From: an uncultured Ruminococcus sp.
GTDB taxonomy: Bacteria > Bacillota > Clostridia > Oscillospirales > Ruminococcaceae
Assembly: GCA_947627275.1 (NCBI GenBank)
Contig: CANQVK010000005.1
Coordinates: forward strand, 1-64,000
Length of the DNA stretch: 64,000 bases
Direction: 5' to 3'
Every line of letters begins with the position of its first letter. Position 1 is the first letter of the stretch. Shown here one piece after another: positions 1 through 64,000 of the stretch. A program made the position numbers and the translations under genes. The notes beneath the pieces are model-generated. The model had not been told where the DNA came from and ran no database searches. It worked only from the letters and a program-made list of their open reading frames with translations.

Positions 1-44
1 TGACAAGGTATGATCTATCCCTTCCTTGACTTCTGACTCGTTTC

Positions 45-76
45 AAAACTCCCCCTCTTAGCCGAGGGGGAGTTTT
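45..76. terminator. Strong hairpin, probable terminator of an upstream gene
   Basis: Perfect 13-bp stem AAAACTCCCCCTC / GAGGGGGAGTTTT with a 6-nt loop. The stem is flanked by A and T runs, so it could act in both directions. Bases 1-44 hold no gene I can recognise. Confidence 0.7.
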
Positions 77-97
77 GCTAAGTTGTTGATAATTAAG

Positions 98-333
98 GCG
101 AACTAACATCGGGATTCCAAAGGGACGGTGTCCCTTTGGCGGAGTCCAGAGGCAGCGCCTCTGGCAGGGTGTGGGACAGAGTCCCACATAGCGTTTAAGC
201 GCTCCGCAAAGGGTGAATTTCAAAACAGTCCCGTGGAATGTTTTGAAAGAGGGAACGCCCTGCAAGGGAGGGCGTTCCCTATCAAGAACACGATTTTACT
301 AAAGGAAAAATAATCCCTTAAGTTGTGGATAGT
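98..333 (+). repeat. Family A relic: string of hairpins (copy A0)
   Basis: Gene-free stretch made of consecutive perfect hairpins: CCAAAGGGAC/GTCCCTTTGG (117-139), CCAGAGGC/GCCTCTGG (146-164), GTGGGAC/GTCCCAC (171-187), TTTCAAAACA/TGTTTTGAAA (218-248) and AGGGAACGCCCT/AGGGCGTTCCCT (250-280). It ends with CTTAAGTTGTGGATAGTG, which is the right terminal repeat of family A. The left half of the full element is missing. The ORF at 128-313 lies wholly inside these hairpins and is not believed. Confidence 0.65.
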
Positions 334-364
334 GGTAAAATAATACAAAAATGCAGAAAAAATC

Positions 365-393
365 TTTACTTTTTTTCAAAAATGTTGTATAAT
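365..393 (+). promoter_or_regulatory. Probable sigma-A promoter of the first operon
   Basis: TTTACT, a 17-bp spacer, then TATAAT, about 33 bp before the ATG at 427. The -35 box is weak. Confidence 0.5.
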
Positions 394-426
394 ATAAGTG
401 TACAATCACTTTGAGACGGTGGGATA

Positions 427-789
427 ATGACTGAATATTTGAAAAAATACATGCTTCAAACCGAACGCAGGCTTAAGGAATGCGCAGACCGTAAGGAGCT
501 TGAAGCAATATTTTCAGAACACTGCGATAAGATAGCGTTTATGCAGCATGAGCGGCTTGTGCATTTTTTGGTGACTATGATGTTTGCTATCGTGCTGTCA
601 ATTTTTATCTGCACTTTTATTTTTTGCGAAAATCCTGCGCTGCTGCTTCTTGTCGCAATTATAATGGTACTTCTGGTATTCTACATAAAGCACTATTATT
701 TTCTTGAAAACACTGTGCAGAAAATGTACGTGATATATGATGAAATGCTGGAAATGCGCCGGAAATTTGAGGAGAAAAGCGATGACTAA
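427..789 (+). CDS. Small two-helix membrane protein, unknown function
   Basis: A 120-residue protein that I do not recognise as a named family. The first 45 residues are charged and probably cytoplasmic. Two hydrophobic helices follow (about residues 46-70, LVHFLVTMMFAIVL..., and 75-98, ALLLLVAIIMVLLVF...), then a short acidic and basic tail. It is the first gene of a compact operon and overlaps the nth start by 8 bp, so the two are probably translated together. A link to DNA repair is not shown by the sequence. Start chosen at the ATG downstream of the GAGACGGTGGG purine-rich region. Confidence 0.7.
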   Translation: MTEYLKKYMLQTERRLKECADRKELEAIFSEHCDKIAFMQHERLVHFLVTMMFAIVLSIFICTFIFCENPALLLLVAIIMVLLVFYIKHYYFLENTVQKMYVIYDEMLEMRRKFEEKSDD

Positions 790-1420
790 AAAGGAAATAG
801 CAAGACTTGCATGCGAAGAACTTGAAAAGATATATCCCGACATAGACTGCACTCTCAGCTACTCAAAGCCTTATGAACTGATGTTTGCGGCTCGTCTGGC
901 GGCTCAATGCACAGACGCTCGGGTAAATATCATAACAAAAACTCTTTTTGTGAAATATCCTGATCTACAGGCGTTTGCCGATGCCGATCTTGCCGAGCTT
1001 GAACAGGACGTAAAGCCGTGCGGATTTTATCACACAAAAGCTAAAAGTATTAAGGAAATGGCTCGGAAGCTTTTAGACGACTTCGGCGGAGAAGTTCCTG
1101 ATACTATGGAGGAACTGTTGACGCTCCCGGGAATCGGCAGAAAAACGGCAAATCTCATGCTTGGAGACGTTTTCGGCAAGCCTGCCATAGTTACCGATAC
1201 TCATTGTATAAGGATAACGGGACGGCTCGGTCTGACAAAAAACAAAGAGCCTGCAAAGGTCGAAGCTGATCTTGTGAAGCTTATACCTCCCGAAATTTCA
1301 AGCCATTTCTGTCATCAGACCGTGCAGTTCGGGAGGGACGTCTGCCGTGCAAGAAATCCGAAATGCGGAGAGTGTACTCTTAATTATTTTTGTAAGTATT
1401 ACAGCGGAGGAAAGAAATAA
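782..1420 (+). CDS. nth: Endonuclease III (DNA glycosylase/AP lyase)
   Basis: Base-excision repair enzyme that removes oxidised pyrimidines and cuts the abasic site. The 212-residue product has the helix-hairpin-helix LPGIGRKTAN (about residue 115) with the catalytic Lys, and TDTHCIR with the catalytic Asp. The C-terminal 4Fe-4S loop is complete, with C-X6-C-X2-C-X5-C spacing (CRARNPKC...CGEC...C). The ORF track begins earlier at 737. The ATG at 782 is preferred because GAGGAGAAAAGCG precedes it and because MTKKEI... matches the usual N-terminus. It overlaps the upstream gene by 8 bp, and its TAA overlaps the ATG of the next gene by one base. Confidence 0.95.
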   Translation: MTKKEIARLACEELEKIYPDIDCTLSYSKPYELMFAARLAAQCTDARVNIITKTLFVKYPDLQAFADADLAELEQDVKPCGFYHTKAKSIKEMARKLLDDFGGEVPDTMEELLTLPGIGRKTANLMLGDVFGKPAIVTDTHCIRITGRLGLTKNKEPAKVEADLVKLIPPEISSHFCHQTVQFGRDVCRARNPKCGECTLNYFCKYYSGGKK

Positions 1421-1809
1421 TGCTTTTTACTTTTCAATTAAAAACACCGTCTCAGGGGCTTATTGATATTACCCCCGAGATACGTGAGGCTATTAAAGAA
1501 AGCGGAGTTATGGAGGGCGTATGTATTGTTTTCTGCCCGCACACAACAGCGGCGGTAACGATCAACGAGAACGCTGACCCCGATGTTAAGACCGATTTTA
1601 TCAAGGGAATGGACAGATTTTTCCCCGACCTGAATGAATTTGAGCATTCTGAGGGAAATTCCGATGCCCATATAAAATCCTCTGCGGTGGGAGCAAGCGA
1701 GACGGTTATCATAACAGGCGGACGTCCGCTTCTGGGAACTTGGCAGGATGTTTATTTCTGCGAATTTGACGGGCCGAGAAACAGAAAATTTTACGTGAAA
1801 ATCATATAA
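1420..1809 (+). CDS. YjbQ family protein (UPF0047)
   Basis: A 129-residue protein of the small YjbQ/UPF0047 family, whose members fold as trimers. Some are annotated as secondary thiamine-phosphate synthases, a weakly supported activity. Family signatures are visible in order: HTTAAVTINENADPDV (about residues 41-56), EGNSDAHIKSS and GTWQDVYFCEFDGPR near the C-terminus. The His, Asn and Glu residues of the presumed metal or phosphate site are present. The start overlaps the nth stop (ATAATG) and the sir2 gene follows after 3 bp. This is a translationally packed operon with no obvious shared pathway. Confidence 0.88.
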   Translation: MLFTFQLKTPSQGLIDITPEIREAIKESGVMEGVCIVFCPHTTAAVTINENADPDVKTDFIKGMDRFFPDLNEFEHSEGNSDAHIKSSAVGASETVIITGGRPLLGTWQDVYFCEFDGPRNRKFYVKII

Positions 1810-1812
1810 GCT

Positions 1813-2526
1813 ATGGAAAAAATAAAAAGATTAAATGAAATTATTGCAAGCTCCCGAAATATCGTCTTTTTCGGGGGCGCAGGCGTTTCGACCGAAAGCG
1901 GAATACCTGATTTCAGAAGTGTTGACGGGCTTTATAATCAGCAGTGGGACTATCCCCCGGAGACTATCCTCAGCAGGACGTTTTTTATGCGGAATTTATC
2001 GGAGTTCTACCGATTTTACCATGCAAAGCTCAACTGCCTTGACGCAAAGCCGAATGCCGCTCATATTAAGCTTGCCGAGCTTGAAAAAGCAGGTAAGCTG
2101 ACGGCGGTGATCACTCAGAATATAGACGGACTTCACCAAGCGGCAGGAAGCAGGAGGGTTTATGAGCTTCATGGCAGCGTGCATCGTAATTATTGTATGC
2201 GGTGTCATAAATTCTATGACGGTTCATACGTTTTTTCGCAGAACGGGATTCCAAAATGCGAATGTGGCGGCGTGATAAAGCCCGACGTGGTTCTTTATGA
2301 GGAGGGATTGGACGACCGTACCGTCAGCGGAGCTGTTAAGGCAATTTCCGAATGCGATACTCTGATAATAGGCGGAACTTCCTTGAACGTTTATCCTGCG
2401 GCAGGGTTTATACGGTATTTCAGGGGACAGAATCTTGTGATTATCAATAAATCGCCTACACAGTACGACGATAATGCTGATTTGCTTATCTGCGAAAATA
2501 TAGGAGAGGTATTCAGTGCAATATGA
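1813..2526 (+). CDS. cobB: SIR2-family NAD-dependent protein deacylase
   Basis: Sirtuin that removes acyl groups from lysines using NAD+. It has 237 residues, the usual bacterial length. Signatures in order: GAGVSTESGIPDFRS (NAD-binding loop), TQNIDGLHQAAG, the catalytic His in ELHGS, a structural zinc module CMRC...CEC, KPDVVLYEE, GTSLNVYPAA and INKSPT. The zinc-module Cys pairs are present, the second with CXC spacing. It sits 3 bp after yjbQ and its stop overlaps the next start (ATGA). The deacylated targets cannot be told from context. Confidence 0.92.
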   Translation: MEKIKRLNEIIASSRNIVFFGGAGVSTESGIPDFRSVDGLYNQQWDYPPETILSRTFFMRNLSEFYRFYHAKLNCLDAKPNAAHIKLAELEKAGKLTAVITQNIDGLHQAAGSRRVYELHGSVHRNYCMRCHKFYDGSYVFSQNGIPKCECGGVIKPDVVLYEEGLDDRTVSGAVKAISECDTLIIGGTSLNVYPAAGFIRYFRGQNLVIINKSPTQYDDNADLLICENIGEVFSAI

Positions 2527-3155
2527 AAAGGAAAATCGTTTTATTGTCGCTTGCTATGTTGATGACGACAGGCTGTGCGGAAACGTCCGAAAGCGAAATA
2601 TCTGTCAGCCATACGGAGAAAAATATCACAACTGAAACTTCAACTTCCGCAAGCAGTATTCAGACACCCGAAACGGCAACGACTTCCACAACCGTTATCA
2701 AGCCGACTGAAACAGATATACAGGCTGAAAGAAAGATTGTTGAAGATGTCGAAAAAGCAATATACGGCGGTCATTATGAGCAATCCCTTGTTGACAATAC
2801 TGTTGATTATATGACAGACAGGGCGGAGAAATTATCTGAAAGAGTATTGGGTGAAATCATTTCTGAGGAGGACGCTGTAGAAAAGGCAAGTAGTGTTCTG
2901 ATCAAACTGGGGCTTTCTGACTGGATAGAGAGAACAGAATCCGAATTTGTTGAGATCGACGGGGAAAAAGTAAGGTATCAGCGAAGAAACGAGCCGTATT
3001 CAGTAACATTTTATGATGAATACGATGCTTGTCGTGTTGTGCCGAATGCTCCGTCAGAAATAACGGAGGACGGCAGGGGAGTTGATACTCCTGCCATGCC
3101 GCCGTATGTTATAATGCGTAAATCGGACGGAAAGGTTCTGGGAGTTTTCGCCTGA
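2523..3155 (+). CDS. Putative lipoprotein, unknown function
   Basis: A 210-residue secreted protein with a lipoprotein signal peptide: a basic start, a hydrophobic stretch and the lipobox-like MTTGC, with Cys18 the likely lipidated residue. Residues 20-60 are a Ser/Thr-rich spacer typical of cell-surface anchoring. The rest is a soluble acidic domain I do not recognise. It is the last gene of the nth operon, with an ATGA overlap. It is followed by 235 bp without a gene that holds the promoter of the GH26 gene. Confidence 0.75.
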   Translation: MKRKIVLLSLAMLMTTGCAETSESEISVSHTEKNITTETSTSASSIQTPETATTSTTVIKPTETDIQAERKIVEDVEKAIYGGHYEQSLVDNTVDYMTDRAEKLSERVLGEIISEEDAVEKASSVLIKLGLSDWIERTESEFVEIDGEKVRYQRRNEPYSVTFYDEYDACRVVPNAPSEITEDGRGVDTPAMPPYVIMRKSDGKVLGVFA

Positions 3156-3277
3156 AATTCCAAACTATAATTTAAGTAATGTTTAAGCGGAATTTTACTT
3201 ATGTGACAAAAAACATATTTCGTTTTTGTACATACGTACAAATTTTTATACCCAATTCAAAAAAAAATGGGAAAAAC

Positions 3278-3306
3278 TTGATTTTTATCTTAAGGGATAG
3301 TATAAT
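3278..3306 (+). promoter_or_regulatory. Sigma-A-type promoter of GH26 gene 1
   Basis: TTGATT, 17 bp, TATAAT. About 80 nt of leader follows before the ATG at 3391, whose ribosome site is GGAGGG. Confidence 0.75.
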
Positions 3307-3390
3307 TAAAGTATCTGATAAAGACTGCTGTTCGGGATAAGGCGGCACGTCATAACAACGATCGAATCAGATTTATGGAGGGAATTAACA

Positions 3391-5715
3391 ATGCACAAAA
3401 GATTTTTCACGAGGGCGGGAGCTGCTTTGATGGCTGCTGCTATGGCTGTCAACGGAGCTGTTATCACAACGGCTGTCAATGCTGCCGACAGCGTAAAGTA
3501 TGAGTTTGAGGACGCTGTGTTCACAGGTACGGTGGCTTCGGCTGATGACGCGGACGCAAGCGGCGGTAAGGTCGCTTTTATGAAGGACGACGGTACGATC
3601 AGCGTATCGGTTGACGCTTCTTCGGCAGGTATGTACGACCTTACTATTTATGCTAAGGGCGAAGGCGGCTCCAAGATCCAGAACCTCGGCGTAAACGGTG
3701 TTGATCAGGGACAGATCAGCATAGGAGAGGATGGTTATAACCCCATATCTATGACTGTTAAGCTTGAAAAGGGTGAGAATACGGTCACTATCACAAAGTC
3801 ATGGGGCTGGACAAAGTTTGATTACCTGACGGTTGAATCGGCGACTTTGCCCGAGATAAAGGCAACTCAGACCAACTGCTGCGATATAAGCGCATCTGCC
3901 GAGACTCGTTCGCTTATGGCGTATCTTGCAAGCGTTTACGGAAACGGTATTATTTCCGGTCAGCAGGAGATCTATTCAAACGGTCCTCATGGTTTAGAGT
4001 ATGAATTTGAATATCTCAATGACCTCACAGGACATTATCCTGCTATCAGAGGCTTTGACTACGGTAATTTCTGTTGTCCGGCATTCGGAAGCGATGACGG
4101 TTCAACGGAGCGTGTTATTGATTGGGTAAAAAATAAAAACGGCATTGCAACTTCATCGTTCCACCTTAATGTTCCCAAGGACTTTGAGAGCTATAAAATA
4201 GGCGACAGGATCGACTGGTCAAATACGACCTACGGCGCTAAGGATACCGATTTCTCGCCTTCAAAGGCTGCAACGGAAGGCACTAAGGAAAACGAATATT
4301 ATATGCAGGCTCTTACCACATTGGCTAAGGAATTTAATGAGCTTGAAGAACAAGGCGTTCCTGTTATCTGGAGACCGCTCCATGAAGCGGAAGGCGGCGG
4401 CGGTGAAACAGGCTCGTGGTTCTGGTGGGGCAGAGAAGGTTCTGAAGCTTATAAGCAGCTTTGGATATACACCTACAAAACTCTTACGGAGAAGTTCGGC
4501 TGCCATAACCTTATCTGGGAGTGGAACAGTTATAACTACGAGTATTCTCAGGACTGGTATCCGGGAGACGAGTACGTTGATATTATCGGATATGATAAAT
4601 ACAACTGCACCGACTGGTCTACGGGTTCGCCTGTTCTGAAGCACAACAATAGTGCGATAAGCTCTACATTCTACGGTATCATGAATAAGTATGACAGCAA
4701 GAAGATGGTCTCAATGGCTGAGAATGACAGCTTCTCGACTGTTGAAAATCTTACATCCGAAAAAGCCGGATGGCTGTATTTCTGCACATGGTACGACGGC
4801 GGAAGCGAGGATACAAACTTCCTGACAAGCCCGAACTTCAACACTAAGGAAGATACGATCGCAATGTATCAGAGCGATTATTGTATTACCCTTGACGAAC
4901 TTCCGGCTGATCTTTACAAGAAGGATATTAAGCCCATAGATCCTGCGCTTACGACCACAAAGGCTACGACTGCGCCGCCTGTTACGACAACCCGCGCTGT
5001 TACCGATGCTGATCCCAACAAGGATTATGGTAAAGTCGTATTTGATAAGACCAAAAAGAATTACAAGGTAACTCTCCCCAAAGCAGCCGAGGAGTTCTAC
5101 CTCAATATCGAGTTGCCTGACGGAGTTACTTATGCGAACGGAGGACTCGGCGTAACTGTTCCGCTTGACGGCGAATATTACTGGGTCAACATTCAGTGGG
5201 AGGCTAAGCAGAGCGGCGCAGTTAAGGTAAACGTATTTGATAATTTCCTCAACTGCTCGCTGGGAACTGAGGTTATTGAAGACGAAGCGCTTATCGAAAA
5301 AATAAAGGCTCAGCTCGGCACTTCCAAGGAATATGAGGGACAGATCTGGTACGCGGCTAAGGGTGAAACTGCTCTTACCGATACTTCGGGCGTTAAGATA
5401 ATTGACGCTTACCTTATGGAAAACGGTTCAACTACTGTTACCACAACTCCTACGCCGTCCGAGCCTGCAACAGGTTCTGTTGAGGTAACCCTTTTGGGTG
5501 ACGCAAACTGCGACGGACAGGTTACTATCGCCGATTCTACGGCTATTTTGCAGGCTCTCGGAAATCCCGACAAGTACGGACTTTCTACACAGGGCGCGGC
5601 AAACGCTGATTGCTGCGATCCCGGAGACGGAGTTCTCCCCTCCGATGCGCTTGCTATTCAGAAGATCGACGCCAAGGTTCTCAAGACACTTCCTGAGATT
5701 ACTGCGGAAAAATAA
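3391..5715 (+). CDS. Secreted CBM35-GH26 mannanase-type enzyme with extra module and dockerin
   Basis: Endo-acting beta-mannanase type enzyme (GH26), secreted and probably docked on a cellulosome. Order in 774 residues: signal peptide (1-31); CBM35-like carbohydrate-binding module (about 33-150, YEFEDAVFTGT...); GH26 domain (about 165-510) with the acid/base Glu in WRPLHEAEG (about 330) and the likely nucleophile Glu in SMAENDS (about 442); Thr-rich linker (523-540, KATTAPPVTTTR); a beta-rich module I cannot assign (about 540-685), possibly a carbohydrate-binding domain; dockerin (about 697-770) with two calcium-loop segments, DANCDGQVTIADS and DCCDPGDGVLPSD. It is a paralogue of the gene at 6460, which lacks the extra module. 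Mannan as the substrate is the family norm, not proven here. Confidence 0.92.
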   Translation: MHKRFFTRAGAALMAAAMAVNGAVITTAVNAADSVKYEFEDAVFTGTVASADDADASGGKVAFMKDDGTISVSVDASSAGMYDLTIYAKGEGGSKIQNLGVNGVDQGQISIGEDGYNPISMTVKLEKGENTVTITKSWGWTKFDYLTVESATLPEIKATQTNCCDISASAETRSLMAYLASVYGNGIISGQQEIYSNGPHGLEYEFEYLNDLTGHYPAIRGFDYGNFCCPAFGSDDGSTERVIDWVKNKNGIATSSFHLNVPKDFESYKIGDRIDWSNTTYGAKDTDFSPSKAATEGTKENEYYMQALTTLAKEFNELEEQGVPVIWRPLHEAEGGGGETGSWFWWGREGSEAYKQLWIYTYKTLTEKFGCHNLIWEWNSYNYEYSQDWYPGDEYVDIIGYDKYNCTDWSTGSPVLKHNNSAISSTFYGIMNKYDSKKMVSMAENDSFSTVENLTSEKAGWLYFCTWYDGGSEDTNFLTSPNFNTKEDTIAMYQSDYCITLDELPADLYKKDIKPIDPALTTTKATTAPPVTTTRAVTDADPNKDYGKVVFDKTKKNYKVTLPKAAEEFYLNIELPDGVTYANGGLGVTVPLDGEYYWVNIQWEAKQSGAVKVNVFDNFLNCSLGTEVIEDEALIEKIKAQLGTSKEYEGQIWYAAKGETALTDTSGVKIIDAYLMENGSTTVTTTPTPSEPATGSVEVTLLGDANCDGQVTIADSTAILQALGNPDKYGLSTQGAANADCCDPGDGVLPSDALAIQKIDAKVLKTLPEITAEK

Positions 5716-5730
5716 CGAATAAGCTTGTTC

Positions 5731-5776
5731 AAAGCCGCTTTTGACTCGTAAAGAGCCGAAAGCGGCTTATTTTTTC
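5731..5776. terminator. Terminator between convergent GH26 gene 1 and ogt
   Basis: Stem AAGCCGCTTT / AAAGCGGCTT followed by ATTTTTTC. It can serve the GH26 gene on the plus strand and ogt on the minus strand. Confidence 0.75.
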
Positions 5777-5786
5777 AGAAATCAGT

Positions 5787-6320
5787 TTATAAGGCTGTGC
5801 CTTTTTTCGGAATGTACAAATTTTCCAGATTGACACCCTCCAGTTCAAGAAGCATGATTTTCTTATTTATTCCGCCGGCATAGCCTGTCAGACTTCCGTT
5901 TGTTCCCACAACACGATGACAGGGAATGATGATGGACAGCTTATTGCGCCCCACTGCTCCGCCGACTGCCTGTGCGGACATTTTCGGAATCCCACGCCTT
6001 TCGGCAAGCTCTTTTGCTATTTCTCCATATGTGACAGTTTGCCCATAGGGAATGCGGAGCAGAATTTCCCATACCTCCTTTTGAAATTCCGTTCCGATCA
6101 TGTGTATAGACGGCGTAAAATCCGGCTTTTTCCCTGAAAAATAAATATCGAGCCAACGTTTGGCTTTTTTTAAAACGGCGGTCTCTTTTTCTTCATGTTC
6201 GGTATCGAGACCCAAAGTATAATATTTTTCATTTTCAAGCCAAAGTCCTGTCAGTCCCATTTCATCGGCAGCAAGAAGGATTTTCCCGATCGGAGACTGA
6301 TATTCAGATATATATTGCAT
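5787..6320 (-). CDS. ogt: Methylated-DNA--protein-cysteine methyltransferase
   Basis: Suicide enzyme that takes O6-alkyl groups from guanine onto its own Cys. The 177-residue protein has an N-terminal Ada/Ogt-like domain and a C-terminal active-site domain. The active site IIPCHRVVGTNG is intact, the helix-turn-helix segment reads FQKEVWEILLRIPYGQTVTYGEIA, and YAGG closes the substrate pocket. It is a single gene, transcribed against the two GH26 genes that flank it. It has no visible functional tie to them and probably separated the duplicated enzymes by chance. Confidence 0.94.
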   Translation of the reverse strand: MQYISEYQSPIGKILLAADEMGLTGLWLENEKYYTLGLDTEHEEKETAVLKKAKRWLDIYFSGKKPDFTPSIHMIGTEFQKEVWEILLRIPYGQTVTYGEIAKELAERRGIPKMSAQAVGGAVGRNKLSIIIPCHRVVGTNGSLTGYAGGINKKIMLLELEGVNLENLYIPKKGTAL

Positions 6321-6365
6321 TGTATCACCTCGAGTTTCTGTTTCATTTCAGCTTAAAAATTAAGC

Positions 6366-6394
6366 TTGATTTTTTCGTTTAAATATGCTATAAT
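6366..6394 (+). promoter_or_regulatory. Sigma-A-type promoter of GH26 gene 2
   Basis: TTGATT, 17 bp, TATAAT: the same two hexamers and spacing as upstream of GH26 gene 1, with a similar leader of about 60 nt. This suggests shared regulation. Confidence 0.75.
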
Positions 6395-6459
6395 AAAGTT
6401 GCTAACATTTGTTTTGAACTTTCTGAGTGTTGATAATTTAATTAAATGGAGGTTAAGAC

Positions 6460-8316
6460 ATGAAATTTCATAATTTGAAGTCTGTTTCCCTGATAACTGC
6501 CGCTGCTGCGCTGCTTTCGGCTGTCGGAAGCTTACCTGCTGTCTCGGCGGCTGAAACGGACGTTTTGAAGTATGAATTTGAAAAGGGTACTACAAGCGGC
6601 GGCGCTTTTTATTCAAGCGAAGCTGATATACCCGCAGACAAAATGCCGGAAGGTGCGGATTTTTCGGGATTTTCGGGAGACGGATTCGCTTACCTCGACC
6701 AAAAGGGCACATCTCTGAGCGTAGAAGTTGACGTACCCGAGGCAGGTCTGTATGAACTTGGGATATGCTACTGCGAACCCAGCGACCCAAATAAAAAGGT
6801 GCAGTATTTAAATGTCAACGGCGTGAATCAGGGAGAGGTAAGCTTCCCATATAATACATCGTTTGAGGAGACCTCCGGCGGCGTTGTGAACCTTAAAAAG
6901 GGAAAAAACACAATAGAGCTGAAAGCGTACTGGGGCTATACCTATTACGATTATCTCACTCTTAAACCTGCTGACGAAAAGCTTACGAATCTTTCGCCAA
7001 CGAGAACCTTATCCAATCCCAATGCCTCTGATTCCGCCAAGCGGCTCTACAGCTATCTCTGCGATACTTACGGAAATCATATTATCGCAGGTCAGCAGGA
7101 ATACTGCGGCTCTCACAACTACAACTCGTGGAACGACCCCGATACCTTCATAAAAGACAACGAGGCGGAGTTCGAATATATCAAGGAGCAGACCGGAAAG
7201 CAGCCTGCTATCCGAGGGATCGACTTCTTAGCTTACAATACTACCTCGGATTGGCGTGATATGGCTCCCGAACGCTGTATTGAGTGGACAAACAAATACA
7301 AGGGTATAGCTACCGTAACGTGGCATTGGAATGTGCCGACCGAGGAGGGCAGCACGGAGACCGCTTTTTACGTTGAATCTGCAAGTGCGACATATACTAC
7401 GTTCAGCGTTTCCAATGCGCTTACCGAAGGAACATGGGAAAACAAAGTCCTTATGGCTGACATCGACCTGATTGCGCAGGAGCTTACAAAGCTGAAAAAA
7501 GCGGATGTCCCGATACTCTGGAGACCGCTTCATGAAGCGGAGGGCGCATGGTTCTGGTGGGGAGCTGAGGGTCCCGAGCCGTGCAAAGAGCTTTACAGGC
7601 TTCTTTACGACAAGCTGACCAACGAATACGGACTTGACAACCTGATATGGGTATGGACGGGATATACGTTCCCGACTTCTTCCGCATGGTACCCCGGTGA
7701 CGACGTTGTTGATATTGTCGGCTACGACAAGTATAACGCAGTAGACGGTATGCCGAATTTAAGCTCTATTTCTTCGACTTTCTACAGTCTCGTGCAGAGT
7801 ACCGACGGCAAAAAAATGGTCACAATGTCAGAAAACGATTCGATACCCTCTCTTGAAAATCTTGTGAACGATAAAGCGGCATGGCTTTATTTCTGTCCGT
7901 GGTATATGAATTATCTTACAAGCGAGCAGAATAATCCCGTAGAAAATCTTGTGGAAATTTATCAGAGCGAATATTGTATCACTCTTGACGAGCTTCCTGA
8001 CCTTAAGGCTTATCCCATAAACGAGGGAGATAAACCTGTCCCACAGTCTACAACAGTCCCCTCAACGGAGCAGACGTCCGCTGCGGCAGATGAAAAGGCT
8101 CTCATCGGCGATGCAAACTGCGACGGAAAAGTATCTATCGCCGATTCTACGGCGATCTTACAGGCTCTTGGAAATCCCGACAAATACGGTCTTTCAAAGC
8201 AGGGCGCTGTAAATGCCGATTGCTGTAACCCGGGTGACGGCGTTCTTCCTTCAGATGCGCTTGCTATCCAGAAAATAGACGCTAAAGTACTTTCAGCTCT
8301 TCCTGAAATTATCTGA
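6460..8316 (+). CDS. Secreted CBM35-GH26 mannanase-type enzyme with dockerin
   Basis: Second GH26 enzyme, 618 residues. Order: signal peptide (1-30, ending SAAE), CBM35-like module (about 35-165, with a terminal WGYTYYDYLTL strand), GH26 catalytic domain (about 180-510), short Ser/Thr linker (about 527-545), dockerin (about 547-613). The acid/base Glu is in WRPLHEAEGAWFWWG (about 356) and the probable nucleophile in TMSENDS (about 458). The dockerin is nearly identical to that of the 3391 gene, so both should bind the same cohesin. The two catalytic domains are clearly diverged, which points to an old duplication with different specificities rather than a recent copy. Confidence 0.92.
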   Translation: MKFHNLKSVSLITAAAALLSAVGSLPAVSAAETDVLKYEFEKGTTSGGAFYSSEADIPADKMPEGADFSGFSGDGFAYLDQKGTSLSVEVDVPEAGLYELGICYCEPSDPNKKVQYLNVNGVNQGEVSFPYNTSFEETSGGVVNLKKGKNTIELKAYWGYTYYDYLTLKPADEKLTNLSPTRTLSNPNASDSAKRLYSYLCDTYGNHIIAGQQEYCGSHNYNSWNDPDTFIKDNEAEFEYIKEQTGKQPAIRGIDFLAYNTTSDWRDMAPERCIEWTNKYKGIATVTWHWNVPTEEGSTETAFYVESASATYTTFSVSNALTEGTWENKVLMADIDLIAQELTKLKKADVPILWRPLHEAEGAWFWWGAEGPEPCKELYRLLYDKLTNEYGLDNLIWVWTGYTFPTSSAWYPGDDVVDIVGYDKYNAVDGMPNLSSISSTFYSLVQSTDGKKMVTMSENDSIPSLENLVNDKAAWLYFCPWYMNYLTSEQNNPVENLVEIYQSEYCITLDELPDLKAYPINEGDKPVPQSTTVPSTEQTSAAADEKALIGDANCDGKVSIADSTAILQALGNPDKYGLSKQGAVNADCCNPGDGVLPSDALAIQKIDAKVLSALPEII

Positions 8317-8339
8317 CCTATTGCAAACAACAACTGTAC

Positions 8340-8393
8340 AATGCTGTCGGGAGATATTCTTCGTTCAGAAGACTCTCCCGACAGCATTTTTCA
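8340..8393. terminator. Terminator of GH26 gene 2
   Basis: Long stem ATGCTGTCGGGAGA / TCTCCCGACAGCAT followed by TTTT. The stretch from here to 8803 holds only this hairpin, tRNA-Leu and a short family A relic. Confidence 0.8.
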
Positions 8394-8486
8394 GGTTACT
8401 GAACAGGTCTGATACACCACAAAAAACAGGCTCTCTCCGTAGAAAGCCTGCAAATCGTCTTGTATACTCGCCGTTGGTGCCGTTGG

Positions 8487-8570
8487 TGCCGGTGGCGGGG
8501 GTCGAACCCGCACTCTGTTGCCAGAACGGGATTTTGAGTCCCGCGCGTCTGCCAATTCCACCACACCGGC
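8487..8570 (-). tRNA. tRNA-Leu, anticodon CAA
   Basis: On the minus strand the 84-nt sequence starts GCCGGTGTGGTGG and ends with the paired CACCGGC plus discriminator A. The acceptor stem (7 bp), the T-arm GGTTCGACCC and the long variable arm expected of tRNA-Leu are all visible. The anticodon loop CTCAAAA gives anticodon CAA (reads UUG). No CCA is encoded. Confidence 0.93.
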
Positions 8571-8723
8571 TAAACTTACTTAAATATTATATCACTTTTT
8601 GCAGTCCGTGTCAAGGGGTGATCTTGTTAAAATAAAAAAATATATTTATATATGCACGAAAAAAGCGGTTACATCTGTGTTTATAGTATAAGATATATTT
8701 TTTAGAGCTTGCAGTCAACTTAT

Positions 8724-8745
8724 ACAGAGTCCCCCTGCATAAGTT
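8724..8745 (+). repeat. Family A relic (3' hairpin arm only)
   Basis: ACAGAGTCCCCCTGCATAAG matches the end of full copy A1, where the matching bases are followed by TTAAGG. It lacks the partner arm. It lies 60 bp before the ECF sigma gene. Confidence 0.45.
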
Positions 8746-8803
8746 CCCTGTAATAACTTTAAAAATTGATTTTTGCATTTTTTGAGAAAGGCGGTGGTTT
8801 TAT

Positions 8804-9310
8804 TTGGAAAATGAAAATGCGTCGTTGTATGCTTTCAGAAAATTCGGCGATACGGTGCTGAGAGCTGCGTATGCCTGCTGTGGCTGCTATGCCGAGGCAG
8901 AGGACATTGCTCAGGACGTTTTTTTGTTGCTTCATACAAAGCCCGTCGCCTTTACCGACGATGAACATATGAAAGCGTGGCTGCTGAGGGTAACTATAAA
9001 TAAATGCAAAAACCTTAACAGAAGCTTTCGCATAAGCCGTACCGGATCTATTGATGAGGAAAGGTCAGGCATATACAATATGGACGTTACTGATGTTGAA
9101 GTCCGTGAGCTAATAAGAGCTTTGCCAAAAAAGTATTCCTCAGTAATATATCTTCATTTTTACGAGGGGTATACTATTAAAGAAATTGCCGGATTATTGG
9201 GGAAAAATCCAAATACAGTCAGTTCGCTTCTACAGCGGGGAAAGGAAAAGCTAAGACTTGAAATTTCACAGATCAACATGACAGGAGGACATAATTATGA
9301 AAAAAAATGA
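8804..9310 (+). CDS. ECF-type RNA polymerase sigma factor
   Basis: A 168-residue alternative sigma factor with regions 2 and 4 only. Region 2 has YAEAEDIAQDVFLLL (about residues 25-40), which binds core polymerase and melts the -10. Region 4 carries a helix-turn-helix, YTIKEIAGLLGKNPNTVSSLLQRGKEKL (about 123-150). The start is TTG, because AGAAAGGCGG lies about 10 bases before it and no ATG fits as well. The end overlaps the membrane-protein gene by 14 bp, the usual arrangement for a sigma factor and its anti-sigma. The signal and regulon are unknown. Confidence 0.88.
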   Translation: MENENASLYAFRKFGDTVLRAAYACCGCYAEAEDIAQDVFLLLHTKPVAFTDDEHMKAWLLRVTINKCKNLNRSFRISRTGSIDEERSGIYNMDVTDVEVRELIRALPKKYSSVIYLHFYEGYTIKEIAGLLGKNPNTVSSLLQRGKEKLRLEISQINMTGGHNYEKK

Positions 9311-11300
9311 TTATAAGAATCACCTTGACAAAATAAAATGCAGCCCTGAATTTCGAGCAAAAATGGAGGAACGTCTTTCAGCCGAACAGGACGGCGAATA
9401 TGCCGACAGCGTAAGCGATGTAGAACGTGTGACAAAGATAAATTATCACCGCTGGACAGCTATTGCAGCTTCGGCTGCGCTTGTGTTGGGTATCGGCGGA
9501 ACTGCCATGTACCTTACGAAAACCAGCGACCCACCGTCCGAAACCATGCTGTCTGACATTTCTCATGATGAAAGCCTACCCTATATCGAAGTAGAGACGA
9601 TTACGGAAAACTACAGCATGGATGTTATAATGTTCACTAACGATTCCGTGAGTTTTAATATTGCGAATATCCCTGCGGAAGCTTCACATCAGATAATAAA
9701 AGGACTTGAAAAATGCAGTTGGGAACCTGCGGAAGCGGACAATTTTTATAATTTTGATTCAGAGACAAGAATGAGCGTTTCCTGCACAGGCACAGAGGAA
9801 TTTGTTTATACAGTCAACTCGGAAGGCTACGCTATGCTTGAACATGAGGGTGTGCAGACATTTTACTACAACGGAAACAGCTATTTCAAAATTGTAAGCG
9901 CTGTTGGACAGTATTTGCCTTACTGCGACTGGGTTTCCATGGTCGGAGGAGAAACAGGAAAAAAGCTTGATGTCATTTTTAAGAAACATATCAGCGAGAT
10001 AAAACGGACGCAAAACGAAGTTGACAGCTTTGATTCTTGGATAATGCTTATGTCGAATGATCTGTATACAGTTTATATCGACCAATACGGCAAAATAACG
10101 GTTTTCTACGCTTCAAGCTACGGCGGAAGCGGCAGCAACACCATTTCATTCAGCTCATCTCCCGAGCTGTATAATGAAATAGTCAACGAGCTTGGTGAAG
10201 AGCTTGGAATAGAAACCGCTACCGAGCCTGCAACAACGCCAACGACCGAGGTTCTTTCTACGAACGAATACGTATACAAAATAATAGACGAAAATATTAC
10301 AGGCGAGCCTATGGATCTGCGTTTTGTGATCGGTACCGGGCAGTTTGACGGCTCTTTCGACTTAAAAAACGTTGACATGAACGAATTTACCAAAGTCGTT
10401 AAATCGCATAACTGGAAAGTTTCCGAAAAAAGCTATCCTGAAAACGGCTTCTATATTGCGAGAAATCTTCTGCTGACCGTAAGCGGCGAGATATATGACC
10501 AGCAGACAGGCAATATGTACGAACCTGCCGACGATTCTTTCTCCGACCTCATCAACGCTGTTGATAAACTGCCCGAATCCGACCCCTGTAATCATATAAT
10601 GTCGTTGTTGGCGTATTCAGGAAATAACGGCACAGTAATGAGCGGCGACATCAGCTATTATTACTCCGATACGGCAGGTTCTGTTGATAGCAATTCGGAA
10701 ATTCAGTACGTTTACAGAGGAGGAACAGGAAAGCTCTACCACGACAGCTCTTGCGGCGAATATTTCATGCTCAACAGTCCGGACGGAGGATATTCCGCCG
10801 AATATATGGAAGAAAACCGTGACTGGATATTGATAGAAAAAGGAAATACAGTTTCTTTATATTCGGAGTATGTCTCTGATACCGACAGCGTTCCGAGATC
10901 ATCTTCCAGCGGCTTTACGGGTATGGGTTCATGCGTTGTTGACTATGACTACCTATGTACCTATATTTGCTCTCTTATAGGCGATATTTATGAAATGTCC
11001 GAAAGCGTACCCGTCACTGATTTCAGATACGATGAAAATACCGGCTGTATTCAGTTTTCTATTGATGCAACTTTGTACGAAACCGATCTTATATCTATTT
11101 CACTTAATATTGCTGACGGAAATATGGTATATGCCCATGTGGAGCGAACAGATAATAATACGGGAGAAACCGTTATTCTTTACGATTTTCAGCTCGGCGA
11201 CGGAATGGGAGGCGGAGTTGTCTATTACACCGAAAATCAGGATATGTATTCCGAAATTTCAGAGGATATGAAAACCGAAAAATTCGGAGCAACAGAATAG
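9297..11300 (+). CDS. Membrane-anchored putative anti-sigma factor with large ectodomain
   Basis: A 667-residue single-pass protein. The first 50 residues are charged and cytoplasmic (the position for sigma binding). One transmembrane helix follows (about 52-73, WTAIAASAALVLGIGGTAMYL), then about 590 extracellular residues. These include two halves joined by a Thr/Pro-rich stretch (about residues 300-315, TEPATTPTTEV). I do not recognise the ectodomain fold. Coupling to the sigma gene (14-bp overlap) makes an anti-sigma or sensor role likely. The ectodomain is much larger than in ordinary anti-sigma factors. In clostridia such proteins can sense polysaccharide outside the cell, but no carbohydrate-binding motif is recognisable here. 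Confidence 0.7.
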   Translation: MKKNDYKNHLDKIKCSPEFRAKMEERLSAEQDGEYADSVSDVERVTKINYHRWTAIAASAALVLGIGGTAMYLTKTSDPPSETMLSDISHDESLPYIEVETITENYSMDVIMFTNDSVSFNIANIPAEASHQIIKGLEKCSWEPAEADNFYNFDSETRMSVSCTGTEEFVYTVNSEGYAMLEHEGVQTFYYNGNSYFKIVSAVGQYLPYCDWVSMVGGETGKKLDVIFKKHISEIKRTQNEVDSFDSWIMLMSNDLYTVYIDQYGKITVFYASSYGGSGSNTISFSSSPELYNEIVNELGEELGIETATEPATTPTTEVLSTNEYVYKIIDENITGEPMDLRFVIGTGQFDGSFDLKNVDMNEFTKVVKSHNWKVSEKSYPENGFYIARNLLLTVSGEIYDQQTGNMYEPADDSFSDLINAVDKLPESDPCNHIMSLLAYSGNNGTVMSGDISYYYSDTAGSVDSNSEIQYVYRGGTGKLYHDSSCGEYFMLNSPDGGYSAEYMEENRDWILIEKGNTVSLYSEYVSDTDSVPRSSSSGFTGMGSCVVDYDYLCTYICSLIGDIYEMSESVPVTDFRYDENTGCIQFSIDATLYETDLISISLNIADGNMVYAHVERTDNNTGETVILYDFQLGDGMGGGVVYYTENQDMYSEISEDMKTEKFGATE

Positions 11301-11337
11301 ACCTCTTCGGAAGTTTCCGTGGAAGTCTGATAGTTCA

Positions 11338-11370
11338 AAAAAAGCGGCTGCTAAAACAGCCGCTTTACAA
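11338..11370 (+). terminator. Terminator after the sigma/anti-sigma operon
   Basis: Stem AAAGCGGCTG / CAGCCGCTTT with loop CTAAAA, preceded by an A run. Confidence 0.75.
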
Positions 11371-11404
11371 TTCCGTTAATTTTATTACAATTCAGATTTT
11401 GGAC

Positions 11405-11434
11405 TTTACAACAAATCATATCATGTGGTATAAT
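11405..11434 (+). promoter_or_regulatory. Probable promoter reading into repeat A1 and the spermidine-synthase-like gene
   Basis: TTTACA, 18 bp, TATAAT. The expected start of transcription (about 11441) falls at the left terminal repeat of element A1, so A1 and D would form most of a leader of about 440 nt. Confidence 0.55.
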
Positions 11435-11442
11435 ATACTTGC

Positions 11443-11849
11443 ACTATCTGCAACTTAAGAGGAATTTGCTGCCCTTTACTCTATGTTAAAGAGGTAACTC
11501 TTAGAAACCAATATCGTAAATTTTCCTGTATAAAGCAATGTAAACTTAAATTTAAAATAAATAAAACGGCTTTATACAGGTAAATTTACGACAACAGAGA
11601 TTCCAAAGGGGTCACCCCTTTGGCAGGGGGTGCAGGGGGACAGAGTCCCCCTGCTTAAGGCAACACCGCACAAAGACCGGCTAATGCCTTTGCACGTCAT
11701 CTGCTTGCATATTTTCCGTCAGCTTACACAAAAACTCCTTGACATACGACAGTATGTCTGCGTCGTTTTTATGCAAGCTGACGAAAAATCTGACTGCGCA
11801 TCTGACGCACAATCTCTGTGCGGTGTTGCCTTAAGTTGTAGACAGTGAA
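11443..11849 (+). repeat. Family A composite element, copy A1 (contains element D)
   Basis: Bounded by inverted CACTATCTGCAACTTAAG (left) and CTTAAGTTGTAGACAGTG (right). Inside, in order: near-palindrome AAGAGGTAACTCTT; long hairpin with 22-nt arms at 11515-11536 and 11569-11590 (21 of 22 paired); hairpin CCAAAGGGG/CCCCTTTGG (11603-11623); hairpin GCAGGGGGAC/GTCCCCCTGC (11632-11654); then element D. No ORF within it is convincing. Confidence 0.75.
11655..11834. repeat. Element D: palindromic MITE-like repeat
   Basis: About 180 bp with terminal inverted repeats TTAAGGCAACACCGCACAAAG / CTCTGTGCGGTGTTGCCTTAA (a few mismatches). The centre carries CCTTGACATACGACAGTATG, a core also seen in family C. 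It abuts the last hairpin of A1 and provides the right end of that composite. Confidence 0.7.
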
Positions 11850-11881
11850 TATATTTGCAAATTTTTGGCAGGAGGTAAAAA

Positions 11882-13504
11882 ATGTCTGGAAACAAAAAAG
11901 AGGCTGTTCAAAAGCCGTACCCCAAAATACTGAAAAACAAATTCTATTTATACCTTACGGAATTTTTCTCCGGCATGTCGGTCATGGCGGTGGAACTCGG
12001 AGCAAGCAGGCTTCTTGCGCCGTATTTCAGCTCATCGCAGATCGTGTGGACTATTATCATCGGCACTATCATGATAGCTATGGCTCTCGGAAATATTTTC
12101 GGCGGAAAAAGCGCGGATAAGAACCCGAACCCAGATAAGCTATACGGCAGAATATTGATAGCCGGAGTATGGATAGCGGCGATACCTTTTGTAGGAAAGT
12201 TCGCTGTAATGGGAATTTCAGCGCTTCTTGTAGTTACGGTCAACACCAATTTTCTGATATGGGCAGCGTTCATTACCTGTATGGTCGTGTTCGTTTTTCC
12301 TCTGTTCCTGCTTGGAACAGTTACGCCCTCGCTGGTAAAATATACCGTTGACAGTCTTGACGACAGCGGCAAAACCGTGGGAATGCTCAATGCCTCCAAC
12401 ACTATAGGCAGTATTATAGGAACGTTTGTTCCGACGTTCATATCCATTCCTACGGTGGGTACAGCTATAACATTCCTTATTTTCTCGGGAATTTTGCTCG
12501 TTCTCGGTATAGTTTACTTTGTCAGCTCAAAAAGAGGCGTTGTAAGAGTGACTGCAAGTGCGCTTCTTTTTGTGGTATGCTGCGGACTTTCACCGTCTAT
12601 GGGATTCGCATTCTGGGAAAAAGACCTTGCCTACGAGGGAGAATCGGTATACAATTACTTGCAGGTCAAAGACAACGACCGCCGTACCGCGCTTTCAACA
12701 AATGTGCTTTTCGGCGTACAGTCGGTATATATGAAGTCGGGCGAGCTTACGGGCATGTATTATGATTACGCAATGGCTGCTCCGGTCATGGCTGATACCG
12801 ACGATACCGTAGATATACTCATTCTTGGCATGGGTACGGGAACTTACGCCAAACAATGTATGGAATATTTTGACGGCGTGACTGCCGAGGGTGTGGAAAT
12901 AGACGAAAAGATAATCGAGCTTTCTCGCGATTATTTCGAGCTGCCTGACGAAGTAAAGGTAACTGCGTATGACGGCAGGGCGTTCCTCAATGTATGCGAT
13001 AAGAAATACGATGTGATAATGGTTGACGCATATCAGGATATTACGATACCTTTTCAGATGTCCTCAAAGGAATTTTTCTCACAGGTGCGCAATCGTCTTA
13101 ACGACGGCGGCGTTATGGTATGCAATATGAACATGCGCTCTAAAGAAAACGACGGCATAAACAGTTATCTTTCAGATACAGCAGCAAGCGTATTTTCAGA
13201 GGTTTACACCGTTGACGTAAGCGGTTCTACCAATCGTGAGCTGTTCGCTTCTAACGATCCGAAAATGATAGAGCGTTTTCGGGAAAAATCAGCCGCTCTT
13301 GAAAACGGCGAGCTTTATTCCCTTATGAGCAGCATAAATGACGGTCTGACCAAATATGAGGCGGGAGATCTGATACTCACCGATGACAAAGCTCCCGTTG
13401 AACTGCTCGGCATGAGCGTTATTGACGACCTGATACAGGATGAGCTTGAATACTACAAGAAACGCTTTAAAGAGGACGGCATACAAGGTCTGCTTGAAAC
13501 TTGA
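11882..13504 (+). CDS. Polytopic membrane protein with spermidine-synthase-like domain
   Basis: A 540-residue fusion. The N-terminal half (about 25-240) is hydrophobic with roughly six to seven membrane helices (ELGASRLLAPYF..., MIAMALGNIFGGKSAD). The C-terminal half is an aminopropyltransferase/methyltransferase Rossmann fold with ILILGMGTGTYAKQC (about 311), EGVEIDEKIIELS and VIMVDAYQDI. This architecture is widespread and often annotated as a fused MFS/spermidine synthase, but the substrate is generally untested and the polyamine assignment is uncertain. The gene lies alone after the A1/D leader. Ribosome site GGAGG lies 6-7 bases before the ATG. Confidence 0.8.
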   Translation: MSGNKKEAVQKPYPKILKNKFYLYLTEFFSGMSVMAVELGASRLLAPYFSSSQIVWTIIIGTIMIAMALGNIFGGKSADKNPNPDKLYGRILIAGVWIAAIPFVGKFAVMGISALLVVTVNTNFLIWAAFITCMVVFVFPLFLLGTVTPSLVKYTVDSLDDSGKTVGMLNASNTIGSIIGTFVPTFISIPTVGTAITFLIFSGILLVLGIVYFVSSKRGVVRVTASALLFVVCCGLSPSMGFAFWEKDLAYEGESVYNYLQVKDNDRRTALSTNVLFGVQSVYMKSGELTGMYYDYAMAAPVMADTDDTVDILILGMGTGTYAKQCMEYFDGVTAEGVEIDEKIIELSRDYFELPDEVKVTAYDGRAFLNVCDKKYDVIMVDAYQDITIPFQMSSKEFFSQVRNRLNDGGVMVCNMNMRSKENDGINSYLSDTAASVFSEVYTVDVSGSTNRELFASNDPKMIERFREKSAALENGELYSLMSSINDGLTKYEAGDLILTDDKAPVELLGMSVIDDLIQDELEYYKKRFKEDGIQGLLET

Positions 13505-13526
13505 TCGTGAGGACGGTCGACTGAAA

Positions 13527-13570
13527 AAATCCCGTCAAAGCCATGGTAACTTTTGGTTTTGACGGGATTA
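13527..13570. terminator. Bidirectional terminator between convergent genes
   Basis: Stem AATCCCGTCAAA / TTTTGACGGGATT. It serves the spermidine-synthase-like gene on the plus strand and purL on the minus strand. Confidence 0.8.
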
Positions 13571-13580
13571 GTATTATGTT

Positions 13581-16500
13581 TTATTTAAAATATGAAACGC
13601 CGCTCTCGAATATTTTCTGATCCTTTTCACCGTCAACGTTCTTGCAGATATAGCTGCCCTTACGCTCGGAGTGACCCATTTTGCCGAGTACACGTCCGTC
13701 GGGAGATGTAATACCCTCGATAGCCTCGATAGAAGTATTCGGGTTATAACGTATATCCATTGTAGGATTTCCGTCAAGGTCAACATACTGCGTAGCTATC
13801 TGACCGTTGTTCGCAAGCTGCTGAACAAGGCTTTCGGGAGCTACGAAACGTCCCTCGCCGTGTGAGATCGGTATGCAATGTATGTCTCCGACCTCCGTAC
13901 CGTAAAGCCACGGACTCTTATTTGAAGCAATGCGTGTGTTTACCATCATGGACTGGTGACGATTGATAGTATTAAAGGTAAGCGTAGGAGAATCGTCATT
14001 CATGTCAACTATTTCTCCATACGGTACAAGACCCAGCTTCACAAGCGCCTGAAAACCGTTGCAGATACCGAGCATAAGTCCGTCGCGGTTTTTCAGAAGC
14101 TCGTGAACAGCGTCCTTTATTTTGGGGTTGCGGAAGAATGCAGTGATAAACTTGCCGCTGCCCTCGGGTTCGTCGCCGCCGCTGAAGCCGCCCGGTATCA
14201 TGATTATCTGAGACTGCTTCACAGCCTGAGCAAAATAGTCTATAGACTGCTCTATGTCTCCTGCAAACATATTCCTTATAACGACTGTTTCAGCCGCCGC
14301 ACCTGCTTTCTCAAAGGCTCTCGCCGTATCGTATTCGCAGTTCGTTCCGGGGAATACAGGGATAAGCACTCTCGGCTTTGCAAACTTCTCGGAGGAAGTA
14401 AGCTTTGCGCTGCACTTGAAGCTGTAGGTTGCGGGAGTAGCGTCTGTTGTCTTTATTCTGCACGGGAATACAGGCTCAAGCTTGCCCTCCCATACTCTCT
14501 GTAGACTGTCAAGACTTACGATATAATCAATAGTGCATACCCTATAGCTGTCAAGAACCTTTCCGATAACTTGCTCGTCGTCGGAAGCTTCGCCTGTCAG
14601 CTCGATAATAAATCCGCCGTAGCAGGGCTTATACATCATTTCAGGCGTCAGACGCTCAGCGAACTCGAAGCCGAGCTTGTTTCCGAAGCACATTTTAGCG
14701 ATACCCTCGGCGATTCCGCCGTAACCGACCGTCCATACAGCAGCCGCGCGTCCTGCTGAAATAATATCCTCAACCTTATCGAACACGGACTTAACGCTGC
14801 TGAATACGGGAAGTCCGTTCTCATCATATTCGGGGGCGATATAAATTACCTTGTCACCTGTTTTCTTGAATTCCGTAGAAACCACCTTGTCCGCCTTTGC
14901 GGTAGAAACTGCGAAAGATACAAGAGTAGGCGGAACGTCGATATTTTCAAAAGTACCCGACATCGAATCCTTGCCGCCAATAGAGCCGCAGCCCATTTCA
15001 AGCTGAGCTTTGAACGCTCCGAGAAGCGCCGCCATAGGCTTGCCCCAGCGCTTGGGGTCATTCTGAGTACGCTCGAAGTACTCCTGGAATGTCAGCCAGC
15101 ACTTTTTATAAGTGCCGCCTGCCGCAACCACCTTCGCAATAGATTCAACGACGGCAAGCATTGCGCCGTGGTAAGGACTTTTTACGGATATATCAGGATT
15201 GTAGCCCCAGCCCATGAGCGAACATGTATTAGTTTCTCCCTTTAATACTGGGATCTTTGCAGCCATAGCCTGCGATGGCGACATCTGATATACGCCTCCG
15301 AAAGGCATAAGAACAGTTCCTGCACCGATAGTGGAATCGAATTTTTCGATAAGTCCCTTCTGCGAGCATACATTAAGGCTGCCCATGAGCTTCGTCCATT
15401 CTTCGGCGTTATCGGTAAGCTCCTCCTCACGGCTGCGGTCGGGTTCTTCGATAACGATATTTGTGTGCTTTGAAGCTCCGTTTGAGTTAAGAAACTCTCT
15501 TGAAAGGTCAACAATTGTTTTGCCGTTCCAGTTCATTTTCAGACGAGGCTCGTCCACAACATCGGCAACAAGAGTTGCTTCGAGATTTTCCTTTTTAGCC
15601 TCAGCCATGAATTTCTCCGCGTCCTCGGGGGCAACGACAACAGCCATACGCTCCTGAGATTCGGAAATAGCTATCTCAGTACCGTCAAGTCCATCGTATT
15701 TCTTTGGAACTGCGTTAAGATTTATAATAAGACCGTCCGTCAGCTCTCCTACGGCAACGGAAACGCCGCCCGCACCGAAATCGTTGCAGCGTTTTATCAT
15801 CTTTGTAACATCGGGATTGCGGAAAAGTCTTTGGAGCTTTCTTTCCTCGGGGGGATTGCCTTTCTGTACCTCAGCTCCGCAGTTTTCGAGGGATTCAAGA
15901 GTATGGGACTTTGAAGAGCCTGTAGCGCCGCCGCAGCCGTCGCGTCCTGTTTTTCCGCCGAGGAGTATAACAACGTCGCCTGCAACGGGTCTTTCACGGC
16001 GGATATTTTCAGCGGGCGCTGCGCCAAGCACCGCTCCTATCTCCATACGCTTAGCAACATAGCCCGGATGATAAACCTCGGAAACGTGACCTGTCGCAAG
16101 ACCTATCTGGTTGCCGTAGGAGCTGTAGCCGTTAGCCGCGCCAACGGTAATTTTTCTCTGGGGCAGTTTGCCGGCAATGGTATCTTCAACGGGAACAAGA
16201 GGATTAGCCGCACCCGTTACACGCATAGCCTGATATACATAGGAACGTCCGGAAAGCGGATCGCGGATAGCTCCGCCGAGACAAGTAGCAGCGCCGCCGA
16301 AAGGTTCTATTTCAGTCGGATGATTATGCGTTTCATTCTTGAACATCAGTATCCAGTCCTCAAGCTGACCGTCAATATCCACTTTTATCTTAACGGAGCA
16401 GGCGTTTATCTCCTCGCTCTCGTCAAGATCGGGCAGCAGACCGTCCGCCTTGAGCTTCTTTGCGGCAATAGTACCGAGATCCATAAGGGTCACGGGCTTA

Positions 16501-17285
16501 TTTGTTCTGCCAAGCTCCTTGCGGACGTCGATATACATTTCGTATGTATCTTTTATATAAGGAGTAATAATGCTTACGTCGTCAACGTTTGTAAGAAACG
16601 TGGTATGGCGGCAGTGATCCGACCAGTACGTATCTATCATGCGTATTTCGGTTATCGTAGGGTCACGATGCTCCGTATTGCGGAAATAATCGCGGCAGAA
16701 CTTAATATCATCGTAATCCATGGCAAGAGCGAGCTTGTCCAGAAAAGCATGAAGTCCCTTTTCGTCCAGTTCGGTAAAACCGTCAAGAGTTTCTACTGTT
16801 GTAGGTATTTCGTAATTTGTATCGAGTGTGTCAACAGTATCCAAAGAAGCTTCACGGCTTTCAACGGGGTTGATAATATATGATTTCAGCTTTGCAAATT
16901 CATCATCTGTAAGATTTCCGTCTATTATGTAAACTCTGGCGTTTCTAACACGGCATCTTTCGCCCTGACGGAGAATCTGTATGCACTGTTCACAACTGTC
17001 TGCACGCTGATCAAACTGACCGGGAAGATACTCTACGGCAAAAATTCTCTCGCCGTTTTCAAGCTTTGGCAGCTCGGTGTAAACCACATCGACGGCAGGC
17101 TCGGAAAATACGGTACTTATTGCCGCCTTGAAATCCTCCTCCGAAAGTCTGTCTGCATCGTATCGGTTAAGCACTCGGACGCTTTTTACATCGAGTCTCA
17201 GAGCCGTCTTGATGTCGCTCAGTATCGACTGTGCTTCAACGGCAAACTCAGGCTTTTTTTCTGAATAAATTCTGAATACGGACAT
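13581..17285 (-). CDS. purL: Phosphoribosylformylglycinamidine synthase, single-chain
   Basis: Fourth step of purine synthesis: converts FGAR to FGAM using ATP and glutamine. The 1234 residues combine the synthetase (PurL) and glutaminase (PurQ) parts, as in many clostridia. The synthetase region has MIDTYWSDHCRHTTF, FKNETHNHPTEIEPFGGAAT and GGKTGRDGCGGATGSS. The C-terminal class I glutaminase has VFPGTNCEYDTARAF, the nucleophile Cys in LMLGICNGFQALVKLG and the His in SHGEGRF. It is transcribed 7 bp after mtaB. No other pur genes are in the window. Confidence 0.96.
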   Translation of the reverse strand: MSVFRIYSEKKPEFAVEAQSILSDIKTALRLDVKSVRVLNRYDADRLSEEDFKAAISTVFSEPAVDVVYTELPKLENGERIFAVEYLPGQFDQRADSCEQCIQILRQGERCRVRNARVYIIDGNLTDDEFAKLKSYIINPVESREASLDTVDTLDTNYEIPTTVETLDGFTELDEKGLHAFLDKLALAMDYDDIKFCRDYFRNTEHRDPTITEIRMIDTYWSDHCRHTTFLTNVDDVSIITPYIKDTYEMYIDVRKELGRTNKPVTLMDLGTIAAKKLKADGLLPDLDESEEINACSVKIKVDIDGQLEDWILMFKNETHNHPTEIEPFGGAATCLGGAIRDPLSGRSYVYQAMRVTGAANPLVPVEDTIAGKLPQRKITVGAANGYSSYGNQIGLATGHVSEVYHPGYVAKRMEIGAVLGAAPAENIRRERPVAGDVVILLGGKTGRDGCGGATGSSKSHTLESLENCGAEVQKGNPPEERKLQRLFRNPDVTKMIKRCNDFGAGGVSVAVGELTDGLIINLNAVPKKYDGLDGTEIAISESQERMAVVVAPEDAEKFMAEAKKENLEATLVADVVDEPRLKMNWNGKTIVDLSREFLNSNGASKHTNIVIEEPDRSREEELTDNAEEWTKLMGSLNVCSQKGLIEKFDSTIGAGTVLMPFGGVYQMSPSQAMAAKIPVLKGETNTCSLMGWGYNPDISVKSPYHGAMLAVVESIAKVVAAGGTYKKCWLTFQEYFERTQNDPKRWGKPMAALLGAFKAQLEMGCGSIGGKDSMSGTFENIDVPPTLVSFAVSTAKADKVVSTEFKKTGDKVIYIAPEYDENGLPVFSSVKSVFDKVEDIISAGRAAAVWTVGYGGIAEGIAKMCFGNKLGFEFAERLTPEMMYKPCYGGFIIELTGEASDDEQVIGKVLDSYRVCTIDYIVSLDSLQRVWEGKLEPVFPCRIKTTDATPATYSFKCSAKLTSSEKFAKPRVLIPVFPGTNCEYDTARAFEKAGAAAETVVIRNMFAGDIEQSIDYFAQAVKQSQIIMIPGGFSGGDEPEGSGKFITAFFRNPKIKDAVHELLKNRDGLMLGICNGFQALVKLGLVPYGEIVDMNDDSPTLTFNTINRHQSMMVNTRIASNKSPWLYGTEVGDIHCIPISHGEGRFVAPESLVQQLANNGQIATQYVDLDGNPTMDIRYNPNTSIEAIEGITSPDGRVLGKMGHSERKGSYICKNVDGEKDQKIFESGVSYFK

Positions 17286-17292
17286 AATTTAT

Positions 17293-18606
17293 CTATCTCC
17301 ATTCTTGGTCGATAATTCTGCCGATGCAGTGATCGCCTCGGCTTTCTTCTATTATAACATAAAAAATCAAATTACGCAAACTTTTTTTTGATTTTTCCCG
17401 AAAAATTTTTATTAAAGTCATATCCGGCGCATGGCCTTGGTGAAACTCCTCGCTGCTTTCACGTTCAAACAGCACGGGCACTGTCTTTCCGACAAGACTA
17501 TCCATGTATTTTTCGGTAAGCCTTTCACCCAGAGCTTTCATTCTGTCCGCACGCTCAGCCTTTACGCTTTTAGGTAGTTGGGGAAATCCTGCCGCGAGCG
17601 TTCCCTTTCTCGGCGAATATTGGAACACATGTATCTTCGCAAATCCCACTTTTTCTGCAAACGCCATTGATTCGGCAAAGTCCTCCTCGCTTTCCTGCGG
17701 AAATCCGACCATTATATCAGTAGTGAATGCGGCGTCGGGGAAAATATTCCGTATCTTTTCCACAAGGGCAAAATATTCATCAGGCGTATATTTTCGGTGC
17801 ATTCTTTGAAGCGTCCAACCGCATCCGCTCTGTAAAGAAAGATGAAACTGCGGACAGAATTTCGGCAGACGTGAGAATCTAACCAGATCGTCATTTGTAA
17901 TCATTTCAGGTTCAAGCGAACCGAGACGCACACGTTCTATACCGTTTATCTTACAGCATTCCTCAACTGCATCAATAAGCCGCAAACCGTATTCCTGCCC
18001 ATAAAAAGCAAGATTTATTCCCACAAGCACAATTTCCCGATGACCCGCCTGTGCAAGCGCCGTCACTTCCTTTACCAGCGAATCCATAGGCTTACTTCTG
18101 CATCTGCCTCTTGCATAGGGAATTATGCAATATGAACAGAAGCAGTTGCAGCCGTCCTGTATTTTCAGAAAAGCTCTTGTTTTGCCGGAAACTCCTTGAT
18201 TTGAGATGTCCTCAAAGGCGTCGTTAGACGTGTATTCGGGAATATCCACAATATGCGACCTGTTTTCAATGATCTGCATAACAAGGGACGGCAGTTTTTC
18301 ACGCTCTCTTGTACCTGTTACAATATCGGCTTCATGGCATTTTTCAGCCGTTTCAGGGGAAGCCTGCGGCAGACAGCCTGTCAGAACGATTACCGAGTCG
18401 GGGTAACTTCTGCGGAGCTTTCTCACAGCGTACAGAGATTTGCTGTCTCCGCTTCCTGTTACGGTACAGGAATTTACAACAAAAACGTCACCCTCCTCCT
18501 CGTTTTCGGTAATTTCAAAGCCTGCTGAGGAAAAACAGCTTTTAAGGCATTCCGTTTCATATTGGCTGACCTTGCAGCCAAAAGTTATAAAATATACTTT
18601 ATACAT
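17293..18606 (-). CDS. mtaB: tRNA t6A37 methylthiotransferase (MtaB)
   Basis: Radical-SAM enzyme that adds a methylthio group to t6A at position 37 of tRNA. The 437-residue protein has an N-terminal MTTase domain with conserved Cys residues (TFGCKVSQYETE, VNSCTVTGSGDSKS, LTGCLPQ). The radical-SAM cluster motif is DGCNCFCSYCIIPYARG (C-X3-C-X2-C), followed by VLVGINL and PDAAFTTDIMVGFPQE. The C-terminal region holds a TRAM-like segment (VPVLFERESSEEFHQGHAPD). The KVSQYE sequence favours MtaB over MiaB. It is 7 bp upstream of purL in the same direction, probably one transcript. Confidence 0.92.
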   Translation of the reverse strand: MYKVYFITFGCKVSQYETECLKSCFSSAGFEITENEEEGDVFVVNSCTVTGSGDSKSLYAVRKLRRSYPDSVIVLTGCLPQASPETAEKCHEADIVTGTREREKLPSLVMQIIENRSHIVDIPEYTSNDAFEDISNQGVSGKTRAFLKIQDGCNCFCSYCIIPYARGRCRSKPMDSLVKEVTALAQAGHREIVLVGINLAFYGQEYGLRLIDAVEECCKINGIERVRLGSLEPEMITNDDLVRFSRLPKFCPQFHLSLQSGCGWTLQRMHRKYTPDEYFALVEKIRNIFPDAAFTTDIMVGFPQESEEDFAESMAFAEKVGFAKIHVFQYSPRKGTLAAGFPQLPKSVKAERADRMKALGERLTEKYMDSLVGKTVPVLFERESSEEFHQGHAPDMTLIKIFREKSKKSLRNLIFYVIIEESRGDHCIGRIIDQEWR

Positions 18607-18769
18607 ATTTCACCCTGTTATCACAAGTTTTCAACAAAATTATCATGTTGAATTTGCACAAATCGCAAAGTTGGTTTTTGTGCAGTCTAAATAATTATTC
18701 TTTATCTCCAAAAAATGTAAAAGAATGAATGATATAATCCGCCAAAACGCCGAAAATGTTAAAAATCCC

Positions 18770-18798
18770 TTGACACAGACGTTTTTCCGTGTTATTAT
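18770..18798 (+). promoter_or_regulatory. Strong sigma-A promoter of the HPr-like gene
   Basis: TTGACA, 17 bp, TATTAT. About 75 nt of leader follows, ending in the strong ribosome site AGGAGGT. Confidence 0.8.
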
Positions 18799-18880
18799 AT
18801 ACTTGCGGAACGGAAAAAGCCGCAAAGGAAGAAAAGATAAACAAGAAAAAACACCCACACACTTTCAGGAGGTAATGAAA

Positions 18881-19111
18881 ATGACTAAGACTACAGTTTC
18901 ACTTCAGGCTATCAATGATGTTAAAGATTTCGTTAATATCGTTATGAAGTACGAATTCGACATTGATCTTGTTTCCGGAAGATACGCAGTAGATGCAAAG
19001 TCTATCATGGGTATTTTCAGCCTTGACCTTTCCAAGCCGATCGAGCTTAACGCTCACACAGACGACGCCGAGAAGTTCATGGCAGAGATCGACAAGTACA
19101 TCGTAAAGTAA
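18881..19111 (+). CDS. HPr/Crh-like protein without the phosphorylatable His
   Basis: A 76-residue protein of the PTS phosphocarrier HPr fold. The second helix region KSIMGIFSLDL matches the HPr regulatory-Ser motif (KSIMGIMSLG), so the Ser used by HPr kinase is probably kept. The expected His15 motif (GLHARPA) is replaced by LQAINDVKDF, so phosphotransfer is unlikely. This resembles Crh, the regulator variant of HPr in carbon catabolite control. The start at 18881 is chosen because AGGAGGT lies 7 bases upstream; the ATG at 18875 would be one base from it. The gene stands alone with its own promoter and terminator. Confidence 0.8.
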   Translation: MTKTTVSLQAINDVKDFVNIVMKYEFDIDLVSGRYAVDAKSIMGIFSLDLSKPIELNAHTDDAEKFMAEIDKYIVK

Positions 19112-19135
19112 TCGCCCACATATACGCTTACATCG

Positions 19136-19160
19136 AAAACGCTCCTATGGGGCGTTTTTC
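19136..19160 (+). terminator. Terminator of the HPr-like gene
   Basis: Stem AAAACGCTCC / GGGGCGTTTT followed by a T run. Confidence 0.75.
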
Positions 19161-19249
19161 TTTTGTAAAAATTTCCTGTATATTTATCGGTAATTCTGCA
19201 ATAATACATTTAGGCGTTAAAAAAACGCTTGAAAAGAGGTGTTCACTTT

Positions 19250-19468
19250 ATGTGGGACAAAATTGCGCTTATCCTCCTGATAATCGGAGGAATCAACTGG
19301 GGTCTCGTGGGAATTTTCGAGCTTGACCTCGTAGCATGGATGCTTGGCGGCGCAGGAAGTCTTGCAGCGAGAGCGGTCTACATTCTTGTAGCTATCTCAG
19401 CTGTTTGGTGTATTTCCCTCCTCTTCAGAAAGAACGAGGAATTTGCAGTCAGCGCAAACAATCAATAA
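19250..19468 (+). CDS. DUF378 family small membrane protein
   Basis: A 72-residue protein with two predicted membrane helices: KIALILLIIGGINWGLVGIF (about 4-23) and AVYILVAISAVWCISLLF (about 43-60). GGINWGLVG and the central LVAWMLGG are typical of the DUF378/YuzA group, whose function is unknown. The track start at 19229 is a TTG; the ATG at 19250 is preferred because GAAAAGAGGTG precedes it by about 9 bases. It lies between the HPr-like gene and the convergent rpsR operon. Confidence 0.85.
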   Translation: MWDKIALILLIIGGINWGLVGIFELDLVAWMLGGAGSLAARAVYILVAISAVWCISLLFRKNEEFAVSANNQ

Positions 19469-19501
19469 GCTTATCCCTTACAAGATGCCGCAGGGATAAC
19501 A

Positions 19502-19548
19502 AAAAGAGGCAAAAGACAAGTAAATGTGCTTGTCTCTTGCCTCTTTAT
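19502..19548. terminator. Bidirectional terminator between DUF378 gene and rpsR
   Basis: Long stem AAAGAGGCAAAAGACAAG / CTTGTCTCTTGCCTCTTT with a short loop, flanked by A and T runs. Confidence 0.8.
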
Positions 19549-19555
19549 TTCTTTA

Positions 19556-19798
19556 TTAGTCGCTGACGTAAGGAAGCAGTGCGATCTGTCTTGCCTTCTT
19601 AACGGCAACTGTAAGCTCACGCTGGTGGAACGCGCAAGTGCCTGTAACTCTTCTGGGGAGGATCTTAGCTCTCTCAGTCATGCACTTTCTCAGCCTTGCG
19701 AGATCCTTATAATCAATTCTCTCAATTCTGTCCGCGCAGAACATACAAACCTTCTTGCGGGGCTTCTTTGAGGGACGAGAACTTCTCTCTCTTTCCAT
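19556..19798 (-). CDS. rpsR: 30S ribosomal protein S18
   Basis: Small-subunit protein that binds 16S rRNA together with S6. The 80-residue sequence has the family core [34 protein letters not shown]. An N-terminal CMFC and further Cys residues suggest the zinc-binding form. It is the last gene of rpsF-ssb-rpsR, a conserved order in Firmicutes. Confidence 0.97.
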
Positions 19799-19843
19799 GA
19801 CAATTTCTCCTTTCGTAATAATGTATCAGCTCAGTTTCATTCA

Positions 19844-20362
19844 TTAAAACGGTACATCGCCGTCGCTGAGGATCTCTTCAAAATCCCCTGCATTTCCGTA
19901 AGACATGCTGTCATTATTAGGTGCGGCAGGCTGCTGAGGAGCTGTCTGCCGGGGAGGAGCCGCCTGATAATTATTATCATTATAGCCGCCGTAATTATTG
20001 TTATTGTAGTTATTTCCGCCGTTTCCGCCGCTTTCTCCCTTACCGCCCACGAACTCAACACTATTGACCATAACGTCCAAAGTATAATGTGTGACATCGG
20101 GATGATTTCTGTCCTGATAGTTGTTATTTCTGAGGGAACCTTCAATAGCGATAAGCTTTCCCTTGTTGAAATAGCGTGAAACAAATTCAGCAGTCTGACG
20201 CCACGCAATGCAGGTGATAAAATCAGCCTTACGCTCGCCTGTTGTCTTATCGGCAAAACCTCTGTCAACAGCTACTGTAAAACGACAGGAAGAAATACCG
20301 CTCTGAGTCTGTCTCAACTCAGGGTCAGCAGTAAGTCTGCCAACTAAAATAACCTTGTTCAT
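19844..20362 (-). CDS. ssb: Single-stranded DNA-binding protein
   Basis: Binds single-stranded DNA in replication, repair and recombination. The 172 residues comprise an N-terminal OB fold (MNKVILVGRLTADPELR..., CRFTVAVDR, ITCIAWRQTAEFV, GKLIAIEGSL), then an Asn/Gly/Gln-rich tail (about 112-155) and the acidic tip LSDGDVPF that recruits partner proteins. It lies between rpsF and rpsR, and the three are probably co-transcribed from upstream of rpsF. Confidence 0.97.
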   Translation of the reverse strand: MNKVILVGRLTADPELRQTQSGISSCRFTVAVDRGFADKTTGERKADFITCIAWRQTAEFVSRYFNKGKLIAIEGSLRNNNYQDRNHPDVTHYTLDVMVNSVEFVGGKGESGGNGGNNYNNNNYGGYNDNNYQAAPPRQTAPQQPAAPNNDSMSYGNAGDFEEILSDGDVPF

Positions 20363-20395
20363 ACGACGTCCTCCTTAAATAAATGAAATACGGAA

Positions 20396-20692
20396 TTATT
20401 CAACAACTGTTACCAAAGAACGAAGAATACCGTCTGCAATGTTGAGACGTCTTGAAAGCTCAGCGGGATAATCAGGCTTTGAAGTGAACGTATAAATCAC
20501 GTAGTAGCCCTCTGTCTCGTCCTCGATAGGATATGCAAGCTTACGCTTACCCCAATCCTCGTTGACTTCAACAGCCTCGGCATGACGATCGATTCTCTCC
20601 TTGAACTTCTGAATGAGAGCCTTCATAGGCTCCTCGCCGTTCTTGAGGCTGAATACAACCATTACCTCATATTTTGCGGATACCTTTGCCAT
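20396..20692 (-). CDS. rpsF: 30S ribosomal protein S6
   Basis: Small-subunit protein that pairs with S18. It has 98 residues from MAKVSAKYEVMVVF, with EDWGKRKLAYPIEDETEGYYVIYTF as the family signature. The track start at 20800 is rejected because it adds 36 residues with no homology and passes through the leader. The ATG at 20692 has AAGGAGGTGTACAG before it. First gene of the rpsF-ssb-rpsR operon. Confidence 0.96.
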   Translation of the reverse strand: MAKVSAKYEVMVVFSLKNGEEPMKALIQKFKERIDRHAEAVEVNEDWGKRKLAYPIEDETEGYYVIYTFTSKPDYPAELSRRLNIADGILRSLVTVVE

Positions 20693-20821
20693 TCTGTACA
20701 CCTCCTTCTGGATTCCGCCCGACAACCAACTGCGGGCAAGGATAATATTATCGTAAACACGATACTCAAACAGTATATCACATTTTCCGAAAAATGTCAA
20801 GTACTTTTTTTATTTTTTTAT

Positions 20822-20851
20822 GCTGTCCCCATTTAAGCTGCGGATAGTGAA
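20822..20851 (+). repeat. Solitary family A right end
   Basis: CTGTCCCCATTTAAGCTGCGGATAGTG looks like the final hairpin arm and right terminal repeat of family A with the rest deleted. It sits just upstream of repeat B1. Confidence 0.45.
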
Positions 20852-20901
20852 AAAATAAGAGTAAAAACACAGTTTTTTTCGTCTATAATTATGGAGGAAA
20901 T

Positions 20902-21072
20902 ACACGCAAATCAATTTTTGAAATTTTATTTGTCAGGATTGTGTATGTGTAGGGACACGGCGTGCCGTGTCCACCTTGTGTTTCTTGAGATTTCGCACGG
21001 ACATGGCACGCCGCGTCCCTACGAAAGCAGGTATATCCCAATTATTTTTCTCAAAATTGATTTGCGTGGAGG
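20902..21072. repeat. Family B MITE-like repeat, copy B1
   Basis: Ends CACGCAAATCAATTTTTGA / TCAAAATTGATTTGCGTGG are inverted. Inside are two facing copies of the near-palindrome GGACACGGCGTGCCGTGTCC, each next to GTAGGGA. No ORF. B1, the relic above and the promoter below fill the gap from 20693 to 21200. Confidence 0.75.
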
Positions 21073-21087
21073 AAATTAATTTTACTG

Positions 21088-21116
21088 TTGACAATTTTAT
21101 AAATATATGCTATAAT
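21088..21116 (+). promoter_or_regulatory. Strong sigma-A promoter of the gtrA operon
   Basis: TTGACA, 17 bp, TATAAT, about 85 nt before the gtrA start. A short hairpin (GACGGAAAAAACGTC) lies in the leader. Confidence 0.8.
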
Positions 21117-21200
21117 TAATTTGCATAATTTTATTGCAGCTATGACGGAAAAAACGTCATACAATACAAAAATATGGCTGCAAACAGGAGAACGTAAGCA

Positions 21201-21662
21201 ATGAAAGAATTACTGGGACTTATATTCAAGTTCGATTTTAAAGGATTGTTTATTAAAAAAACAGATAATGGACTTATAAAGTTTTTTCGGTACTGCTTTG
21301 TAGGCGGAATAGCTTTTGTGGTCGATTATGCGGTTTTCTCAATAGTCTGCCTGCTTTTGGGCGAGGGAGAAGTCGTTACCGCTGTTGCAACTATTGCCGG
21401 CTTTATATGCGGACTTATTGTGAATTTCCTTATATCCAAGAAATTTGTATTTACCGAGGACGCGAATAATGTCTCAAAAAAAGGCGAATTTATTTGGTAT
21501 ACTATTATCGGTATCGTAGGCGCGGGACTTAACGTTCTGCTTATGCTTCTGTTCACGGAATGGATAATGTCCATGAACCGGTATATAGCCAAAATTATTG
21601 TTGCGTTGATAGTTCTTGTTTACAATTATGTTGCAAGAAAGCTTATACTTTATTCAAAATAA
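21201..21662 (+). CDS. GtrA family membrane protein
   Basis: A 153-residue protein with about 10 charged N-terminal residues more than minimal members and four membrane helices starting at [20 protein letters not shown] (about residue 30). The FxxVGxxxxxxxxxxF pattern and [11 protein letters not shown] are typical of the GtrA group. GtrA proteins are thought to flip undecaprenyl-phosphate-linked sugars for cell-surface glycan modification. It is first in an operon with an FAD oxidoreductase and a polytopic GT-C-like protein, which supports envelope glycan work. Confidence 0.88.
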
Positions 21663-21706
21663 AGCCGTCAGACAAGACAGGCTGTAATGTAAAGGAGATC
21701 CTGATA

Positions 21707-23266
21707 ATGGAAAATGTTATTATCATAGGTGCAGGTCCTGCGGGACTTACAGCGGCTTATGAGCTTTTGAAAAAAGCCCCCGATAAGTATTCGGTAACTA
21801 TTTTGGAGGAATCCGGCGAGATCGGCGGTATTTCAAAGACTGTAAAATATCACGGCAACCGTATGGACATCGGCGGACACCGCTTCTTTTCCAAAGATGC
21901 CGAGGTAACAAAGTGGTGGGACGAGATAATGCCCACACAGGGAAAGCCGTCGTTTGACGATATTAAGCTGAACAGACAGAAGAAGTTGAAGGAAGGCGGT
22001 CCCGACCCCGAAAAGACGGACGAGGTAATGCTTGTAAGAAACAGAGTCTCGAGAATTTATTATAAACATAAATTTTTTGACTATCCCGTAACAATGAAGC
22101 CTCAGACGTTCAAGAACATGGGACTTACAGCAACAGTAAAATCGGGCATGAGCTATCTGCATTCCTGCGTTGTAAAAAAGCCGGAGGATTCGCTGGAAAA
22201 CTTCTATATCAACCGTTTCGGCAGAACTCTTTATGGCATGTTCTTTGAAGGCTATACGGAAAAGCTCTGGGGCAGACATCCGAGAGAAATTTCAGCCGAC
22301 TGGGGTTCGCAGCGCGTTAAGGGACTTTCCATTACCGCAGTAATTAAGGATATGGTTTCAAAGATCGTTCCGGGCGGCAGCAGCAAGACGAAGGAAACTT
22401 CCCTCATCGAGGAATTTTACTATCCCAAGTACGGTCCGGGTCATCTTTGGGAGACCGTTGCCGCTCACATTGAGAAAATGGGCGGAAAGATCGTTAAAAA
22501 CTGCTGCGTAAAGTCCATAAAAACAGAAAACGGAAAGATAGTTTCTCTTACGGCTGAGGAAAACGGCGCTGAAAAGGAAATAGCGGGCGACATCTTTATA
22601 TCCTCTATGCCTGTCAAGGATCTGATCGGCGGAATGAACGACGTTCCCGAAAATATTGCCGAGTGGTCTGCCGGACTTCCTTACAGAGATTTTGTTACGG
22701 TTGGACTTCTTGTTGACCGTCTCAATCTGAAAAATGAAACAAATATACGCACTCTCGGAAATATCGTTCCCGACTGTTGGATATATGTTCAGGACACGGG
22801 CGTTAAGCTGGGACGTATTCAGATCTTCAACAACTGGTCGCCGTATATGGTCACAGACCCTGAGCGTTACGTATGGATAGGTCTTGAATATTTCTGCACC
22901 GAGGGGGACAGCTTCTGGAACATGTCGGACAAGGAGTGCATTACCCTTGCCGTTAAGGAGCTTATCAAAATGGGCGTTATAAGTTCGGGCAAGAGCGTCA
23001 AGGACTGCCACCGTGAAAAAGTCAAGAAAGCGTATCCCGCTTATTTCGACACATATGAGCATATGGACGAGATCATCGAATATCTCGATACTTTCGAGAA
23101 CCTCTACTGCGTCGGAAGAAACGGTCAGCACCGCTACAATAATATGGATCATTCCATGGTCACGGCATTTGAGACTGTAAAGAATATCATAAGCGGAAAG
23201 ACTTCCAAGGAAAATATCTGGAACGTAAACACGGAAAAAGAATATCATGAAGAAAAAAGCAACTGA
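21707..23266 (+). CDS. FAD-dependent oxidoreductase, UDP-galactopyranose-mutase-like
   Basis: A 519-residue flavoprotein with the N-terminal dinucleotide-binding motif [18 protein letters not shown] (about 4-21) followed by [22 protein letters not shown]. This matches NAD(P)/FAD-dependent proteins of the amine oxidase/UDP-galactopyranose mutase-like group often encoded near glycosyltransferases. The exact reaction is unknown. The start at 21707 is preferred over the track start because AAAGGAGATCC precedes it and the flavin motif then falls at the N-terminus. The gene overlaps the next by 20 bp. The context suggests a modification step on a lipid-linked or nucleotide sugar. Confidence 0.8.
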
Positions 23267-25592
23267 GAAAAAGGTTTCCGAAGAAAAGTCGGCATCGGAG
23301 CAGCAGACAGCGCCAAAAGCTGCGGACAAGTCTGCCGAGGTAAAAAAATCATCGCCGGTCGAAAGAAAATGTATTTATTTTCTGATATTTATAGCTGCCG
23401 CAGCGGTGATATACGGCGTTTTGACCGCCTCGTTCACCATATGCCGCAAGCATGTTTCTATTCTGACTGCTCTCGTAATACTTGCCGTATGCTTCGGCGG
23501 ATATGTGATGTCGGAGAAAGTAAAGAATGACAGGCTGAAACGTTTTCTGAAAGGAACTGCCGCCGCTTGCCTGATAGCTTTCGGAACGGAAACGCTGATC
23601 TTCAATTTCAAATCGTTCGCTAAGGGCAATACCGAAACTGTTATAGGGGATTATTCTTCGATAACTACAAATAATCCCGACAATGCCCGAATATCGGCTG
23701 ATAAAATTGAAATTGCCGGAGATTCAACGCTGTATATCGAACTGAATTCCAAGGATATAAACGCTTTGGAGCTTGAATTTGACGGCAAAGGCAGTTCAAG
23801 GTTCAGATGCTGTGCCGGAATAATGGACGGTAATTTTTCACAGGAATATGTGGGGATCGGCGAGAAAAAAACATCTGCCGACTACGGAAAATGCAATTTT
23901 GCATTCAGCACCTATGAAGAACTGAAGTCCGTGCGTCTGGAATTTTACGAAATATCCGATCCTGTTACGATCACACGCTTAAGCTTTGCCAAAGCTCTGC
24001 CGTTTGCATTTTCTGAAATACGCTTTTATGCGCTCTTTCTGCTTCTGACGGCGATCGCAGCCGTAAGAGCCTTCGAGCTTCACAAGGTCGTTTATGACCG
24101 CAAAAATGCTCGTCACCGCATTGTCATAATCGTTCTGACTGCTTTGTGTTCACTTACGATGCTCTGTTTTGTTGACCCTGACGCATCGGATATAGAGTAT
24201 AAAAAGGATATGGACGTAAGCGGACAGAACCCCTATGTTCAGATGTTTGACGCATGTGAGAACGGTCGTACAAGCATAGGCATCACTCCCAGTGAGAGCC
24301 TGCTTGCAATGGAGAATCCTTATGACGCGTCCCTTCGTTCGTCTCAGGGCGTTGAATGCGCATGGGACAGAGCGTTCTACAAGGGCAAGTATTATTCCTA
24401 TTACGGTATTGCGCCTGTGCTGACGTATTATTATCCGTACTATTTCATGAGAGGCAAGCTGCCGTCTATAAACAGCGCATGCGTGTTCTTCGGAATGCTT
24501 TCGGTAATATTCATGTTCGGCGCAATAATGGCATTTATCAGGAAGTTCATAGAAAAACCGAATTTTCTGCTTGTTATAATGTGTCTGACCGCAAGCGTTT
24601 TCGCTTCGGGAATGTACTTCAATGTGGATTTTTCGGACATGTACGCTTTGCCGGGAATCACGGGAACGTGTTACCTGATGCTTTGCCTATGGTGCGGCTT
24701 CGAGGCATGTATACGTGACGGCGAAAAAAAGCAGCCGATACTTTTTGTATTATGCGGACTTGCTTTTTCACTTTGTCTTGCGTCAAAGCCAACAAGAGCT
24801 TTGAGCGCTTTGATACTTGCACCGATCTTCCTTGAACTGATATTCAGTAAAAAGATCAGGATCAAAAGCAAGATCGTTTCTGCGGCTTCATTTTTGCTTC
24901 CTGTAGCGGTAGGATGCGGCGCTTTAATGGCGTATAATAACGCGCGTTTCGAGTCGCCCTTTGAATTTGGCGCAGTTTATCAGCTTACCGTCAGCAATGT
25001 AAATGCAGGCAATCTGAAAATTTCTTTCCTGCCGAACGCTATACTGCATTATTTTATCCAGCCCGTAAGAATGTCGGGAAGTTTCCCGTTTGTGGAAATA
25101 AGCGGTCTTTATCTTGCGAACCGTCAGGCGTACATTTACAGCGATTTTGCCGTTGGCGCACTGACTGTACCGTTAATTGCGGCAGGTTTGGCTGTTTTCC
25201 CGTTCCTCATGTATCATCTCAGACGGCGCAAGGGTGAAAAGCTGAGCTTTAACGGAGTAAGCGTTCGCAAGGCAACTTATATCATGATGCTGCTGTTTTC
25301 CGTATTTATTGCGTTGTTCAACTACTGCGTTGCGGGCATTATACTCAGCTATGTCTGTGATATTCTGCCGCTGTTGACGCTTTTGTCTGTGCTTGTTCTT
25401 CTTGACGCTCAGCAGCAGACTGCGGAATGCAGGGGAATTTCAGGCAAGTTAGTTTGCGCTTTTTCTGTTACGGCAGTATTTACCGTTGTTCTGGTTTGTC
25501 TGGAGCTTTTGTCGTTCCAAAACATAGCTCTTTTCAAGCGTTTTCCGAATATACTTTATAATCTTGAAGAATTATTGTGCTTTTGGAATTAA
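23247..25592 (+). CDS. Polytopic GT-C-like glycosyltransferase candidate
   Basis: A 781-residue membrane protein. A Lys/Glu-rich cytoplasmic start (1-45) is followed by about three helices and a soluble beta-rich segment (about 130-250). Eight or more further helices follow. The region between (about 340-410) has [21 protein letters not shown] and [19 protein letters not shown], a pattern I associate with uncharacterised GT-C-type membrane proteins. A catalytic acidic pair near the start of the first periplasmic loop is not obvious, so transferase activity is inferred. It overlaps the flavoprotein gene by 20 bp and ends the gtrA operon. Confidence 0.65.
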
Positions 25593-25601
25593 ATAATAAA
25601 A

Positions 25602-25634
25602 AGGCTGATGTCTCAACTTTCATGACGTCAGCCT
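25602..25634. terminator. Terminator shared by the gtrA operon and the XRE gene
   Basis: Stem AGGCTGATGTC / GACGTCAGCCT, flanked by A and T runs. Its arms are almost identical to those of the hairpin at 26727-26759. Confidence 0.75.
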
Positions 25635-25644
25635 GTTTTATTTT

Positions 25645-25875
25645 TTATGTCAGCTCAAAGATCTCATCGTAGCTTACGTTCAGGATCTTCTTTATAAGTA
25701 CTATTTCATCGGGATATAAGTGCCGCTGTCCGACTTCAATTTTGGCAACGGCGCTTCTTGTTATATCGCACCCGTTGATTTGAAGCTTTGCCGCAAGTTC
25801 ATCCTGAGTCATTTTTTTAAGTTCCCGTAAAGCTCGGATATTGTTTCCGATTTGAGCTTCAATTTTTTTGTTCAT
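25645..25875 (-). CDS. XRE-family small DNA-binding regulator
   Basis: A 76-residue repressor-type protein that is almost only a Cro/CI helix-turn-helix: IGNNIRALRELKKMTQDELAAKLQINGCDITRSAVAKIEVGQRHL. The track start at 25980 is too early; ATG 25875 has AAGGAGAATTT before it. It is divergent from the membrane-protein gene at 26004. Two copies of a palindrome lie in the shared intergenic region (25902-25921 and 25961-25980), so it very likely represses itself and its neighbour. Confidence 0.85.
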   Translation of the reverse strand: MNKKIEAQIGNNIRALRELKKMTQDELAAKLQINGCDITRSAVAKIEVGQRHLYPDEIVLIKKILNVSYDEIFELT

Positions 25876-25901
25876 ATTGCATAAATTCTCCTTGTAAATT
25901 T

Positions 25902-25921
25902 TTGCACTTATATAGGAACAA
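25902..25921. promoter_or_regulatory. Operator O1 (imperfect palindrome)
   Basis: TTGCACTTATATAGGAACAA, a degenerate version of O2. It lies just upstream of the -35 box of the 26004 gene and within the leader of the XRE gene. Confidence 0.65.
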
Positions 25922-25927
25922 AAGTGC

Positions 25928-25956
25928 TTGACTTTATTATAATAATTTGTTATAAT
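25928..25956 (+). promoter_or_regulatory. Promoter of the 26004 gene
   Basis: TTGACT, 17 bp, TATAAT. O1 ends just before the -35 and O2 begins 4 bp after the -10, so a bound regulator would block it. Confidence 0.7.
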
Positions 25957-25960
25957 AATA

Positions 25961-25980
25961 TTGCACCTATATAGGTGCAA
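25961..25980. promoter_or_regulatory. Operator O2 (perfect 20-bp palindrome)
   Basis: TTGCACCTATATAGGTGCAA is a perfect inverted repeat covering the expected transcription start of the 26004 gene. It is a likely binding site for the divergent XRE protein. Confidence 0.75.
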
Positions 25981-26003
25981 ATATCAATAAGGAGAATAAA
26001 AAA

Positions 26004-26717
26004 ATGAATGAGAAAAAAAGTGTGGGGTTAGCTGTAGCCTCAATGGTGTTGGGAATTGTGTCGCTGCTTTTTGGCTGCTGCTTTTGGTATGTTACGATTC
26101 CGGCGGCTGTAATTGCGGTAATTTTAGCGGCAATAAGTATTTCCAAGCATATGGGAGGAAAAGGAATGGCAATATCGGGTCTTGTAACAGGTATTATAAG
26201 TCTTGTACCTGCGATAATCATAATGATAACAGGCTCGTCGCTTATGACTATGGTTTCCGATGACGATGATGCGAAATCAAAAAAAGATATAAGCATGTCG
26301 AGCGTTTCCGATGAATCCGATTCTTTTTCGCATGACGAAAAGGAAAAAAGTAATGTTTCGGACAGCAAAGAAAAGACTACGGTTAAAATCGTAGATTATT
26401 CTCTTAGCACGGATTACGAGGGCAAAGATATTGTATTGGTTGATTTTGAGTTTTACAATGGCGAAGATAAGAATATAAATTTCTCGACTAAATTTAGTGC
26501 AGCCGCGTTTCAGAATGGTGTTGAATGCGACAGCATCGTGATTATGGGATTAGAGAGCGACACAGATCTTACCAAAGTCTTGAACGATGTCCAGCCGGGA
26601 GCTTCATATACAGTTACAAAGGCGTATAAATTAAATGATATGTCCGATGCCGAAATTATAGTTACAGGTTGGCTTTCAGATAAGGAATATCTTAAAGAAA
26701 CCATTTCATTTGAATAA
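26004..26717 (+). CDS. DUF4190-like membrane protein with DUF5067-like ectodomain
   Basis: A 237-residue protein. Two or three hydrophobic segments in the first 85 residues (VLGIVSLLFGCCFWYVTIPAAVIAVILAAISI and AISGLVTGIISLVPAIIIM) fit the DUF4190 pattern. An acidic, Ser-rich linker (90-120) follows, then a beta domain (about 125-237, DYEGKDIVLVDFEFYNGEDKNINF) that resembles DUF5067, an extracellular Ig-like domain of unknown role. It is controlled by the divergent XRE gene. RBS AAGGAGAAT lies 9 bases before the ATG. Confidence 0.75.
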   Translation: MNEKKSVGLAVASMVLGIVSLLFGCCFWYVTIPAAVIAVILAAISISKHMGGKGMAISGLVTGIISLVPAIIIMITGSSLMTMVSDDDDAKSKKDISMSSVSDESDSFSHDEKEKSNVSDSKEKTTVKIVDYSLSTDYEGKDIVLVDFEFYNGEDKNINFSTKFSAAAFQNGVECDSIVIMGLESDTDLTKVLNDVQPGASYTVTKAYKLNDMSDAEIIVTGWLSDKEYLKETISFE

Positions 26718-26726
26718 CGCAAAAAG

Positions 26727-26759
26727 AGGCTGATGTCACATATTTCGTGACGTCAGCCT
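26727..26759. terminator. Terminator between convergent genes 26004 and 26783
   Basis: Stem AGGCTGATGTCAC / GTGACGTCAGCCT. Nearly the same stem as at 25602-25634, so the XRE/DUF4190-like pair is bracketed by two copies of one hairpin. Confidence 0.75.
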
Positions 26760-26782
26760 GTTTGACTATAGGACTATAGATT

Positions 26783-28303
26783 TTAAGAAAAATCGGTTTT
26801 TTTAAGCTTTTCATGAATAATAGCAGAGGGAACGTTCATAAAGTTGATAATTTTTTTATTTTTTCCGAAAAACGACGAGTAATTGGCGTCATACGCCATT
26901 TGTTCGTCAATTACCCCTTCTTCCAATGCGTAAAGAACAGCGTCATTGGACATCGAGCATATCTGACTGCGGTCGAGTTCTTCAATATTGCCTGCATTGT
27001 ACATTTCTACATTATACTTGGCAATGACGTAATCGGGACTGCAAAAGCAGAGTACGGCAAACATTACCGTAAAAACGCCTGAACTCCACGCCGCAAAGTT
27101 CAAATCAAACTTAAATTGTTTTACAATAATAAGAACAAAAATCAGCGCGCACAGAGCCATAAACCACATGGTATAGAATCTCAGACGGGTAAGTCCGTAT
27201 TCCGAGATGTACATGACCATTTTGCTGACCGCAACTGCAATGAGTATCAAAGTTGAAAATGAAAGAGCAGTCGAGTAGAATTTAAGAGCTGCCGGTTTAT
27301 TTTTTCCGCTTTTCTGTGCAAGCAGACTGATAAAACATATCACGAACAGATTGATTATCGTAACGGCGCAAAGCTCGAAAAAACCTCTCCTTGCGTATTC
27401 CGCATAGCTGTAGCCCTCGGGAAGATCGCCGGAAAATGCCGAGAGAAAATAACTCCCCTGCGATATGAAGAACATGATATAGAGCAGAAGAACAGGTGTA
27501 ACGGCAGTATAAAGAATTATATTCGGTATTACTCTTGCTCCGTTCAGTGTGTACTCGCACAAATTTTTGTCGAGAATATTAAGATCGTTACGCTTGCAGT
27601 TAGCGTAAAGCATACCGTAAAGATAAAGACCGCAGGGAATTGATACAAGAAAATGGCATAAAACTCTCACACTCTCAGCAGAGAGCATATTCGAGGTAAT
27701 GTTTGTGAAAAAGTCCTCCATGCCCTTATCCGCCGAAATAAGCAGAGCCGCAACAAGCGTCGTTACGGGCAGAGCAAGCAGAAGTCCGCAGACGATATAT
27801 TTGATATTTCCGGCAGACTTTGAATTTCCGACAACTTCTTTAGCAGCGTTAGCTTCTGCGCCGAACTGTGAAAAGGGAAATTCAAAAACAGCTTTTATGA
27901 GCGCAAAGGGGAGATACTGTTCAATGTTTTTCTTTCCCTCAGCGGCTGAATAAACGAAATACGCTCCTGCAAAAAATAGAAATACTCCGTCAAGAAATTT
28001 AATAAATCCGTTGTCAGTGATCGAAAATACGCATGAAAAAAGGTATAGAACAGCTGCAAATATTTTATTGTAAACGGTTAGTTTACAGTCGTGCTTTTTT
28101 AAGAAAATTATCGAGGCTGTGATAATAATAAAATTCACAGCGGTAGTGAAAAATCCGGCAGGGTTGAAGATCTCGAATTCCACATAAAGAAATGCGAGAA
28201 GCGCAATGACGGCGGCATATATTTTTTCGGTTTTAGTGAAGCTTATGCGCCGTTTTTCTGCTGGGATATTTTCGTTTACGGCAATTTCAGGCGATTCAGA
28301 CAT
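26783..28303 (-). CDS. DUF4153/DUF4173-type polytopic membrane protein
   Basis: A 506-residue protein with about a dozen hydrophobic segments, starting KIYAAVIALLAFLYVEFEIF and including NPAGFFTTAVNFII. A C-terminal soluble stretch (about 430-500, ELDRSQICSMSNDAVLYALEEG) follows. This fits the DUF4153/DUF4173 membrane family, whose function is unknown. The start at 28303 is chosen because AGGAG lies 8 bases before it; the GTG at 28312 overlaps that site. It follows a DUF2975 gene and a small HTH gene, a recurrent trio in Firmicutes. Confidence 0.78.
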   Translation of the reverse strand: MSESPEIAVNENIPAEKRRISFTKTEKIYAAVIALLAFLYVEFEIFNPAGFFTTAVNFIIITASIIFLKKHDCKLTVYNKIFAAVLYLFSCVFSITDNGFIKFLDGVFLFFAGAYFVYSAAEGKKNIEQYLPFALIKAVFEFPFSQFGAEANAAKEVVGNSKSAGNIKYIVCGLLLALPVTTLVAALLISADKGMEDFFTNITSNMLSAESVRVLCHFLVSIPCGLYLYGMLYANCKRNDLNILDKNLCEYTLNGARVIPNIILYTAVTPVLLLYIMFFISQGSYFLSAFSGDLPEGYSYAEYARRGFFELCAVTIINLFVICFISLLAQKSGKNKPAALKFYSTALSFSTLILIAVAVSKMVMYISEYGLTRLRFYTMWFMALCALIFVLIIVKQFKFDLNFAAWSSGVFTVMFAVLCFCSPDYVIAKYNVEMYNAGNIEELDRSQICSMSNDAVLYALEEGVIDEQMAYDANYSSFFGKNKKIINFMNVPSAIIHEKLKKTDFS

Positions 28304-28315
28304 AAAGAACACTCC

Positions 28316-28534
28316 TTATTTTCTGTCATTATCCTTTCTGAATTCTAAAATATCTCCCGGTTGGCAGTCGAGTATCTCGCAGATTTTTTCCAGCGTTGAG
28401 AAGCGGACTGCTTTAGCTTTGCCTGTTTTCAATATTGAGAGATTCGCTGTAGTTATCCCGATTTTTTCAGCAAGCTCCTGCGAGGACATTTTCCGTACAG
28501 CCATCATAACGTCGAGATTTACAATGATCGGCAT
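28316..28534 (-). CDS. Small XRE/YozG-like DNA-binding protein
   Basis: A 72-residue helix-turn-helix protein: VRKMSSQELAEKIGITTANLSILKTGKAKAVRFSTLEKICEILDCQPGDILEF. This is the short Cro/CI type known as YozG/YdcN-like, typically encoded next to DUF2975 membrane proteins. The start at 28534 (MPIIVNLD) has GAGGAGGTCTAAT before it, better than the track start at 28549. It sits 11 bp after the DUF2975 gene and 12 bp before the DUF4153-like gene. Confidence 0.88.
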   Translation of the reverse strand: MPIIVNLDVMMAVRKMSSQELAEKIGITTANLSILKTGKAKAVRFSTLEKICEILDCQPGDILEFRKDNDRK

Positions 28535-28545
28535 ATTAGACCTCC

Positions 28546-29004
28546 TCATATTGTAAAGTCATTTTCGGACTTTATCTCAACGGCTTTTTCAAAGACGTTT
28601 TTGAGAACACGCAGAATAAGTCCAAGCATGGCGGCGAAAAGCGCAGGCATAAGGAAAACAACTCTCCACAAGCCTATTACGGCAAAAGAGATAGCTGCAA
28701 ACATGCACGTCCATGAGATGATCCTCAGGCATACCGTATTTTCCTTTACAAAAACAACTTCATTGCTGATATTTTTAAGCAGCCTGTTGAGAGAACCGAG
28801 AGCGATAAATCCGAAAACTTCCGCAGTATAAAGTCCTATACACACAGGGAGGAAAATGCTGCCTTTCAGCAGTCCGAGCGGTTCGGAAACAGACTCATAG
28901 TATCTGGAAAGGGCAGGCACAAAAAATGTGAGTATAAGAAATACACCTCCGGCAGCATACGTCAGGATTCTTGATAAGAACAGAGATTTAGTTTTAGTCC
29001 ACAT
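28546..29004 (-). CDS. DUF2975 family membrane protein
   Basis: A 152-residue protein with four membrane helices: ILTYAAGGVFLILTFFVPAL, IFLPVCIGLYTAEVFGFIALGSL, ISWTCMFAAISFAVIGLWRVVFL and the C-terminal PALFAAMLGLILRVL. VVFVKENTVCLRIISW is the typical DUF2975 segment. The function is unknown; it usually pairs with a YozG-type regulator, as it does here. The start MWTKTKS at 29004 has AAAGGAGCTC before it. The track start at 29163 runs through an AT-rich leader and is rejected. Confidence 0.85.
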   Translation of the reverse strand: MWTKTKSLFLSRILTYAAGGVFLILTFFVPALSRYYESVSEPLGLLKGSIFLPVCIGLYTAEVFGFIALGSLNRLLKNISNEVVFVKENTVCLRIISWTCMFAAISFAVIGLWRVVFLMPALFAAMLGLILRVLKNVFEKAVEIKSENDFTI

Positions 29005-29172
29005 AAAATAGAGCTCCTTTATGTTTCTGAATATAGTATAACACACTATTTGCCATTTGTCAATACTTAAATATCGAAAAACAATAATTTTTTTCTGTTT
29101 ATTAAAATGCGGTGAGTATATAATTGCCGCACAATATGGTGCGGCATTTGTTATATTTGTCATAAATATTAA

Positions 29173-29760
29173 TCATATTTCATCCATATAGCCATTTTTT
29201 TCGATGTCTGTAGATGCCATATTAGTACCATATATTTTTTTATTCTGCTCACTGGTGTCGCTGCGTGTTTTTTCAACGTTTGCCATATGCTGTGCGATGA
29301 GCTCCTTTTCACGATAGCGGTCTATATAACAGCGGCGCTGTACGTTTAAATCTTTATCTTTCTGATTGCAGTATATGGTAAGTAGCATCAAAAGAATAGT
29401 AGGAATAAACATAAGCGAATTTATATCAAAGTTCGTACACCCCAAACGATGTATCAACGTTTCGATAAACGTATCGTTGTCATCGCCGAAGGCTATACTG
29501 TACATCATACAAAACCAAGTGACGATACACCACTTGTTGCTTTTAAGGCGATAGCTGAAATATCCGCTTAAAAACACGAGTACAACTGTGATTATATCAA
29601 TGAATGCAAAGATGTTAATAGAGACAAAAAGCTGAATAATACATGGTATCACATAGACAGTACACATTACCAAATATCCCTTGAAAATCTTATCATACAA
29701 TTCGTTGTTTTTTTGGATTTTGGAATTTATCTGGTCAACTGTTTCATAATATTTACTCAT
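29173..29760 (-). CDS. Hypothetical membrane protein
   Basis: A 195-residue protein I do not recognise. A short charged start (MSKYYETVDQINSKIQKNN) is followed by about five hydrophobic helices between residues 28 and 130. The tail (about 130-195) is polar and rich in Glu, Lys and Arg, and probably cytoplasmic. It starts 3 bp after the aroF stop in the same direction, so it may be the last gene of the aroC-aroF transcript, although nothing in the sequence links it to aromatic synthesis. Confidence 0.65.
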   Translation of the reverse strand: MSKYYETVDQINSKIQKNNELYDKIFKGYLVMCTVYVIPCIIQLFVSINIFAFIDIITVVLVFLSGYFSYRLKSNKWCIVTWFCMMYSIAFGDDNDTFIETLIHRLGCTNFDINSLMFIPTILLMLLTIYCNQKDKDLNVQRRCYIDRYREKELIAQHMANVEKTRSDTSEQNKKIYGTNMASTDIEKNGYMDEI

Positions 29761-29763
29761 AAA

Positions 29764-30792
29764 TTACAAAAGTTCTGCAATGTCAAGTACAAGTCTTTCG
29801 GACTTTTCCCAGCCGAGACATGGGTCAGTAATGGACTTGCCGTAGACTGCCTCGCCGATTTTCTGACAGCCGTCCTCAATATAGCTTTCTATCATAAGAC
29901 CCTTGACAAGCTTTTTAATGTCGGAGCTGTGGCGCATGCTGTGGAGTATTTCCTTAGCAATTCGTATCTGTTCAAGGTATTGCTTTCCTGAGTTGGAGTG
30001 ATTAGTGTCAACTATAAGAGCAGGATTCAGCAGATTTTTTTCGCTGTAGACCTGTGCAAGACGGTAAAGGTCCTCATAGTGATAGTTGGGGAAGGACTGA
30101 CCCCTGTCGTTTACATATCCTCTGAGAATGGCGTGAGCGTAAGGATTTCCGTCGCTTTTGGCTTCGGAAGCCCTATAAATAAACGCATGGGGGTGCTGAG
30201 CCGCCGTAATTGCGTTCATCATAACGGAAATGTCGCCGCTTGTAGGATTTTTCATTCCGACAGGGATAGAAACTCCGCTCGAAACAAGTCGATGCTGCTG
30301 ATTTTCTACTGACCGTGCGCCAACGGCAACGTATGCGAGAATATCGTCAAGATAGCTGTAATTTTCGGGGTAGAGCATTTCGTCCGCAGCGGTAAAGCCT
30401 GTTTCAGCAAGAGCCTTGATATGGAGGTTTCTAACGGCTGCGATTCCGCTTGAAAGGTCGGGCATACCTGTCGGATTTGGCTGGTGGAGCATGCCCTTGT
30501 AGCCGTCGCCTGTTGTACGGGGCTTACCCGTGTATATCCTTGGGATAATAAAGATCTTATCCTTTACCTTTTCCTGAAGCTCCCGCAGACGCGTGATATA
30601 GTCGAGTACGGGTTCTTCCGTATCGGCGGAGCAAGGACCTATAATAAGAAGAAATTTGTCCGAATCACCTCGGAATATAGCTTTTATCTCCTCATCACGG
30701 CGAGCCTTGATCTCTGCAAGCTCGGGGGACAGGGGGTAGCTTTCCTTGATCTCAGAAGGACGGGGAAGTTCCCGTATTAATTTCATTGGCAT
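29764..30792 (-). CDS. aroF: 3-deoxy-7-phosphoheptulonate (DAHP) synthase, class I
   Basis: First step of the shikimate pathway: condenses PEP with erythrose 4-phosphate. The 342-residue protein is of the AroF/AroG/AroH type. Motifs: LLIIGPCSADTEEPVLDYITRL, RIYTGKPRTTGDGYKGMLHQP, GARSVENQQHRLVSSG, PVGMKNPTSG and VDTNHSNSGKQY. The metal-site residues (Cys, His, Glu, Asp) appear intact. Which aromatic amino acid inhibits it cannot be read from sequence with confidence. It lies 15 bp downstream of aroC. Confidence 0.95.
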   Translation of the reverse strand: MPMKLIRELPRPSEIKESYPLSPELAEIKARRDEEIKAIFRGDSDKFLLIIGPCSADTEEPVLDYITRLRELQEKVKDKIFIIPRIYTGKPRTTGDGYKGMLHQPNPTGMPDLSSGIAAVRNLHIKALAETGFTAADEMLYPENYSYLDDILAYVAVGARSVENQQHRLVSSGVSIPVGMKNPTSGDISVMMNAITAAQHPHAFIYRASEAKSDGNPYAHAILRGYVNDRGQSFPNYHYEDLYRLAQVYSEKNLLNPALIVDTNHSNSGKQYLEQIRIAKEILHSMRHSSDIKKLVKGLMIESYIEDGCQKIGEAVYGKSITDPCLGWEKSERLVLDIAELL

Positions 30793-30807
30793 AATATATC
30801 AATCCTT

Positions 30808-31893
30808 TTAATTATTAATATTTCCATAGCGGAGTACAAGCTGATCCATAAGAGCGAGAGCCGTAATACTGTCCACCACGACCCTTGCACGGTGTACTAT
30901 AGCCGGATCGTGTCTGCCCTGTATCTGCAATGTCGTATTTTCGCCGTTTGTAAGGTCAACAGTCTGCTGCTCCTTATAAATGGACGGCGTAGGCTTTACG
31001 GCACAGCGGAACGTAACAGGCATTCCGTTTGTTATGCCGCCGAGAATACCGCCGCAGTTATTGGTTGACGTAGTTACTTTATTGTCGATGCTTCTGAACG
31101 GGTCGTTAGCCTGACTTCCTCTCATTTCGGCATATTTGAAGCCTGCGCCAAATTCAACGCCCTTTACGGCAGGTATGCTGAAAAGAGCATGAGAGAGGAC
31201 GCCCTCTACAGTGTCGAACCAAGGCTCTCCGACTCCGGCAGGCATACCGAATACGGCTGTTTCAAGTATTCCGCCGACAGAATCTCCGTCAGCTTTTGCA
31301 GCCATTATAGCTTCTTTCATTTTTTCCTCTGCGGAGGTATCGAGGACAGCAAATTCCCGTCCGTCCAGAAAGTCGATGTCTGCCTGAATATCCTCAAATT
31401 CCCTGTCGTAAACGCCGCCGCACGAGAGGATATGAGTTCCTATAGTGATACCGTGCGCTTTAAGGGCGGAGATCGCCACAGCGCCGGCGGCGACTATTCC
31501 TGCGGTGATGCGTCCCGAGAAGTGTCCGCCGCCGCGGAAATCCTGAGAACCTCCGTACTTTACGTTTGCTGTAAAATCCGCATGACCGGGACGCGCTTTA
31601 TATGCAAGTTCGCCGTAATCACGGCTGCGCGTATCCTGATTTTCAATTATAAATGTGATCGGCGTACCTGTAGTTTTACCGTTAAAAACGCCGCTTACGA
31701 TCTTTACCTCGTCCGCTTCTTTCCGTGCTGTTGAAATAGCGCCTGCGGATCTTCTGAGAGACATCTGACGTGCGATAAAGTCCTCGTCAACAGGAATACC
31801 GGCAGGCATACCGTCAAGAACGGCTCCTATAGCGTTTCCGTGGCTTTCGCCGAAAAGTGTGATAGCAACGCTGCTTCCGAAAGTGTTTTTCAA
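30808..31893 (-). CDS. aroC: Chorismate synthase
   Basis: Last step to chorismate: converts EPSP to chorismate using reduced FMN. It has 361 residues with GESHGNAIGAVLDGMPAGIPVD, RPGHADFTANVKYG, DFRGGGHFSGRITAG and GGILGGITNGMPV. The start codon is TTG (GAGGTGAAACATA before it), preferred because the protein then begins MKNTFGSSVAITLFGESHG, as in the family. It is the first gene after the A2 repeat and a promoter at 32165-32193. It shares a pathway with the trp operon upstream but probably has separate transcription. Confidence 0.95.
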   Translation of the reverse strand: MKNTFGSSVAITLFGESHGNAIGAVLDGMPAGIPVDEDFIARQMSLRRSAGAISTARKEADEVKIVSGVFNGKTTGTPITFIIENQDTRSRDYGELAYKARPGHADFTANVKYGGSQDFRGGGHFSGRITAGIVAAGAVAISALKAHGITIGTHILSCGGVYDREFEDIQADIDFLDGREFAVLDTSAEEKMKEAIMAAKADGDSVGGILETAVFGMPAGVGEPWFDTVEGVLSHALFSIPAVKGVEFGAGFKYAEMRGSQANDPFRSIDNKVTTSTNNCGGILGGITNGMPVTFRCAVKPTPSIYKEQQTVDLTNGENTTLQIQGRHDPAIVHRARVVVDSITALALMDQLVLRYGNINN

Positions 31894-31912
31894 TATGTTT
31901 CACCTCTGTTTC

Positions 31913-32148
31913 AATATCACTGTCTACAACTTTAGCGAGTGACTCTGTCTCCCACACCCCCTGCCAAAGGGGTGACCCCTTTGGAATCTCTGTGTTAGTG
32001 AATTTTCCTGCATAATGTCACCTCATTTATTTGAGATTATAGTATAACATGACATTATGCAGGAAAATCCAATGATACAGATACCAAGAGTTAACTCTTT
32101 AACAGAGAATACAAGAAAACAAAATTCTCGTTAAATTGCGGATAGTAA
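31913..32148 (-). repeat. Family A element, copy A2, in the aroC leader
   Basis: Read on the minus strand. Ends: ACTATCCGCAATTTAACGAG on the left, the inverse CTAAAGTTGTAGACAGTG on the right. Inside: perfect palindrome AAGAGTTAACTCTT (32086-32099), long hairpin with 24-nt arms (32050-32073 and 31997-32020, 22 of 24 paired), hairpin CCAAAGGGG/CCCCTTTGG, then a weaker GACAGAGTC hairpin. No ORF. It lies between the aroC promoter and the aroC start. Confidence 0.78.
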
Positions 32149-32164
32149 TTTTAATATAGAAAAA

Positions 32165-32193
32165 GTATATCATATTATTTTTATAATGTCAAG
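32165..32193 (-). promoter_or_regulatory. Sigma-A promoter of aroC-aroF, reading through repeat A2
   Basis: On the minus strand: TTGACA (32193-32188), 17 bp, TATACT (32170-32165). The left end of A2 begins about 17 nt further on, so the transcript would open with the A2 structure and reach aroC after about 260 nt. Confidence 0.7.
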
Positions 32194-32213
32194 GAGACTT
32201 TTTATCCTCTCAC

Positions 32214-32283
32214 GTAAATCAATTTTCTAAATGTTGGGACACGGCGTGCCGTGTCCATGTGAAATTTTGCCGAAAATACGTGT
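32214..32283. repeat. Family B repeat, copy B3 (partial)
   Basis: CACGTAAATCAATTTTC at the left end and the central GGGACACGGCGTGCCGTGTC are shared with B1 and B2. The right end is degenerate (AAAATACGTGTG). Confidence 0.6.
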
Positions 32284-32285
32284 GC

Positions 32286-32307
32286 GAGGAGATACTAAAC
32301 AGGCTCT
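32286..32307. repeat. Family G half-hairpin
   Basis: GGAGATACTAAACAGGCTCT is one arm of the family G hairpin at 56863-56910, with the partner arm lost. It touches the trpA stop region. Confidence 0.5.
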
Positions 32308-33082
32308 AAGCAGTTATAACTGCTTCTTTCATTAATCTGACGTATTCGCCTACATAGTAGGGGGAATCCTTTCCGTACTGTTCGATGATTTTAATTATTG
32401 CCGAACCTACAATAGCGCCGTCTGAAATACCCGCTATTTTCTGAGCCTGACGAGGCTCGGAAATACCGAATCCGACAGCGCAGGGAATGTCCGTATTCTC
32501 ACGTATTACCTTAACTATGCGGCTTATATCGGTGTTTATCTCGCTTCTTACGCCGGTAACGCCCAGACTGGAAACGATGTAAATAAATCCCTCGGCGTCT
32601 TTGGCGATCATAGCGGCTCTGTCCTCGGAGGTCGGAGCGATAAGGGAGATCATTTCAACGCCGTATTTTTTTGATACGTCGGAAAATTCGTCCTTTTCTT
32701 CATAGGGAAGATCGGGCAGTATTATGCCGTCAATTCCCGATTCCTTGCAGCGTGACATAAAACGTTCGCCGCCGTAGGAAAAAACAACGTTTGCATATGT
32801 CATGAAAACAAGCGGTATCTTAACATCACGGCGAAGCTCGGTCACAAAGTCAAATATTTTATCTGTTGTTACGCCGACTGCCAACGCACGTATGTTCGCC
32901 CCCTGAATAACAGGACCTTCTGCGGTCGGGTCGGAAAAAGGAATGCCAAGTTCGATAAGGTCTGCGCCTGCGTCAGCCGCCGCACGGACGACCTTTGCAG
33001 TCGTTTCAAGATCGGGGTCACCGCATGTAATAAAGGGAATAAATGCCTTGCCGTTTTCAAATGCTTTTCTTATATTACTCAT
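32306..33082 (-). CDS. trpA: Tryptophan synthase alpha subunit
   Basis: Cleaves indole-3-glycerol phosphate to indole, which passes to TrpB. It has 258 residues and a TIM barrel. Signatures: [32 protein letters not shown] (catalytic Glu and Asp region), [11 protein letters not shown] (second catalytic Asp), [10 protein letters not shown] and [12 protein letters not shown]. It overlaps the end of trpB by 8 bp. Last gene of the trp operon. Confidence 0.96.
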
Positions 33083-34262
33083 AAATATCCTCCCCTCTGT
33101 ATCGTGCGATAGCGGCGCAGTCCTTGTCTCCTCTGCCCGAGATCGTAATAATTATTATTTTATCCTTATCCATAGTCGGAGCAAGCTTCATAGCATAGGC
33201 AACTGCGTGAGCGGACTCTATTGCGGGGATTATGCCTTCAACTCTTGAAAGATACTCGAAAGCGTTTACGGCTTCGTCGTCTGTAACAGGAACGTATTCC
33301 GCACGTCCGATGTCATGCAGGTATGCGTGTTCAGGGCCTACTCCGGGGTAGTCAAGACCTGCCGATATTGAGTAAACGGGAGCGATCTGACCGTATTCGT
33401 CCTGACAGAAATAGGACTTCATACCGTGGAAAATACCTATTTTTCCCGTATTTACGGTTGCCGCTGTTTCAAAAGTATCTATGCCCCTTCCGGCGGCTTC
33501 GCAGCCTATCAGACGCACTTTTTCATCCGGAATGTAGTGATAAAAGCTTCCTATGGCGTTTGAGCCGCCGCCTACGCAGGCGATGACCGCATCGGGAAGT
33601 CTGCCCTCCTTATCGAGTATCTGTTGTCTCGATTCTCGTGAAATGATCGCCTGAAAATCACGGACGATCGTAGGGAACGGGTGAGGTCCCATGACAGAGC
33701 CGAGACAGTAGTGCGTATCGCTGATACGTTTTGTCCACTCACGCATAGCCTCCGAAACGGCGTCTTTCAAGGTCGCCGTACCTGTGGTGACGGGTATAAC
33801 TTCAGAGCCGAGCAGCTTCATTCGGTAAACGTTGAGAGCCTGACGCTTAGTGTCCTCTTCGCCCATGAACACAACGCATTCCATGCCGAGGAGAGCTGCG
33901 GCGGTAGCGGTGGCAACGCCGTGCTGACCTGCGCCCGTTTCAGCTATAAGACGTGTTTTTCCCATTTTTTTGGCAAGCAGAGCCTGCCCGAGAACGTTGT
34001 TTATTTTGTGAGAGCCTGTGTGGTTGAGATCCTCTCGCTTGAGGTATATCTTTGCTCCGCCAAGCTCCTTTGTAAGCTTTTCTGCGTAATAGAGCAGAGA
34101 CGGTCTGCCTGCATACTCATTGAAAAGCTGTGTAAGCTCCCTGTTAAATTCGGGGTCGTTCTTATAGCGGTCATATGCTTTTTCAAGCTCGTTTATGGCG
34201 TTCATCAGCGTTTCAGGGATATACTGTCCGCCGTGAACGCCGAAACGTCCTTTTGATTTCAT
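33075..34262 (-). CDS. trpB: Tryptophan synthase beta subunit
   Basis: PLP enzyme that joins indole and serine to give tryptophan. It has 395 residues and is the standard TrpB1 form. Signatures: [32 protein letters not shown] (PLP-binding Lys in HK), [32 protein letters not shown] (phosphate loop) and GRGDKD at the end. It is followed at once by trpA (8-bp overlap), which fits the alpha2-beta2 complex. Confidence 0.97.
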
Positions 34263-34276
34263 GTAGATCTGTCCTT

Positions 34277-35653
34277 TCAGTAAATTGAATCCATAAATTC
34301 TTTCATTTTATCAAAGTCCTTAACGCCGTCAGTCTCAATGCCCGAGCTTACATCGACAGCGTATGGAGCAAGTTTTCTTATTGCATCGTTCACATTATTT
34401 TTGTCAAGTCCGCCTGCTAAGAAATATTTTCTTTTCATTCCGCCGAGCAATCTGTAGTCGAACTGTTTTCCGTCGCCCATTCCGGCATCAAGCAGAACAA
34501 GATCGGCAGGCGAATCATTGGCACGCAGGATGTCGCTTTCAGAACGGACGATAAACGCCTTTATGACGAAAATATCTTCCTTTTTCAGTCGGGCGACGTA
34601 TTCCTCGTTTTCGTTTCCGTGAAGCTGAACGGCTTTTATCGTACCGCTTTTTACAAGACCGATAACATTTTCTATCGGCTCGTCAACAAACACTCCGACG
34701 GGCGTTATCCTTTCGTCAAGAAGCCTTGTAAGCTTTGCTGCCTGTTCGGGCGAAATATAACGCTTGCTTTTCCTTGCGAACACATAGCCGACATAATGTG
34801 GAAGCAGCTTGTTTGCATACTCGATGTCAGTTTCACGGCGAAGTCCGCACATTTTAACTTTGGTATTCGCTATATTATATCCTCTGAGTTCAGCAAGTTT
34901 AGCGGACTTATCTTCCGCGCGCATTAGCGTTTCGCCGATAAGTACAGCGTCCGCACCGGCTTCACGGAGCAGGGCAATATCCTCAGCCGTTTTCACTCCG
35001 CTTTCCGAAACGAACAGCACGTCGTGAGGAACAAGCTCGCGGAGACGGCGGCTGTTTTCCGTATCAACGGAAAAGTCGCTCAGATTGCGGTTATTTACGC
35101 CGATGAGTCTTGCTCCGCAGTTTACCGCAGTTTTGACCTCCGCTTCATTGTGCGCCTCGACAAGGGCGGACATTCCCAAGCTGTCGCATACCTTTATATA
35201 GGCTCTTATCTGTTCGGCTGTCAGAATGGAGCATATCAGCAGAACCGCCTTGGCTCCGAGAAGCTTAGCTTCATAGATCATGTAGTCGTCAACGGTGAAA
35301 TCCTTGCGTATGCAGGGAACGCTTACTTTTTCCGCTATTTCACGCAGATATTCATTGCTGCCGAGAAACCATTTCGGCTCCGTTAAAACGGAAATGCAGT
35401 CAGCTCCTGCCGATTCGTAGTCCTCTGCTATCCGGAGATAAGGAAAATCCTCTGCAATTATTCCTTTTGATGGAGACGCCTTTTTGCACTCGCAGATAAA
35501 TGAAATATCGGGCTTTTTCAGCGCGTTTTCAAATTCAAACGAACCTTTCGGAACAGAAAGAGCCGTTGATCTCAGTTCCTCATATGAGAGCTTTTCTTTT
35601 GCCGATACTACACGGAGCTTTGCATAGTCGGCAAGCTTTTCGAGTATAGTCAT
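34277..35653 (-). CDS. trpCF: Fused indole-3-glycerol-phosphate synthase / phosphoribosylanthranilate isomerase
   Basis: Bifunctional enzyme of 458 residues. The N-terminal half (about 1-255) is Trp[65 protein letters not shown] and [11 protein letters not shown]. The C-terminal half (about 262-458) is Trp[36 protein letters not shown] and [10 protein letters not shown], ending in [14 protein letters not shown]. Clostridia often have separate trpC and trpF, so the fusion is worth noting, though fused forms are also known elsewhere. It lies between trpD and trpB. Confidence 0.95.
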
Positions 35654-35661
35654 CCCGCACC

Positions 35662-36681
35662 TCAGCTATTGGAAAGCTCGATTACTTTATCGAGCGTTTC
35701 AAGAGCCTTGCCGCTGTCGATAAGCTCTGCGGCGAGTTTTACGCCGTCCTCCATAGAGCATGCTTTGCCGCCCGTGTAAATAGCTGCGCCTGCGTTGAGG
35801 AGTACCGTGTTTCTCTTGTGACCCTTGATCTCGCCTGAGAGTATGCCTCTTGTGACGGCGGCGTTTTCGGCAGGAGTACCTCCGAGAAGATCGTCCTTCG
35901 TGCAGCGTTCAAAGCCGAACTGCTCGGGAGTTATCTCGTAGTTTTTCATCCAGCCGTCCTTATATTCGCATATTATGGTAGGTGCGGAAAGAGAGATCTC
36001 ATCAAGCTTATCCTTTCCGTAGACTACCATTCCTCTTTGCGAACCGAGCTTCATAAGCACCTGCGCAACGGGTACGATAAGGGACGGATCGTAAACGCCG
36101 AGAAGATGATGCTTCGGGGACGCAGGGTTTGTCAGAGGGCCGAGGATATTGAACACAGTCCTGATGCCGAGTTCCTTGCGGATAGAGCCTACGTATTTCA
36201 TGGAAGTGTGATATTTCTGTGCAAAGAAGAAGCAGAAGCCTGCTTTTTCCAGAAGTTCACGGCACTTTTCGGGTTCGAGATCTATATTCATCCCGAGAGC
36301 TTCAAGGCAGTCGGCAGTACCCGAAAGAGACGAAGCCGCACGGTTTCCGTGCTTAGCGACAAGTATGCCCGAGGCGGCTATCACCATTGCGGAAGTGGTG
36401 GAAATATTGAAGCTGTGGGCATTATCGCCGCCTGTTCCGACGATTTCAAGCAGATCCATATCGTTCTCGAATTTAATTGCCGCATCGCGCATAGCCGCCG
36501 CGCAGCCTGTGATTTCGTCTATCGTTTCCGATTTGGCGCTTTTTGTTGACAGAGCGGCAAGGAATGCGGCGTTCTGAGTAGGTGTGGATTTTCCCGACAT
36601 GATCTCTGAAATTACAGCATACGCTTCATCATATGTCAGGTCTTGTTTGTCAACGATCTTAACTATTGCTTCTTTTATCAT
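35662..36681 (-). CDS. trpD: Anthranilate phosphoribosyltransferase
   Basis: Transfers phosphoribose from PRPP to anthranilate. It has 339 residues. Signatures: [27 protein letters not shown] (PRPP loop), [50 protein letters not shown]. The start at 36681 (MIKEAIVKI) has GGAGGGATCAATT before it, which favours it over the track start at 36696. It stands alone and is not fused to trpG. Confidence 0.95.
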
Positions 36682-36698
36682 AATTGATCCCTCCAAGG

Positions 36699-37265
36699 TT
36701 AAAGATTGATAAAGTTTTCAAGCATTGTTTTTCCGTTTGGAGTCATTATCGACTCCGGGTGGAACTGTACGCCGAAAATGTCGTATTCCCTGTGACGTAC
36801 CGCCATAATTTCACCGTCGTCCGCCAAAGCTGTTACCTCAAGGCAGTCGGGGAGCGTTTCGGGGTCGGCGGCAAGCGAATGATAGCGTGCGACGGGCGAA
36901 TTTTCGGGAATATCTTTAAAAATCGGGCATGAGCCTGTAAAGCGGATGACCGACTGCTTGCCGTGCATAAGGGTCTTGGCATAGGTGATCTTTGCGCCGT
37001 AAGCGGCACAGATCGCCTGATGACCGAGACAAACGCCAAGCGTGGGTATTTTTTGGCAGACAGTTTTTGCGGCTTCAATTATAATTCCGGCGTCCTCGGG
37101 GCGTCCCGGTCCCGGCGAGATGATGATTTTTTCAGGGGCAAGCGTTTCGATTTCGGATATGGTCAGTTCATCGTTGCGGACGACCTTTATATCGGGGCAT
37201 AGTTCGCCGACAAGCTGAAAAAGGTTATACGAAAAGCTGTCGTAGTTATCTATCAAAAGTATCAT
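36699..37265 (-). CDS. trpG: Anthranilate synthase component II (glutamine amidotransferase)
   Basis: Supplies ammonia from glutamine to TrpE. The 188-residue class I amidotransferase has [25 protein letters not shown], the nucleophile Cys in [10 protein letters not shown] and the His/Glu pair in [10 protein letters not shown]. Its ATG overlaps the trpE stop (ATGA), consistent with equal production of the two subunits. It could in principle also serve p-aminobenzoate synthesis, but the operon position favours tryptophan. Confidence 0.95.
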
Positions 37266-38728
37266 AAGTCCGCCTCCTCAGCCATTTTCAGGGCGTTGAC
37301 GACAGCCGCCGCCTTGTTGATGCATTCCTGATATTCGTTTTCGGGGACAGAATCGGCAACGATTCCTGCGCCGCTTCTGACAAAGACCTTGCCGTTTTTC
37401 TTGTAGGCAATGCGTATGGCGATACAGGTATCGAGGTTGCCGGTAAAATCAATGTATCCGACAGCTCCGCCATATATGCCCCGCTTGTTGTTTTCAAGCT
37501 CTGCGATTATCTGACAGGCACGTATCTTCGGAGCGCCCGAGAGCGTTCCTGCCGGCAGTACGGCGCTTACTGCGTCAAGAGCGTCAAATTCGTCACGTAT
37601 CTCGCCGTAAACGGTCGAGCCTATGTGCATTACGTGGGAATAGCGTTCGATGCTGTGGAGCTTTTCGACCTTTACCGTACCGAACTTGCTTATTTTTCCG
37701 AGATCGTTTCTGCCGAGGTCAACCAGCATGTTATGTTCGGAAAGCTCCTTTTCGTCTTTCAGCAGACCTTCTTCGAGCGCCTTATCCTCGGCTTCGGTCT
37801 TGCCTCGGGGACGAGTTCCGGCGAGGGGGAACGTGTGAAGCGCGCCGTTTTCAAGCTTAACGAGAGTTTCCGGAGACGCGCCTGCGATCTCAACGTCAGT
37901 GCCGGAAAAATAGAACATATACGGCGAAGGATTGATAGTTCTGAGAATGCGGTAGGTGTTGAGCAGACTGCCCTCGAATCCTGCGCTGAGGCGGTTGGAG
38001 AGAACTATCTGGAAAATATCCCCCTCGTAGATACGGCGTTTAGCGGTGTTGACCATATTGCAGAATGCTTCCTTATTAAAAAGGGGAGCGACGTCTGTGG
38101 TGAGGTGGCCTGCCGGTTCATGGCGGCGTTCACCGTGGCGGAGGAGGGAAGCAAGCTGTTCCAGCTCCAATTTAGCCTTGTTGTAGCCTGATTCGGGGTC
38201 CTCGAGGGACATATTCGCAATAAGTATTATCTTTTGACGGAAATTGTCAAAAGCGATTACTTTATCGAAAAGCATCAGGTCAACGTCCTTAAACTGCTCC
38301 GTATCCTCGGTGTCGAGGCGGAGCGACTTCTCGGTATAGGCGAGAAAATCGTAGGAAAAATAGCCCACAAGTCCGCCTGTAAAGGACGGCAGATAGTCGA
38401 ATTTGGGGCTTTTGTAATTGGAGAGAAGCTGACGTATCTGAACGCTCGGGTCATCGGATTCGACGGTCATGCCGCCCGTAGTGAGCTTATTGCCGACGGC
38501 AGAAATTTGCAGTTTGGGGTCGAAGCCGAGGAAAGTATACCGTCCCCATTTTTCCTTTTCTGCGACAGATTCGAGCATATAGCAGTGGGTCGAGATATTT
38601 TTCAAAGTCATAAGAGCCTCGATCGGCGTACAGATGTCGGAAAGGATCTCGCAGCTCACGGGGAGAATATCGTATCTTCCGCTGTCAGCGATGTCCCTGA
38701 CCGTCTGAAAATCGGGCAGAAAGTTCAT
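37262..38728 (-). CDS. trpE: Anthranilate synthase component I
   Basis: Makes anthranilate from chorismate with TrpG. The 489-residue protein has LESVAEKEKWGRYTFLGFDP (N-terminal tryptophan feedback site, with the LLES-like element), then EGDIFQIVLSNRL, SPYMFYFSGTDVEIAGASPETLVK, HNMLVDLGRNDLGKIS and PAGTLSGAPKIRACQII. The track start at 38887 lies inside the T-box leader and is rejected; ATG 38728 has AACGGAGGTGTTATT before it. First gene of trpEGD(CF)BA. Confidence 0.96.
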   Translation of the reverse strand: MNFLPDFQTVRDIADSGRYDILPVSCEILSDICTPIEALMTLKNISTHCYMLESVAEKEKWGRYTFLGFDPKLQISAVGNKLTTGGMTVESDDPSVQIRQLLSNYKSPKFDYLPSFTGGLVGYFSYDFLAYTEKSLRLDTEDTEQFKDVDLMLFDKVIAFDNFRQKIILIANMSLEDPESGYNKAKLELEQLASLLRHGERRHEPAGHLTTDVAPLFNKEAFCNMVNTAKRRIYEGDIFQIVLSNRLSAGFEGSLLNTYRILRTINPSPYMFYFSGTDVEIAGASPETLVKLENGALHTFPLAGTRPRGKTEAEDKALEEGLLKDEKELSEHNMLVDLGRNDLGKISKFGTVKVEKLHSIERYSHVMHIGSTVYGEIRDEFDALDAVSAVLPAGTLSGAPKIRACQIIAELENNKRGIYGGAVGYIDFTGNLDTCIAIRIAYKKNGKVFVRSGAGIVADSVPENEYQECINKAAAVVNALKMAEEADL

Positions 38729-38756
38729 AATAACACCTCCGTTAGAAATAAAAAAA

Positions 38757-38790
38757 TGTCCTTGGCAGAAGAGAAAACTGCCAAGGACGA
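38757..38790 (-). terminator. T-box attenuator (leader terminator)
   Basis: Stem GTCCTTGGCAG / CTGCCAAGGAC, followed on the minus strand by a T run. It competes with the antiterminator formed by the T-box sequence just upstream. Confidence 0.85.
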
Positions 38791-39036
38791 ATAAAAATCC
38801 GCGGTACCACCTTGATTCATGAGAAGTATGACACTCATGCGCTTTGCAGGATACAAACATATCCCCGACGTTTAACGCACGTCTCACGTTACGGAATACT
38901 TCGGGGAGGAGCTATTAAAAAACCCCGTTTCACCGTACCCTCAGCGGTCCATTTGCTGACCTGTGTTTTGCCCGACTCTCAGCGCCGCGGACTCTCTGTG
39001 AAAGCATGATCAACGTTATCTCCGCATCAACGGTTT
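38757..39036 (-). promoter_or_regulatory. T-box riboswitch controlling the trp operon (Trp specifier)
   Basis: On the minus strand the leader holds the T-box consensus AAGGTGGTACCGCGG (38799-38813), which base-pairs with the uncharged tRNA end. The likely specifier is TGG (38951-38949), read in AAATGGACC within stem I. Upstream stem I motifs (GCGGAGATAACG, GAGAGTCCG) are visible, and the terminator follows. Uncharged tRNA-Trp should switch the operon on. Confidence 0.9.
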
Positions 39037-39042
39037 ACAGAT

Positions 39043-39071
39043 ATTATATCACAGAGGATCGGGTTTGTCAA
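39043..39071 (-). promoter_or_regulatory. Promoter of the trp operon
   Basis: On the minus strand: TTGACA, 17 bp, TATAAT, both hexamers at consensus. Confidence 0.88.
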
Positions 39072-39213
39072 TAGGTTTTAAAAAGTTTTTCATTTAACAT
39101 AAAAAACGTCCTTATGAACGCCATATGAACATTTCGGGGCAAAATGGGCTTAAGATTGGAGCATATAAAGATACGGCGATTTGTATAAGTTTCACAAAAT
39201 TCATTTCCGACTA

Positions 39214-39242
39214 TTGACAATTCAGTGGAATAGTGCTATAAT
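39214..39242 (+). promoter_or_regulatory. Distal promoter of the pilus operon
   Basis: TTGACA, 17 bp, TATAAT. The transcript would run about 240 nt before the first gene. The stretch 39072-39485 contains this promoter, the next one and an A/T-rich leader. The leader has a possible 15-codon ORF (39249-39296) without a good ribosome site and nothing else I can name. Confidence 0.7.
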
Positions 39243-39411
39243 AAGCATATGGAAAAGGATATAGGGTGTTTAGGAACTATATATAAAACCCTATAACCCC
39301 GTGTCCTAACAAAAAGTCCCGAGGATTTAAAGAGGAATCGTCAAAGTGTATAAAAGTTGCATATAAAGTTTGTAATTTCTAATGATATTTTGTGAACATT
39401 CTTCAAAAGTC

Positions 39412-39440
39412 TTGACACGACGGGCAAAAGGAGGTATAAT
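39412..39440 (+). promoter_or_regulatory. Proximal promoter of the pilus operon
   Basis: TTGACA, 17 bp, TATAAT, 45 bp before the first start codon. Confidence 0.75.
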
Positions 39441-39485
39441 AATATTGTGATTTATTAACGAATGCGTTTTTGGAAAGGAGCAGAA

Positions 39486-39761
39486 ATGACTGACAAGGAA
39501 CTTCGGAAGCTTAAACGAGCTGAATTGTTGGAAATACTGTTTTATCTCAGAAAGGAGCTTGACGAGCTTCAAGCCGAGAACGCCGCCCTTACTGAAAGAA
39601 TCGACGAGCTTACTAAATCGTCACACGGGGCAGAGGTCGTTATCTCGGAGGAGAGCCGGAACGAGCTTCTCAAAAGCGTCCGAAGCGTTGTGGAGGATTG
39701 CCTTGCAGGCAAAGCTCCGCCCGGCAGGAAAAACGCTCCTAATGGCAAGGCGGGGAAGTGA
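39486..39761 (+). CDS. Small coiled-coil protein of the pilus operon
   Basis: A 91-residue soluble protein I do not recognise. Residues 4-45 form a strong amphipathic coiled coil (KLKRAELLEILFYLRKELDELQAENAALTERIDELT). The rest is a short amphipathic helix and a Lys/Gly/Pro-rich tail. There is no signal peptide, so it is cytoplasmic. The start at 39486 follows AAAGGAGCAGAA; the track start at 39462 is before that site. Its stop overlaps the possible GTG start of the signal peptidase gene, so it belongs to the pilus operon. A role in organising or regulating pilus assembly is only a guess. Confidence 0.75.
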   Translation: MTDKELRKLKRAELLEILFYLRKELDELQAENAALTERIDELTKSSHGAEVVISEESRNELLKSVRSVVEDCLAGKAPPGRKNAPNGKAGK

Positions 39762-39766
39762 CGGCT

Positions 39767-40363
39767 ATGAACGATGTTAAAAAAGATCTGCCGACAGCCG
39801 ACCAGCTCTATGCCGCTACAGAGCGTATACGTTACAGGAAAAGCTACGCGAAAATGCTGTACAACACGATCTCCTCACTTATCGTGGTCGCGGCGGTAGC
39901 TGTCCTAATATCCATGCTTTTTCTTCCCGTTTTCAGAGTTACGGGTTCGAGTATGACCCCTACTATGAATAACGACGATCTGCTGATCTGCAATAAACGG
40001 GCGGATTTCAAAAGCGGCGATATTGTTGCCTTCTATTTTAACAACAAAGTCCTTCTTAAAAGAGTTATAGGCACGGCGGGGGACGTTGTTGATATAAGTG
40101 AGGACGGTACGGTCTATGTCAACGGTAAAGCCCTTGACGAGCCGTATATAAGCGAGAAAGCATTCGGCGAATGCGACATTGATCTGCCCTATCAGGTGCC
40201 CGACAACAGAATATTTGTTATGGGCGACCATCGTTCGGTATCGGTGGATAGCCGTTCAAGCTCCGTTGGCTGTATTGCCGACGAGTATATCATAGGCAAG
40301 GTTATCTTCCGTTTATGGCCGTGGGAGGTAATAGGCCCCGTTCACGGCAGTTCGGTAGAGTAG
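39767..40363 (+). CDS. lepB: Signal peptidase I, pilus-operon type
   Basis: Membrane serine/lysine protease that removes signal peptides. The 198-residue protein has one N-terminal membrane helix (about 28-52, ISSLIVVAAVAVLISMLFLPV). Box B holds the catalytic Ser in VTGSSMTPTM, and the general-base Lys is in LLKRVIGTAGD. Further boxes are YVNGKAL and GDHRSVSVDSR. A dedicated signal peptidase is common in sortase pilus clusters and may process the pilins that follow. The GTG at 39758 is an alternative start. A 42-bp gap separates it from the backbone pilin start. Confidence 0.9.
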   Translation: MNDVKKDLPTADQLYAATERIRYRKSYAKMLYNTISSLIVVAAVAVLISMLFLPVFRVTGSSMTPTMNNDDLLICNKRADFKSGDIVAFYFNNKVLLKRVIGTAGDVVDISEDGTVYVNGKALDEPYISEKAFGECDIDLPYQVPDNRIFVMGDHRSVSVDSRSSSVGCIADEYIIGKVIFRLWPWEVIGPVHGSSVE

Positions 40364-40405
40364 ATCGAGATACTCATTGAATTTATGAGGGAAAAGGAGT
40401 TTTTT

Positions 40406-42406
40406 ATGAGAAAATTTAAGAAATTTGCGGCTATGGTTTCGGCTGTTGCTCTTGCAGCTTGCGCCGTTGCTCCGTTGGCTTCATTTGCAAAGATAACAAC
40501 TGAAAAAGTTAATGACGGTTCTATTACAATTAGTACAGCAGAAAATGATCATAATTATTCTGCTTATCAGATTTTTGACGGTGACCTTTCAAAGAAAACA
40601 GACAGTGAGACCGGAAAAGTAACAATAACGTTTTCTAATGTTGAGTGGGGCAGCGGATTAACAAAGAATGCTGACGGTCATCCTGAGATAACAAAAAACG
40701 GCAATAAAGTAACTATTTACGAGGCTTTGGAAAATCTCGATATAACGACAGGAGAAGTAATGAATGCAACAAATCTTTTCTCCAAAAAGAATGCCGCTAA
40801 TGAATCCGTAGTATTGGAGTCTGCTGAGGAAGTTTCAGAGGCTCTTAAGACTTTGACCGAAGGAACAGCTAATTCTTTTACAGCCATTGACAAGGTAGCA
40901 CGGGTATTTGCGGATTACATCAATTCTTCCAACAACGTTGAAATGGGTAACTGGTCAAAGAATTTGGATGAAATTGTGAATGGTGACCAGAGCGGTTATA
41001 AAGCAACAATTTCTGACCCCGGCTACTATCTTGTAATTGACCAAGCAAAAGATTCTACTTCAGGTTTGGCTAATGGCGAAGCTATTTCCAAGTACATTCT
41101 TCAGGTTGCAGGCGATACAACGGTTGCACCCAAGGCTGATGCTCCTCAGGTAATGAAGAAGGTTTATGAGGACGAGGATACCACACAGGCTAAAGTCGGT
41201 TTTGCAGATTCAGAAGATTATCCGTTGGAAGCAGGCTATAACGACGCTGCCGATTACAGTATTGGTGAGACGATTCCTTTCAAGCTTTACGGTTCGCTTC
41301 CCTCAACCTTTGATAACTACGACGGTTATTACTATCAGTTTAACGATAATATGGGTTCTGGTCTTGACCTTGTTATTAAAGGAGACGAAGCTTCAACACA
41401 GGACTTTACTGTTACTATTAAAGATGAAGAAACTACGAAAGTTCTTAAAAACGGTTCAAATGCAGGCGAGACAGCTGAATTTACTTTTGCAAAGTTAGAA
41501 GCTCCAAGCAAAGGCTTCACTATCACTATTAATGATTTGAAGTTAATTGATATGGATGACACTCAGGACGGCGTGCAGGCTATGTCGAAAGACGCTGTTA
41601 TAACCGTTGCGTATAATGCTAAGCTTAACGCAAATGCAGTGATCGGAAACATTGGTAACCCGAATGATGTTTCTCTTAAGTACTCCAACAATTCCAACAC
41701 GGCACAGGGCGGAGAGAATGATGAAAAAAGTGAAACACCCAAGGACTACAACGTGGTATTTACCTATGAGCTTGACGTTACTAAGTACTTGGATGCATTA
41801 GAAGAAGGTAAAGAAGCTGGCACGAATGATGCGAGCTTCAAACTCTACAAGGGTACTGGTGCGAATAAGCAGTATGCTGTACTGCAAAAAAATTCAGAAA
41901 ATACATGGAAGTTTGTAAAATGGATTACCGAATCTGAGACTGAAAAAGGTACATTAGTTGCAACAAAGGACAAAGGTAAATTCGAGTTCAGCGGTTTGCA
42001 GGACGGAACTTACTACCTTGAAGAAGCAGTAACGCCTACAGGCTACAACACAATGGAAGATCTTGAGATTGTAATCGAAGCTTACGGCAGTACGGCAGGT
42101 GCTGAAACAAAGGCAGACATCGTTACTCAGGCTTATAACACTCCTAATACAGAGGAAAATTACACAACTAATTCTCCTCTTAAGAACCTGACCATTAAAT
42201 ATGGCGATATGACGAATGAGAAAGTTGCAAAATCAGGCAGCAAAAACGGTATAGTTGAAGCTGACATCATCAACCATGCTGGTTCAGCGCTCCCCGGCAC
42301 TGGTGGTATCGGTACAACGATGTTCTACATAGGCGGCGGCGCAATGGTAGCCGTTGCAGGCGTATTCCTTATCACAAAGAAGAGAATGAACAAAAAGGAA
42401 AACTGA
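40406..42406 (+). CDS. Major (backbone) pilin with LPXTG signal
   Basis: A 666-residue surface protein and probable pilus shaft subunit. Order: signal peptide (1-28, LAACAVAPLASFA), a SpaA-like N-terminal domain, and a VAPK segment (about residue 235) that could supply the lysine used in polymerisation. A fimbrial isopeptide D2-like domain follows, then a Cna_B-like domain with the conserved Glu in YYLEEAVTPTGYN. LPGTG, a membrane helix and the basic KKRMNKKEN tail end the protein. The start at 40406 follows AAAAGGAG, preferred over the track start at 40385. Its codon use is more AT-rich than that of the sortases after it. Confidence 0.9.
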   Translation: MRKFKKFAAMVSAVALAACAVAPLASFAKITTEKVNDGSITISTAENDHNYSAYQIFDGDLSKKTDSETGKVTITFSNVEWGSGLTKNADGHPEITKNGNKVTIYEALENLDITTGEVMNATNLFSKKNAANESVVLESAEEVSEALKTLTEGTANSFTAIDKVARVFADYINSSNNVEMGNWSKNLDEIVNGDQSGYKATISDPGYYLVIDQAKDSTSGLANGEAISKYILQVAGDTTVAPKADAPQVMKKVYEDEDTTQAKVGFADSEDYPLEAGYNDAADYSIGETIPFKLYGSLPSTFDNYDGYYYQFNDNMGSGLDLVIKGDEASTQDFTVTIKDEETTKVLKNGSNAGETAEFTFAKLEAPSKGFTITINDLKLIDMDDTQDGVQAMSKDAVITVAYNAKLNANAVIGNIGNPNDVSLKYSNNSNTAQGGENDEKSETPKDYNVVFTYELDVTKYLDALEEGKEAGTNDASFKLYKGTGANKQYAVLQKNSENTWKFVKWITESETEKGTLVATKDKGKFEFSGLQDGTYYLEEAVTPTGYNTMEDLEIVIEAYGSTAGAETKADIVTQAYNTPNTEENYTTNSPLKNLTIKYGDMTNEKVAKSGSKNGIVEADIINHAGSALPGTGGIGTTMFYIGGGAMVAVAGVFLITKKRMNKKEN

Positions 42407-42412
42407 AACGCA

Positions 42413-42511
42413 AAATTTACCAATATTGGTAAATCGCTAAATTTGTAAACAAATTTAGCGAACGCAAATCTAACAACACCTATATCTGCCGCCGGAGAGA
42501 TTCGGCGGCAG
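42413..42511 (+). promoter_or_regulatory. Three consecutive hairpins between backbone pilin and sortase
   Basis: ATTTAC/GTAAAT around CAATATTG (42413-42433), TCGCTAAATTTG/CAAATTTAGCGA with a TAAA loop (42434-42461), and CTGCCGCCG/CGGCGGCAG (42486-42511). None has a strong T tract, so partial termination or mRNA stabilisation is more likely than full termination. Confidence 0.65.
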
Positions 42512-42528
42512 GCATTAGGGAGGGACTC

Positions 42529-43422
42529 ATGAGCAAAAAGAAAAAAGGAATATTTTCAACGATTTTTCTTCTGTTGATGTTACTGGTGGGTCTCTCCGTA
42601 ATGCTTTACCCGACAATAAGCGACTGGTGGAATTCAAAGGTGCAGAGCCGGGCGGTCGCAGGCTACGAAGAAGCCGTAAAAAACATGACCCCCGAGGATT
42701 ACAGCCGCTACTTCGCCGAAGCCGAGGATTACAACAGACGGCTTTTGGGGTTAGCCGCGCCTTTTGCCGACGCCGACAAGGTAGAGGGCTACGAAGACGC
42801 GCTGAATATCTCGAATACGGGTATAATGGGCTATATCACGATACCGAGCATAAAGGTGGAGCTGCCGATATACCACGGCACAAGCCCCGAGGTACTGAAT
42901 ATAGCGGCAGGACATCTGCAAGGCTCGTCCCTGCCCGTAGGCGGAGCGAACACACATGCGGTAATATCGGCGCACAGAGGACTGCCCTCCGCAAGACTTT
43001 TTACCGACCTCGACCAGCTCGACAAGGGCGACCTTTTCACAATAACCGTTCTCGACCGCGTATTTACCTACGAGGTGGAGAAAATACTCACAGTAAAGCC
43101 CGAGGAAGTCGATAAACTTGCGGTTATCCCCAACGGCGATTACGTAACGCTTATGACCTGTACCCCCTACGGTATAAATACCCACAGACTGCTTATACGT
43201 TCACGCCGTACGGATAACGTTGAAAAGCATGAAGTGCGGATCTTTGCCGATATGGTAAAGGTCGATCCCATGCTTGTTATACCGTTTATAGCCGCGCCGC
43301 TTTTCATTATCCTGATGTGCTTCTGGATGTTCGGCGGCAGGCGCAGGCACAGAAAACCGAGGGAAATCGCCGAATACCTTGCAAACGAAAGAAAGGGTGA
43401 TAGAGATGACAGGGATCAGTAA
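42529..43422 (+). CDS. Class C (pilus-polymerising) sortase
   Basis: Transpeptidase that cuts the LPXTG signal of pilins and links subunits. The 297-residue protein has an N-terminal membrane helix (IFSTIFLLLMLLVGLSVML) and the sortase barrel. The catalytic His is in HAVISAHRGLPSA, the Cys in VTLMTCTPYGINTHRLLIRSRR with the Arg there too. A second membrane helix at the C-terminus (LVIPFIAAPLFIILMCFWMF) is typical of class C. The DPW/DPF lid motif is not clearly visible. It lies between the backbone and minor pilin genes and overlaps the latter by 17 bp. Confidence 0.93.
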   Translation: MSKKKKGIFSTIFLLLMLLVGLSVMLYPTISDWWNSKVQSRAVAGYEEAVKNMTPEDYSRYFAEAEDYNRRLLGLAAPFADADKVEGYEDALNISNTGIMGYITIPSIKVELPIYHGTSPEVLNIAAGHLQGSSLPVGGANTHAVISAHRGLPSARLFTDLDQLDKGDLFTITVLDRVFTYEVEKILTVKPEEVDKLAVIPNGDYVTLMTCTPYGINTHRLLIRSRRTDNVEKHEVRIFADMVKVDPMLVIPFIAAPLFIILMCFWMFGGRRRHRKPREIAEYLANERKGDRDDRDQ

Positions 43423-44617
43423 AAAGATCGGCGCGGTCTTTTTCGTGATAGGGGCGGCTGTTCTGTTTTGTATTAGCTGTCTTTGTTCCGCCGCTTCGGC
43501 GGAGGGGTCTGTCAGGCTGACGCTTGTCTGCAAAGCCCGTAACGAGCTTGTTGACAGAATGCCGTGGTCGGTCTTTCGCATAGGTTCTCTCAACGGCGGA
43601 AAGATAGTCCTCGAGGGGGAGTTTGCGAGCTACCCCGTCGATATGTCGGACTTATCCGCGGCAAGTCTTGCGGACGCCGCTTCTACCCTTAAAGAGTACG
43701 CTTTCACCTATAAGCTCAAACCCTATGCCAAGGAAAAAACAGGCAAGGACGGTACGGTGACTTTTGATGCTCTGGAGGACGGCGTGTACCTTTTAGCCGC
43801 TAAAAATCATAAATCGGGCGATAAAACGTACCTCCCCACTCCCGCCATTATAGAGGTGAACTCCGCACAATCGCAGGAATTGACGATATATCCGAAAATT
43901 TCGTCTATCCGTACCCTCGCCGACGAATTCGAGCGTTTCAACGTTCGCAAGGTTTGGGAGAAGTACGAGGGCATGCTCGTCAAGCCTACCGAGATAGTTG
44001 TGGATATTTACAGGGACTATGAATTTTACGAGACTGTCACCCTGACCGCCGATAACGACTGGAATTATTCGTGGGAGGAGCTTGTCGGCTCGGAATGGAC
44101 TATGATAGAGCGCAAGATCCCCGAGAACTGCACTGTCGTTTACCGCAACGACGGACGGCGGTATATCGTGGTAAATACGTATAATCCCGAGTTCGTTTTC
44201 GATTGGGACGTTGAATATCCGCCTGTCGTAGCAGAGACTACTGTCACGGGGCAAGTCTCGGGCATAATTGAAACGAATACGACTACGGCGAAATCGTTTC
44301 CCGTGGGGGACGGCGACGATACGACCCCGTCATCGGACGGCACGGCAACAGGGACTTCCGAATTTCCTGTAGGCGGCGCAGATGAAACAACAGTCACCGC
44401 AAATACTACAGCCACATCTCCCGAAGAAAACGACCAAACCCCCGATAACACGAAAAAAGGCGGCAATTCTCCCTCGGCGACTACGACCGCCGAATCAAAA
44501 CTGCCGCAGACAGGTCAGCTATGGTGGCCCGTCCCTGTAATGGCGATCGTCGGATTGGTTCTCATTGCGGCGGGTACAAGGATCATTTTCGGCTGCAAGA
44601 GGGAAGATAATGAATAA
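43406..44617 (+). CDS. Minor or accessory pilin with LPQTG signal
   Basis: A 403-residue surface protein. Signal peptide (about 1-33, ending SAASA), then a Cna_B-like domain (about 35-170) ending in the pilin-type YPK sequence (TIYPKISS). A second Cna_B-like domain follows (about 185-275, VRKVWEKYEGMLVKPTEIVVDIY), a Thr/Pro-rich stalk (about 280-370), LPQTG, a membrane helix and CKREDNE. It fits a base or tip subunit. The start at 43406 is used because MTGISKKIG begins the signal peptide after GAAAGGGTGATAGAG; the track start lies further inside the sortase gene. Confidence 0.85.
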   Translation: MTGISKKIGAVFFVIGAAVLFCISCLCSAASAEGSVRLTLVCKARNELVDRMPWSVFRIGSLNGGKIVLEGEFASYPVDMSDLSAASLADAASTLKEYAFTYKLKPYAKEKTGKDGTVTFDALEDGVYLLAAKNHKSGDKTYLPTPAIIEVNSAQSQELTIYPKISSIRTLADEFERFNVRKVWEKYEGMLVKPTEIVVDIYRDYEFYETVTLTADNDWNYSWEELVGSEWTMIERKIPENCTVVYRNDGRRYIVVNTYNPEFVFDWDVEYPPVVAETTVTGQVSGIIETNTTTAKSFPVGDGDDTTPSSDGTATGTSEFPVGGADETTVTANTTATSPEENDQTPDNTKKGGNSPSATTTAESKLPQTGQLWWPVPVMAIVGLVLIAAGTRIIFGCKREDNE

Positions 44618-45251
44618 AAAACACGGTTTGTTTTGTATATTTCTCGGGACAGCTCTGCTTATTGCGGCGTTGTCCCTTGTTTTCTACAATTCTCAGGAAG
44701 ATAAAAAAAGCGGAAAAGCGGCTATGGAGGCGCTTTCCGAGCTGAAAGAAAATATCCCCGAACCGCCGACAGAAGCTCTTGCGGAAACGGCTACAGGGGA
44801 CGATATTTATTCCGAATACAATATAGAGCCGCAAACCGCCGTTCAGGACACCACAATGACGGTTGATGAACATGGGTATATCGGCATTATTTCCATTCCC
44901 GATCTGGGACTGGAGCTGCCCGTTATGAGCGACTGGAGCTATCCGAATCTGAAAATATCGCCGTGCCGCTATAAGGGCAGCGTGTTCAGCGGAGATATGA
45001 TAATCGCCGCGCATAATTACCGTTCGCATTTCGGCAGACTGTCGGAATTGAGCGGCGGCGAAACGATAGTATTCACTGCGGCGGACGGCAGAGTGTATAA
45101 CTATGAAGTATCTCAGATAACCGAGCTTGACGGCAAGGACATCGAGGGTATGGATTTCGGTTCGGCGGATTCATGGGATCTGACACTGTTCACCTGCACT
45201 CTCGGCGGAAGAAGCAGGGTAACTGTCCGTGCGGTTGAAACGGGAGAATAA
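44610..45251 (+). CDS. Second sortase of the pilus cluster
   Basis: A 213-residue sortase with an N-terminal membrane helix (FCIFLGTALLIAALSLVFY) and a spacer of about 55 residues. The catalytic His is in IIAAHNYRSHFGRL, and Cys and Arg are in LTLFTCTLGGRSRVTVRAV. It lacks the C-terminal membrane helix of class C, so it is probably the housekeeping-like or anchoring type that joins the finished pilus to the wall. The exact class is not assigned. The start at 44610 overlaps the minor pilin end by 8 bp. The cluster therefore has a polymerase and a possible anchorer. Confidence 0.87.
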   Translation: MNKKHGLFCIFLGTALLIAALSLVFYNSQEDKKSGKAAMEALSELKENIPEPPTEALAETATGDDIYSEYNIEPQTAVQDTTMTVDEHGYIGIISIPDLGLELPVMSDWSYPNLKISPCRYKGSVFSGDMIIAAHNYRSHFGRLSELSGGETIVFTAADGRVYNYEVSQITELDGKDIEGMDFGSADSWDLTLFTCTLGGRSRVTVRAVETGE

Positions 45252-45254
45252 TTG

Positions 45255-45545
45255 ATGAATATAAAGATTTTGGCTGTATATGCAGTCTTTCTTGCGATAA
45301 TGAGTTTTGTTTCCGTGATACTTTATAAGTCCGATAAGGTCAAGGCAAAAAAGGGAAAATGGCGTATCAAGGAAAGAGTCCTGCTTTGCTTTGGCTTTTT
45401 CGGCGGAGCAATAGGCGCATTGAGCGGCATGAAGCTGTTCCGCCATAAAACAAAGCATTGGTACTTCTGGGCTGTGAATATCCTCGGTCTGATATGGCAG
45501 ACAGGCTTGCTTGGCTGGTTGATTCTTCAGGCTTTTAATTTCTGA
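45255..45545 (+). CDS. DUF1294 family small membrane protein
   Basis: A 96-residue protein with three membrane helices: KILAVYAVFLAIMSFVSVILY, VLLCFGFFGGAIGALSGMKLF and YFWAVNILGLIWQTGLLGWLIL. FFGGAIGALSGMKLFRHKTKH is the DUF1294 signature. The function is unknown. It follows the second sortase by 3 bp but is a common stand-alone gene elsewhere, so it may be only a passenger of the pilus operon. Its end overlaps the convergent pflA gene by 11 bp. Confidence 0.85.
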   Translation: MNIKILAVYAVFLAIMSFVSVILYKSDKVKAKKGKWRIKERVLLCFGFFGGAIGALSGMKLFRHKTKHWYFWAVNILGLIWQTGLLGWLILQAFNF

Positions 45546-46272
45546 GACCTGCTTTTATCCCTGACATGATAATATCCCTTGCTTTTACAGCTTCTTCTTT
45601 GGATAACGGCGGCGTATCGGGCAGCGGATAGTCAAATCTGAGTTCGGCGTATTTGTGGCGCGCCATATCGTGGTACGGAAGCACGTCGAGAGCCTTAAGA
45701 TTATCAAGAGACGCAAGAAATTTTCCGAGACGGAAAAGTTCCTCGGGAGAATCGGTCAGCCCCGATACGACGACACGCCTTATCCATACGGGGATAGCCA
45801 ATTCACGCAGACGCTCAGCAAACCGCAGTATGTTTTCGTTTCCGATACCTGTAAGCGACTTATGCTTATCGCTGTCCATATGCTTTATATCGAGCATTAC
45901 AAGATCGGTATATTTCAGGACTTTATCAATTTTTTCAGTTGACCGAGGGTCGTAAACAGCCGCAGACGTATCGAGGCAGGTATGTATACCTGCTTTTTTT
46001 GCGCCCTCAAAAAGCTCCGCAAGAAATTCCGGCTGAGCGAGAGGCTCTCCGCCTGTTGCCGTAATTCCGCCCGATCTCAGAAACTCCTTGTAGGAATCGT
46101 ATTCCTCTAAAAGCTCCTTTACCGTGACCTCTCTGCCTTTCCGGAACTCCCACGTATCGGGATTATGGCAATATTTGCAGCGGATAGGGCATCCCTGAAA
46201 AAACACAACGAACCGTACTCCCGGACCGTCTACAGTCCCGAAGCTTTCAGTAGAATGAATATATCCCGTCAT
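45535..46272 (-). CDS. pflA: Pyruvate formate-lyase activating enzyme
   Basis: Radical-SAM enzyme that makes the glycyl radical on pyruvate formate-lyase. The 245-residue protein has GPGVRFVVFFQGCPIRCKYCHNPDTW with the C-X3-C-X2-C cluster motif, then GGITATGGEPLAQ and VMLDIKHMD. The pfl gene itself is not in the window. It follows cca directly (the cca stop and pflA start overlap, ATGA). Confidence 0.93.
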   Translation of the reverse strand: MTGYIHSTESFGTVDGPGVRFVVFFQGCPIRCKYCHNPDTWEFRKGREVTVKELLEEYDSYKEFLRSGGITATGGEPLAQPEFLAELFEGAKKAGIHTCLDTSAAVYDPRSTEKIDKVLKYTDLVMLDIKHMDSDKHKSLTGIGNENILRFAERLRELAIPVWIRRVVVSGLTDSPEELFRLGKFLASLDNLKALDVLPYHDMARHKYAELRFDYPLPDTPPLSKEEAVKARDIIMSGIKAGLRN

Positions 46273-47600
46273 TTTTTCATCTCCTTTGCACGTTTGAGTA
46301 AAGCTGTTCGTTCGTTTGGAAGAACCTCGTCAATGATCAGTTCCAGTAATTCTTTCAGACAAATGCCTATTTCTCTGCCCTTGAAGCCGAGCGAAATAAG
46401 GTCGGCGCCGTTTATTGCCATTTCCGCAAGGCTTATGCAGCTTTTCTCCGCAGCAAGCTGTCGGGCTGTTTCGGCAAATCGGTCAAATTCGGCGTTTTCG
46501 GCAAGTACAAACTCCTGTTTTGCGGCGTTATCGGCTTTCTTGGCTTCAATTAGCATTAGAAAGCCGTCAAGTCCTATATTGCTCATAATGCGTTTTATCT
46601 GTTTTTCGGATACTATTTTGTCGCTGTGTCGGAAAATGATTTCGCATACCGCAGTAATGGTCTTGTTGTCGAATTTCAGGCGTTTGAGGATAAGCCGAGC
46701 CTTGTCTGCGCTTGCTTTTGCATGTCCCTTGAAATGACCGTAGCCGTTTTCGTCAAGGGTGAACATTTCCGGTTTTCCGACGTCGTGCAGAAGCATGGCG
46801 AGCCTGAGCGTATTTTCCCCGTCAACTCCCGAAGGTATCGCATTTACGGCACGCACGGTATGCTCGTAGACAGTGTATTTGTGATAGCGTGAACGCTGGT
46901 CGAAATCAAAGCAGGGGATAAGCTCCGGTATCATCTGCCCGATTATATCGCGGAACCGAAGCATTACGTCAACGGAGTTCACACCGCTCAGAAGCTTGAT
47001 AAGCTCCGCCGAAATGCGTTCCGAGGAAATGCTGCCGAGCCTGTCTTTCTGCCTGATAGCGGCGGCGGCGGTATTTTCTTCTATTTGAAAATCAAGAACG
47101 GACGAGAAACGCAGGCTTCGCAGAATACGAAGCGCATCCTCGGAAAAACGTTCTTCGGGGTCTCCTACGCAACGAATAATACGGTTTTCAATATCTTTTC
47201 TGCCGTTAAACGGGTCGAATATATTTCCTTTGGAATCCATGGCGACAGCGTTCACCGTAAAGTCGCGGCGTGCAAGATCGGATTTCAGATCGTTAGTGAA
47301 GCTGACGTTATCGGGACGGCGGGAGTCGCTGTATTTGCCGTCTATGCGGAATGTCGTGACTTCAAAAGGCATACCGTTTTTCAGAACGGTCACTGTGCCG
47401 TGCTTTATGCCGGTAGGGATGACCTTTTCTGCGGAGAATACTTCCGTTATCTGATCAGGCAGGGCGTTTGTTGCAATATCAAAATCATGAGGAATACGCT
47501 TCATGAGCATGTCCCTGACGCAGCCCCCTACAGGATATGCCTCAAAACCTGAGCTTTCAAGTTTTTCAAGAATGTACAGGCAGTTTTTATCGGTTATCAT
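46269..47600 (-). CDS. cca: CCA-adding tRNA nucleotidyltransferase
   Basis: Adds or repairs the CCA end of tRNAs; relevant here because tRNA-Leu in this window does not encode CCA. The 443-residue class II enzyme has the nucleotidyltransferase head GGCVRDMLMKRIPHDFDIAT (catalytic Asp pair), RRDFTVNAVAMD and DPEERFSEDALRILRSLRFSS. A C-terminal HD domain (LAMLLHDVGKPEMFT) is also present. Its end overlaps pflA (ATGA). Confidence 0.94.
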   Translation of the reverse strand: MITDKNCLYILEKLESSGFEAYPVGGCVRDMLMKRIPHDFDIATNALPDQITEVFSAEKVIPTGIKHGTVTVLKNGMPFEVTTFRIDGKYSDSRRPDNVSFTNDLKSDLARRDFTVNAVAMDSKGNIFDPFNGRKDIENRIIRCVGDPEERFSEDALRILRSLRFSSVLDFQIEENTAAAAIRQKDRLGSISSERISAELIKLLSGVNSVDVMLRFRDIIGQMIPELIPCFDFDQRSRYHKYTVYEHTVRAVNAIPSGVDGENTLRLAMLLHDVGKPEMFTLDENGYGHFKGHAKASADKARLILKRLKFDNKTITAVCEIIFRHSDKIVSEKQIKRIMSNIGLDGFLMLIEAKKADNAAKQEFVLAENAEFDRFAETARQLAAEKSCISLAEMAINGADLISLGFKGREIGICLKELLELIIDEVLPNERTALLKRAKEMKK

Positions 47601-47670
47601 ATTATCATCCTTCGGATTTTTTCTTAATTTTTATTATACTATATTTTTTGGGAATTTGCAATATTGAATT

Positions 47671-47831
47671 TATACTAAACGCTATAGCCAAACGCGCAAT
47701 AAATGACAAGCAGATTTTGCACATAGCAAGGCGGAGGACGCAGGCATACTGTCGTATGGCAAGGACGACAACGATGCAATGTGTAAAATATGCTGTCAGA
47801 TATGCGTGATTTGCTATAGCGTTTAGTATAA
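47671..47831. repeat. Family C MITE-like repeat, copy C1
   Basis: About 160 bp. Ends TATACTAAACGCTATAGC and GCTATAGCGTTTAGTATA are perfect inverted repeats. The core includes CATACTGTCGTATGGCAAGG, whose reverse complement recurs in element D. Nearly identical to C2 at 53562. It could fold as one long stem. Confidence 0.8.
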
Positions 47832-47837
47832 GTAACT

Positions 47838-47869
47838 TAAGTGAACTAACATCGGATTCCAAAGGGAAC
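47838..47869 (+). repeat. Family A relic
   Basis: TGAACTAACATCGGATTCCA followed by AAGGGAACG matches the start of relic A0 (CGAACTAACATCGGGATTCC). The hairpin partner is lost. The rest of the gap up to 47993 holds nothing I can assign. Confidence 0.45.
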
Positions 47870-47993
47870 GCCTACAATTTCTGAGGTTCGCATTTTTCAA
47901 TAATTGATCTTCATGAAAAGCGCACGAAAATAATGAAGATAGATGTAGTTAGCAAAAACTAACGTGTAGCCGGTCTTCATTTGTCAAAAGCCC

Positions 47994-48022
47994 TTGATTA
48001 AATTTTGAAAATGTAGTATAAT
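47994..48022 (+). promoter_or_regulatory. Promoter of the scaffold/GGGtGRT operon
   Basis: TTGATT, 17 bp, TATAAT, about 110 nt before the first start codon. Confidence 0.75.
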
Positions 48023-48027
48023 GTTAT

Positions 48028-48106
48028 TGTATGCGGAACGGCTTAATGCCCGTTCCAATATCCGATAAATGTATGCGGAGCTGCGTTAAGTCAGTTCGGC
48101 GGTCAA
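48028..48106 (+). promoter_or_regulatory. Two tandem similar hairpins in the scaffold/GGGtGRT leader
   Basis: The 5' leader has two units that both begin TGTATGCGGA and end in a hairpin: GGAACGG/CCGTTCC (48036-48057) and GAGCTG/CAGTTC with one G-U pair (48078-48097). They are spaced about 42 nt apart. The meaning is unknown; a regulatory leader is possible. Confidence 0.5.
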
Positions 48107-48136
48107 TTATCAATTATCCCGAAAGGAGTATTAAAA

Positions 48137-48829
48137 ATGATTTATTCTCACGAAGTTGAAACAATGTGCCCTATCGCACAGGGCGTTGCTCACGGTGCAG
48201 CTCCGATCCCGGAGGAGGCAAAGTGGGTGAAGGCTAAGGAGATCAAGGATATTTCCGGCTTCACACACGGTATCGGTTGGTGCGCTCCTCAGCAGGGTAC
48301 CTGCAAGCTCACCCTCAACGTTAAGGAGGGCGTTATTCAGGAGGCTCTCGTTGAGACTATCGGCTGCTCCGGCATGACTCATTCCGCAGCTATGGCTTCG
48401 GAAATCCTCCCCGGCAGAACTATTCTCGAGGCTCTTAATACAGACCTCGTATGCGACGCTATCAATACAGCTATGAGAGAGCTTTTCCTCCAGATCGTTT
48501 ACGGACGTTCGCAGTCCGCATTCTCAGAGGGCGGTCTTGTTGTCGGCGCAGGTCTTGAGGATCTCGGCAAGGGACTTCGTTCACAGGTCGGCACAATGTA
48601 CGGTACTCTTGCAAAGGGTCCCCGTTACCTTGAAATGACAGACGGCTACGTTACAGGTCTTGCTCTTAATGAGGATAACGAGATCATCGGCTATAAGTTC
48701 GTAAACTTCGGCAAGATGATGGACTTTATCAAAGCAGGCGACGACGCTAATACTGCATTTGAGAAGGCTCAGGGTCAGTACGGCAGAGTTGCTGACGCAG
48801 TTAAGATCGTTGATCCCAGAAAAGAATAA
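48137..48829 (+). CDS. NifU-like iron-sulfur cluster scaffold family protein
   Basis: A 230-residue protein resembling the N-terminal NifU/IscU scaffold fold: GCSGMTHSAAMASEIL (about residues 76-91) with a conserved Cys, and CDAINTAMRELFLQIVYGRSQSAF. Further Cys residues in the first 60 (ETMCPIAQG, GWCAPQQGTC) could bind a cluster. The usual three-Cys NifU pattern is not fully present, so its exact chemistry is uncertain. This long form is always found with the GGGtGRT gene as far as I know from clostridial genomes, and the pair is 14 bp apart here. Codon use looks strongly optimised, which suggests high expression. Confidence 0.82.
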   Translation: MIYSHEVETMCPIAQGVAHGAAPIPEEAKWVKAKEIKDISGFTHGIGWCAPQQGTCKLTLNVKEGVIQEALVETIGCSGMTHSAAMASEILPGRTILEALNTDLVCDAINTAMRELFLQIVYGRSQSAFSEGGLVVGAGLEDLGKGLRSQVGTMYGTLAKGPRYLEMTDGYVTGLALNEDNEIIGYKFVNFGKMMDFIKAGDDANTAFEKAQGQYGRVADAVKIVDPRKE

Positions 48830-48843
48830 GGAGGACTACTGAA

Positions 48844-49842
48844 ATGGCTTTATTTGAATCATATGAGAGACGTGAAAAGCAGATCCTTGACGTTATCAAG
48901 GCTTACGGCATCAATACAATCGAAGAATGCGCTGACGTCTGCAAGGAAAAAGGTCTCGATATCTATAAGCTCGTTGAGGGCATTCAGCCTATCTGTTTCG
49001 AGAACGCTAAGTGGGCTTACACGGTAGGCTGCGCTATCGCTATCAAGAAGGGCTGCACAAGAGCTGCTGATGCTGCCGCTGCTATCGGAGAGGGACTTCA
49101 GGCTTTCTGCATTCCCGGTTCTGTAGCTGATCAGCGTAAGGTAGGTCTCGGTCACGGAAACCTCGGCAAAATGCTCCTTGAGGAGGAGACAGAGTGCTTT
49201 GCATTCCTCGCAGGTCACGAGTCGTTCGCTGCTGCTGAGGGCGCTATCGGTATTGCTGAAAAGGCTAACAAGGTTCGTCAGAAGCCCCTCCGCGTTATAC
49301 TTAACGGTCTCGGCAAGGACGCTGCTCAGATCATCGCTCGTATCAACGGTTTTACATATGTTGAGACAGAAATGGATTATCACACAGGCGAAGTCAAGGA
49401 AGTTTTCCGCAAGCCTTATTCCGAAGGTCTCCGTTCAAAGGTAAACTGCTACGGCGCAAACGATGTAACCGAGGGCGTTGCTATCATGTGGAAAGAGAAC
49501 GTTGACGTTTCTATTACAGGAAACTCCACTAACCCCACACGTTTCCAGCACCCCGTTGCAGGCACATACAAGAAAGAGCGTACAGACGCAGGCAAGAAGT
49601 ACTTCTCAGTAGCTTCCGGCGGCGGTACGGGACGTACTCTCCACCCCGATAACATGGCAGCAGGCCCTGCTTCCTACGGTATGACGGATACTATGGGACG
49701 TATGCACTCAGATGCTCAGTTTGCAGGTTCTTCTTCCGTTCCCGCACACGTTGAGATGATGGGTCTTATCGGTATGGGAAATAACCCCATGGTCGGCGCT
49801 ACCGTTGCTTGCGCTGTTGCTGTTGAAGAGGCTATGAAGTAA
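48844..49842 (+). CDS. GGGtGRT protein, conserved protein of unknown function
   Basis: A 332-residue soluble protein named after the motif SVASGGGTGRTLHPDNMAAG near residue 260. Other conserved stretches are GLGHGNLGKMLLEEETECFAFLAGHESFAAAEGAIGIAEKA, LNGLGKDAAQIIARINGFTYVE and GNSTNPTRFQHPVAGTYKKE. The mixture of Gly-rich loops suggests a nucleotide- or cofactor-binding enzyme, but no reaction is known to me. It is co-transcribed with the NifU-like scaffold gene, so it may receive or use an Fe-S cluster. It has strong codon bias. RBS AAGGAGGACTACTGA lies just before the start. Confidence 0.85.
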   Translation: MALFESYERREKQILDVIKAYGINTIEECADVCKEKGLDIYKLVEGIQPICFENAKWAYTVGCAIAIKKGCTRAADAAAAIGEGLQAFCIPGSVADQRKVGLGHGNLGKMLLEEETECFAFLAGHESFAAAEGAIGIAEKANKVRQKPLRVILNGLGKDAAQIIARINGFTYVETEMDYHTGEVKEVFRKPYSEGLRSKVNCYGANDVTEGVAIMWKENVDVSITGNSTNPTRFQHPVAGTYKKERTDAGKKYFSVASGGGTGRTLHPDNMAAGPASYGMTDTMGRMHSDAQFAGSSSVPAHVEMMGLIGMGNNPMVGATVACAVAVEEAMK

Positions 49843-49882
49843 GATAAAATCTGAAAATATGTCCGTGAGGACGTTTATATGT

Positions 49883-49915
49883 GGCGCTGCTTGCGATAAT
49901 GACGTAAGCAGCGCA
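49883..49915 (+). terminator. Terminator of the scaffold/GGGtGRT operon
   Basis: Stem GCGCTGCTTGCG / CGTAAGCAGCGC with a short loop. The T tract is weak. Confidence 0.65.
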
Positions 49916-49941
49916 CAATTTGTATTTAGTAAAAATAAATA

Positions 49942-49967
49942 AGCGTTCTCCCACAACAGGAAAACGC
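49942..49967 (-). terminator. Terminator of tRNA-Ala
   Basis: On the minus strand: stem GCGTTTTCC / GGAGAACGC followed by TTATTTATTTTT. It lies 20 bp after the tRNA end. Confidence 0.7.
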
Positions 49968-49987
49968 CTATTTTACGTCGTTTTAAA

Positions 49988-50063
49988 TGGTGGAGCATAG
50001 GGGACTTGAACCCCTGACCCCCACACTGCCAGTGTGGTGCGCTCCCAACTGCGCTAATGCCCC
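49988..50063 (-). tRNA. tRNA-Ala, anticodon GGC
   Basis: On the minus strand 76 nt starting GGGGCATTAGCGCAGTTGGG and ending ATGCTCCACCA with CCA encoded. The acceptor stem pairs with one G-U. The anticodon stem CCACA/TGTGG encloses loop CTGGCAG, anticodon GGC. The T-arm GGTTCAAGTCC is intact. Confidence 0.95.
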
Positions 50064-50321
50064 GGATAAGAGAGAGAAGCTTTCAACGGACTGTAGACAG
50101 AGCGATGAATAGAGAAGCTTCTCGTACTTCGATAAAACTACTATACAATTATATCATATTGAGAACAAAAAGTCAATAGCAAAGCAAACGGCAATTTGCA
50201 CAAAAAGTCATGTGATAATTTGTGGATAAATGCACATTAAAATACCGCAAGCCAAAATGAACATAAATAGCCATACTTGTCAAAGAATTTTTTATCAGTT
50301 CATAGAATATCTTGACTATGC

Positions 50322-50350
50322 TTTACAAATGGAGATCATTGGAGTACAAT
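50322..50350 (+). promoter_or_regulatory. Promoter of the MATE gene
   Basis: TTTACA, 17 bp, TACAAT, about 40 nt before the start codon. The rest of 50064-50390 is A/T-rich with no gene or repeat that I can see. Confidence 0.6.
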
Positions 50351-50390
50351 ATATAATCGGAGATTTATTTATTAAGGGGGAGAAAATAAT

Positions 50391-51755
50391 ATGAACAGCA
50401 GATCAGCCGACCTGACGCAAGGACCTTTGCTAAAGCAGATCATATTCTATACCATACCGATAATACTTACGGGCATATTGCAGCTTTTATTCAATGCTGC
50501 TGATCTTGTAGTTGTCGGACAGTATTGCGGAAGCATTTCCGTAGGCGCAGTAGGAGCGACAGGTCCGGTCATCAATCTTATAACAAATTTGTTTATCGGT
50601 TTCTCGGTAGGCTCGGGAGTTTCAGTTGCGCACGGAATAGGGGCTGGGAAAGACGAGGACGTTCGCAGAGTGGTGCGTACATCTATACCGCTTGCGGCAA
50701 TATGCGGACTTATTCTGACCATAATAGGAATTGCCGGAGCGAAGTTTATTCTTCAGTTGATGGATACTCCAGACGACGCTATCGACTTGTCAGCCGCTTA
50801 CATGAGGATATATTTCTGCGGAATAGTTTCAAGTATGCTGTATAATTTCGGTTCTGCGATACTAAGGGCGGCAGGGGACACCAAGTCTCCCCTTATTTAT
50901 CTTACAGCGGCGGGAATACTTAACGTGATGCTCAATCTTCTTTTTGTAACCGTATTTAAAATGGACGTTGCGGGAGTTGCGCTCGCTACGGCATTATCGC
51001 AGACCGTATCAGCAGCGCTTATAATTCGTGCGCTCATGCGCCGTGACGATGCGTGCAAGCTGGAGTTAAAGAAAATGCACATATATAAACGGCAGCTTTT
51101 CAGGATAATGCAGATCGGTTTTCCTGCCGGCATACAAGGCTCTCTGTTCTCGATATCGAATGTTATCATACAGTCGTCGGTAAATTCATTCGGTTCTATA
51201 GCAATGTCTGGAAATGCTGCGGCACAAAATATCGAGGGTTTCGTTTACACCTCAATGAACTCGGTAAGTCAGTCCGCATTGAATTTTGCCGGACAGAATC
51301 ATGGCGCAGGCAAGTTCGACCGCATACGAAAAACTATGTTCATATGTCTTGGGTTTGTCCTGTGCATTGGCTTAGGTCTTGGACTTTCAGCGTATTTCTT
51401 TTCCAAACCGCTTTTGTCGATATATATTTCCGACTCTGCGGAGGCTATTGAATACGGTATCGTCCGTGTGCTTTACATCTGCGTGCCGTACTTTTTATGC
51501 GGTCTTATGGACGTATCAACGGGACTTCTCAGAGGACTGGGCAGCAGTATTCTCCCGATGATAATAACGATCGCAGGCGTATGCGGATTCAGAGTGCTGT
51601 GGATATGCACTGTTTTCAGGCTGCCGCAGTATCATTCTCTTGAGGTTCTGTATATCTCATACCTTATCTCGTGGGCTATGACATTTTTGGTGCAGATAAC
51701 TCTTTTTGTGATTCTGCTGAATATCAAAAAGAAAAAAGCGCGGTTACGGCAATAA
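50391..51755 (+). CDS. MATE family efflux transporter
   Basis: A 454-residue cation-coupled multidrug/toxin exporter with about 12 membrane helices in two related halves. It begins ADLTQGPLLKQIIFYTIPIILTGILQLLFNAADLVVVGQY, the normal opening of this group. Family positions include GAVGATGPVINLITNLFIGFSVGSGV in helices 2-3 and MSGNAAAQNIEGFVYTSMNSVSQSALNFAGQN in the second half. The substrate cannot be read from the sequence. RBS AAGGGGGAGAAAATA precedes the ATG. It is a stand-alone gene with repeat A3 downstream. Confidence 0.94.
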   Translation: MNSRSADLTQGPLLKQIIFYTIPIILTGILQLLFNAADLVVVGQYCGSISVGAVGATGPVINLITNLFIGFSVGSGVSVAHGIGAGKDEDVRRVVRTSIPLAAICGLILTIIGIAGAKFILQLMDTPDDAIDLSAAYMRIYFCGIVSSMLYNFGSAILRAAGDTKSPLIYLTAAGILNVMLNLLFVTVFKMDVAGVALATALSQTVSAALIIRALMRRDDACKLELKKMHIYKRQLFRIMQIGFPAGIQGSLFSISNVIIQSSVNSFGSIAMSGNAAAQNIEGFVYTSMNSVSQSALNFAGQNHGAGKFDRIRKTMFICLGFVLCIGLGLGLSAYFFSKPLLSIYISDSAEAIEYGIVRVLYICVPYFLCGLMDVSTGLLRGLGSSILPMIITIAGVCGFRVLWICTVFRLPQYHSLEVLYISYLISWAMTFLVQITLFVILLNIKKKKARLRQ

Positions 51756-51796
51756 CCCTTTTTCAGCTTCCGGCATACAATATGATATGATACTAT

Positions 51797-52073
51797 ACAC
51801 GGAAATCAATTTTAAGGTTTACAGTAAATTTACGCAGAGGGACTCTGTCCCCCTGCACCCCCTGCCAAAGGGGTGACCCCTTTGGAATCTCTGTGGTCGT
51901 GAATTGGACTGTGGCAATCCCGAAATCAGCACGACGCTGTTAGTCTCCGTGATTACCACAGTCCAATTCACGAGAACGGACACCAAGAGATGCCTCTTTA
52001 ACAGAAGGTAAAGTGAAGCAATATCCGCTGTATAAATTTACTGTAAAACTTTAAAAATTGAATTACGTGTTAT
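51797..52073. repeat. Family A copy A3, bounded by family B-like ends
   Basis: Outer ends: ACACGGAAATCAATTTTAAG...ACAGTAAATTTA and TAAATTTACTGTAAAACTTT...AATTACGTGT, inverted over about 37 bp and similar to family B ends. Inside, read on the minus strand: AAGAG/CTCTT hairpin, long hairpin with 22-nt arms (51951-51972 and 51898-51919, 21 of 22 paired), CCAAAGGGG/CCCCTTTGG and a GGGGGACAGAGTCCC hairpin. It fills the whole gap between the MATE gene and the 52112 gene. Confidence 0.72.
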
Positions 52074-52111
52074 AGCGACCCAAAATCAAAATGCCGAAGG
52101 AGATATTTATC

Positions 52112-52435
52112 ATGGACGGATTAATTATAACGGCTGCTGTAATTCTTGCGGTCGTAGCCATTATCGAAATAGTAACGGTATTTTTCTCTCTGCCTGTTGA
52201 CAGCGCGCCGCCATACGTTACTGTACTGCCCGTTTTCGCCGACGATAAGCTTTTTGAAAGACGGCTTGAATATCTTATGCAGAAGGGCTGTGGAAGAAGA
52301 AGCGCAATACTGGTGAACTACACAGCAGATTCCCGTCAGACCGAGCTTTGCAGGCGATTTGTCCATGATAATCCCGATGCGGTCTTTATTTCTCATGAGG
52401 AGCTTGAAAACTTCTTTACAGGGATATTTTCATAA
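52112..52435 (+). CDS. Hypothetical protein with one membrane helix
   Basis: A 107-residue protein. An N-terminal hydrophobic helix (about 3-27, LIITAAVILAVVAIIEIVTVFF) is followed by a compact soluble domain (about 33-107, YVTVLPVFADDKLFERRLEYLMQKGCGRR...). It is not a family I can name. The track start at 52091 is passed over because GAAGGAG lies 9 bases before the ATG at 52112. The gene is 150 bp upstream of sigG with a terminator between, so co-expression in sporulation is possible but not shown. Confidence 0.7.
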   Translation: MDGLIITAAVILAVVAIIEIVTVFFSLPVDSAPPYVTVLPVFADDKLFERRLEYLMQKGCGRRSAILVNYTADSRQTELCRRFVHDNPDAVFISHEELENFFTGIFS

Positions 52436-52448
52436 GGCAACCAAATAT

Positions 52449-52484
52449 AATCGGAGCAGGCAAGCGCAACTGCTCCGATTATTT
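52449..52484 (+). terminator. Terminator of the 52112 gene
   Basis: Stem AATCGGAGCAG / CTGCTCCGATT followed by ATTTTG. Confidence 0.75.
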
Positions 52485-52584
52485 TGTTATTATTTTTAAA
52501 TAGAATTAAGACAAAAATTTCCAATGATTAGTTTCGGAAATATTGTCCATAATAATATCATCAAATTTTTTGGGAGATAATATT

Positions 52585-53358
52585 ATGGCATATAATAAGG
52601 TTGTGATTTCCGGAATAAATACATCTGAGCTTATCGTGCTTAAAGAGGAGGAGAAGATCAGGCTGCTTAAGGAGTACAAGGAAACGGGCAGCAAAGCCGC
52701 AAAGGACGCTCTTATCAACGGCAATCTGCGGCTTGTTCTCAGCGTGATACAGCGGTTTACAGGCAGGGGAGAGGACGTTGACGATCTCTTTCAGATAGGC
52801 GTAGTGGGACTTATCAAGGCAATAAATAACTTTGATTTAACAAAAGAGGTGCGATTCTCCACCTACTGCGTGCCTATGATAACGGGCGAGCTTAGACGGC
52901 ATCTTCGGGATTTCAGTCAAATAAAAGTCAGTCGTTCTCTCCGCGACCTTGCATACAAGGCTATACAGGCAAAGGAACGGCTTATACTGAAAAATCAGCG
53001 AGAACCCAATATTGAGGAAATTGCCAATGAAATAGGTGAAAAGCGTGCGGATGTGGTCATTGCGCTTGAAAGCATAAGCGACCCTATCTCGCTGTATGAG
53101 CCTGTTTATTCGGATTCTGATGATAACATGTATATCATGGATCAGATAGGCGATAAGAATGATGTGGACAGCTGGATGGGTTCTATTGCTATTCGGGACG
53201 CGATAAAGTCTCTCGGCGACCGTGAGCGGAATATCCTGTATCTGAGATTTTTGCAGGGCAAAACGCAGGTCGAAGTAGCTAATGAGATAGGAATATCTCA
53301 GGCGCAGGTATCGCGTCTTGAAAAAAGCGCAATAGCACGTATAAAGGACAGCGTATAG
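52585..53358 (+). CDS. sigG: Forespore sigma factor G
   Basis: RNA polymerase sigma factor that drives late forespore genes during endospore formation. The 257-residue protein follows B. subtilis SigG closely: NKVVISGINTSELIVLK at the N-terminus, then NGNLRLVLSVIQRFTGRGEDVDDLFQIGVVGLIKAINNFDL (region 2), VRFSTYCVPMITGELRRHLRD, VSRSLRDLAYKA (region 3) and GKTQVEVANEIGISQAQVSRLEKSA (region 4 helix-turn-helix). The start MAYNKVV at 52585 follows TGGGAGATAATATT. It implies sporulation capacity or a recent history of it, which is not universal among ruminococci. Confidence 0.93.
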   Translation: MAYNKVVISGINTSELIVLKEEEKIRLLKEYKETGSKAAKDALINGNLRLVLSVIQRFTGRGEDVDDLFQIGVVGLIKAINNFDLTKEVRFSTYCVPMITGELRRHLRDFSQIKVSRSLRDLAYKAIQAKERLILKNQREPNIEEIANEIGEKRADVVIALESISDPISLYEPVYSDSDDNMYIMDQIGDKNDVDSWMGSIAIRDAIKSLGDRERNILYLRFLQGKTQVEVANEIGISQAQVSRLEKSAIARIKDSV

Positions 53359-53367
53359 TTATACCGC

Positions 53368-53483
53368 GCAAATCAATTTTGAGAAAAATTGTGATATTCC
53401 TGCTTTCGTAGGGACACGACACGCCGTGTCCCTACACATATACAATCTTGACAAATAAAATTTCAAAAATTGATTTGCGTGGT
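53368..53483. repeat. Family B MITE-like repeat, copy B2
   Basis: Ends CGCAAATCAATTTTGAGAAA and AAAATTGATTTGCGTGG are inverted; the centre is GTAGGGACACGACACGCC followed by GTGTCCCTAC. Compared with B1 it is an inverted, shorter version with a single central palindrome. Confidence 0.75.
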
Positions 53484-53500
53484 AGTTATACTTCCCTCTA

Positions 53501-53529
53501 TTGCAAATTCCTTAAAAATATGTTATAAT
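53501..53529 (+). promoter_or_regulatory. Probable promoter of the YitT-type gene
   Basis: TTGCAA, 17 bp, TATAAT. The transcript would include repeat C2 before reaching the gene. Confidence 0.6.
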
Positions 53530-53561
53530 AAATATGTGTAGGAAAACACAATAATATTTTC

Positions 53562-53719
53562 TACTAAACGCTATAGCAAAACACGCAATAAATGACAAGC
53601 AGATTTTGCACATAGCAAGGCGGAGGACGCAGGAATACTGTCGTATGGCAAGGACGACAACGACGCTGTGTGTAAAATATGCTGTCAGATATGCGTGATT
53701 TGCTATAGAGTTTAGTATA
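53562..53719. repeat. Family C MITE-like repeat, copy C2
   Basis: Almost the same sequence as C1 (47671): CTACTAAACGCTATAGCA / TGCTATAGAGTTTAGTATA ends and core ATACTGTCGTATGGCAAGGA. The right end meets AAGGAG, the likely ribosome site of the YitT-type gene. Confidence 0.8.
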
Positions 53720-53724
53720 AGGAG

Positions 53725-54597
53725 ATGAAATGTTTGAAAGCAAGTAATTTTATAGCTTTGACGGCAGCAGGGATAATCAACGCCTTTGGGATAACTTTTT
53801 TCCTGTATCCCGTAAACTTATACGATTCGGGCATATCGGGAACGTCTATGCTTCTGGCTCAGATAACGCCGCCGACTTTATCGCTGTCGCTTTTTTTGAT
53901 CCTGCTGAATCTTCCGCTTTTTTTGTACGGCTATAAGAAAATGGGATTGCCGTTTACGATTTACTCCGTGTATTCGGTATTTATTTACTCTCTGACTTCG
54001 TGGCTGATAACGGACGTTTTTCCAGTAGATGTAAGTATTGCATCTCCGCTGGCTGAACAGGATCTTCTGCTTTGCGCAATATTCGGCGGATTGATCTCGG
54101 GTATCGGCAGCGGTCTTACTATACGTTTCGGCGGAGCGATAGACGGCATAGAAATACTTGCGGTATTGTTTGCTAAAAAACTGAGTTTATCTGTCGGAAT
54201 GTTCGTTATGGGATATAATGTTATCCTCTACATTGCGGCTGGATTTATAAAGTCAAGCTGGATCTTGCCGCTGTATTCAATAATTACATACGCTGCCGCC
54301 CTTAAAACGGTAGACTTCATAGCTTCTGGCTTGGATAAGGCAAAGTCGGCAATGATAATAACGAATAAGTCCGCTGAGATATGCGACGCATTATCGGCTG
54401 AATTTGGAAACGGAATAACCGTGATAGGCGCAAAGGGATATTATTCCGATAAGGAGAAAACTCTTATTTATTTTGTGGTAAATCGTTTTCAGATAAATAA
54501 GGTAAGAAACATAGTCCATGAACATGATCCTCATGCCTATGTAACTATTACGGAAGTATCCGATGTTCTTAGGACTGAGCAGTACAGCGAATCCTAA
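53725..54597 (+). CDS. YitT/YpjC-type membrane protein (DUF161 plus DUF2179)
   Basis: A 290-residue protein with five to six membrane helices (about 8-185) and a C-terminal soluble DUF2179 domain (about 210-290, GNGITVIGAKGYYSDKEKTLIYFVVNRFQINKVRNIVHEHDPHAYVTITEVSDV). GISGTSMLLAQIT and the later GLISGIGSGLTIRFGGAIDGIEILAVL are the duplicated YitT helix motifs. The transported substrate is not established. The start is uncertain: the ATG at 53725 is one base after AAGGAG, while TTG at 53734 has better spacing (KASNFIAL). Confidence 0.88.
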   Translation: MKCLKASNFIALTAAGIINAFGITFFLYPVNLYDSGISGTSMLLAQITPPTLSLSLFLILLNLPLFLYGYKKMGLPFTIYSVYSVFIYSLTSWLITDVFPVDVSIASPLAEQDLLLCAIFGGLISGIGSGLTIRFGGAIDGIEILAVLFAKKLSLSVGMFVMGYNVILYIAAGFIKSSWILPLYSIITYAAALKTVDFIASGLDKAKSAMIITNKSAEICDALSAEFGNGITVIGAKGYYSDKEKTLIYFVVNRFQINKVRNIVHEHDPHAYVTITEVSDVLRTEQYSES

Positions 54598-54783
54598 GAG
54601 TTTGTGTGCATTATAATCTGTTTATATCTTGAATCTTAAGAGATTATAGTTAATATGTATATTTAGTTTTCCGAAATCATTAAATCTGAATGCTTTAGTT
54701 AATTGACAGTTAAAAAAATGAGTAGTATAATACAAATAACAGATTATCGAAATCGCCATAAATCATCGGAAAGGAATTTAATT

Positions 54784-56244
54784 ATGTTCGGAAAATATTT
54801 AAAGGGCATAGGCGCAGCAGCAATGAGCACAGCGGTTTTATGCTCGGCTCTTACAGCGTTTACACCGTCAGCTACGGATAATACGGCGGTAATTTCGGCA
54901 AGCGCTGCGGAAAATCTCACTATAGGGGATTTCCCCGAGGAGTACAGGGACGCCGCCGACTGGATATGGAACAACCGTATCGTAAGAGAGCAGTCCACCG
55001 CACGCCACAATACGATTTTTGACCAGATCATTGCAGGCAATGGAACTATCAATTATGTGGTAAGGTGGCAATCCTATAAAACAATAACCTATGAGCAGCG
55101 AAAACAGTTTGAAACGCTTGTCAGCGACAGTATCAACGCATGGACAAAGTGGCTTGTCGGATATGAAAACTGGCCATATGACCATATAGACGTTAAAATT
55201 GTCGGTTGGGCTGTTATTGATAAGAATTGTCTGCTTGACCTTCATGATGACGAGGTCGTTTACACCGATACGGAATTTTATGATTCCCGGAATGATACCT
55301 CCAACGGATATGAAACGATCCCTGACAGGCTGCCGAATGCGCCGTCCGCGATCTCACGTTTCGATCATTTTGCCGATACGTCGTATCAGTATCCGGGAGG
55401 ACTTGATAAGCGTTTTGATATGTATTTATGGGCAACTCAGGGCTTCCCGTCAATAGGCGGCTGCGGAGGCGACTGGGGTCAGAGACTTTCCGATGACGCC
55501 TACCTGAATATGCTTGACGGTACGGGACTTCACGTTCTCGAACATGAGCTTGGACACGGATTCGGTATGACCGATTTTTACGGCGGCGAGGGAGAACTCG
55601 ACGGATTCCCTCCCGGAGGATTCCCCGGCGGAGAAAATTCGCTTATGATGGCAGGGTCTGCGGCGAAAATTACAGATTTTGACGGCTGGATGCTGAGATA
55701 TATGTGGTCGCATATAAAGGACGAGGAGGGACGTTTTGTTATTGAAGCTCCGATAGCTCCGCCAACTACCGAGCCGTCTGCAACCGAACCTTCAACAGAC
55801 GCTCCTACAGTTCCCGTTGTTCCGACAGAGGCGGTTCTGACCGAAACCTTTGACGACGCTATTACCGAAGCAGGGGACGGATATATCGTATTTGCCGACC
55901 ACGGAAGATTCAGCTACAGCGATAATTACTATGGGTCGGACGAATCAAAGAATTTTGCTAATTATGAGGTCGGCGACGTTGTGTCGGTAACGTTCAGCTA
56001 CAAGGAGAATTCCCGTGAGATCGTAAGTATGGATTCGCTCACGCTTCTTGAAAATATAAGAAAGGAAAAGGGCGATGTCAACCTTGACGGCGAAATCGGC
56101 GTATCAGATCTTGTTTTGCTGAGCGATCATCTTTTGGGCGGAAAAATGTTTACGGAGGAGCAATGTTCCGCTGCCGACATTATTGCGGACGGAGCTGTTG
56201 ACGTATTTGACTTGACAGCGCTCAGAAAAATGCTAATATCATGA
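54784..56244 (+). CDS. Secreted metallopeptidase-like protein with dockerin
   Basis: A 486-residue secreted protein. Signal peptide about 1-40 (MSTAVLCSALTAF...SASAAENL). The catalytic-type region has HVLEHELGHGFGMTDFYGGEG (about residues 248-268), an HEXXHxxGxxD zinc motif that implies a metallopeptidase of the metzincin/M6-like style. A Thr/Pro linker (about 325-350, PPTTEPSATEPSTDAPTVP) and a short beta domain follow. The dockerin (about 428-486) has two calcium loops, DVNLDGEIGVSDLVLLSDHL and DIIADGAVDVFDLTALRK. The start at 54784 follows AAAGGAATTTA. Function could be proteolysis of plant-wall or host proteins in the cellulosome, or regulation of it; the family is not pinned down. Confidence 0.75.
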   Translation: MFGKYLKGIGAAAMSTAVLCSALTAFTPSATDNTAVISASAAENLTIGDFPEEYRDAADWIWNNRIVREQSTARHNTIFDQIIAGNGTINYVVRWQSYKTITYEQRKQFETLVSDSINAWTKWLVGYENWPYDHIDVKIVGWAVIDKNCLLDLHDDEVVYTDTEFYDSRNDTSNGYETIPDRLPNAPSAISRFDHFADTSYQYPGGLDKRFDMYLWATQGFPSIGGCGGDWGQRLSDDAYLNMLDGTGLHVLEHELGHGFGMTDFYGGEGELDGFPPGGFPGGENSLMMAGSAAKITDFDGWMLRYMWSHIKDEEGRFVIEAPIAPPTTEPSATEPSTDAPTVPVVPTEAVLTETFDDAITEAGDGYIVFADHGRFSYSDNYYGSDESKNFANYEVGDVVSVTFSYKENSREIVSMDSLTLLENIRKEKGDVNLDGEIGVSDLVLLSDHLLGGKMFTEEQCSAADIIADGAVDVFDLTALRKMLIS

Positions 56245-56254
56245 ACTTATTTTG

Positions 56255-56302
56255 GAGCTTGTTCAGTATCTCCTCACGCACGCCGAGATACTGAACAGGC
56301 TC
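56255..56302. repeat. Family G hairpin, copy G1 (also acts as terminator)
   Basis: Arms GAGCTTGTTCAGTATCTC / GAGATACTGAACAGGCTC with loop CTCACGCACGCC. It lies in the convergent gap between the dockerin gene and cobO. Confidence 0.7.
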
Positions 56303-56824
56303 TCAATATTCTATCCCTTTTCTTGCGTTGATACCTTTTGTGTACGGGTGTTTTAAGGCATTTATTTCGCTTATATAATCAGCTGCTGCGAGAAATTTTT
56401 CTTCGGGGTCACGTCCCGTGAGAACAAGCTCGCAGCTTTTTTCTTTTTCAAAGACGATTTTTTCCGCGAGACTTCGGTCAACCAGACCGTAATTATATGC
56501 GCAGAAAAATTCGTCTATAATAAGCATATCGAACTTATGCTCTTTCATCTGTTCGTATGCGTTTCTTAGGAGAGCGTTGTGACAGTCGGCGATCTCGATT
56601 TTGTCGCTTTCGTTCATTGTGAAAGTGAAGCCGAAGTCTTTCGTGAGCCTGTCTACGGAAATATTCGGTATCATTTTGAGGCTTGCAAGCTCGGAAGTTT
56701 CTGCGCCTTTCATAAGCTGTACGATATGAACTTTCATATCCGCACCTGCCGCCCTTATCGCAAGACCGAGAGCAGACGTGGTTTTTCCCTTGCCGTTTCC
56801 GCAGTATATATGCGTAAATCCCAT
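56303..56824 (-). CDS. cobO: Cob(I)alamin/cobyrinic acid a,c-diamide adenosyltransferase
   Basis: Transfers adenosyl from ATP to the cobalt of corrinoids, giving coenzyme B12 forms. The 173-residue CobA/CobO/BtuR protein has the P-loop YCGNGKGKTTSALGLAIRAAG, then HIVQLMKGAETSELAS, MLIIDEFFCAYNYGLVD and LTGRDPEEKFLAAADYISE. There are no other cobalamin genes in the window, so it may work in salvage. It is flanked on both sides by family G hairpins. Confidence 0.94.
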   Translation of the reverse strand: MGFTHIYCGNGKGKTTSALGLAIRAAGADMKVHIVQLMKGAETSELASLKMIPNISVDRLTKDFGFTFTMNESDKIEIADCHNALLRNAYEQMKEHKFDMLIIDEFFCAYNYGLVDRSLAEKIVFEKEKSCELVLTGRDPEEKFLAAADYISEINALKHPYTKGINARKGIEY

Positions 56825-56862
56825 GATAATTCTCCTTTGTTAGTCTTTTTGATCAGAAATTA

Positions 56863-56910
56863 AGAGCCTGTTCAGTATCTCCTCACACGCTGAGATACTA
56901 AACAGGCTCT
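56863..56910. repeat. Family G hairpin, copy G2
   Basis: Arms AGAGCCTGTTCAGTATCTC / GAGATACTAAACAGGCTCT with loop CTCACACGCT. It lies upstream of cobO, in the same orientation as G1 when judged by the loop. Confidence 0.75.
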
Positions 56911-56924
56911 ATGCTCGTTATTAA

Positions 56925-57084
56925 TAGACCTCCTCGGAAACTAACGCACACCGTCTGACAAATCTTTTGCCATATGGCTGCGTTATCCTCCTCAGAGGGC
57001 GTCAGCCCGCTTTCGTCGTCTGCCTTGCCATATGACAAAATCTTTAGTCATACGGCTGCACTTTAGTTCCCGAGGAGGTCTAAT
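56925..57084. repeat. Element E: palindromic MITE-like repeat overlapping the htrA stop
   Basis: Ends AATAGACCTCCTCGGAAACTAA and TTAGTTCCCGAGGAGGTCTAAT are inverted repeats. The centre has CCTTGCCATATGACA, related to the core of C and D. The right end contains the CTA that encodes the TAG stop of htrA on the minus strand. Confidence 0.72.
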
Positions 57085-58492
57085 CTTTTGGAGCTTCGGT
57101 TTTGCCTTCGGATTGTTCGGGATTCATTTCATCGTGCGCTTCCTGTAGTACAAGAGGAATATCAAGATCCTGACCGTTGCGGTATATTTTAAGAGTTACG
57201 GTATCTCCTGCCTTGAACTGATTTTTGATATTATTCAGTTCGTCTGCGGTAGCAACAGCTTCATCGTTTATTCCGATTATAACGTCGCCCTCTTTAATGC
57301 CTGCTTCTTCGGCAGCACCGCCCTCGGCTACCATACGGACATAGATTCCCATAGGAAGTCCGAGATAGCTTGAATAGGTTTCGGTAATATCAACAGTGGA
57401 AACGCCTATCTGAGGTCTGCCCGAAACGTAGCCCTTGTTAATAAGGTCGTCAATGATAGCCTTTGCGTCGTTTATCGGGATAGCAAATCCAAGACCCTCG
57501 ACGGAAGCCGTACCGTAGCTTGACGACATTTTCGCCGAATTTATACCGATGACCTGACCGCAGCTGTTGAGCAGCGGACCGCCCGAGTTGCCCGAATTAA
57601 TGGCGGCGTCGGTCTGAATAAGCGTCATATTTTTTTCGTTAATTGAGATCTGACGGTTGAGAGCTGAAACAATACCGCTTGTGACAGAGCCGAAAAGCTC
57701 GAAGCCGAGAGGATTTCCGACGGCAATAACGACTTCGCCGACACGCAGTTCGTCGCTGTTTCCGAAGGTTGCGGGAGTAAAGCCCGAAGCGTCTATTTTC
57801 AGCACGGCGAGGTCTGTTTCAACATCGAAGGCGATGATTTTCGCATCGTATTCTTTTTCATCGCTGAAAAGGACGGATACTTCCTTAGCTTCGCCGGCGT
57901 CATATTCTTCGGAATAAACTACGTGAGCGTTTGTGACGATGTAGCCGTCCTCGGTCATAACGATACCCGTTCCCGTTCCGACCATTTCACGAGTTTCGGG
58001 CTGACTTTGGAAACCCCAGCCCCACGGCGAAATAGTGTTTGAATTATTGTAGGTCACCTCAAAGGTAGATGAAACGCCTACAACTGACGGCATAATTTCA
58101 TCGACTATATCGGGGAGATATTTTGCGTCTGTTCGTGAAGCAATATCAAACAGTCCCGGGAGGTTCTGCGGTTCGGGAACAGACGGAGTATTTTCGGAGT
58201 TGGATTTGGAGGCGCTTACAGAATCGGAGGATTCTTCCCTGTTGCTTTTTTCAGATTCATCGGTAAGCTTTATATTGCTGTCGTCCATAAAGCGATAGAG
58301 CTGTATTCCTCCTGCGCAGCCTATGCCGACGGAAAGGATAAGGGCTATGGCTTTCAGGGCAGAATGGCTTTTGGGCTTTTTAGGCTTCTGCGGCGGTGTA
58401 TTACCCGAATAATAGGAAAAATTTCCTTCGGACTGATTATATTCATCGCCGTTATTTTTATCATTGTTATAATTATTATACATATCCGACAT
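57080..58492 (-). CDS. htrA: HtrA/DegP-like membrane serine protease with PDZ domain
   Basis: Quality-control protease at the cell surface. The 470-residue protein starts with an Asn/Tyr-rich cytoplasmic part (1-45). One membrane helix follows (about 46-65, ALKAIALILSVGIGCAGGIQL), then a Ser-rich linker. The trypsin-like domain (about 120-330) has its triad in NAHVVYS (His), TDLAVLKID (Asp) and GNSGGPLL (Ser). A PDZ domain follows (about 355-445, IKEGDVIIGINDEAV). The start at 58492 has GAGGTAACGCAT before it, better than the track start at 58513. The end is shared with repeat E, whose terminal bases supply the stop codon. Confidence 0.93.
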   Translation of the reverse strand: MSDMYNNYNNDKNNGDEYNQSEGNFSYYSGNTPPQKPKKPKSHSALKAIALILSVGIGCAGGIQLYRFMDDSNIKLTDESEKSNREESSDSVSASKSNSENTPSVPEPQNLPGLFDIASRTDAKYLPDIVDEIMPSVVGVSSTFEVTYNNSNTISPWGWGFQSQPETREMVGTGTGIVMTEDGYIVTNAHVVYSEEYDAGEAKEVSVLFSDEKEYDAKIIAFDVETDLAVLKIDASGFTPATFGNSDELRVGEVVIAVGNPLGFELFGSVTSGIVSALNRQISINEKNMTLIQTDAAINSGNSGGPLLNSCGQVIGINSAKMSSSYGTASVEGLGFAIPINDAKAIIDDLINKGYVSGRPQIGVSTVDITETYSSYLGLPMGIYVRMVAEGGAAEEAGIKEGDVIIGINDEAVATADELNNIKNQFKAGDTVTLKIYRNGQDLDIPLVLQEAHDEMNPEQSEGKTEAPKD

Positions 58493-58582
58493 ATGCGTTA
58501 CCTCGTTTCGCATTTCATTACATTATATATTATAAGCAGTTATGTGATAATTATATGATAACCTACGGAAAAAATAAAATAA

Positions 58583-58757
58583 AAATGCGCCATGCTAATA
58601 CTAATCTCTGACCGAACTGATGAAAATCTTCACCGCCATCCACTCGCTGCTTGTTGTCAAAACCTCTTGGAGGGATTTTTCCTAAATCAGCAAGCGCCTG
58701 TCAGCAAATCTTTTCATCAAACCGATCAGAGATTAGTATGAAAAAACACGGCGCATC
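58583..58757 (-). terminator. Split terminator with element F in its loop
   Basis: On the minus strand ATGCGCCGTG pairs with CATGGCGCAT (one G-U pair) and is followed by TTTTATTTT. The two arms are separated by the 142-bp element F. It lies after the thioesterase gene. Confidence 0.6.
58598..58739. repeat. Element F: palindromic repeat
   Basis: Ends ATACTAATCTCTGACCG and CGATCAGAGATTAGTAT are inverted, next to ACTGATGAAAATCTT / ATCTTTTCATCAAACC. The centre holds TCAGCAAGCGCCTGTCAG. About 142 bp, no ORF, different termini from C, D and E. Confidence 0.7.
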
Positions 58758-58766
58758 TTAAAATTT

Positions 58767-59165
58767 TTATTTATTTTTCAGCTTTTCGTTGGTTTTGGCG
58801 GTGAATTTCTCACTGTACACAAGAAAACGCTTGTGAGTACCGCTGCCTATTTCGCCGCATTCGTCAAACGCTTTCACATCGAAAGTAAATTCTCTGCCGT
58901 TTACCGCTGTGAGAACTGCCTCGGCTCTGACCTTCATAGTTTCGGGAGTAGCCGAATTGTGCTTAATGCAAAGCTCTGTTCCGACGGTAGTTTCATTTTC
59001 TTCAAGAAAAGGGGAGAGACAATCGCATGCGGCGGATTCCATAAGGGCGGTCATTGCCGGAGTAGCGAAAACTCTGAGACTTCCGCTTCCGACGGAAACG
59101 GCGAGCTTATCCTCGGTAACTGTAGTTTCTGCCGAGCCTTTGGCGTTTACGGCTGCATTTCTCAT
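58767..59165 (-). CDS. FlK-like thioesterase-fold protein
   Basis: A 132-residue hotdog-fold protein. VFATPAMTALMESAACDCLSPFLEENETTVGTELCIKHNSATP (about residues 32-75) matches the FlK-type thioesterase pattern. The likely active residues are Thr in ATPAMT, Glu in LMESA and His in IKHNSATP. The physiological thioester is unknown. Its ATG follows the TAA of the LTA-synthase-like gene directly, so the two form an operon. The terminator after it is interrupted by element F. Confidence 0.85.
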   Translation of the reverse strand: MRNAAVNAKGSAETTVTEDKLAVSVGSGSLRVFATPAMTALMESAACDCLSPFLEENETTVGTELCIKHNSATPETMKVRAEAVLTAVNGREFTFDVKAFDECGEIGSGTHKRFLVYSEKFTAKTNEKLKNK

Positions 59166-61028
59166 TTAATCTTCTCCTTTGCTTGCTTCGAGGATCTCGT
59201 CGGGTATGGGACAGGGCGACATGACATCGCCGATAACACGGTCGTATGTCAGCACGTCGAGCATTTCGTTATCGGGAGTTCCGTCGTTGTAGTCGGTTGA
59301 GTAGATCGGCAGCTCTTTCATGTATTCGTCCATGCTCTCGATAAAGGAATCATGGGGAGCGTCAATAATATCGGCTATGATGTAGGGAACATAGAAGAAA
59401 GAGAACTTTTCTTCGGGAACAGCGGAGAAATCCGCATCATAGTTGCTCCAGAAGAAGTACTTCTGTTCATAGAGCGTACTGCAATTTTCGCCTGTGATAT
59501 TGAGCTGATTGTAAACGCTTGTTTCGCCTCTCAGGGACGGGAAGTGGTCGCCTACGAAAAATACAAGAGTAGGCTCGTCAAGCTTTTTGAGTTCTCCCAG
59601 AAATGCCTCCAGACCTTCGTTTGTATGCTTGAGCCATGTGAGGTAGTTTCCGATCTCGTCATCGGGGTCTTCGCCGAGGTTGTACGGCTGGTGGTTCTGC
59701 ATTGTAGTTGTGTGGATGTAAATGGGGTCGTCCGTAGTCTTGACAAGGTCTAAAAGCTGGTTAAAGACCGTATTATCGTCAACGTATGTACCGAAGTGTT
59801 CAACAGGTACGGTAAAATCCGTAACGCCCTCGATGTCATCGTGGAAAATCATTGTATCAAAACCGAAATCGCCGTAAATACGTGTTCTGCTGTAGAATGA
59901 GCCTTGGAAAGGATGTACGTAAGCCGTTTTGTAGCCCCAACTCTTGTAATACTGAGCGAATGCAGGCTGTTCACGGTCTGCAAGTTCACGCTGAGGCATA
60001 TTGGGCGTATTCAATCCTCGAACGGGAAGTCCGAAAAGCAGTTCAAATTCGGAACGAACGGTATAGCTTGCATATGTTGGGGTGATAGCAATGCCGCTTT
60101 TGCCCTCTGCGCAAGCTTTATCGAAGCCCTCGTAGTAGGAATCGTCTATGCCGAGTTCGTCAAATACTCGGAAATCGGCGTAGGATTCGCTCATAACAAC
60201 AATAACATTGGGTTTGACTCCGCCGTTGAAGTCCTCTGTTTCGTCAATATCCGTGTCAATGATCTTTGAAACATATTCCTCGTTGTAGTTTTCGGGTTCT
60301 ACAAGGCGGTTTTCAAAGCTTTCGGAAGCGGTCTCCACAATAAACGCAAGGAAACTGTTGTTGTCGAATTTTTCGTTGAGCAGAAAAGCGTTGCTTGCCG
60401 CGGTCGTGTCGAGCTTGAAGAAGTTGTATATCGGCGTGTAGAATCCGGGGAAAACGATCATGCACATGCTTATGCAGGCGCATGCCGCAGCAGCGATAGC
60501 TCGTTTGAAAGGCTTATGGCGCGGAAGCTTGGGGTTAAAGTGGAAAACCACCGCTATAAACGCAAGCACAATGAGACAATAGATTATCAGTCTCGGCGTT
60601 ATTTTTATGTATGCAAAGGATTTAAGGCTCTTGATGCTTTTGAAAAGCTTCATATCGGAAAGAATGAGATGGTTTCCGTTAGTACCGTACTTGAACAGCT
60701 CGGTTATGCTGAGAGCCATATATATTGCGCTCTGCGCCAGTACCGCAAGCCAGCCCTTTCTGAAAGCGGCAAGGAGCAGTATAAAAACTATTCCGGAAGC
60801 TATAAAGTTGAACAGCAGTACCGACGGTCTTTCGACCGCAAAACTCATGAATGCGCTTACATGCTTGAACTGATTTATCTCAGCCATGCAGGCAATGAAC
60901 ATCGGGAATACTATCATCAGGATAATGTTGAGGACTTTGAAGCGTTCGCTGTTTTTGTCCCGCTTTTCGTTGTATTTTTTTACATGGTCAAGGAAGGAAT
61001 TAAATTTTGTTTTAATTTTATCTGTCAT
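59166..61028 (-). CDS. LTA synthase family phosphoglycerol transferase
   Basis: A 620-residue membrane enzyme of the LtaS/sulfatase group, which transfers glycerol phosphate or related groups to envelope polymers. Five N-terminal membrane helices (about 30-200) are followed by an extracellular sulfatase-like domain (about 270-600). Motifs are KPNVIVVMSESYADFRVFDEL (metal-binding Glu), ITPTYASYTVRSEFELLFGLP with the probable nucleophile Thr, and VFFVGDHFPS (metal-binding Asp/His). Whether it makes true lipoteichoic acid is uncertain. It is followed by the FlK-like gene with no gap. Confidence 0.88.
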   Translation of the reverse strand: MTDKIKTKFNSFLDHVKKYNEKRDKNSERFKVLNIILMIVFPMFIACMAEINQFKHVSAFMSFAVERPSVLLFNFIASGIVFILLLAAFRKGWLAVLAQSAIYMALSITELFKYGTNGNHLILSDMKLFKSIKSLKSFAYIKITPRLIIYCLIVLAFIAVVFHFNPKLPRHKPFKRAIAAAACACISMCMIVFPGFYTPIYNFFKLDTTAASNAFLLNEKFDNNSFLAFIVETASESFENRLVEPENYNEEYVSKIIDTDIDETEDFNGGVKPNVIVVMSESYADFRVFDELGIDDSYYEGFDKACAEGKSGIAITPTYASYTVRSEFELLFGLPVRGLNTPNMPQRELADREQPAFAQYYKSWGYKTAYVHPFQGSFYSRTRIYGDFGFDTMIFHDDIEGVTDFTVPVEHFGTYVDDNTVFNQLLDLVKTTDDPIYIHTTTMQNHQPYNLGEDPDDEIGNYLTWLKHTNEGLEAFLGELKKLDEPTLVFFVGDHFPSLRGETSVYNQLNITGENCSTLYEQKYFFWSNYDADFSAVPEEKFSFFYVPYIIADIIDAPHDSFIESMDEYMKELPIYSTDYNDGTPDNEMLDVLTYDRVIGDVMSPCPIPDEILEASKGED

Positions 61029-61353
61029 TTTGTTTCAGCCTCCGATTAAAGAAATTTCCTTCGGATTATGTCTCCGCAACATTTAATATAGCACATTTTC
61101 GGATAAGTTTCAAGAGGAAATCACTATTTTCATAATTCTGTCATTATTTTCGTTATTTTGGTAATAGTGTACTGAAATATACAATGCAATTTGTATATTG
61201 TGACCATTAAATTTTTTTCCAAAATATGCTATACTTCCCTTTATTGTCCGCTTTGCAATAGAGTGAAGTATATAAGCAGCGCGTCGCTGCACCCGATTCA
61301 CGTTACCCTCGCAAGCTCGTTAATTTTGCGAAGCTCAAATTTTTCCGCGCCTG

Positions 61354-61383
61354 TTGCAATTTTAATAATTATATGCTATAATT
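61354..61383 (+). promoter_or_regulatory. Promoter of the SDR gene
   Basis: TTGCAA, 17-18 bp, TATAAT (position good to about 1 bp). The rest of 61029-61410 is A/T-rich intergenic DNA with only a small GCAGCG/CGCTGC hairpin. Confidence 0.6.
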
Positions 61384-61410
61384 ATTTTATAATTTAAATA
61401 AGGGGAGATA

Positions 61411-62118
61411 ATTACGAAAAAAGCGGTCGTTACGGGAGGTTCAGGAGGTATAGGAGAAGCGATATGCCGCCGCCTTGCCGAAGATGGATATTATGTTTAT
61501 ACAGGTTTTTCGGCGTCCAAGGAAAAAGCCGAAAAGATCGCCGCAGAAACAGGCGGAGAGGCGGTAAAGCTTGACGTTTCTTCTTTGGAGGACGTTATGT
61601 CCGTTTCGGAAAGGGTCGGAACAGCCGATCTGCTGGTGAACAATGCAGGCATTTCCGAAATTGATCTGTTTACAGGTATCTCCATAGAAAAAAGCCGCAG
61701 TATCATGGAAATAAATCTTGTCGGCGCGATGAATTGCGCAAGGGCTTTGCTGCCTGCGATGATACGCCGAAAATCGGGGTGCGTTGTAAATATTTCCTCT
61801 ATGTGGGGGCAGGTCGGAGCGTCCTGCGAGGTGGACTATTCCGCTTCAAAGGCAGGTCTTATAGGTTTTACAAAGGCTTTGGCAAAGGAGGTAGCTCCCT
61901 CGGGGATTCGGGTGAACTGCGTTGCTCCGGGCTTTATAATGACCGAAATGAACAGCAGATTTTCCGATGAGGAGCTGGAGCTTATCCGTGAGGAAATACC
62001 TCTCGGAATATTCGGCGAACCTCGCCATGTTGCGGACGCCGTTGCTTTTCTTGCGTCTCGGGGCGCAGAGTATATAACAGGACAGATATTAGCTGTAAAC
62101 GGCGGTATGGTAGTTTGA
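61411..62118 (+). CDS. SDR-family oxidoreductase (FabG-like) with apparent ATT start
   Basis: A 235-residue NAD(P)-dependent short-chain dehydrogenase. The cofactor motif TGGSGGIGEA lies at residues 8-17 when read from 61411. Later motifs are NNAGISE, the catalytic Ser in VNISSMWG, the YxxxK pair in YSASKAGL, and APGFIMTEM with ITGQILAVNGG at the end. The track start at 61585 (TTG) would cut off the cofactor site. An in-frame stop lies at 61399, and between it and the motif there is no ATG, GTG or TTG. With AGGGGAG at 61401-61407, ATT at 61411 (MTKKAVVTGG...) is the likeliest start; ACG at 61414 is an alternative. A sequencing error or pseudogene remains possible. Confidence 0.8.
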   Translation: MTKKAVVTGGSGGIGEAICRRLAEDGYYVYTGFSASKEKAEKIAAETGGEAVKLDVSSLEDVMSVSERVGTADLLVNNAGISEIDLFTGISIEKSRSIMEINLVGAMNCARALLPAMIRRKSGCVVNISSMWGQVGASCEVDYSASKAGLIGFTKALAKEVAPSGIRVNCVAPGFIMTEMNSRFSDEELELIREEIPLGIFGEPRHVADAVAFLASRGAEYITGQILAVNGGMVV

Positions 62119-62133
62119 TATACTCGCCGCTAT

Positions 62134-62182
62134 TGCAAAATATGCTGTCAGATATGTGTGATTTGCTATAGCGTTTAGTATA
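62134..62182. repeat. Family C end fragment, copy C3
   Basis: TGCAAAATATGCTGTCAGAT and TTTGCTATAGCGTTTAGTAT are the right third of family C. The left end is missing. Confidence 0.65.
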
Positions 62183-62263
62183 TAAAGTAATACTGACATA
62201 AGATCCGATTCAGGCATCTGTTATAGCAAACGACAAAATATTTTGACGTTCACTATAATTTAC

Positions 62264-62291
62264 CAACGCCCTCGATAGGGGCGTTGTTTTA
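62264..62291 (+). terminator. Terminator of the SDR gene
   Basis: Stem CAACGCCC / GGGCGTTG followed by TTTTATAT. Confidence 0.75.
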
Positions 62292-62397
62292 TATGTTAAA
62301 AAATAAAATTTATATAAAGTTGTCCCTTTTTGTCGCAATTGGCGAATGTACTATATGAAGCATGTTTCGATTGAAATTCAGACAGGAGGTGAAAAAT

Positions 62398-62964
62398 ATG
62401 ACGGATTCGGAATGGGAGCAGTTATTATGCAGTTCTCCATCAAAAGCTTACGAAACGCTTATTGATCAGTACGGAAATCTTATATATGCCATAGTTCTCA
62501 ATAAAATCGGAAACTGCGGGTCAAGAGAAGACGTTGAGGATTGTGTGAGCGATATAATGGTTGAGGTTTTCAAGAATGCCGAAAGGTATTCGGCAGGATG
62601 CGGAAGTTTAAAGTCGTATATAAGCACAATTGCAAAGTGCAGAGCCATTGACGCTTTCAGACAGATTTCAGCAAGGAATAATATGTGTTCGGATATGGAA
62701 GATGACGGCATATTTGTTCCTCCCGCCTTGGACAATACCGAAGAAGAAACCGAAAAACGCATGTTCAGTCAGAAACTCTGGAATATAGTTAAATCTCTTG
62801 GAGAACCCGACTGTTCAATAATAGTGTATCAGTACTTTTACAAGCACAAGGTACACGAAATCGCAAAAATTCTTGAAATGACATCAGACTCTGTAAAGAA
62901 GAGAAGCCTGCGTGCTAGAAAGAAAATAGGTACGCTCCTTAGAAAGGACGGTTATCATGAATAA
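62398..62964 (+). CDS. ECF-type RNA polymerase sigma factor
   Basis: A 188-residue sigma-70 family factor with region 2 (about 20-85, IDQYGNLIYAIVLNKIGNCGSREDVEDCVSDIMVEVFKN) and region 4 (about 140-185, VHEIAKILEMTSDSVKKRSLRARKKIGTLL). The start at 62398 follows ACAGGAGGTGAAAAAT, better than the track start at 62362. It overlaps the next gene by 8 bp. This repeats the sigma-plus-membrane-partner plan of 8804-11300, but the two sigma factors are clearly diverged. Confidence 0.9.
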   Translation: MTDSEWEQLLCSSPSKAYETLIDQYGNLIYAIVLNKIGNCGSREDVEDCVSDIMVEVFKNAERYSAGCGSLKSYISTIAKCRAIDAFRQISARNNMCSDMEDDGIFVPPALDNTEEETEKRMFSQKLWNIVKSLGEPDCSIIVYQYFYKHKVHEIAKILEMTSDSVKKRSLRARKKIGTLLRKDGYHE

Positions 62965-64000
62965 AAATGACAAGGATCTTATGAATCAGCTTAGTAACCT
63001 TAACGACCTTTCTGTTGAGGAAATAGCTGAAAAATATCCTGCGATCAACAAAAAAATCAAAAAACGTATTTTTAAGAAGTGCTTGAAAAAAAACGGTTTT
63101 TCTGCTGAGATAGAGAGCGACGGCAATGAAGCGGTTACTGTTTCTGGAATCGAACGCTATAAACGCAGGCATTTATACAGATTTGCCGCTTCTGCCGCTG
63201 CTTTTGTTGTAGCTGTCGGAGGAATAACAAGCGTGTTTATGCTTAACAGGAATCCCTACGGAAACAATAGTTCGGAAACAGAAAAGACGTCTGCACTGAT
63301 AATTTCCAGCTCGTGGACTGACAGCGACTCGAGTAAAACTACGGCTACAGCATCAAAAGGCGACAATATCGGTTCGTGGGAGACAACTAAGCCGGCATCG
63401 GACGCAAATAATGATCCAGTTTCTTTAAGTGGAACATATTGGTATGAATATGAACTCGACGGTCCTGCTGAAAAATCTATCGAGTTCGGTTATGACGGTT
63501 TCAGCGGACACTATGTAATACCCGCGAAAGATATAACGACAACAGAGAGTACAAAAATACCTTTCACATATGAAAAAAATGGATATGACATAACCTTCTC
63601 TATGGGTTCTGACGCAGCAACGGCAAAATTGAGTTACAGTGACAACGACCCGAGAGGGCAAATTATGATGACTCTGGTATGGGCGAATGGAGATACAGAG
63701 TATTTTTACAATGATGCCCCGATTACTTCACCAGGCAATGACAATAAGAACGAGACATCGCAGACAACGACAGAAGCCACAGAAGAAACGACTGTTAATA
63801 ATACTGTTTCCTTTGATTCTGTTTCTTTGAACGAAACCTTTTGGCATGAGTATGAAAGCGACGTTTCTGCTGAACATTATATTGAGTTTGGTAATGACGG
63901 TTTCAGCGGACACTATATTACACCCCCATATGATTATACAACACAAGATGCTTTGAAAATATATTTCACATATACACAAAATGGAGATGAAATATTTATC
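62957..64000 (+). CDS. Putative anti-sigma membrane protein with repeated ectodomain (partial, runs off the window)
   Basis: Not in the ORF track because its stop is beyond the window; 348 codons are visible. It begins MNKNDKDLMNQLSNLNDLSVEE with about 70 cytoplasmic residues. One membrane helix follows (about 76-96, FAASAAAFVVAVGGITSVFML), then a Ser/Thr-rich stretch. Two copies of an extracellular domain follow, starting with GTYWYEYELDGPAEKSIEFG (about 158) and ETFWHEYESDVSAEHYIEFG (about 292); both continue into NDGFSGHY or YDGFSGHY. Co-translation with the sigma gene (8-bp overlap) supports an anti-sigma or sensor role. I do not recognise the repeated domain. Confidence 0.7.
   Translation, partial: MNKNDKDLMNQLSNLNDLSVEEIAEKYPAINKKIKKRIFKKCLKKNGFSAEIESDGNEAVTVSGIERYKRRHLYRFAASAAAFVVAVGGITSVFMLNRNPYGNNSSETEKTSALIISSSWTDSDSSKTTATASKGDNIGSWETTKPASDANNDPVSLSGTYWYEYELDGPAEKSIEFGYDGFSGHYVIPAKDITTTESTKIPFTYEKNGYDITFSMGSDAATAKLSYSDNDPRGQIMMTLVWANGDTEYFYNDAPITSPGNDNKNETSQTTTEATEETTVNNTVSFDSVSLNETFWHEYESDVSAEHYIEFGNDGFSGHYITPPYDYTTQDALKIYFTYTQNGDEIFI

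Follow-up and report, generated by a model that had tools for sequence, protein, structure and literature searches.

The locus under study is the intergenic interval between two ORFs, named trpA and aroC from their sequence and presumably those genes, within the window (the whole 64-kb stretch of DNA that was analysed, from an uncultured Ruminococcus sp.). This interval holds A2, a copy of a dispersed repeat, family A, which is also present in the window as A1 and A3. An earlier note, made from the letters alone, had described these three copies with a common order of parts, and both are present in the sequence as claimed. Read in the CAGAGATT orientation, they comprise a TIR, a pyrimidine-rich stretch, a small palindrome, the long hairpin, CAGAGATT, the CCAAAGGGG hairpin, the GGGGGAC hairpin and the other TIR. 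The pairing counts given for the long arms also hold, with 21/22 pairs in A1 (one T:T), 22/24 in A2 and one U:G among the 22 pairs of A3, while the element ends were corrected to those of Table 1. The degenerate terminal hairpin of A2 has an alternative pairing with the 5' side of the element, forming the outer helix discussed below. No ORF of at least 100 aa lies inside A2 or A3, indicating that the unit, of about 230 bp, has no transposase of its own.

Table 1. Coordinates of the family A copies in the window, of their parts and of the genes beside A2
Feature	Position	Strand	Remark
Element A2, whole	31918..32147	-	TIRs at both ends; between trpA and aroC, co-oriented with both
trpA	32306-33082	-	ORF beside A2
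aroC	30808-31893	-	ORF beside A2
A2 target-site duplication, left copy gtttcaatat	31908..31917	.	8/10 identical to 32148-32157
A2 target-site duplication, right copy attttaatat	32148..32157	.	
A2 TIR CACTGTCTACAACTT, element 3' end	31918..31932	-	
A2 TIR TACTATCCGCAATTT, element 5' end	32133..32147	-	
A2 degenerate terminal hairpin, GGGGGAC/GTCCCCC type	31937..31953	-	
A2 right hairpin CCAAAGGGGTCACCCCTTTGG	31964..31984	-	
A2 CAGAGATT linker	31985..31992	-	
A2 long hairpin, 3' arm	31996..32020	-	
A2 long hairpin, 5' arm	32050..32074	-	
A2 left small hairpin AAGAGTTAACTCTT	32086..32099	-	
Element A1 (L009), whole, nested MITE inside	11442..11847	+	TIRs 11442-11459 and 11830-11847
A1 target duplication AATATACTTG/AATATATTTG	11432-11441 and 11848-11857		
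A1 long hairpin, 5' arm	11514..11536	+	
A1 long hairpin, 3' arm	11569..11591	+	
A1 right hairpin CCAAAGGGGTCACCCCTTTGG	11603..11623	+	
A1 terminal hairpin GGGGGACAGAGTCCCCC	11635..11651	+	
Second MITE nested in A1, TIR GCAACACCGCACA	11660..11829	.	CTTAAG duplicated at 11654-11659 and 11830-11835
Element A3 (L011), whole	51798..52069	-	Other TIR type CACGGAAATCAATTTT, resembling second IS (L112)
A3 long hairpin, 3' arm	51897..51919	-	
A3 long hairpin, 5' arm	51951..51973	-	
A3 right hairpin	51865..51885	-	
A3 left small hairpin	51985..51998	-	

The mobility of these repeats had been overlooked: A1, A2 and A3, like the other members of the family, are very probably short non-autonomous mobile elements (MITEs), with TIRs and target duplications that are mostly of the IS4 type. 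The typical unit is about 230 bp long, bounded by the TIRs CACTRTCYRCAACTTAAG and by target duplications of about 10 bp. A TIR search of the genome gave 166 matches, and exact direct repeats of 8-11 bp adjoin the TIR ends in many copies (for example GTTATGTAAT, ATTGTACAAC and CTTTTATAAT), with none clear in others. A 1.41-kb IS of the congener G018, located through the interior sequence of two contig ends of the source genome (C19 and C43), has the family A TIR, a 10-bp duplication (GATGCTAAAC) and a 445-aa IS4-family transposase of the DDE type (NF033592 at 139 bits, with a cut-off of 115; PF01609 at 1e-17). The TIR CACTATCCACAACTTAA stands at both ends of this IS (L209), and close variants of it end most copies; moreover, the terminal 73-75 bp of the IS were found at broken contig ends of the source genome, where C19 and C43 break just inside. 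Going by the shared TIRs and the duplications of about 10 bp, the G018 IS is the likely mobiliser, and most copies would have spread by its transposase. No transposase was seen at the partial TIR matches (L211, L218) of Ruminococcus sp. RGIG8671, a related MAG that comes from the colon of water deer. Meanwhile, in a minority of copies (A3, L007, L015 and L039) the TIRs resemble those of a second DDE IS, so that by their ends these are not IS4 MITEs; thus, a single type of body is found with either set of ends. Except for those copies, the nearest known kind of element is the IS4-derived MITE.

Several further elements were noticed. Many carry the same IS4-type TIR with other hairpin modules or almost nothing between (L092, L101, L102, L106, L107, L109-L111), the shortest being 30 bp of joined TIRs, so this TIR family is modular. 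The second DDE IS itself (L112; G000:C43, about 12.9-14.2 kb) has the TIR CACGCAAATCAATTTT and an inserted hairpin element of about 150 bp, its ends resembling those of A3. In some copies (L021, L012, L048, L051, L116, L294), further hairpins of the GGTGACTCCC...GGGGCGATAAGCCAG type stand in a chain in place of the last or right hairpin, indicating that hairpin modules are inserted into hairpin loops. Within the window, a GGGACACGGCGTGCCGTGTCC hairpin module occurs in several copies (20938-21019; 32222-32257, beside A2; 53397-53432), and another dispersed palindromic family, unrelated to A, is found at 47669-47843, 53558-53732 and 62134-62182, being 93% identical with ends TATACTAAACGCTATAGC, and also at a contig end in L092.

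The core CAGAGATTCCAAAGGGGTBACCCCTTTGG, with up to 3 mismatches, occurs at 62 places in the 2.44-Mb genome and nowhere in the reversed control, which, together with the predicted fold of A2 (z = -10), indicates that the family is not a product of chance. A slightly shortened core gave 131 matches in RGIG8671. A covariance model built from 36 copies gave 79 hits in the source genome, 49-52 in the congener G031 (E-values down to 4.5e-10) and a few in other congeners. The G031 relatives, strongly clustered at 199-378 kb and 1270-1416 kb of its contig C11, have the same layout and nearly the same right hairpin, with an entirely different long hairpin. The exact core is absent from 35 congeners, so the relatives there are diverged. 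Copies seldom lie in divergent (promoter) gene gaps, with 7 in divergent and 22 in convergent ones, genes being approximated by long ORFs; there is no orientation bias to the neighbouring gene, as 55 copies read in sense and 69 in antisense, and an argument for a cis-acting RNA from such a bias was therefore dropped. At the Rfam gathering scores, only two tRNAs were found in the 64-kb window, and the best matches to A2 lie far below the thresholds, so that a known Rfam family was rejected; nor did the literature yield anything relevant on a Ruminococcus MITE or on the core motif. The earlier note, too, knew of no described family with such a layout.

Beyond the genus, a phylum-wide spread of the GATTCCAAAGGG..CCCTTTGG module was rejected, as it was found in only 1 of 199 other sampled genomes. 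An exact 25-mer, GATTCCAAAGGGGTNACCCCTTTGG, present in many copies, also occurs in Desulfovibrio sp. DV and Solidesulfovibrio aerotolerans (L117, L123, L129-L189) and in Methylorubrum/Methylobacterium (L168, L169, L187). Of 20 Desulfovibrionales sites, 12 have it enclosed by the outer repeats GCCTCCGGCGGCC...GGCCGCCGGAGGC, and most of these also have a CCGGGGG hairpin on the left; the arrangement is similar, the letters different. That CCAAAGGGG-centred cloverleaf elements might form an unrecognised structured mobile class across distant bacteria, with a stem kept paired yet rewritten by template switching and a fold of common function, is a speculative and quite doubtful proposal.

The two sides of the element, left and right, together make up one long imperfect palindrome, and a single strand is predicted to fold as a cloverleaf with an outer helix, a small left hairpin, the long hairpin and the right CCAAAGGGG hairpin. 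This model is supported by covariation, and its long-range outer helix was found unaided by RNAalifold. Across 49 aligned copies, pairing is kept in 97.9% of the cells, compared to 42-55% when the partners are slid by 1-3 columns and 89% after shuffling, with changes on both sides in 160 cells; the covariation score is 0.278, compared to 0.047-0.110 and 0.119, respectively. In the congener, 40 non-redundant elements were compared, a set collected with a hairpin-containing model, which would miss copies that had lost the hairpin. Their stems pair to 96.3% with their own partner and to 60.4% with the partners of other copies; 36 of the 40 arms are distinct, and the inner stem positions each show three or four different Watson-Crick pairs. 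The palindromes of the long hairpin reach 22 bp. The stems of the source genome fall into a few classes, and a core search independent of the hairpin found it kept in nearly every intact copy. The claim that the flanks are far more conserved than the arms holds for the right flank (95% identity between congener copies, with 59% in the arms) and fails for the left one (48%); arms and left flank, the latter not conserved, change at about the same pace (pairwise identity 0.59 vs 0.48).

The outer helix and the long hairpin bear different marks. On the 5' side of the outer helix, nearly all departures from perfect complementarity are C-to-T changes, which keep U-G pairing on the sense strand and not on the antisense. 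Of 123 copies, 120 have the lower duplex energy on the sense strand (mean -35.9 vs -24.4 kcal/mol), as do 33 of 40 in the congener (-32.7 vs -24.1); these counts are not independent, since the copies are related, yet the bias recurs in two diverged lineages. This pattern suggests that the folded sense strand is probably under some selection, acting through the outer helix, either as part of a read-through RNA or as single-stranded DNA. In the same alignment, G-U cells make up about 40% of the outer helix and about 1-2% of the long stem, whose mismatches in the congener are 7 G-U, 6 A-C and 8 others of 560. The compensated cells of the congener comprise 94 transversions and 58 transitions, an excess that points to arm copying, as a selected RNA stem should change mostly through G-U intermediates.

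Inverted loops are a further footprint, found with near-identical arms in four pairs of copies. L283 and L294, which hardly differ over about 130 nt, share the same stem with the loop inverted (CCC-TTTAT-GGG vs CCC-ATAAA-GGG); L302 has GTAAA in place of the TTTAC of its relatives; and in L005, from the source genome, the whole spacer of about 32 nt is inverted, scoring 0.42 in inverted orientation, with a shuffled maximum of 0.21 and -0.10 forward. Taken together, the excess of transversions, the scarce G-U pairs, the inverted loops and an arm rate close to that of the left flank argue for arm-to-arm copying in the long stem. As proposed here, the DNA polymerase would occasionally switch template within the hairpin, copying one arm from the other and sometimes inverting the loop, where the inversions and the whole-pair replacements are seen directly in the sequences and the polymerase step is deduced from them. 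It is moderately likely that the pairing of the long hairpin comes mainly from such switching. In the source genome and RGIG8671, the long stem has 29 G-U and 17 A-C mismatches (p = 0.05), which hints at RNA-level selection on this stem too. The earlier note had offered selection for structure or template-switch repair; copying appears to fit the long hairpin, with its inverted loops, transversions and lack of a G-U preference in the congener, while selection would apply mainly to the outer helix with its strand-specific wobble.

Insertions shared by two species allow the changes to be followed at single sites. Six of them lie at the same place in the source genome and in RGIG8671, with both flanks about 90-96% identical (L003/L184, L008/L171, L011, that is A3,/L136, L017/L139, L023/L119 and L027/L146), repeats being possibly misassembled in the latter, as it is a MAG. 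A whole-pair transversion is present in each of L017/L139 and L023/L119, and a single whole-pair change separates the close copies L268 and L274. A seventh shared site, L054/L154, has its entire hairpin exchanged for a hairpin of a different class; either copies also trade parts or the MAG is misassembled there. The pair L022/L178 was rejected as orthologous after alignment.

On a different reading, the whole element works as a structured RNA, either in cis within read-through transcripts or as a small RNA, and selection keeps its long stem paired through ordinary compensatory mutations. The strong covariation, the very stable fold, the strand-specific wobble of the outer helix in two lineages and the position of A2, co-oriented between trpA and aroC, would suit it, as would the fact that almost every intact copy still has the hairpin, something that neutral copying by itself would not demand. 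Against this stand the rarity of G-U pairs in the long stem relative to the outer helix, double transversions outnumbering double transitions, exact loop inversions between sister copies, the even split between sense and antisense orientation and the lack of an Rfam family at gathering scores, making this reading possible and rather unlikely. Family A is an undescribed structured MITE family and a candidate, rather than proven, ncRNA.

It is improbable that selection acts on the long stem in the form of a DNA hairpin or cruciform, for instance as a protein-binding site, an aid to transposition or a replication-stall site: although its near-perfect Watson-Crick pairing, its long palindromes and the near equality of G-U and A-C mismatches in the congener would be expected there, the unconstrained stem sequence implies no sequence-specific protein, transposition is already explained by the TIRs, the G-U wobble of the outer helix is ill-suited to a DNA cruciform and loop inversion is not predicted by selection alone. 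Highly improbable is the view that no mechanism is needed, a small number of hairpin variants having recently been spread by transposition and by recombination among the copies. Exchange between copies is unable to make new paired variants, and the distinct yet paired stems of the congener, as well as the single whole-pair changes in close copies and orthologous insertions, speak against it, in spite of the few stem classes of the source genome and the whole-hairpin replacement at L054/L154.

IS4-family-derived MITEs or mobile insertion cassettes, such as MIC231 of Bacillus, have IS4-type TIRs and target duplications of 10-12 bp and lack their own transposase, features that, as these elements are generally described, are shared by family A. 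Unlike them, the family A body is a cloverleaf palindrome with a hypervariable paired stem and is also found on a second TIR type. The bcr1, ERIC and NEMIS/Correia elements are intergenic mobile repeats of 100-230 bp able to fold as RNA; by their usual description, family A differs from them in TIRs, duplications, hosts and fold, and to our knowledge none has a central stem of near-free sequence.

Family A resembles REP/REPIN sequences as a repeated extragenic palindrome (PMC3116915, PMC3733652). As described there, REPs are 20-40 bp long, often bear GTAG/CGTC tags and are partnered by REP-associated tyrosine transposases, whereas family A has a unit of about 230 bp, outside that size, with TIRs, target duplications and a DDE transposase partner. 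There is also a likeness to template-switch mutation of hairpins, a process proposed to create and maintain RNA hairpins (PMC8794818, Monttinen and Loytynoja 2022). Homogenised arms and compensatory changes of several bases at once are the common features (PMC8794818, PMC8604942), and PMC8604942 describes homogenisation with spacer inversion as a footprint of switching between inverted-repeat arms. There the process concerns RNA genes and yeast coding sequence; here, it would act on dozens of dispersed copies of a bacterial mobile element.

Covariation is generally regarded as the strongest sign of a functional RNA fold. In family A, much of the covariation of one helix appears to be of mutational origin, while a second helix shows the wobble pattern that selection on a fold would be expected to leave. 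Since each genome has dozens of copies and two species share orthologous insertions, the family is a natural replicate experiment in which these two sources of covariation could be measured side by side in bacteria. It also adds an undescribed family of mobile elements, common in some gut Ruminococcus, whose variant feature relative to known MITEs is a structured body whose central stem keeps changing in sequence yet remains paired.

Follow-up and report, generated by a model that had tools for sequence, protein, structure and literature searches.

Palindromic elements of the window

The window, by which we mean the whole 64-kb stretch of DNA that was analysed, contained four short palindromic elements with three kinds of ends, designated C (two copies, C1 and C2), D and E. 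An initial annotation of the DNA had described them as palindromes with family-specific ends, and all were present with the ends it gave: C1 at 47671-47831, C2 at 53559-53720, D at 11654-11835 and E at 56925-57082. Their limits, target duplications and interior cores are as follows.

47673..47828, + strand (the best-folding strand): element C1, 156 bp, ends TACTAAACGCTATAGC; TA at 47671-47672 and 47829-47830
47727..47776, + strand: shared hairpin core of C1, GCAGG-CATAC-TGTC-GTATG-GCAAGG; structure model, 60.9 bits, E=1.9e-17
53562..53717, + strand: element C2, the second C copy; left flanking TA mutated to TC
53616..53665, + strand: shared hairpin core of C2; structure model, 51.9 bits
11659..11830, - strand: element D, 172 bp, ends GGCAACACCGCAC; TTAA target duplication at 11655-11658 and 11831-11834
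11725..11774, - strand: shared hairpin core of D; structure model, 64.4 bits
56926..57081, - strand: element E, 156 bp, ends AGACCTCCTCGGAAAC; AAT target duplication at 56923-56925 and 57082-57084
56978..57027, - strand: true core of E, from comparison with a sister copy (L096) and the structure model, 44.4 bits, a match that is partly by construction since relatives of E were included in the model
57023..57037, + strand: CCTTGCCATATGACA, proposed in the initial annotation as E's match to the core; the outer CAAGG internal-loop repeat, not the core

The core reported to be common to C and D was indeed shared. The 20-mer had three matches in the window, at 11737 (+) in D, 47745 (-) in C1 and 53634 (-) in C2, against a mean of 0.01 in shuffled sequence. 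In C1 the core as first defined (47745-47764) is the complement of the hairpin core, and folding of C1 was predicted to release -72.7 kcal/mol on the + strand versus -62.4 kcal/mol on the other strand. The counterpart proposed for E was ~30 bp off register, the apex of E lying elsewhere. This apex is GGGC-GTCA-GCCC (56997-57008), with its stem at 56997-57000/57005-57008 and the loop GTCA at 57001-57004, such that GGGC/GCCC stands in for CATAC/GTATG and the loop type is unchanged. The sister copy of E carried the classic CATACGACAGTATG exactly at the position of the E apex.

One end of E overlaps a trypsin-like protease gene (57080-58513, minus strand); the stop codon of this gene (57080-57082) straddles the E end, so the insertion of E defines the C-terminus of the protease. 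Two ~47 bp elements with G-type ends (GAGCCTGTTCAGTATCT), at 56255-56302 and 56864-56909, lie on both sides of a small gene. A further palindrome with TACTAA ends (58598-58739) was unmatched by the core model, yet was strand-asymmetric in predicted folding (-67.3 versus -44.0 kcal/mol), and may be a diverged relative.

Core, ends and partner transposases

Ordinary MITE families have common ends and variable interiors. The reverse arrangement, which the initial annotation had proposed from the window, was confirmed by alignment: identity was high at the apex and low at the ends. Among 16 representatives of differing end types, identity was 0.87-0.90 in the 10 nt on each side of the loop, 0.81 in the apical loop and ~0.3-0.45 further out, with values of 0.29-0.41 beyond ~24 nt from the loop and at the ends. 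The inner 84 nt aligned without gaps within each of two architectures, by which the suggested common origin of the core is well supported. The interiors of C, F, E, G and T carried CAAGG twice, 33 bp apart, beside the apex and in the outer internal loop.

A search of the 2.44-Mb genome with the core CCTTGNCATANGNCANTATG alone gave 53 matches with ≤2 mismatches, far above chance, versus 2 for a reversed control pattern. Grouping of the matches by their termini revealed at least six end types in the genome, namely C (TACTAAACGCTATAGC), F (TACTCGCCGCTATTGC), G (GAGCCTGTTTAGTATCT), E (AGACCTCCTCGG), D (GGCAACACCGCAC) and an TACTTCCCTCTATTGC type, with additional end types in other Ruminococcus and Clostridia genomes. 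The core was nearly always the apex of a palindromic element of ~156-172 bp and was not a motif scattered at random sites without inverted repeats: 32 of the 35 distinct core sites inspected were within an inverted-repeat element, and of the remaining three, one belonged to a truncated copy of C, one to a decayed copy of F and one appeared to be a chance match.

The elements agreed with MITEs in size and structure (156-172 bp, terminal inverted repeats and a gene-free interior) and in being dispersed as near-identical copies with target duplications; C alone had ~25 full-length copies with 96-100% identity in the 2.44-Mb genome. In these features C, D and E are MITEs, except that the defining constant part sits inside.

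The target duplications fell into several classes. TA flanked 27 of 30 C copies and 42 of 48 F copies, an invariant TA that shuffled flank pairs cannot test as a duplication. A 3-bp ANT duplication (ATT, AAT, ACT) was present in 17/24 E copies (8.0 in shuffled flank pairs) and a 3-bp TNA duplication (TAA, TTA, TCA) in 18/19 G copies (11.0 in shuffled pairs). The duplication was 4 bp in D (30/43, versus 10.6 shuffled), where it was mostly TTAA, and in H (4/5, versus 0.7 shuffled). An empty site was provided by C insertions within F copies: at L008 the joined flanks matched an intact F at 96/102 bases across a single TA. A second such site lies in a transposase pseudogene of the ISAs1 type, which an E copy interrupts with ACT duplicated at the insertion.

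Two C copies (L028 and L029) lacked the 33-nt core, which was deleted between short direct repeats, and retained intact ends. The 33-nt core was also missing from F copies of 123-127 bp with intact ends, and E occurred additionally as multi-copy ~80-bp elements that consisted of the ends only. Because such coreless C, F and E copies exist, movement probably does not require the core. A chimeric element (L047/L027, G000:C9:76520-76679) combined one F end with one C end, the junction being the core. In the genome as a whole, C and F ends were often solitary (231 end matches, many of them unpaired).

The initial annotation had proposed looking for a gene, of a transposase or recombinase, flanked by ends that contain the core. 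This idea was not supported: the search revealed IS5-family elements that have matching or similar ends and lack the core. In related genomes, D ends were present on the IS5-family element L389 (NF033581, E=1.3e-93) and H ends on L391 (NF033581, E=2.1e-83). E-like ends were found on L399, which matched HTH_Tnp_4 only, and GAACC/GAGCC-type (G-like) ends on L402 and L404, which matched DUF4096 and had NF033580 matches (E=1e-26 and 4e-30) just under the cut-off. The partner transposases are in differing IS5 profile groups (NF033581 versus NF033580; DUF772 versus DUF4096 versus HTH_Tnp_4). The core was not found in these partner elements, and the model matches at L397 and L402 were separate MITE copies. 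Since IS5 elements carry such ends without the core, ends and core have separate histories, and as the ends differ, different kinds of enzyme would move the families. The ISL2, IS1031, IS5 and IS427 groups are typified by 3-bp ANT, 3-bp TNA, 4-bp YTAR and TA duplications, respectively.

No C, E, F or G end pairs that lie 0.5-3.5 kb apart and enclose a transposase were found in this draft genome. No autonomous partner was seen in it either, the single PF01609 match being the ISAs1 pseudogene, and none with C ends was found when related genomes were included. Two C end pairs, of 1.2 kb and 0.8 kb, were rejected as autonomous elements as each proved to be two separate MITEs, and D end pairs at kb distance at other loci were rejected as they enclosed ordinary genes. 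Two near-identical hairpin elements with GAACCTGT ends, in inverted orientation, bracket an ISAs1-family transposase gene that looks intact at L397 (G002:C2).

Predicted fold of the shared interior

In the structure model the core forms the apical part of a hairpin that is specific to one strand. Of the cells in the alignment of the 50-nt core, 94.8% pair, and both-sided changes occurred in 9 of 11 core pairs. The covariation score of the core was 0.313 versus 0.109 in shuffled alignments (0/500 shuffles) and at most 0.108 in a control with slid partners, and in the D/H arms 13/30 pairs covaried (0/500 shuffles), values to be read with the reservation that related sequences can beat shuffles without structure, which counts of pairs and pair types rarely do. 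The TGNC loop (GNCA on the strand of the initial annotation) and the flanking CGMAG/CAAGG letters are fixed while the stems change. The exchanges in the stems include ATA/TAT to GGG/CCC in E, as well as GTGC/GCAC, AATAC/GTATT and CATAT/ATATG.

The strand opposite to that on which the core was first defined was predicted to be more stable as RNA by a mean of 6-37 kcal/mol in all ten end groups. Every element was asymmetric in this sense among those of types D (39/39), C (18/18), G (13/13) and T (12/12), whereas a few members (L213 and the L027 chimera) lacked the asymmetry. Mispairs in the outer 20 nt of the favoured strand were G.T in 47 cases versus A.C in 7 in the summed family table; with one count per family and position, the outer 25 nt had 30 G.T versus 10 A.C mispairs. 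In the D/H alignment G.U pairs arose via both C-to-U and A-to-G changes. No preference for G.U was found among 22 recent substitutions in C copies (4 versus 5), so that a constraint, if any, would act on lineages rather than on single insertions. The orientation of the elements relative to neighbouring genes showed no significant bias (tandem 20 versus 12, p=0.22).

These patterns bear on the suggestion that the core is a recognition site for a protein. A plain double-stranded DNA site is made less likely, and a folded single strand likelier, because the stems covary and G.T mispairs exceed A.C mispairs. If the hairpin acts as RNA, the relevant strand would be the GGCATACTGNCGTATG strand (predicted RNA).

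Interpretation of the shared interior

The explanation that we favour, with a probability of about 0.68, is that C, D and E are IS5-type MITEs with one inherited interior hairpin, whose ends have been exchanged and whose fold has been selected as RNA or ssDNA. The ends of each family would be cut in trans by that family's own transposase (C/F at TA, E at ANT, G at TNA and D/H at TTAA-like targets), and the interior would form a single-strand hairpin of ~80-110 nt with a fixed TGNC loop, fixed CGMAG/CAAGG internal loops and covarying stems. The module would outlive its carrier transposon families by gaining new ends, most likely via recombination or template switching at the shared core between nested or neighbouring elements, where one arm could serve as template for its partner owing to the hairpin shape. 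We infer that end exchange is the route by which new ends arise and, with less certainty, that selection acts on the hairpin in its RNA or ssDNA form; for example, a structure formed in read-through transcripts and bound by a host protein might make insertions tolerable. Counting against this reading are the non-significant orientation bias, the lack of a G.U preference among recent C substitutions, the few members that are not asymmetric, the asymmetry of the palindrome at 58598-58739 that the model does not match, and the failure to find an autonomous partner in the draft genome.

The near-invariant loop and internal-loop sequences across species would also be accounted for if the core were a double-stranded DNA site for a host factor, for a recombinase or for a REP/RAYT-like ssDNA transposase, with the hairpin incidental. 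CATAC-N4-GTATG is itself a short palindrome, and a transposase that binds hairpins in ssDNA would likewise explain the fixed loop. A double-stranded site would not, however, tolerate the paired exchange of stems with the loop kept (GGG/CCC, GTGC/GCAC, AATAC/GTATT, CATAT/ATATG), and the clean IS-type duplications differ from the insertion pattern without target duplications of a REP-like system, which makes this explanation unlikely. Plain descent with drift, in which a single MITE lineage slowly diverged in its ends and transposases while the core was conserved through youth alone, agrees with the inner ~80 nt being alignable between families and with the likeness of some end types (C, F and T, all TACT...). 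The target duplications nevertheless differ by class (2, 3 ANT, 3 TNA and 4), IS5 profiles assign the partner transposases to different groups, and uniform youth does not give an identity of 0.87-0.90 near the loop and ~0.4 from ~24 nt outwards; we regard drift as decidedly unlikely.

Long palindromes are prone to template-switch correction. Pairing of the arms could in principle be a mutational artefact of such quasi-palindrome correction, with the G.T excess arising by strand-biased deamination and the fold not being selected; the C/F chimera, which represents an exchange at the core, is in keeping with this. It is highly improbable, though, given that correction would not hold the TGNC loop and the unpaired CGMAG/CAAGG identical across genera, and that deamination on one strand would give only C-to-U and not the A-to-G changes that also produce G.U in D/H. 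There is scarcely any likelihood that the interior is a protein-coding insert resembling the Rickettsia palindromic elements and kept for an ILSYGKDDND-like peptide: open frames do cross the core in both directions, but the best open frame puts the variable positions of CGMAGRCATACTGNCGTATGKCRAGG at the first and second positions of codons, and the elements checked were between genes.

The findings that carry the favoured reading, of an inherited hairpin with exchanged ends, suggest that the hairpin, and not the transposon ends, is the unit that persists in gut Clostridia. A broader version, in which the hairpin is an independent mobile unit across the class and the ends of unrelated transposons are an interchangeable vehicle, is tentative and somewhat less probable than its opposite. 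MITEs are usually classed by their ends, with interiors seen as degenerate filler. In the present elements it is the interior that is conserved; it has a one-strand fold with compensating changes, and at least four transposition systems carry it across Clostridia. An expressed and bound hairpin would represent an undescribed structured RNA or DNA hairpin of which common gut bacteria have dozens of copies per genome, and would offer a natural test of how non-autonomous elements switch transposase. Should it be an independent unit, the interior and not the ends would be what defines this class of mobile non-coding element. As many copies are within a few hundred bases of genes, the hairpin may affect mRNA ends and may be misannotated as small proteins.

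Comparison with IS5-derived MITEs of the ISL2, IS1031, IS5 and IS427 groups showed the elements to be alike in being short, palindromic and gene-free, in having IS-type ends and short duplications, and in the presence of IS5-family genes with matching or similar ends in related genomes; the difference is that one interior is common to at least four classes of target duplication. TIMEs and mosaic non-autonomous transposons, according to PMC4133298, are Tn3-derived inverted-repeat elements that generate mosaic mobile units; relative to that description, it is here the inside rather than the ends that is common to several transposon types. REP/REPIN sequences with RAYT (PMC2817692, PMC3116915) are likewise repeated hairpins spread through one clade. 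PMC3733652 defines a REP as a palindrome of 20-40 bp that is tagged with GTAG or CGTC at one of its ends, whereas the present elements are 156-172 bp long with IS-type ends and target duplications. For QMITE2 and similar elements the full-length MITE transcript is predicted to be a long hairpin (PMC10969869, PMC5896051); the portions of these papers that were available describe one end family, whereas here one core with covariation extends across many end families. The Rickettsia palindromic elements are ~150 bp palindromes of about ten families that lie in-frame in genes, as stated in PMC10969869, and contrast with the elements described here, which were intergenic wherever the flanks were examined.

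Within the class, 42 of the 341 genomes sampled had a match to the covariance model of the core, and these represented 29 of 203 genera. In the sample of 399 genomes from the phylum there were 8, three of them in genomes already known. D elements are present in Ruminococcus flavefaciens FD-1, a culturable carrier. In other families of the class the hairpin was present in other repeat types, which included inverted hairpin pairs ~70 nt apart that recall REPINs. The core was present on one viral contig; an origin from a phage or plasmid was rejected, as C was unmatched in phage and plasmid collections. No prior description of the module was found in the open literature, a scope outside which most subscription papers fall. 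Comparison with Rfam 15, at the gathering score for the window and at permissive thresholds for 31 loci, gave no family match, only tRNAs reaching the gathering score. Sub-threshold Rfam matches to SNORA31 and MIR396, which overlap D, and to Clostridiales-2, beside D, were judged to be chance.

In other genomes of the class (L354, L362, L367 and L369) the hairpin was within longer palindromes. ARAGORN found no tRNA at these four loci; the ends of the palindromes resemble a tRNA T-arm and acceptor (GGTTCGATTCCCGTGTGC). Another abundant hairpin repeat, GTAGGGACACGGCGTGCCGTGTCC, was present in the window at 20949-21022 and at several sampled places in the genome.
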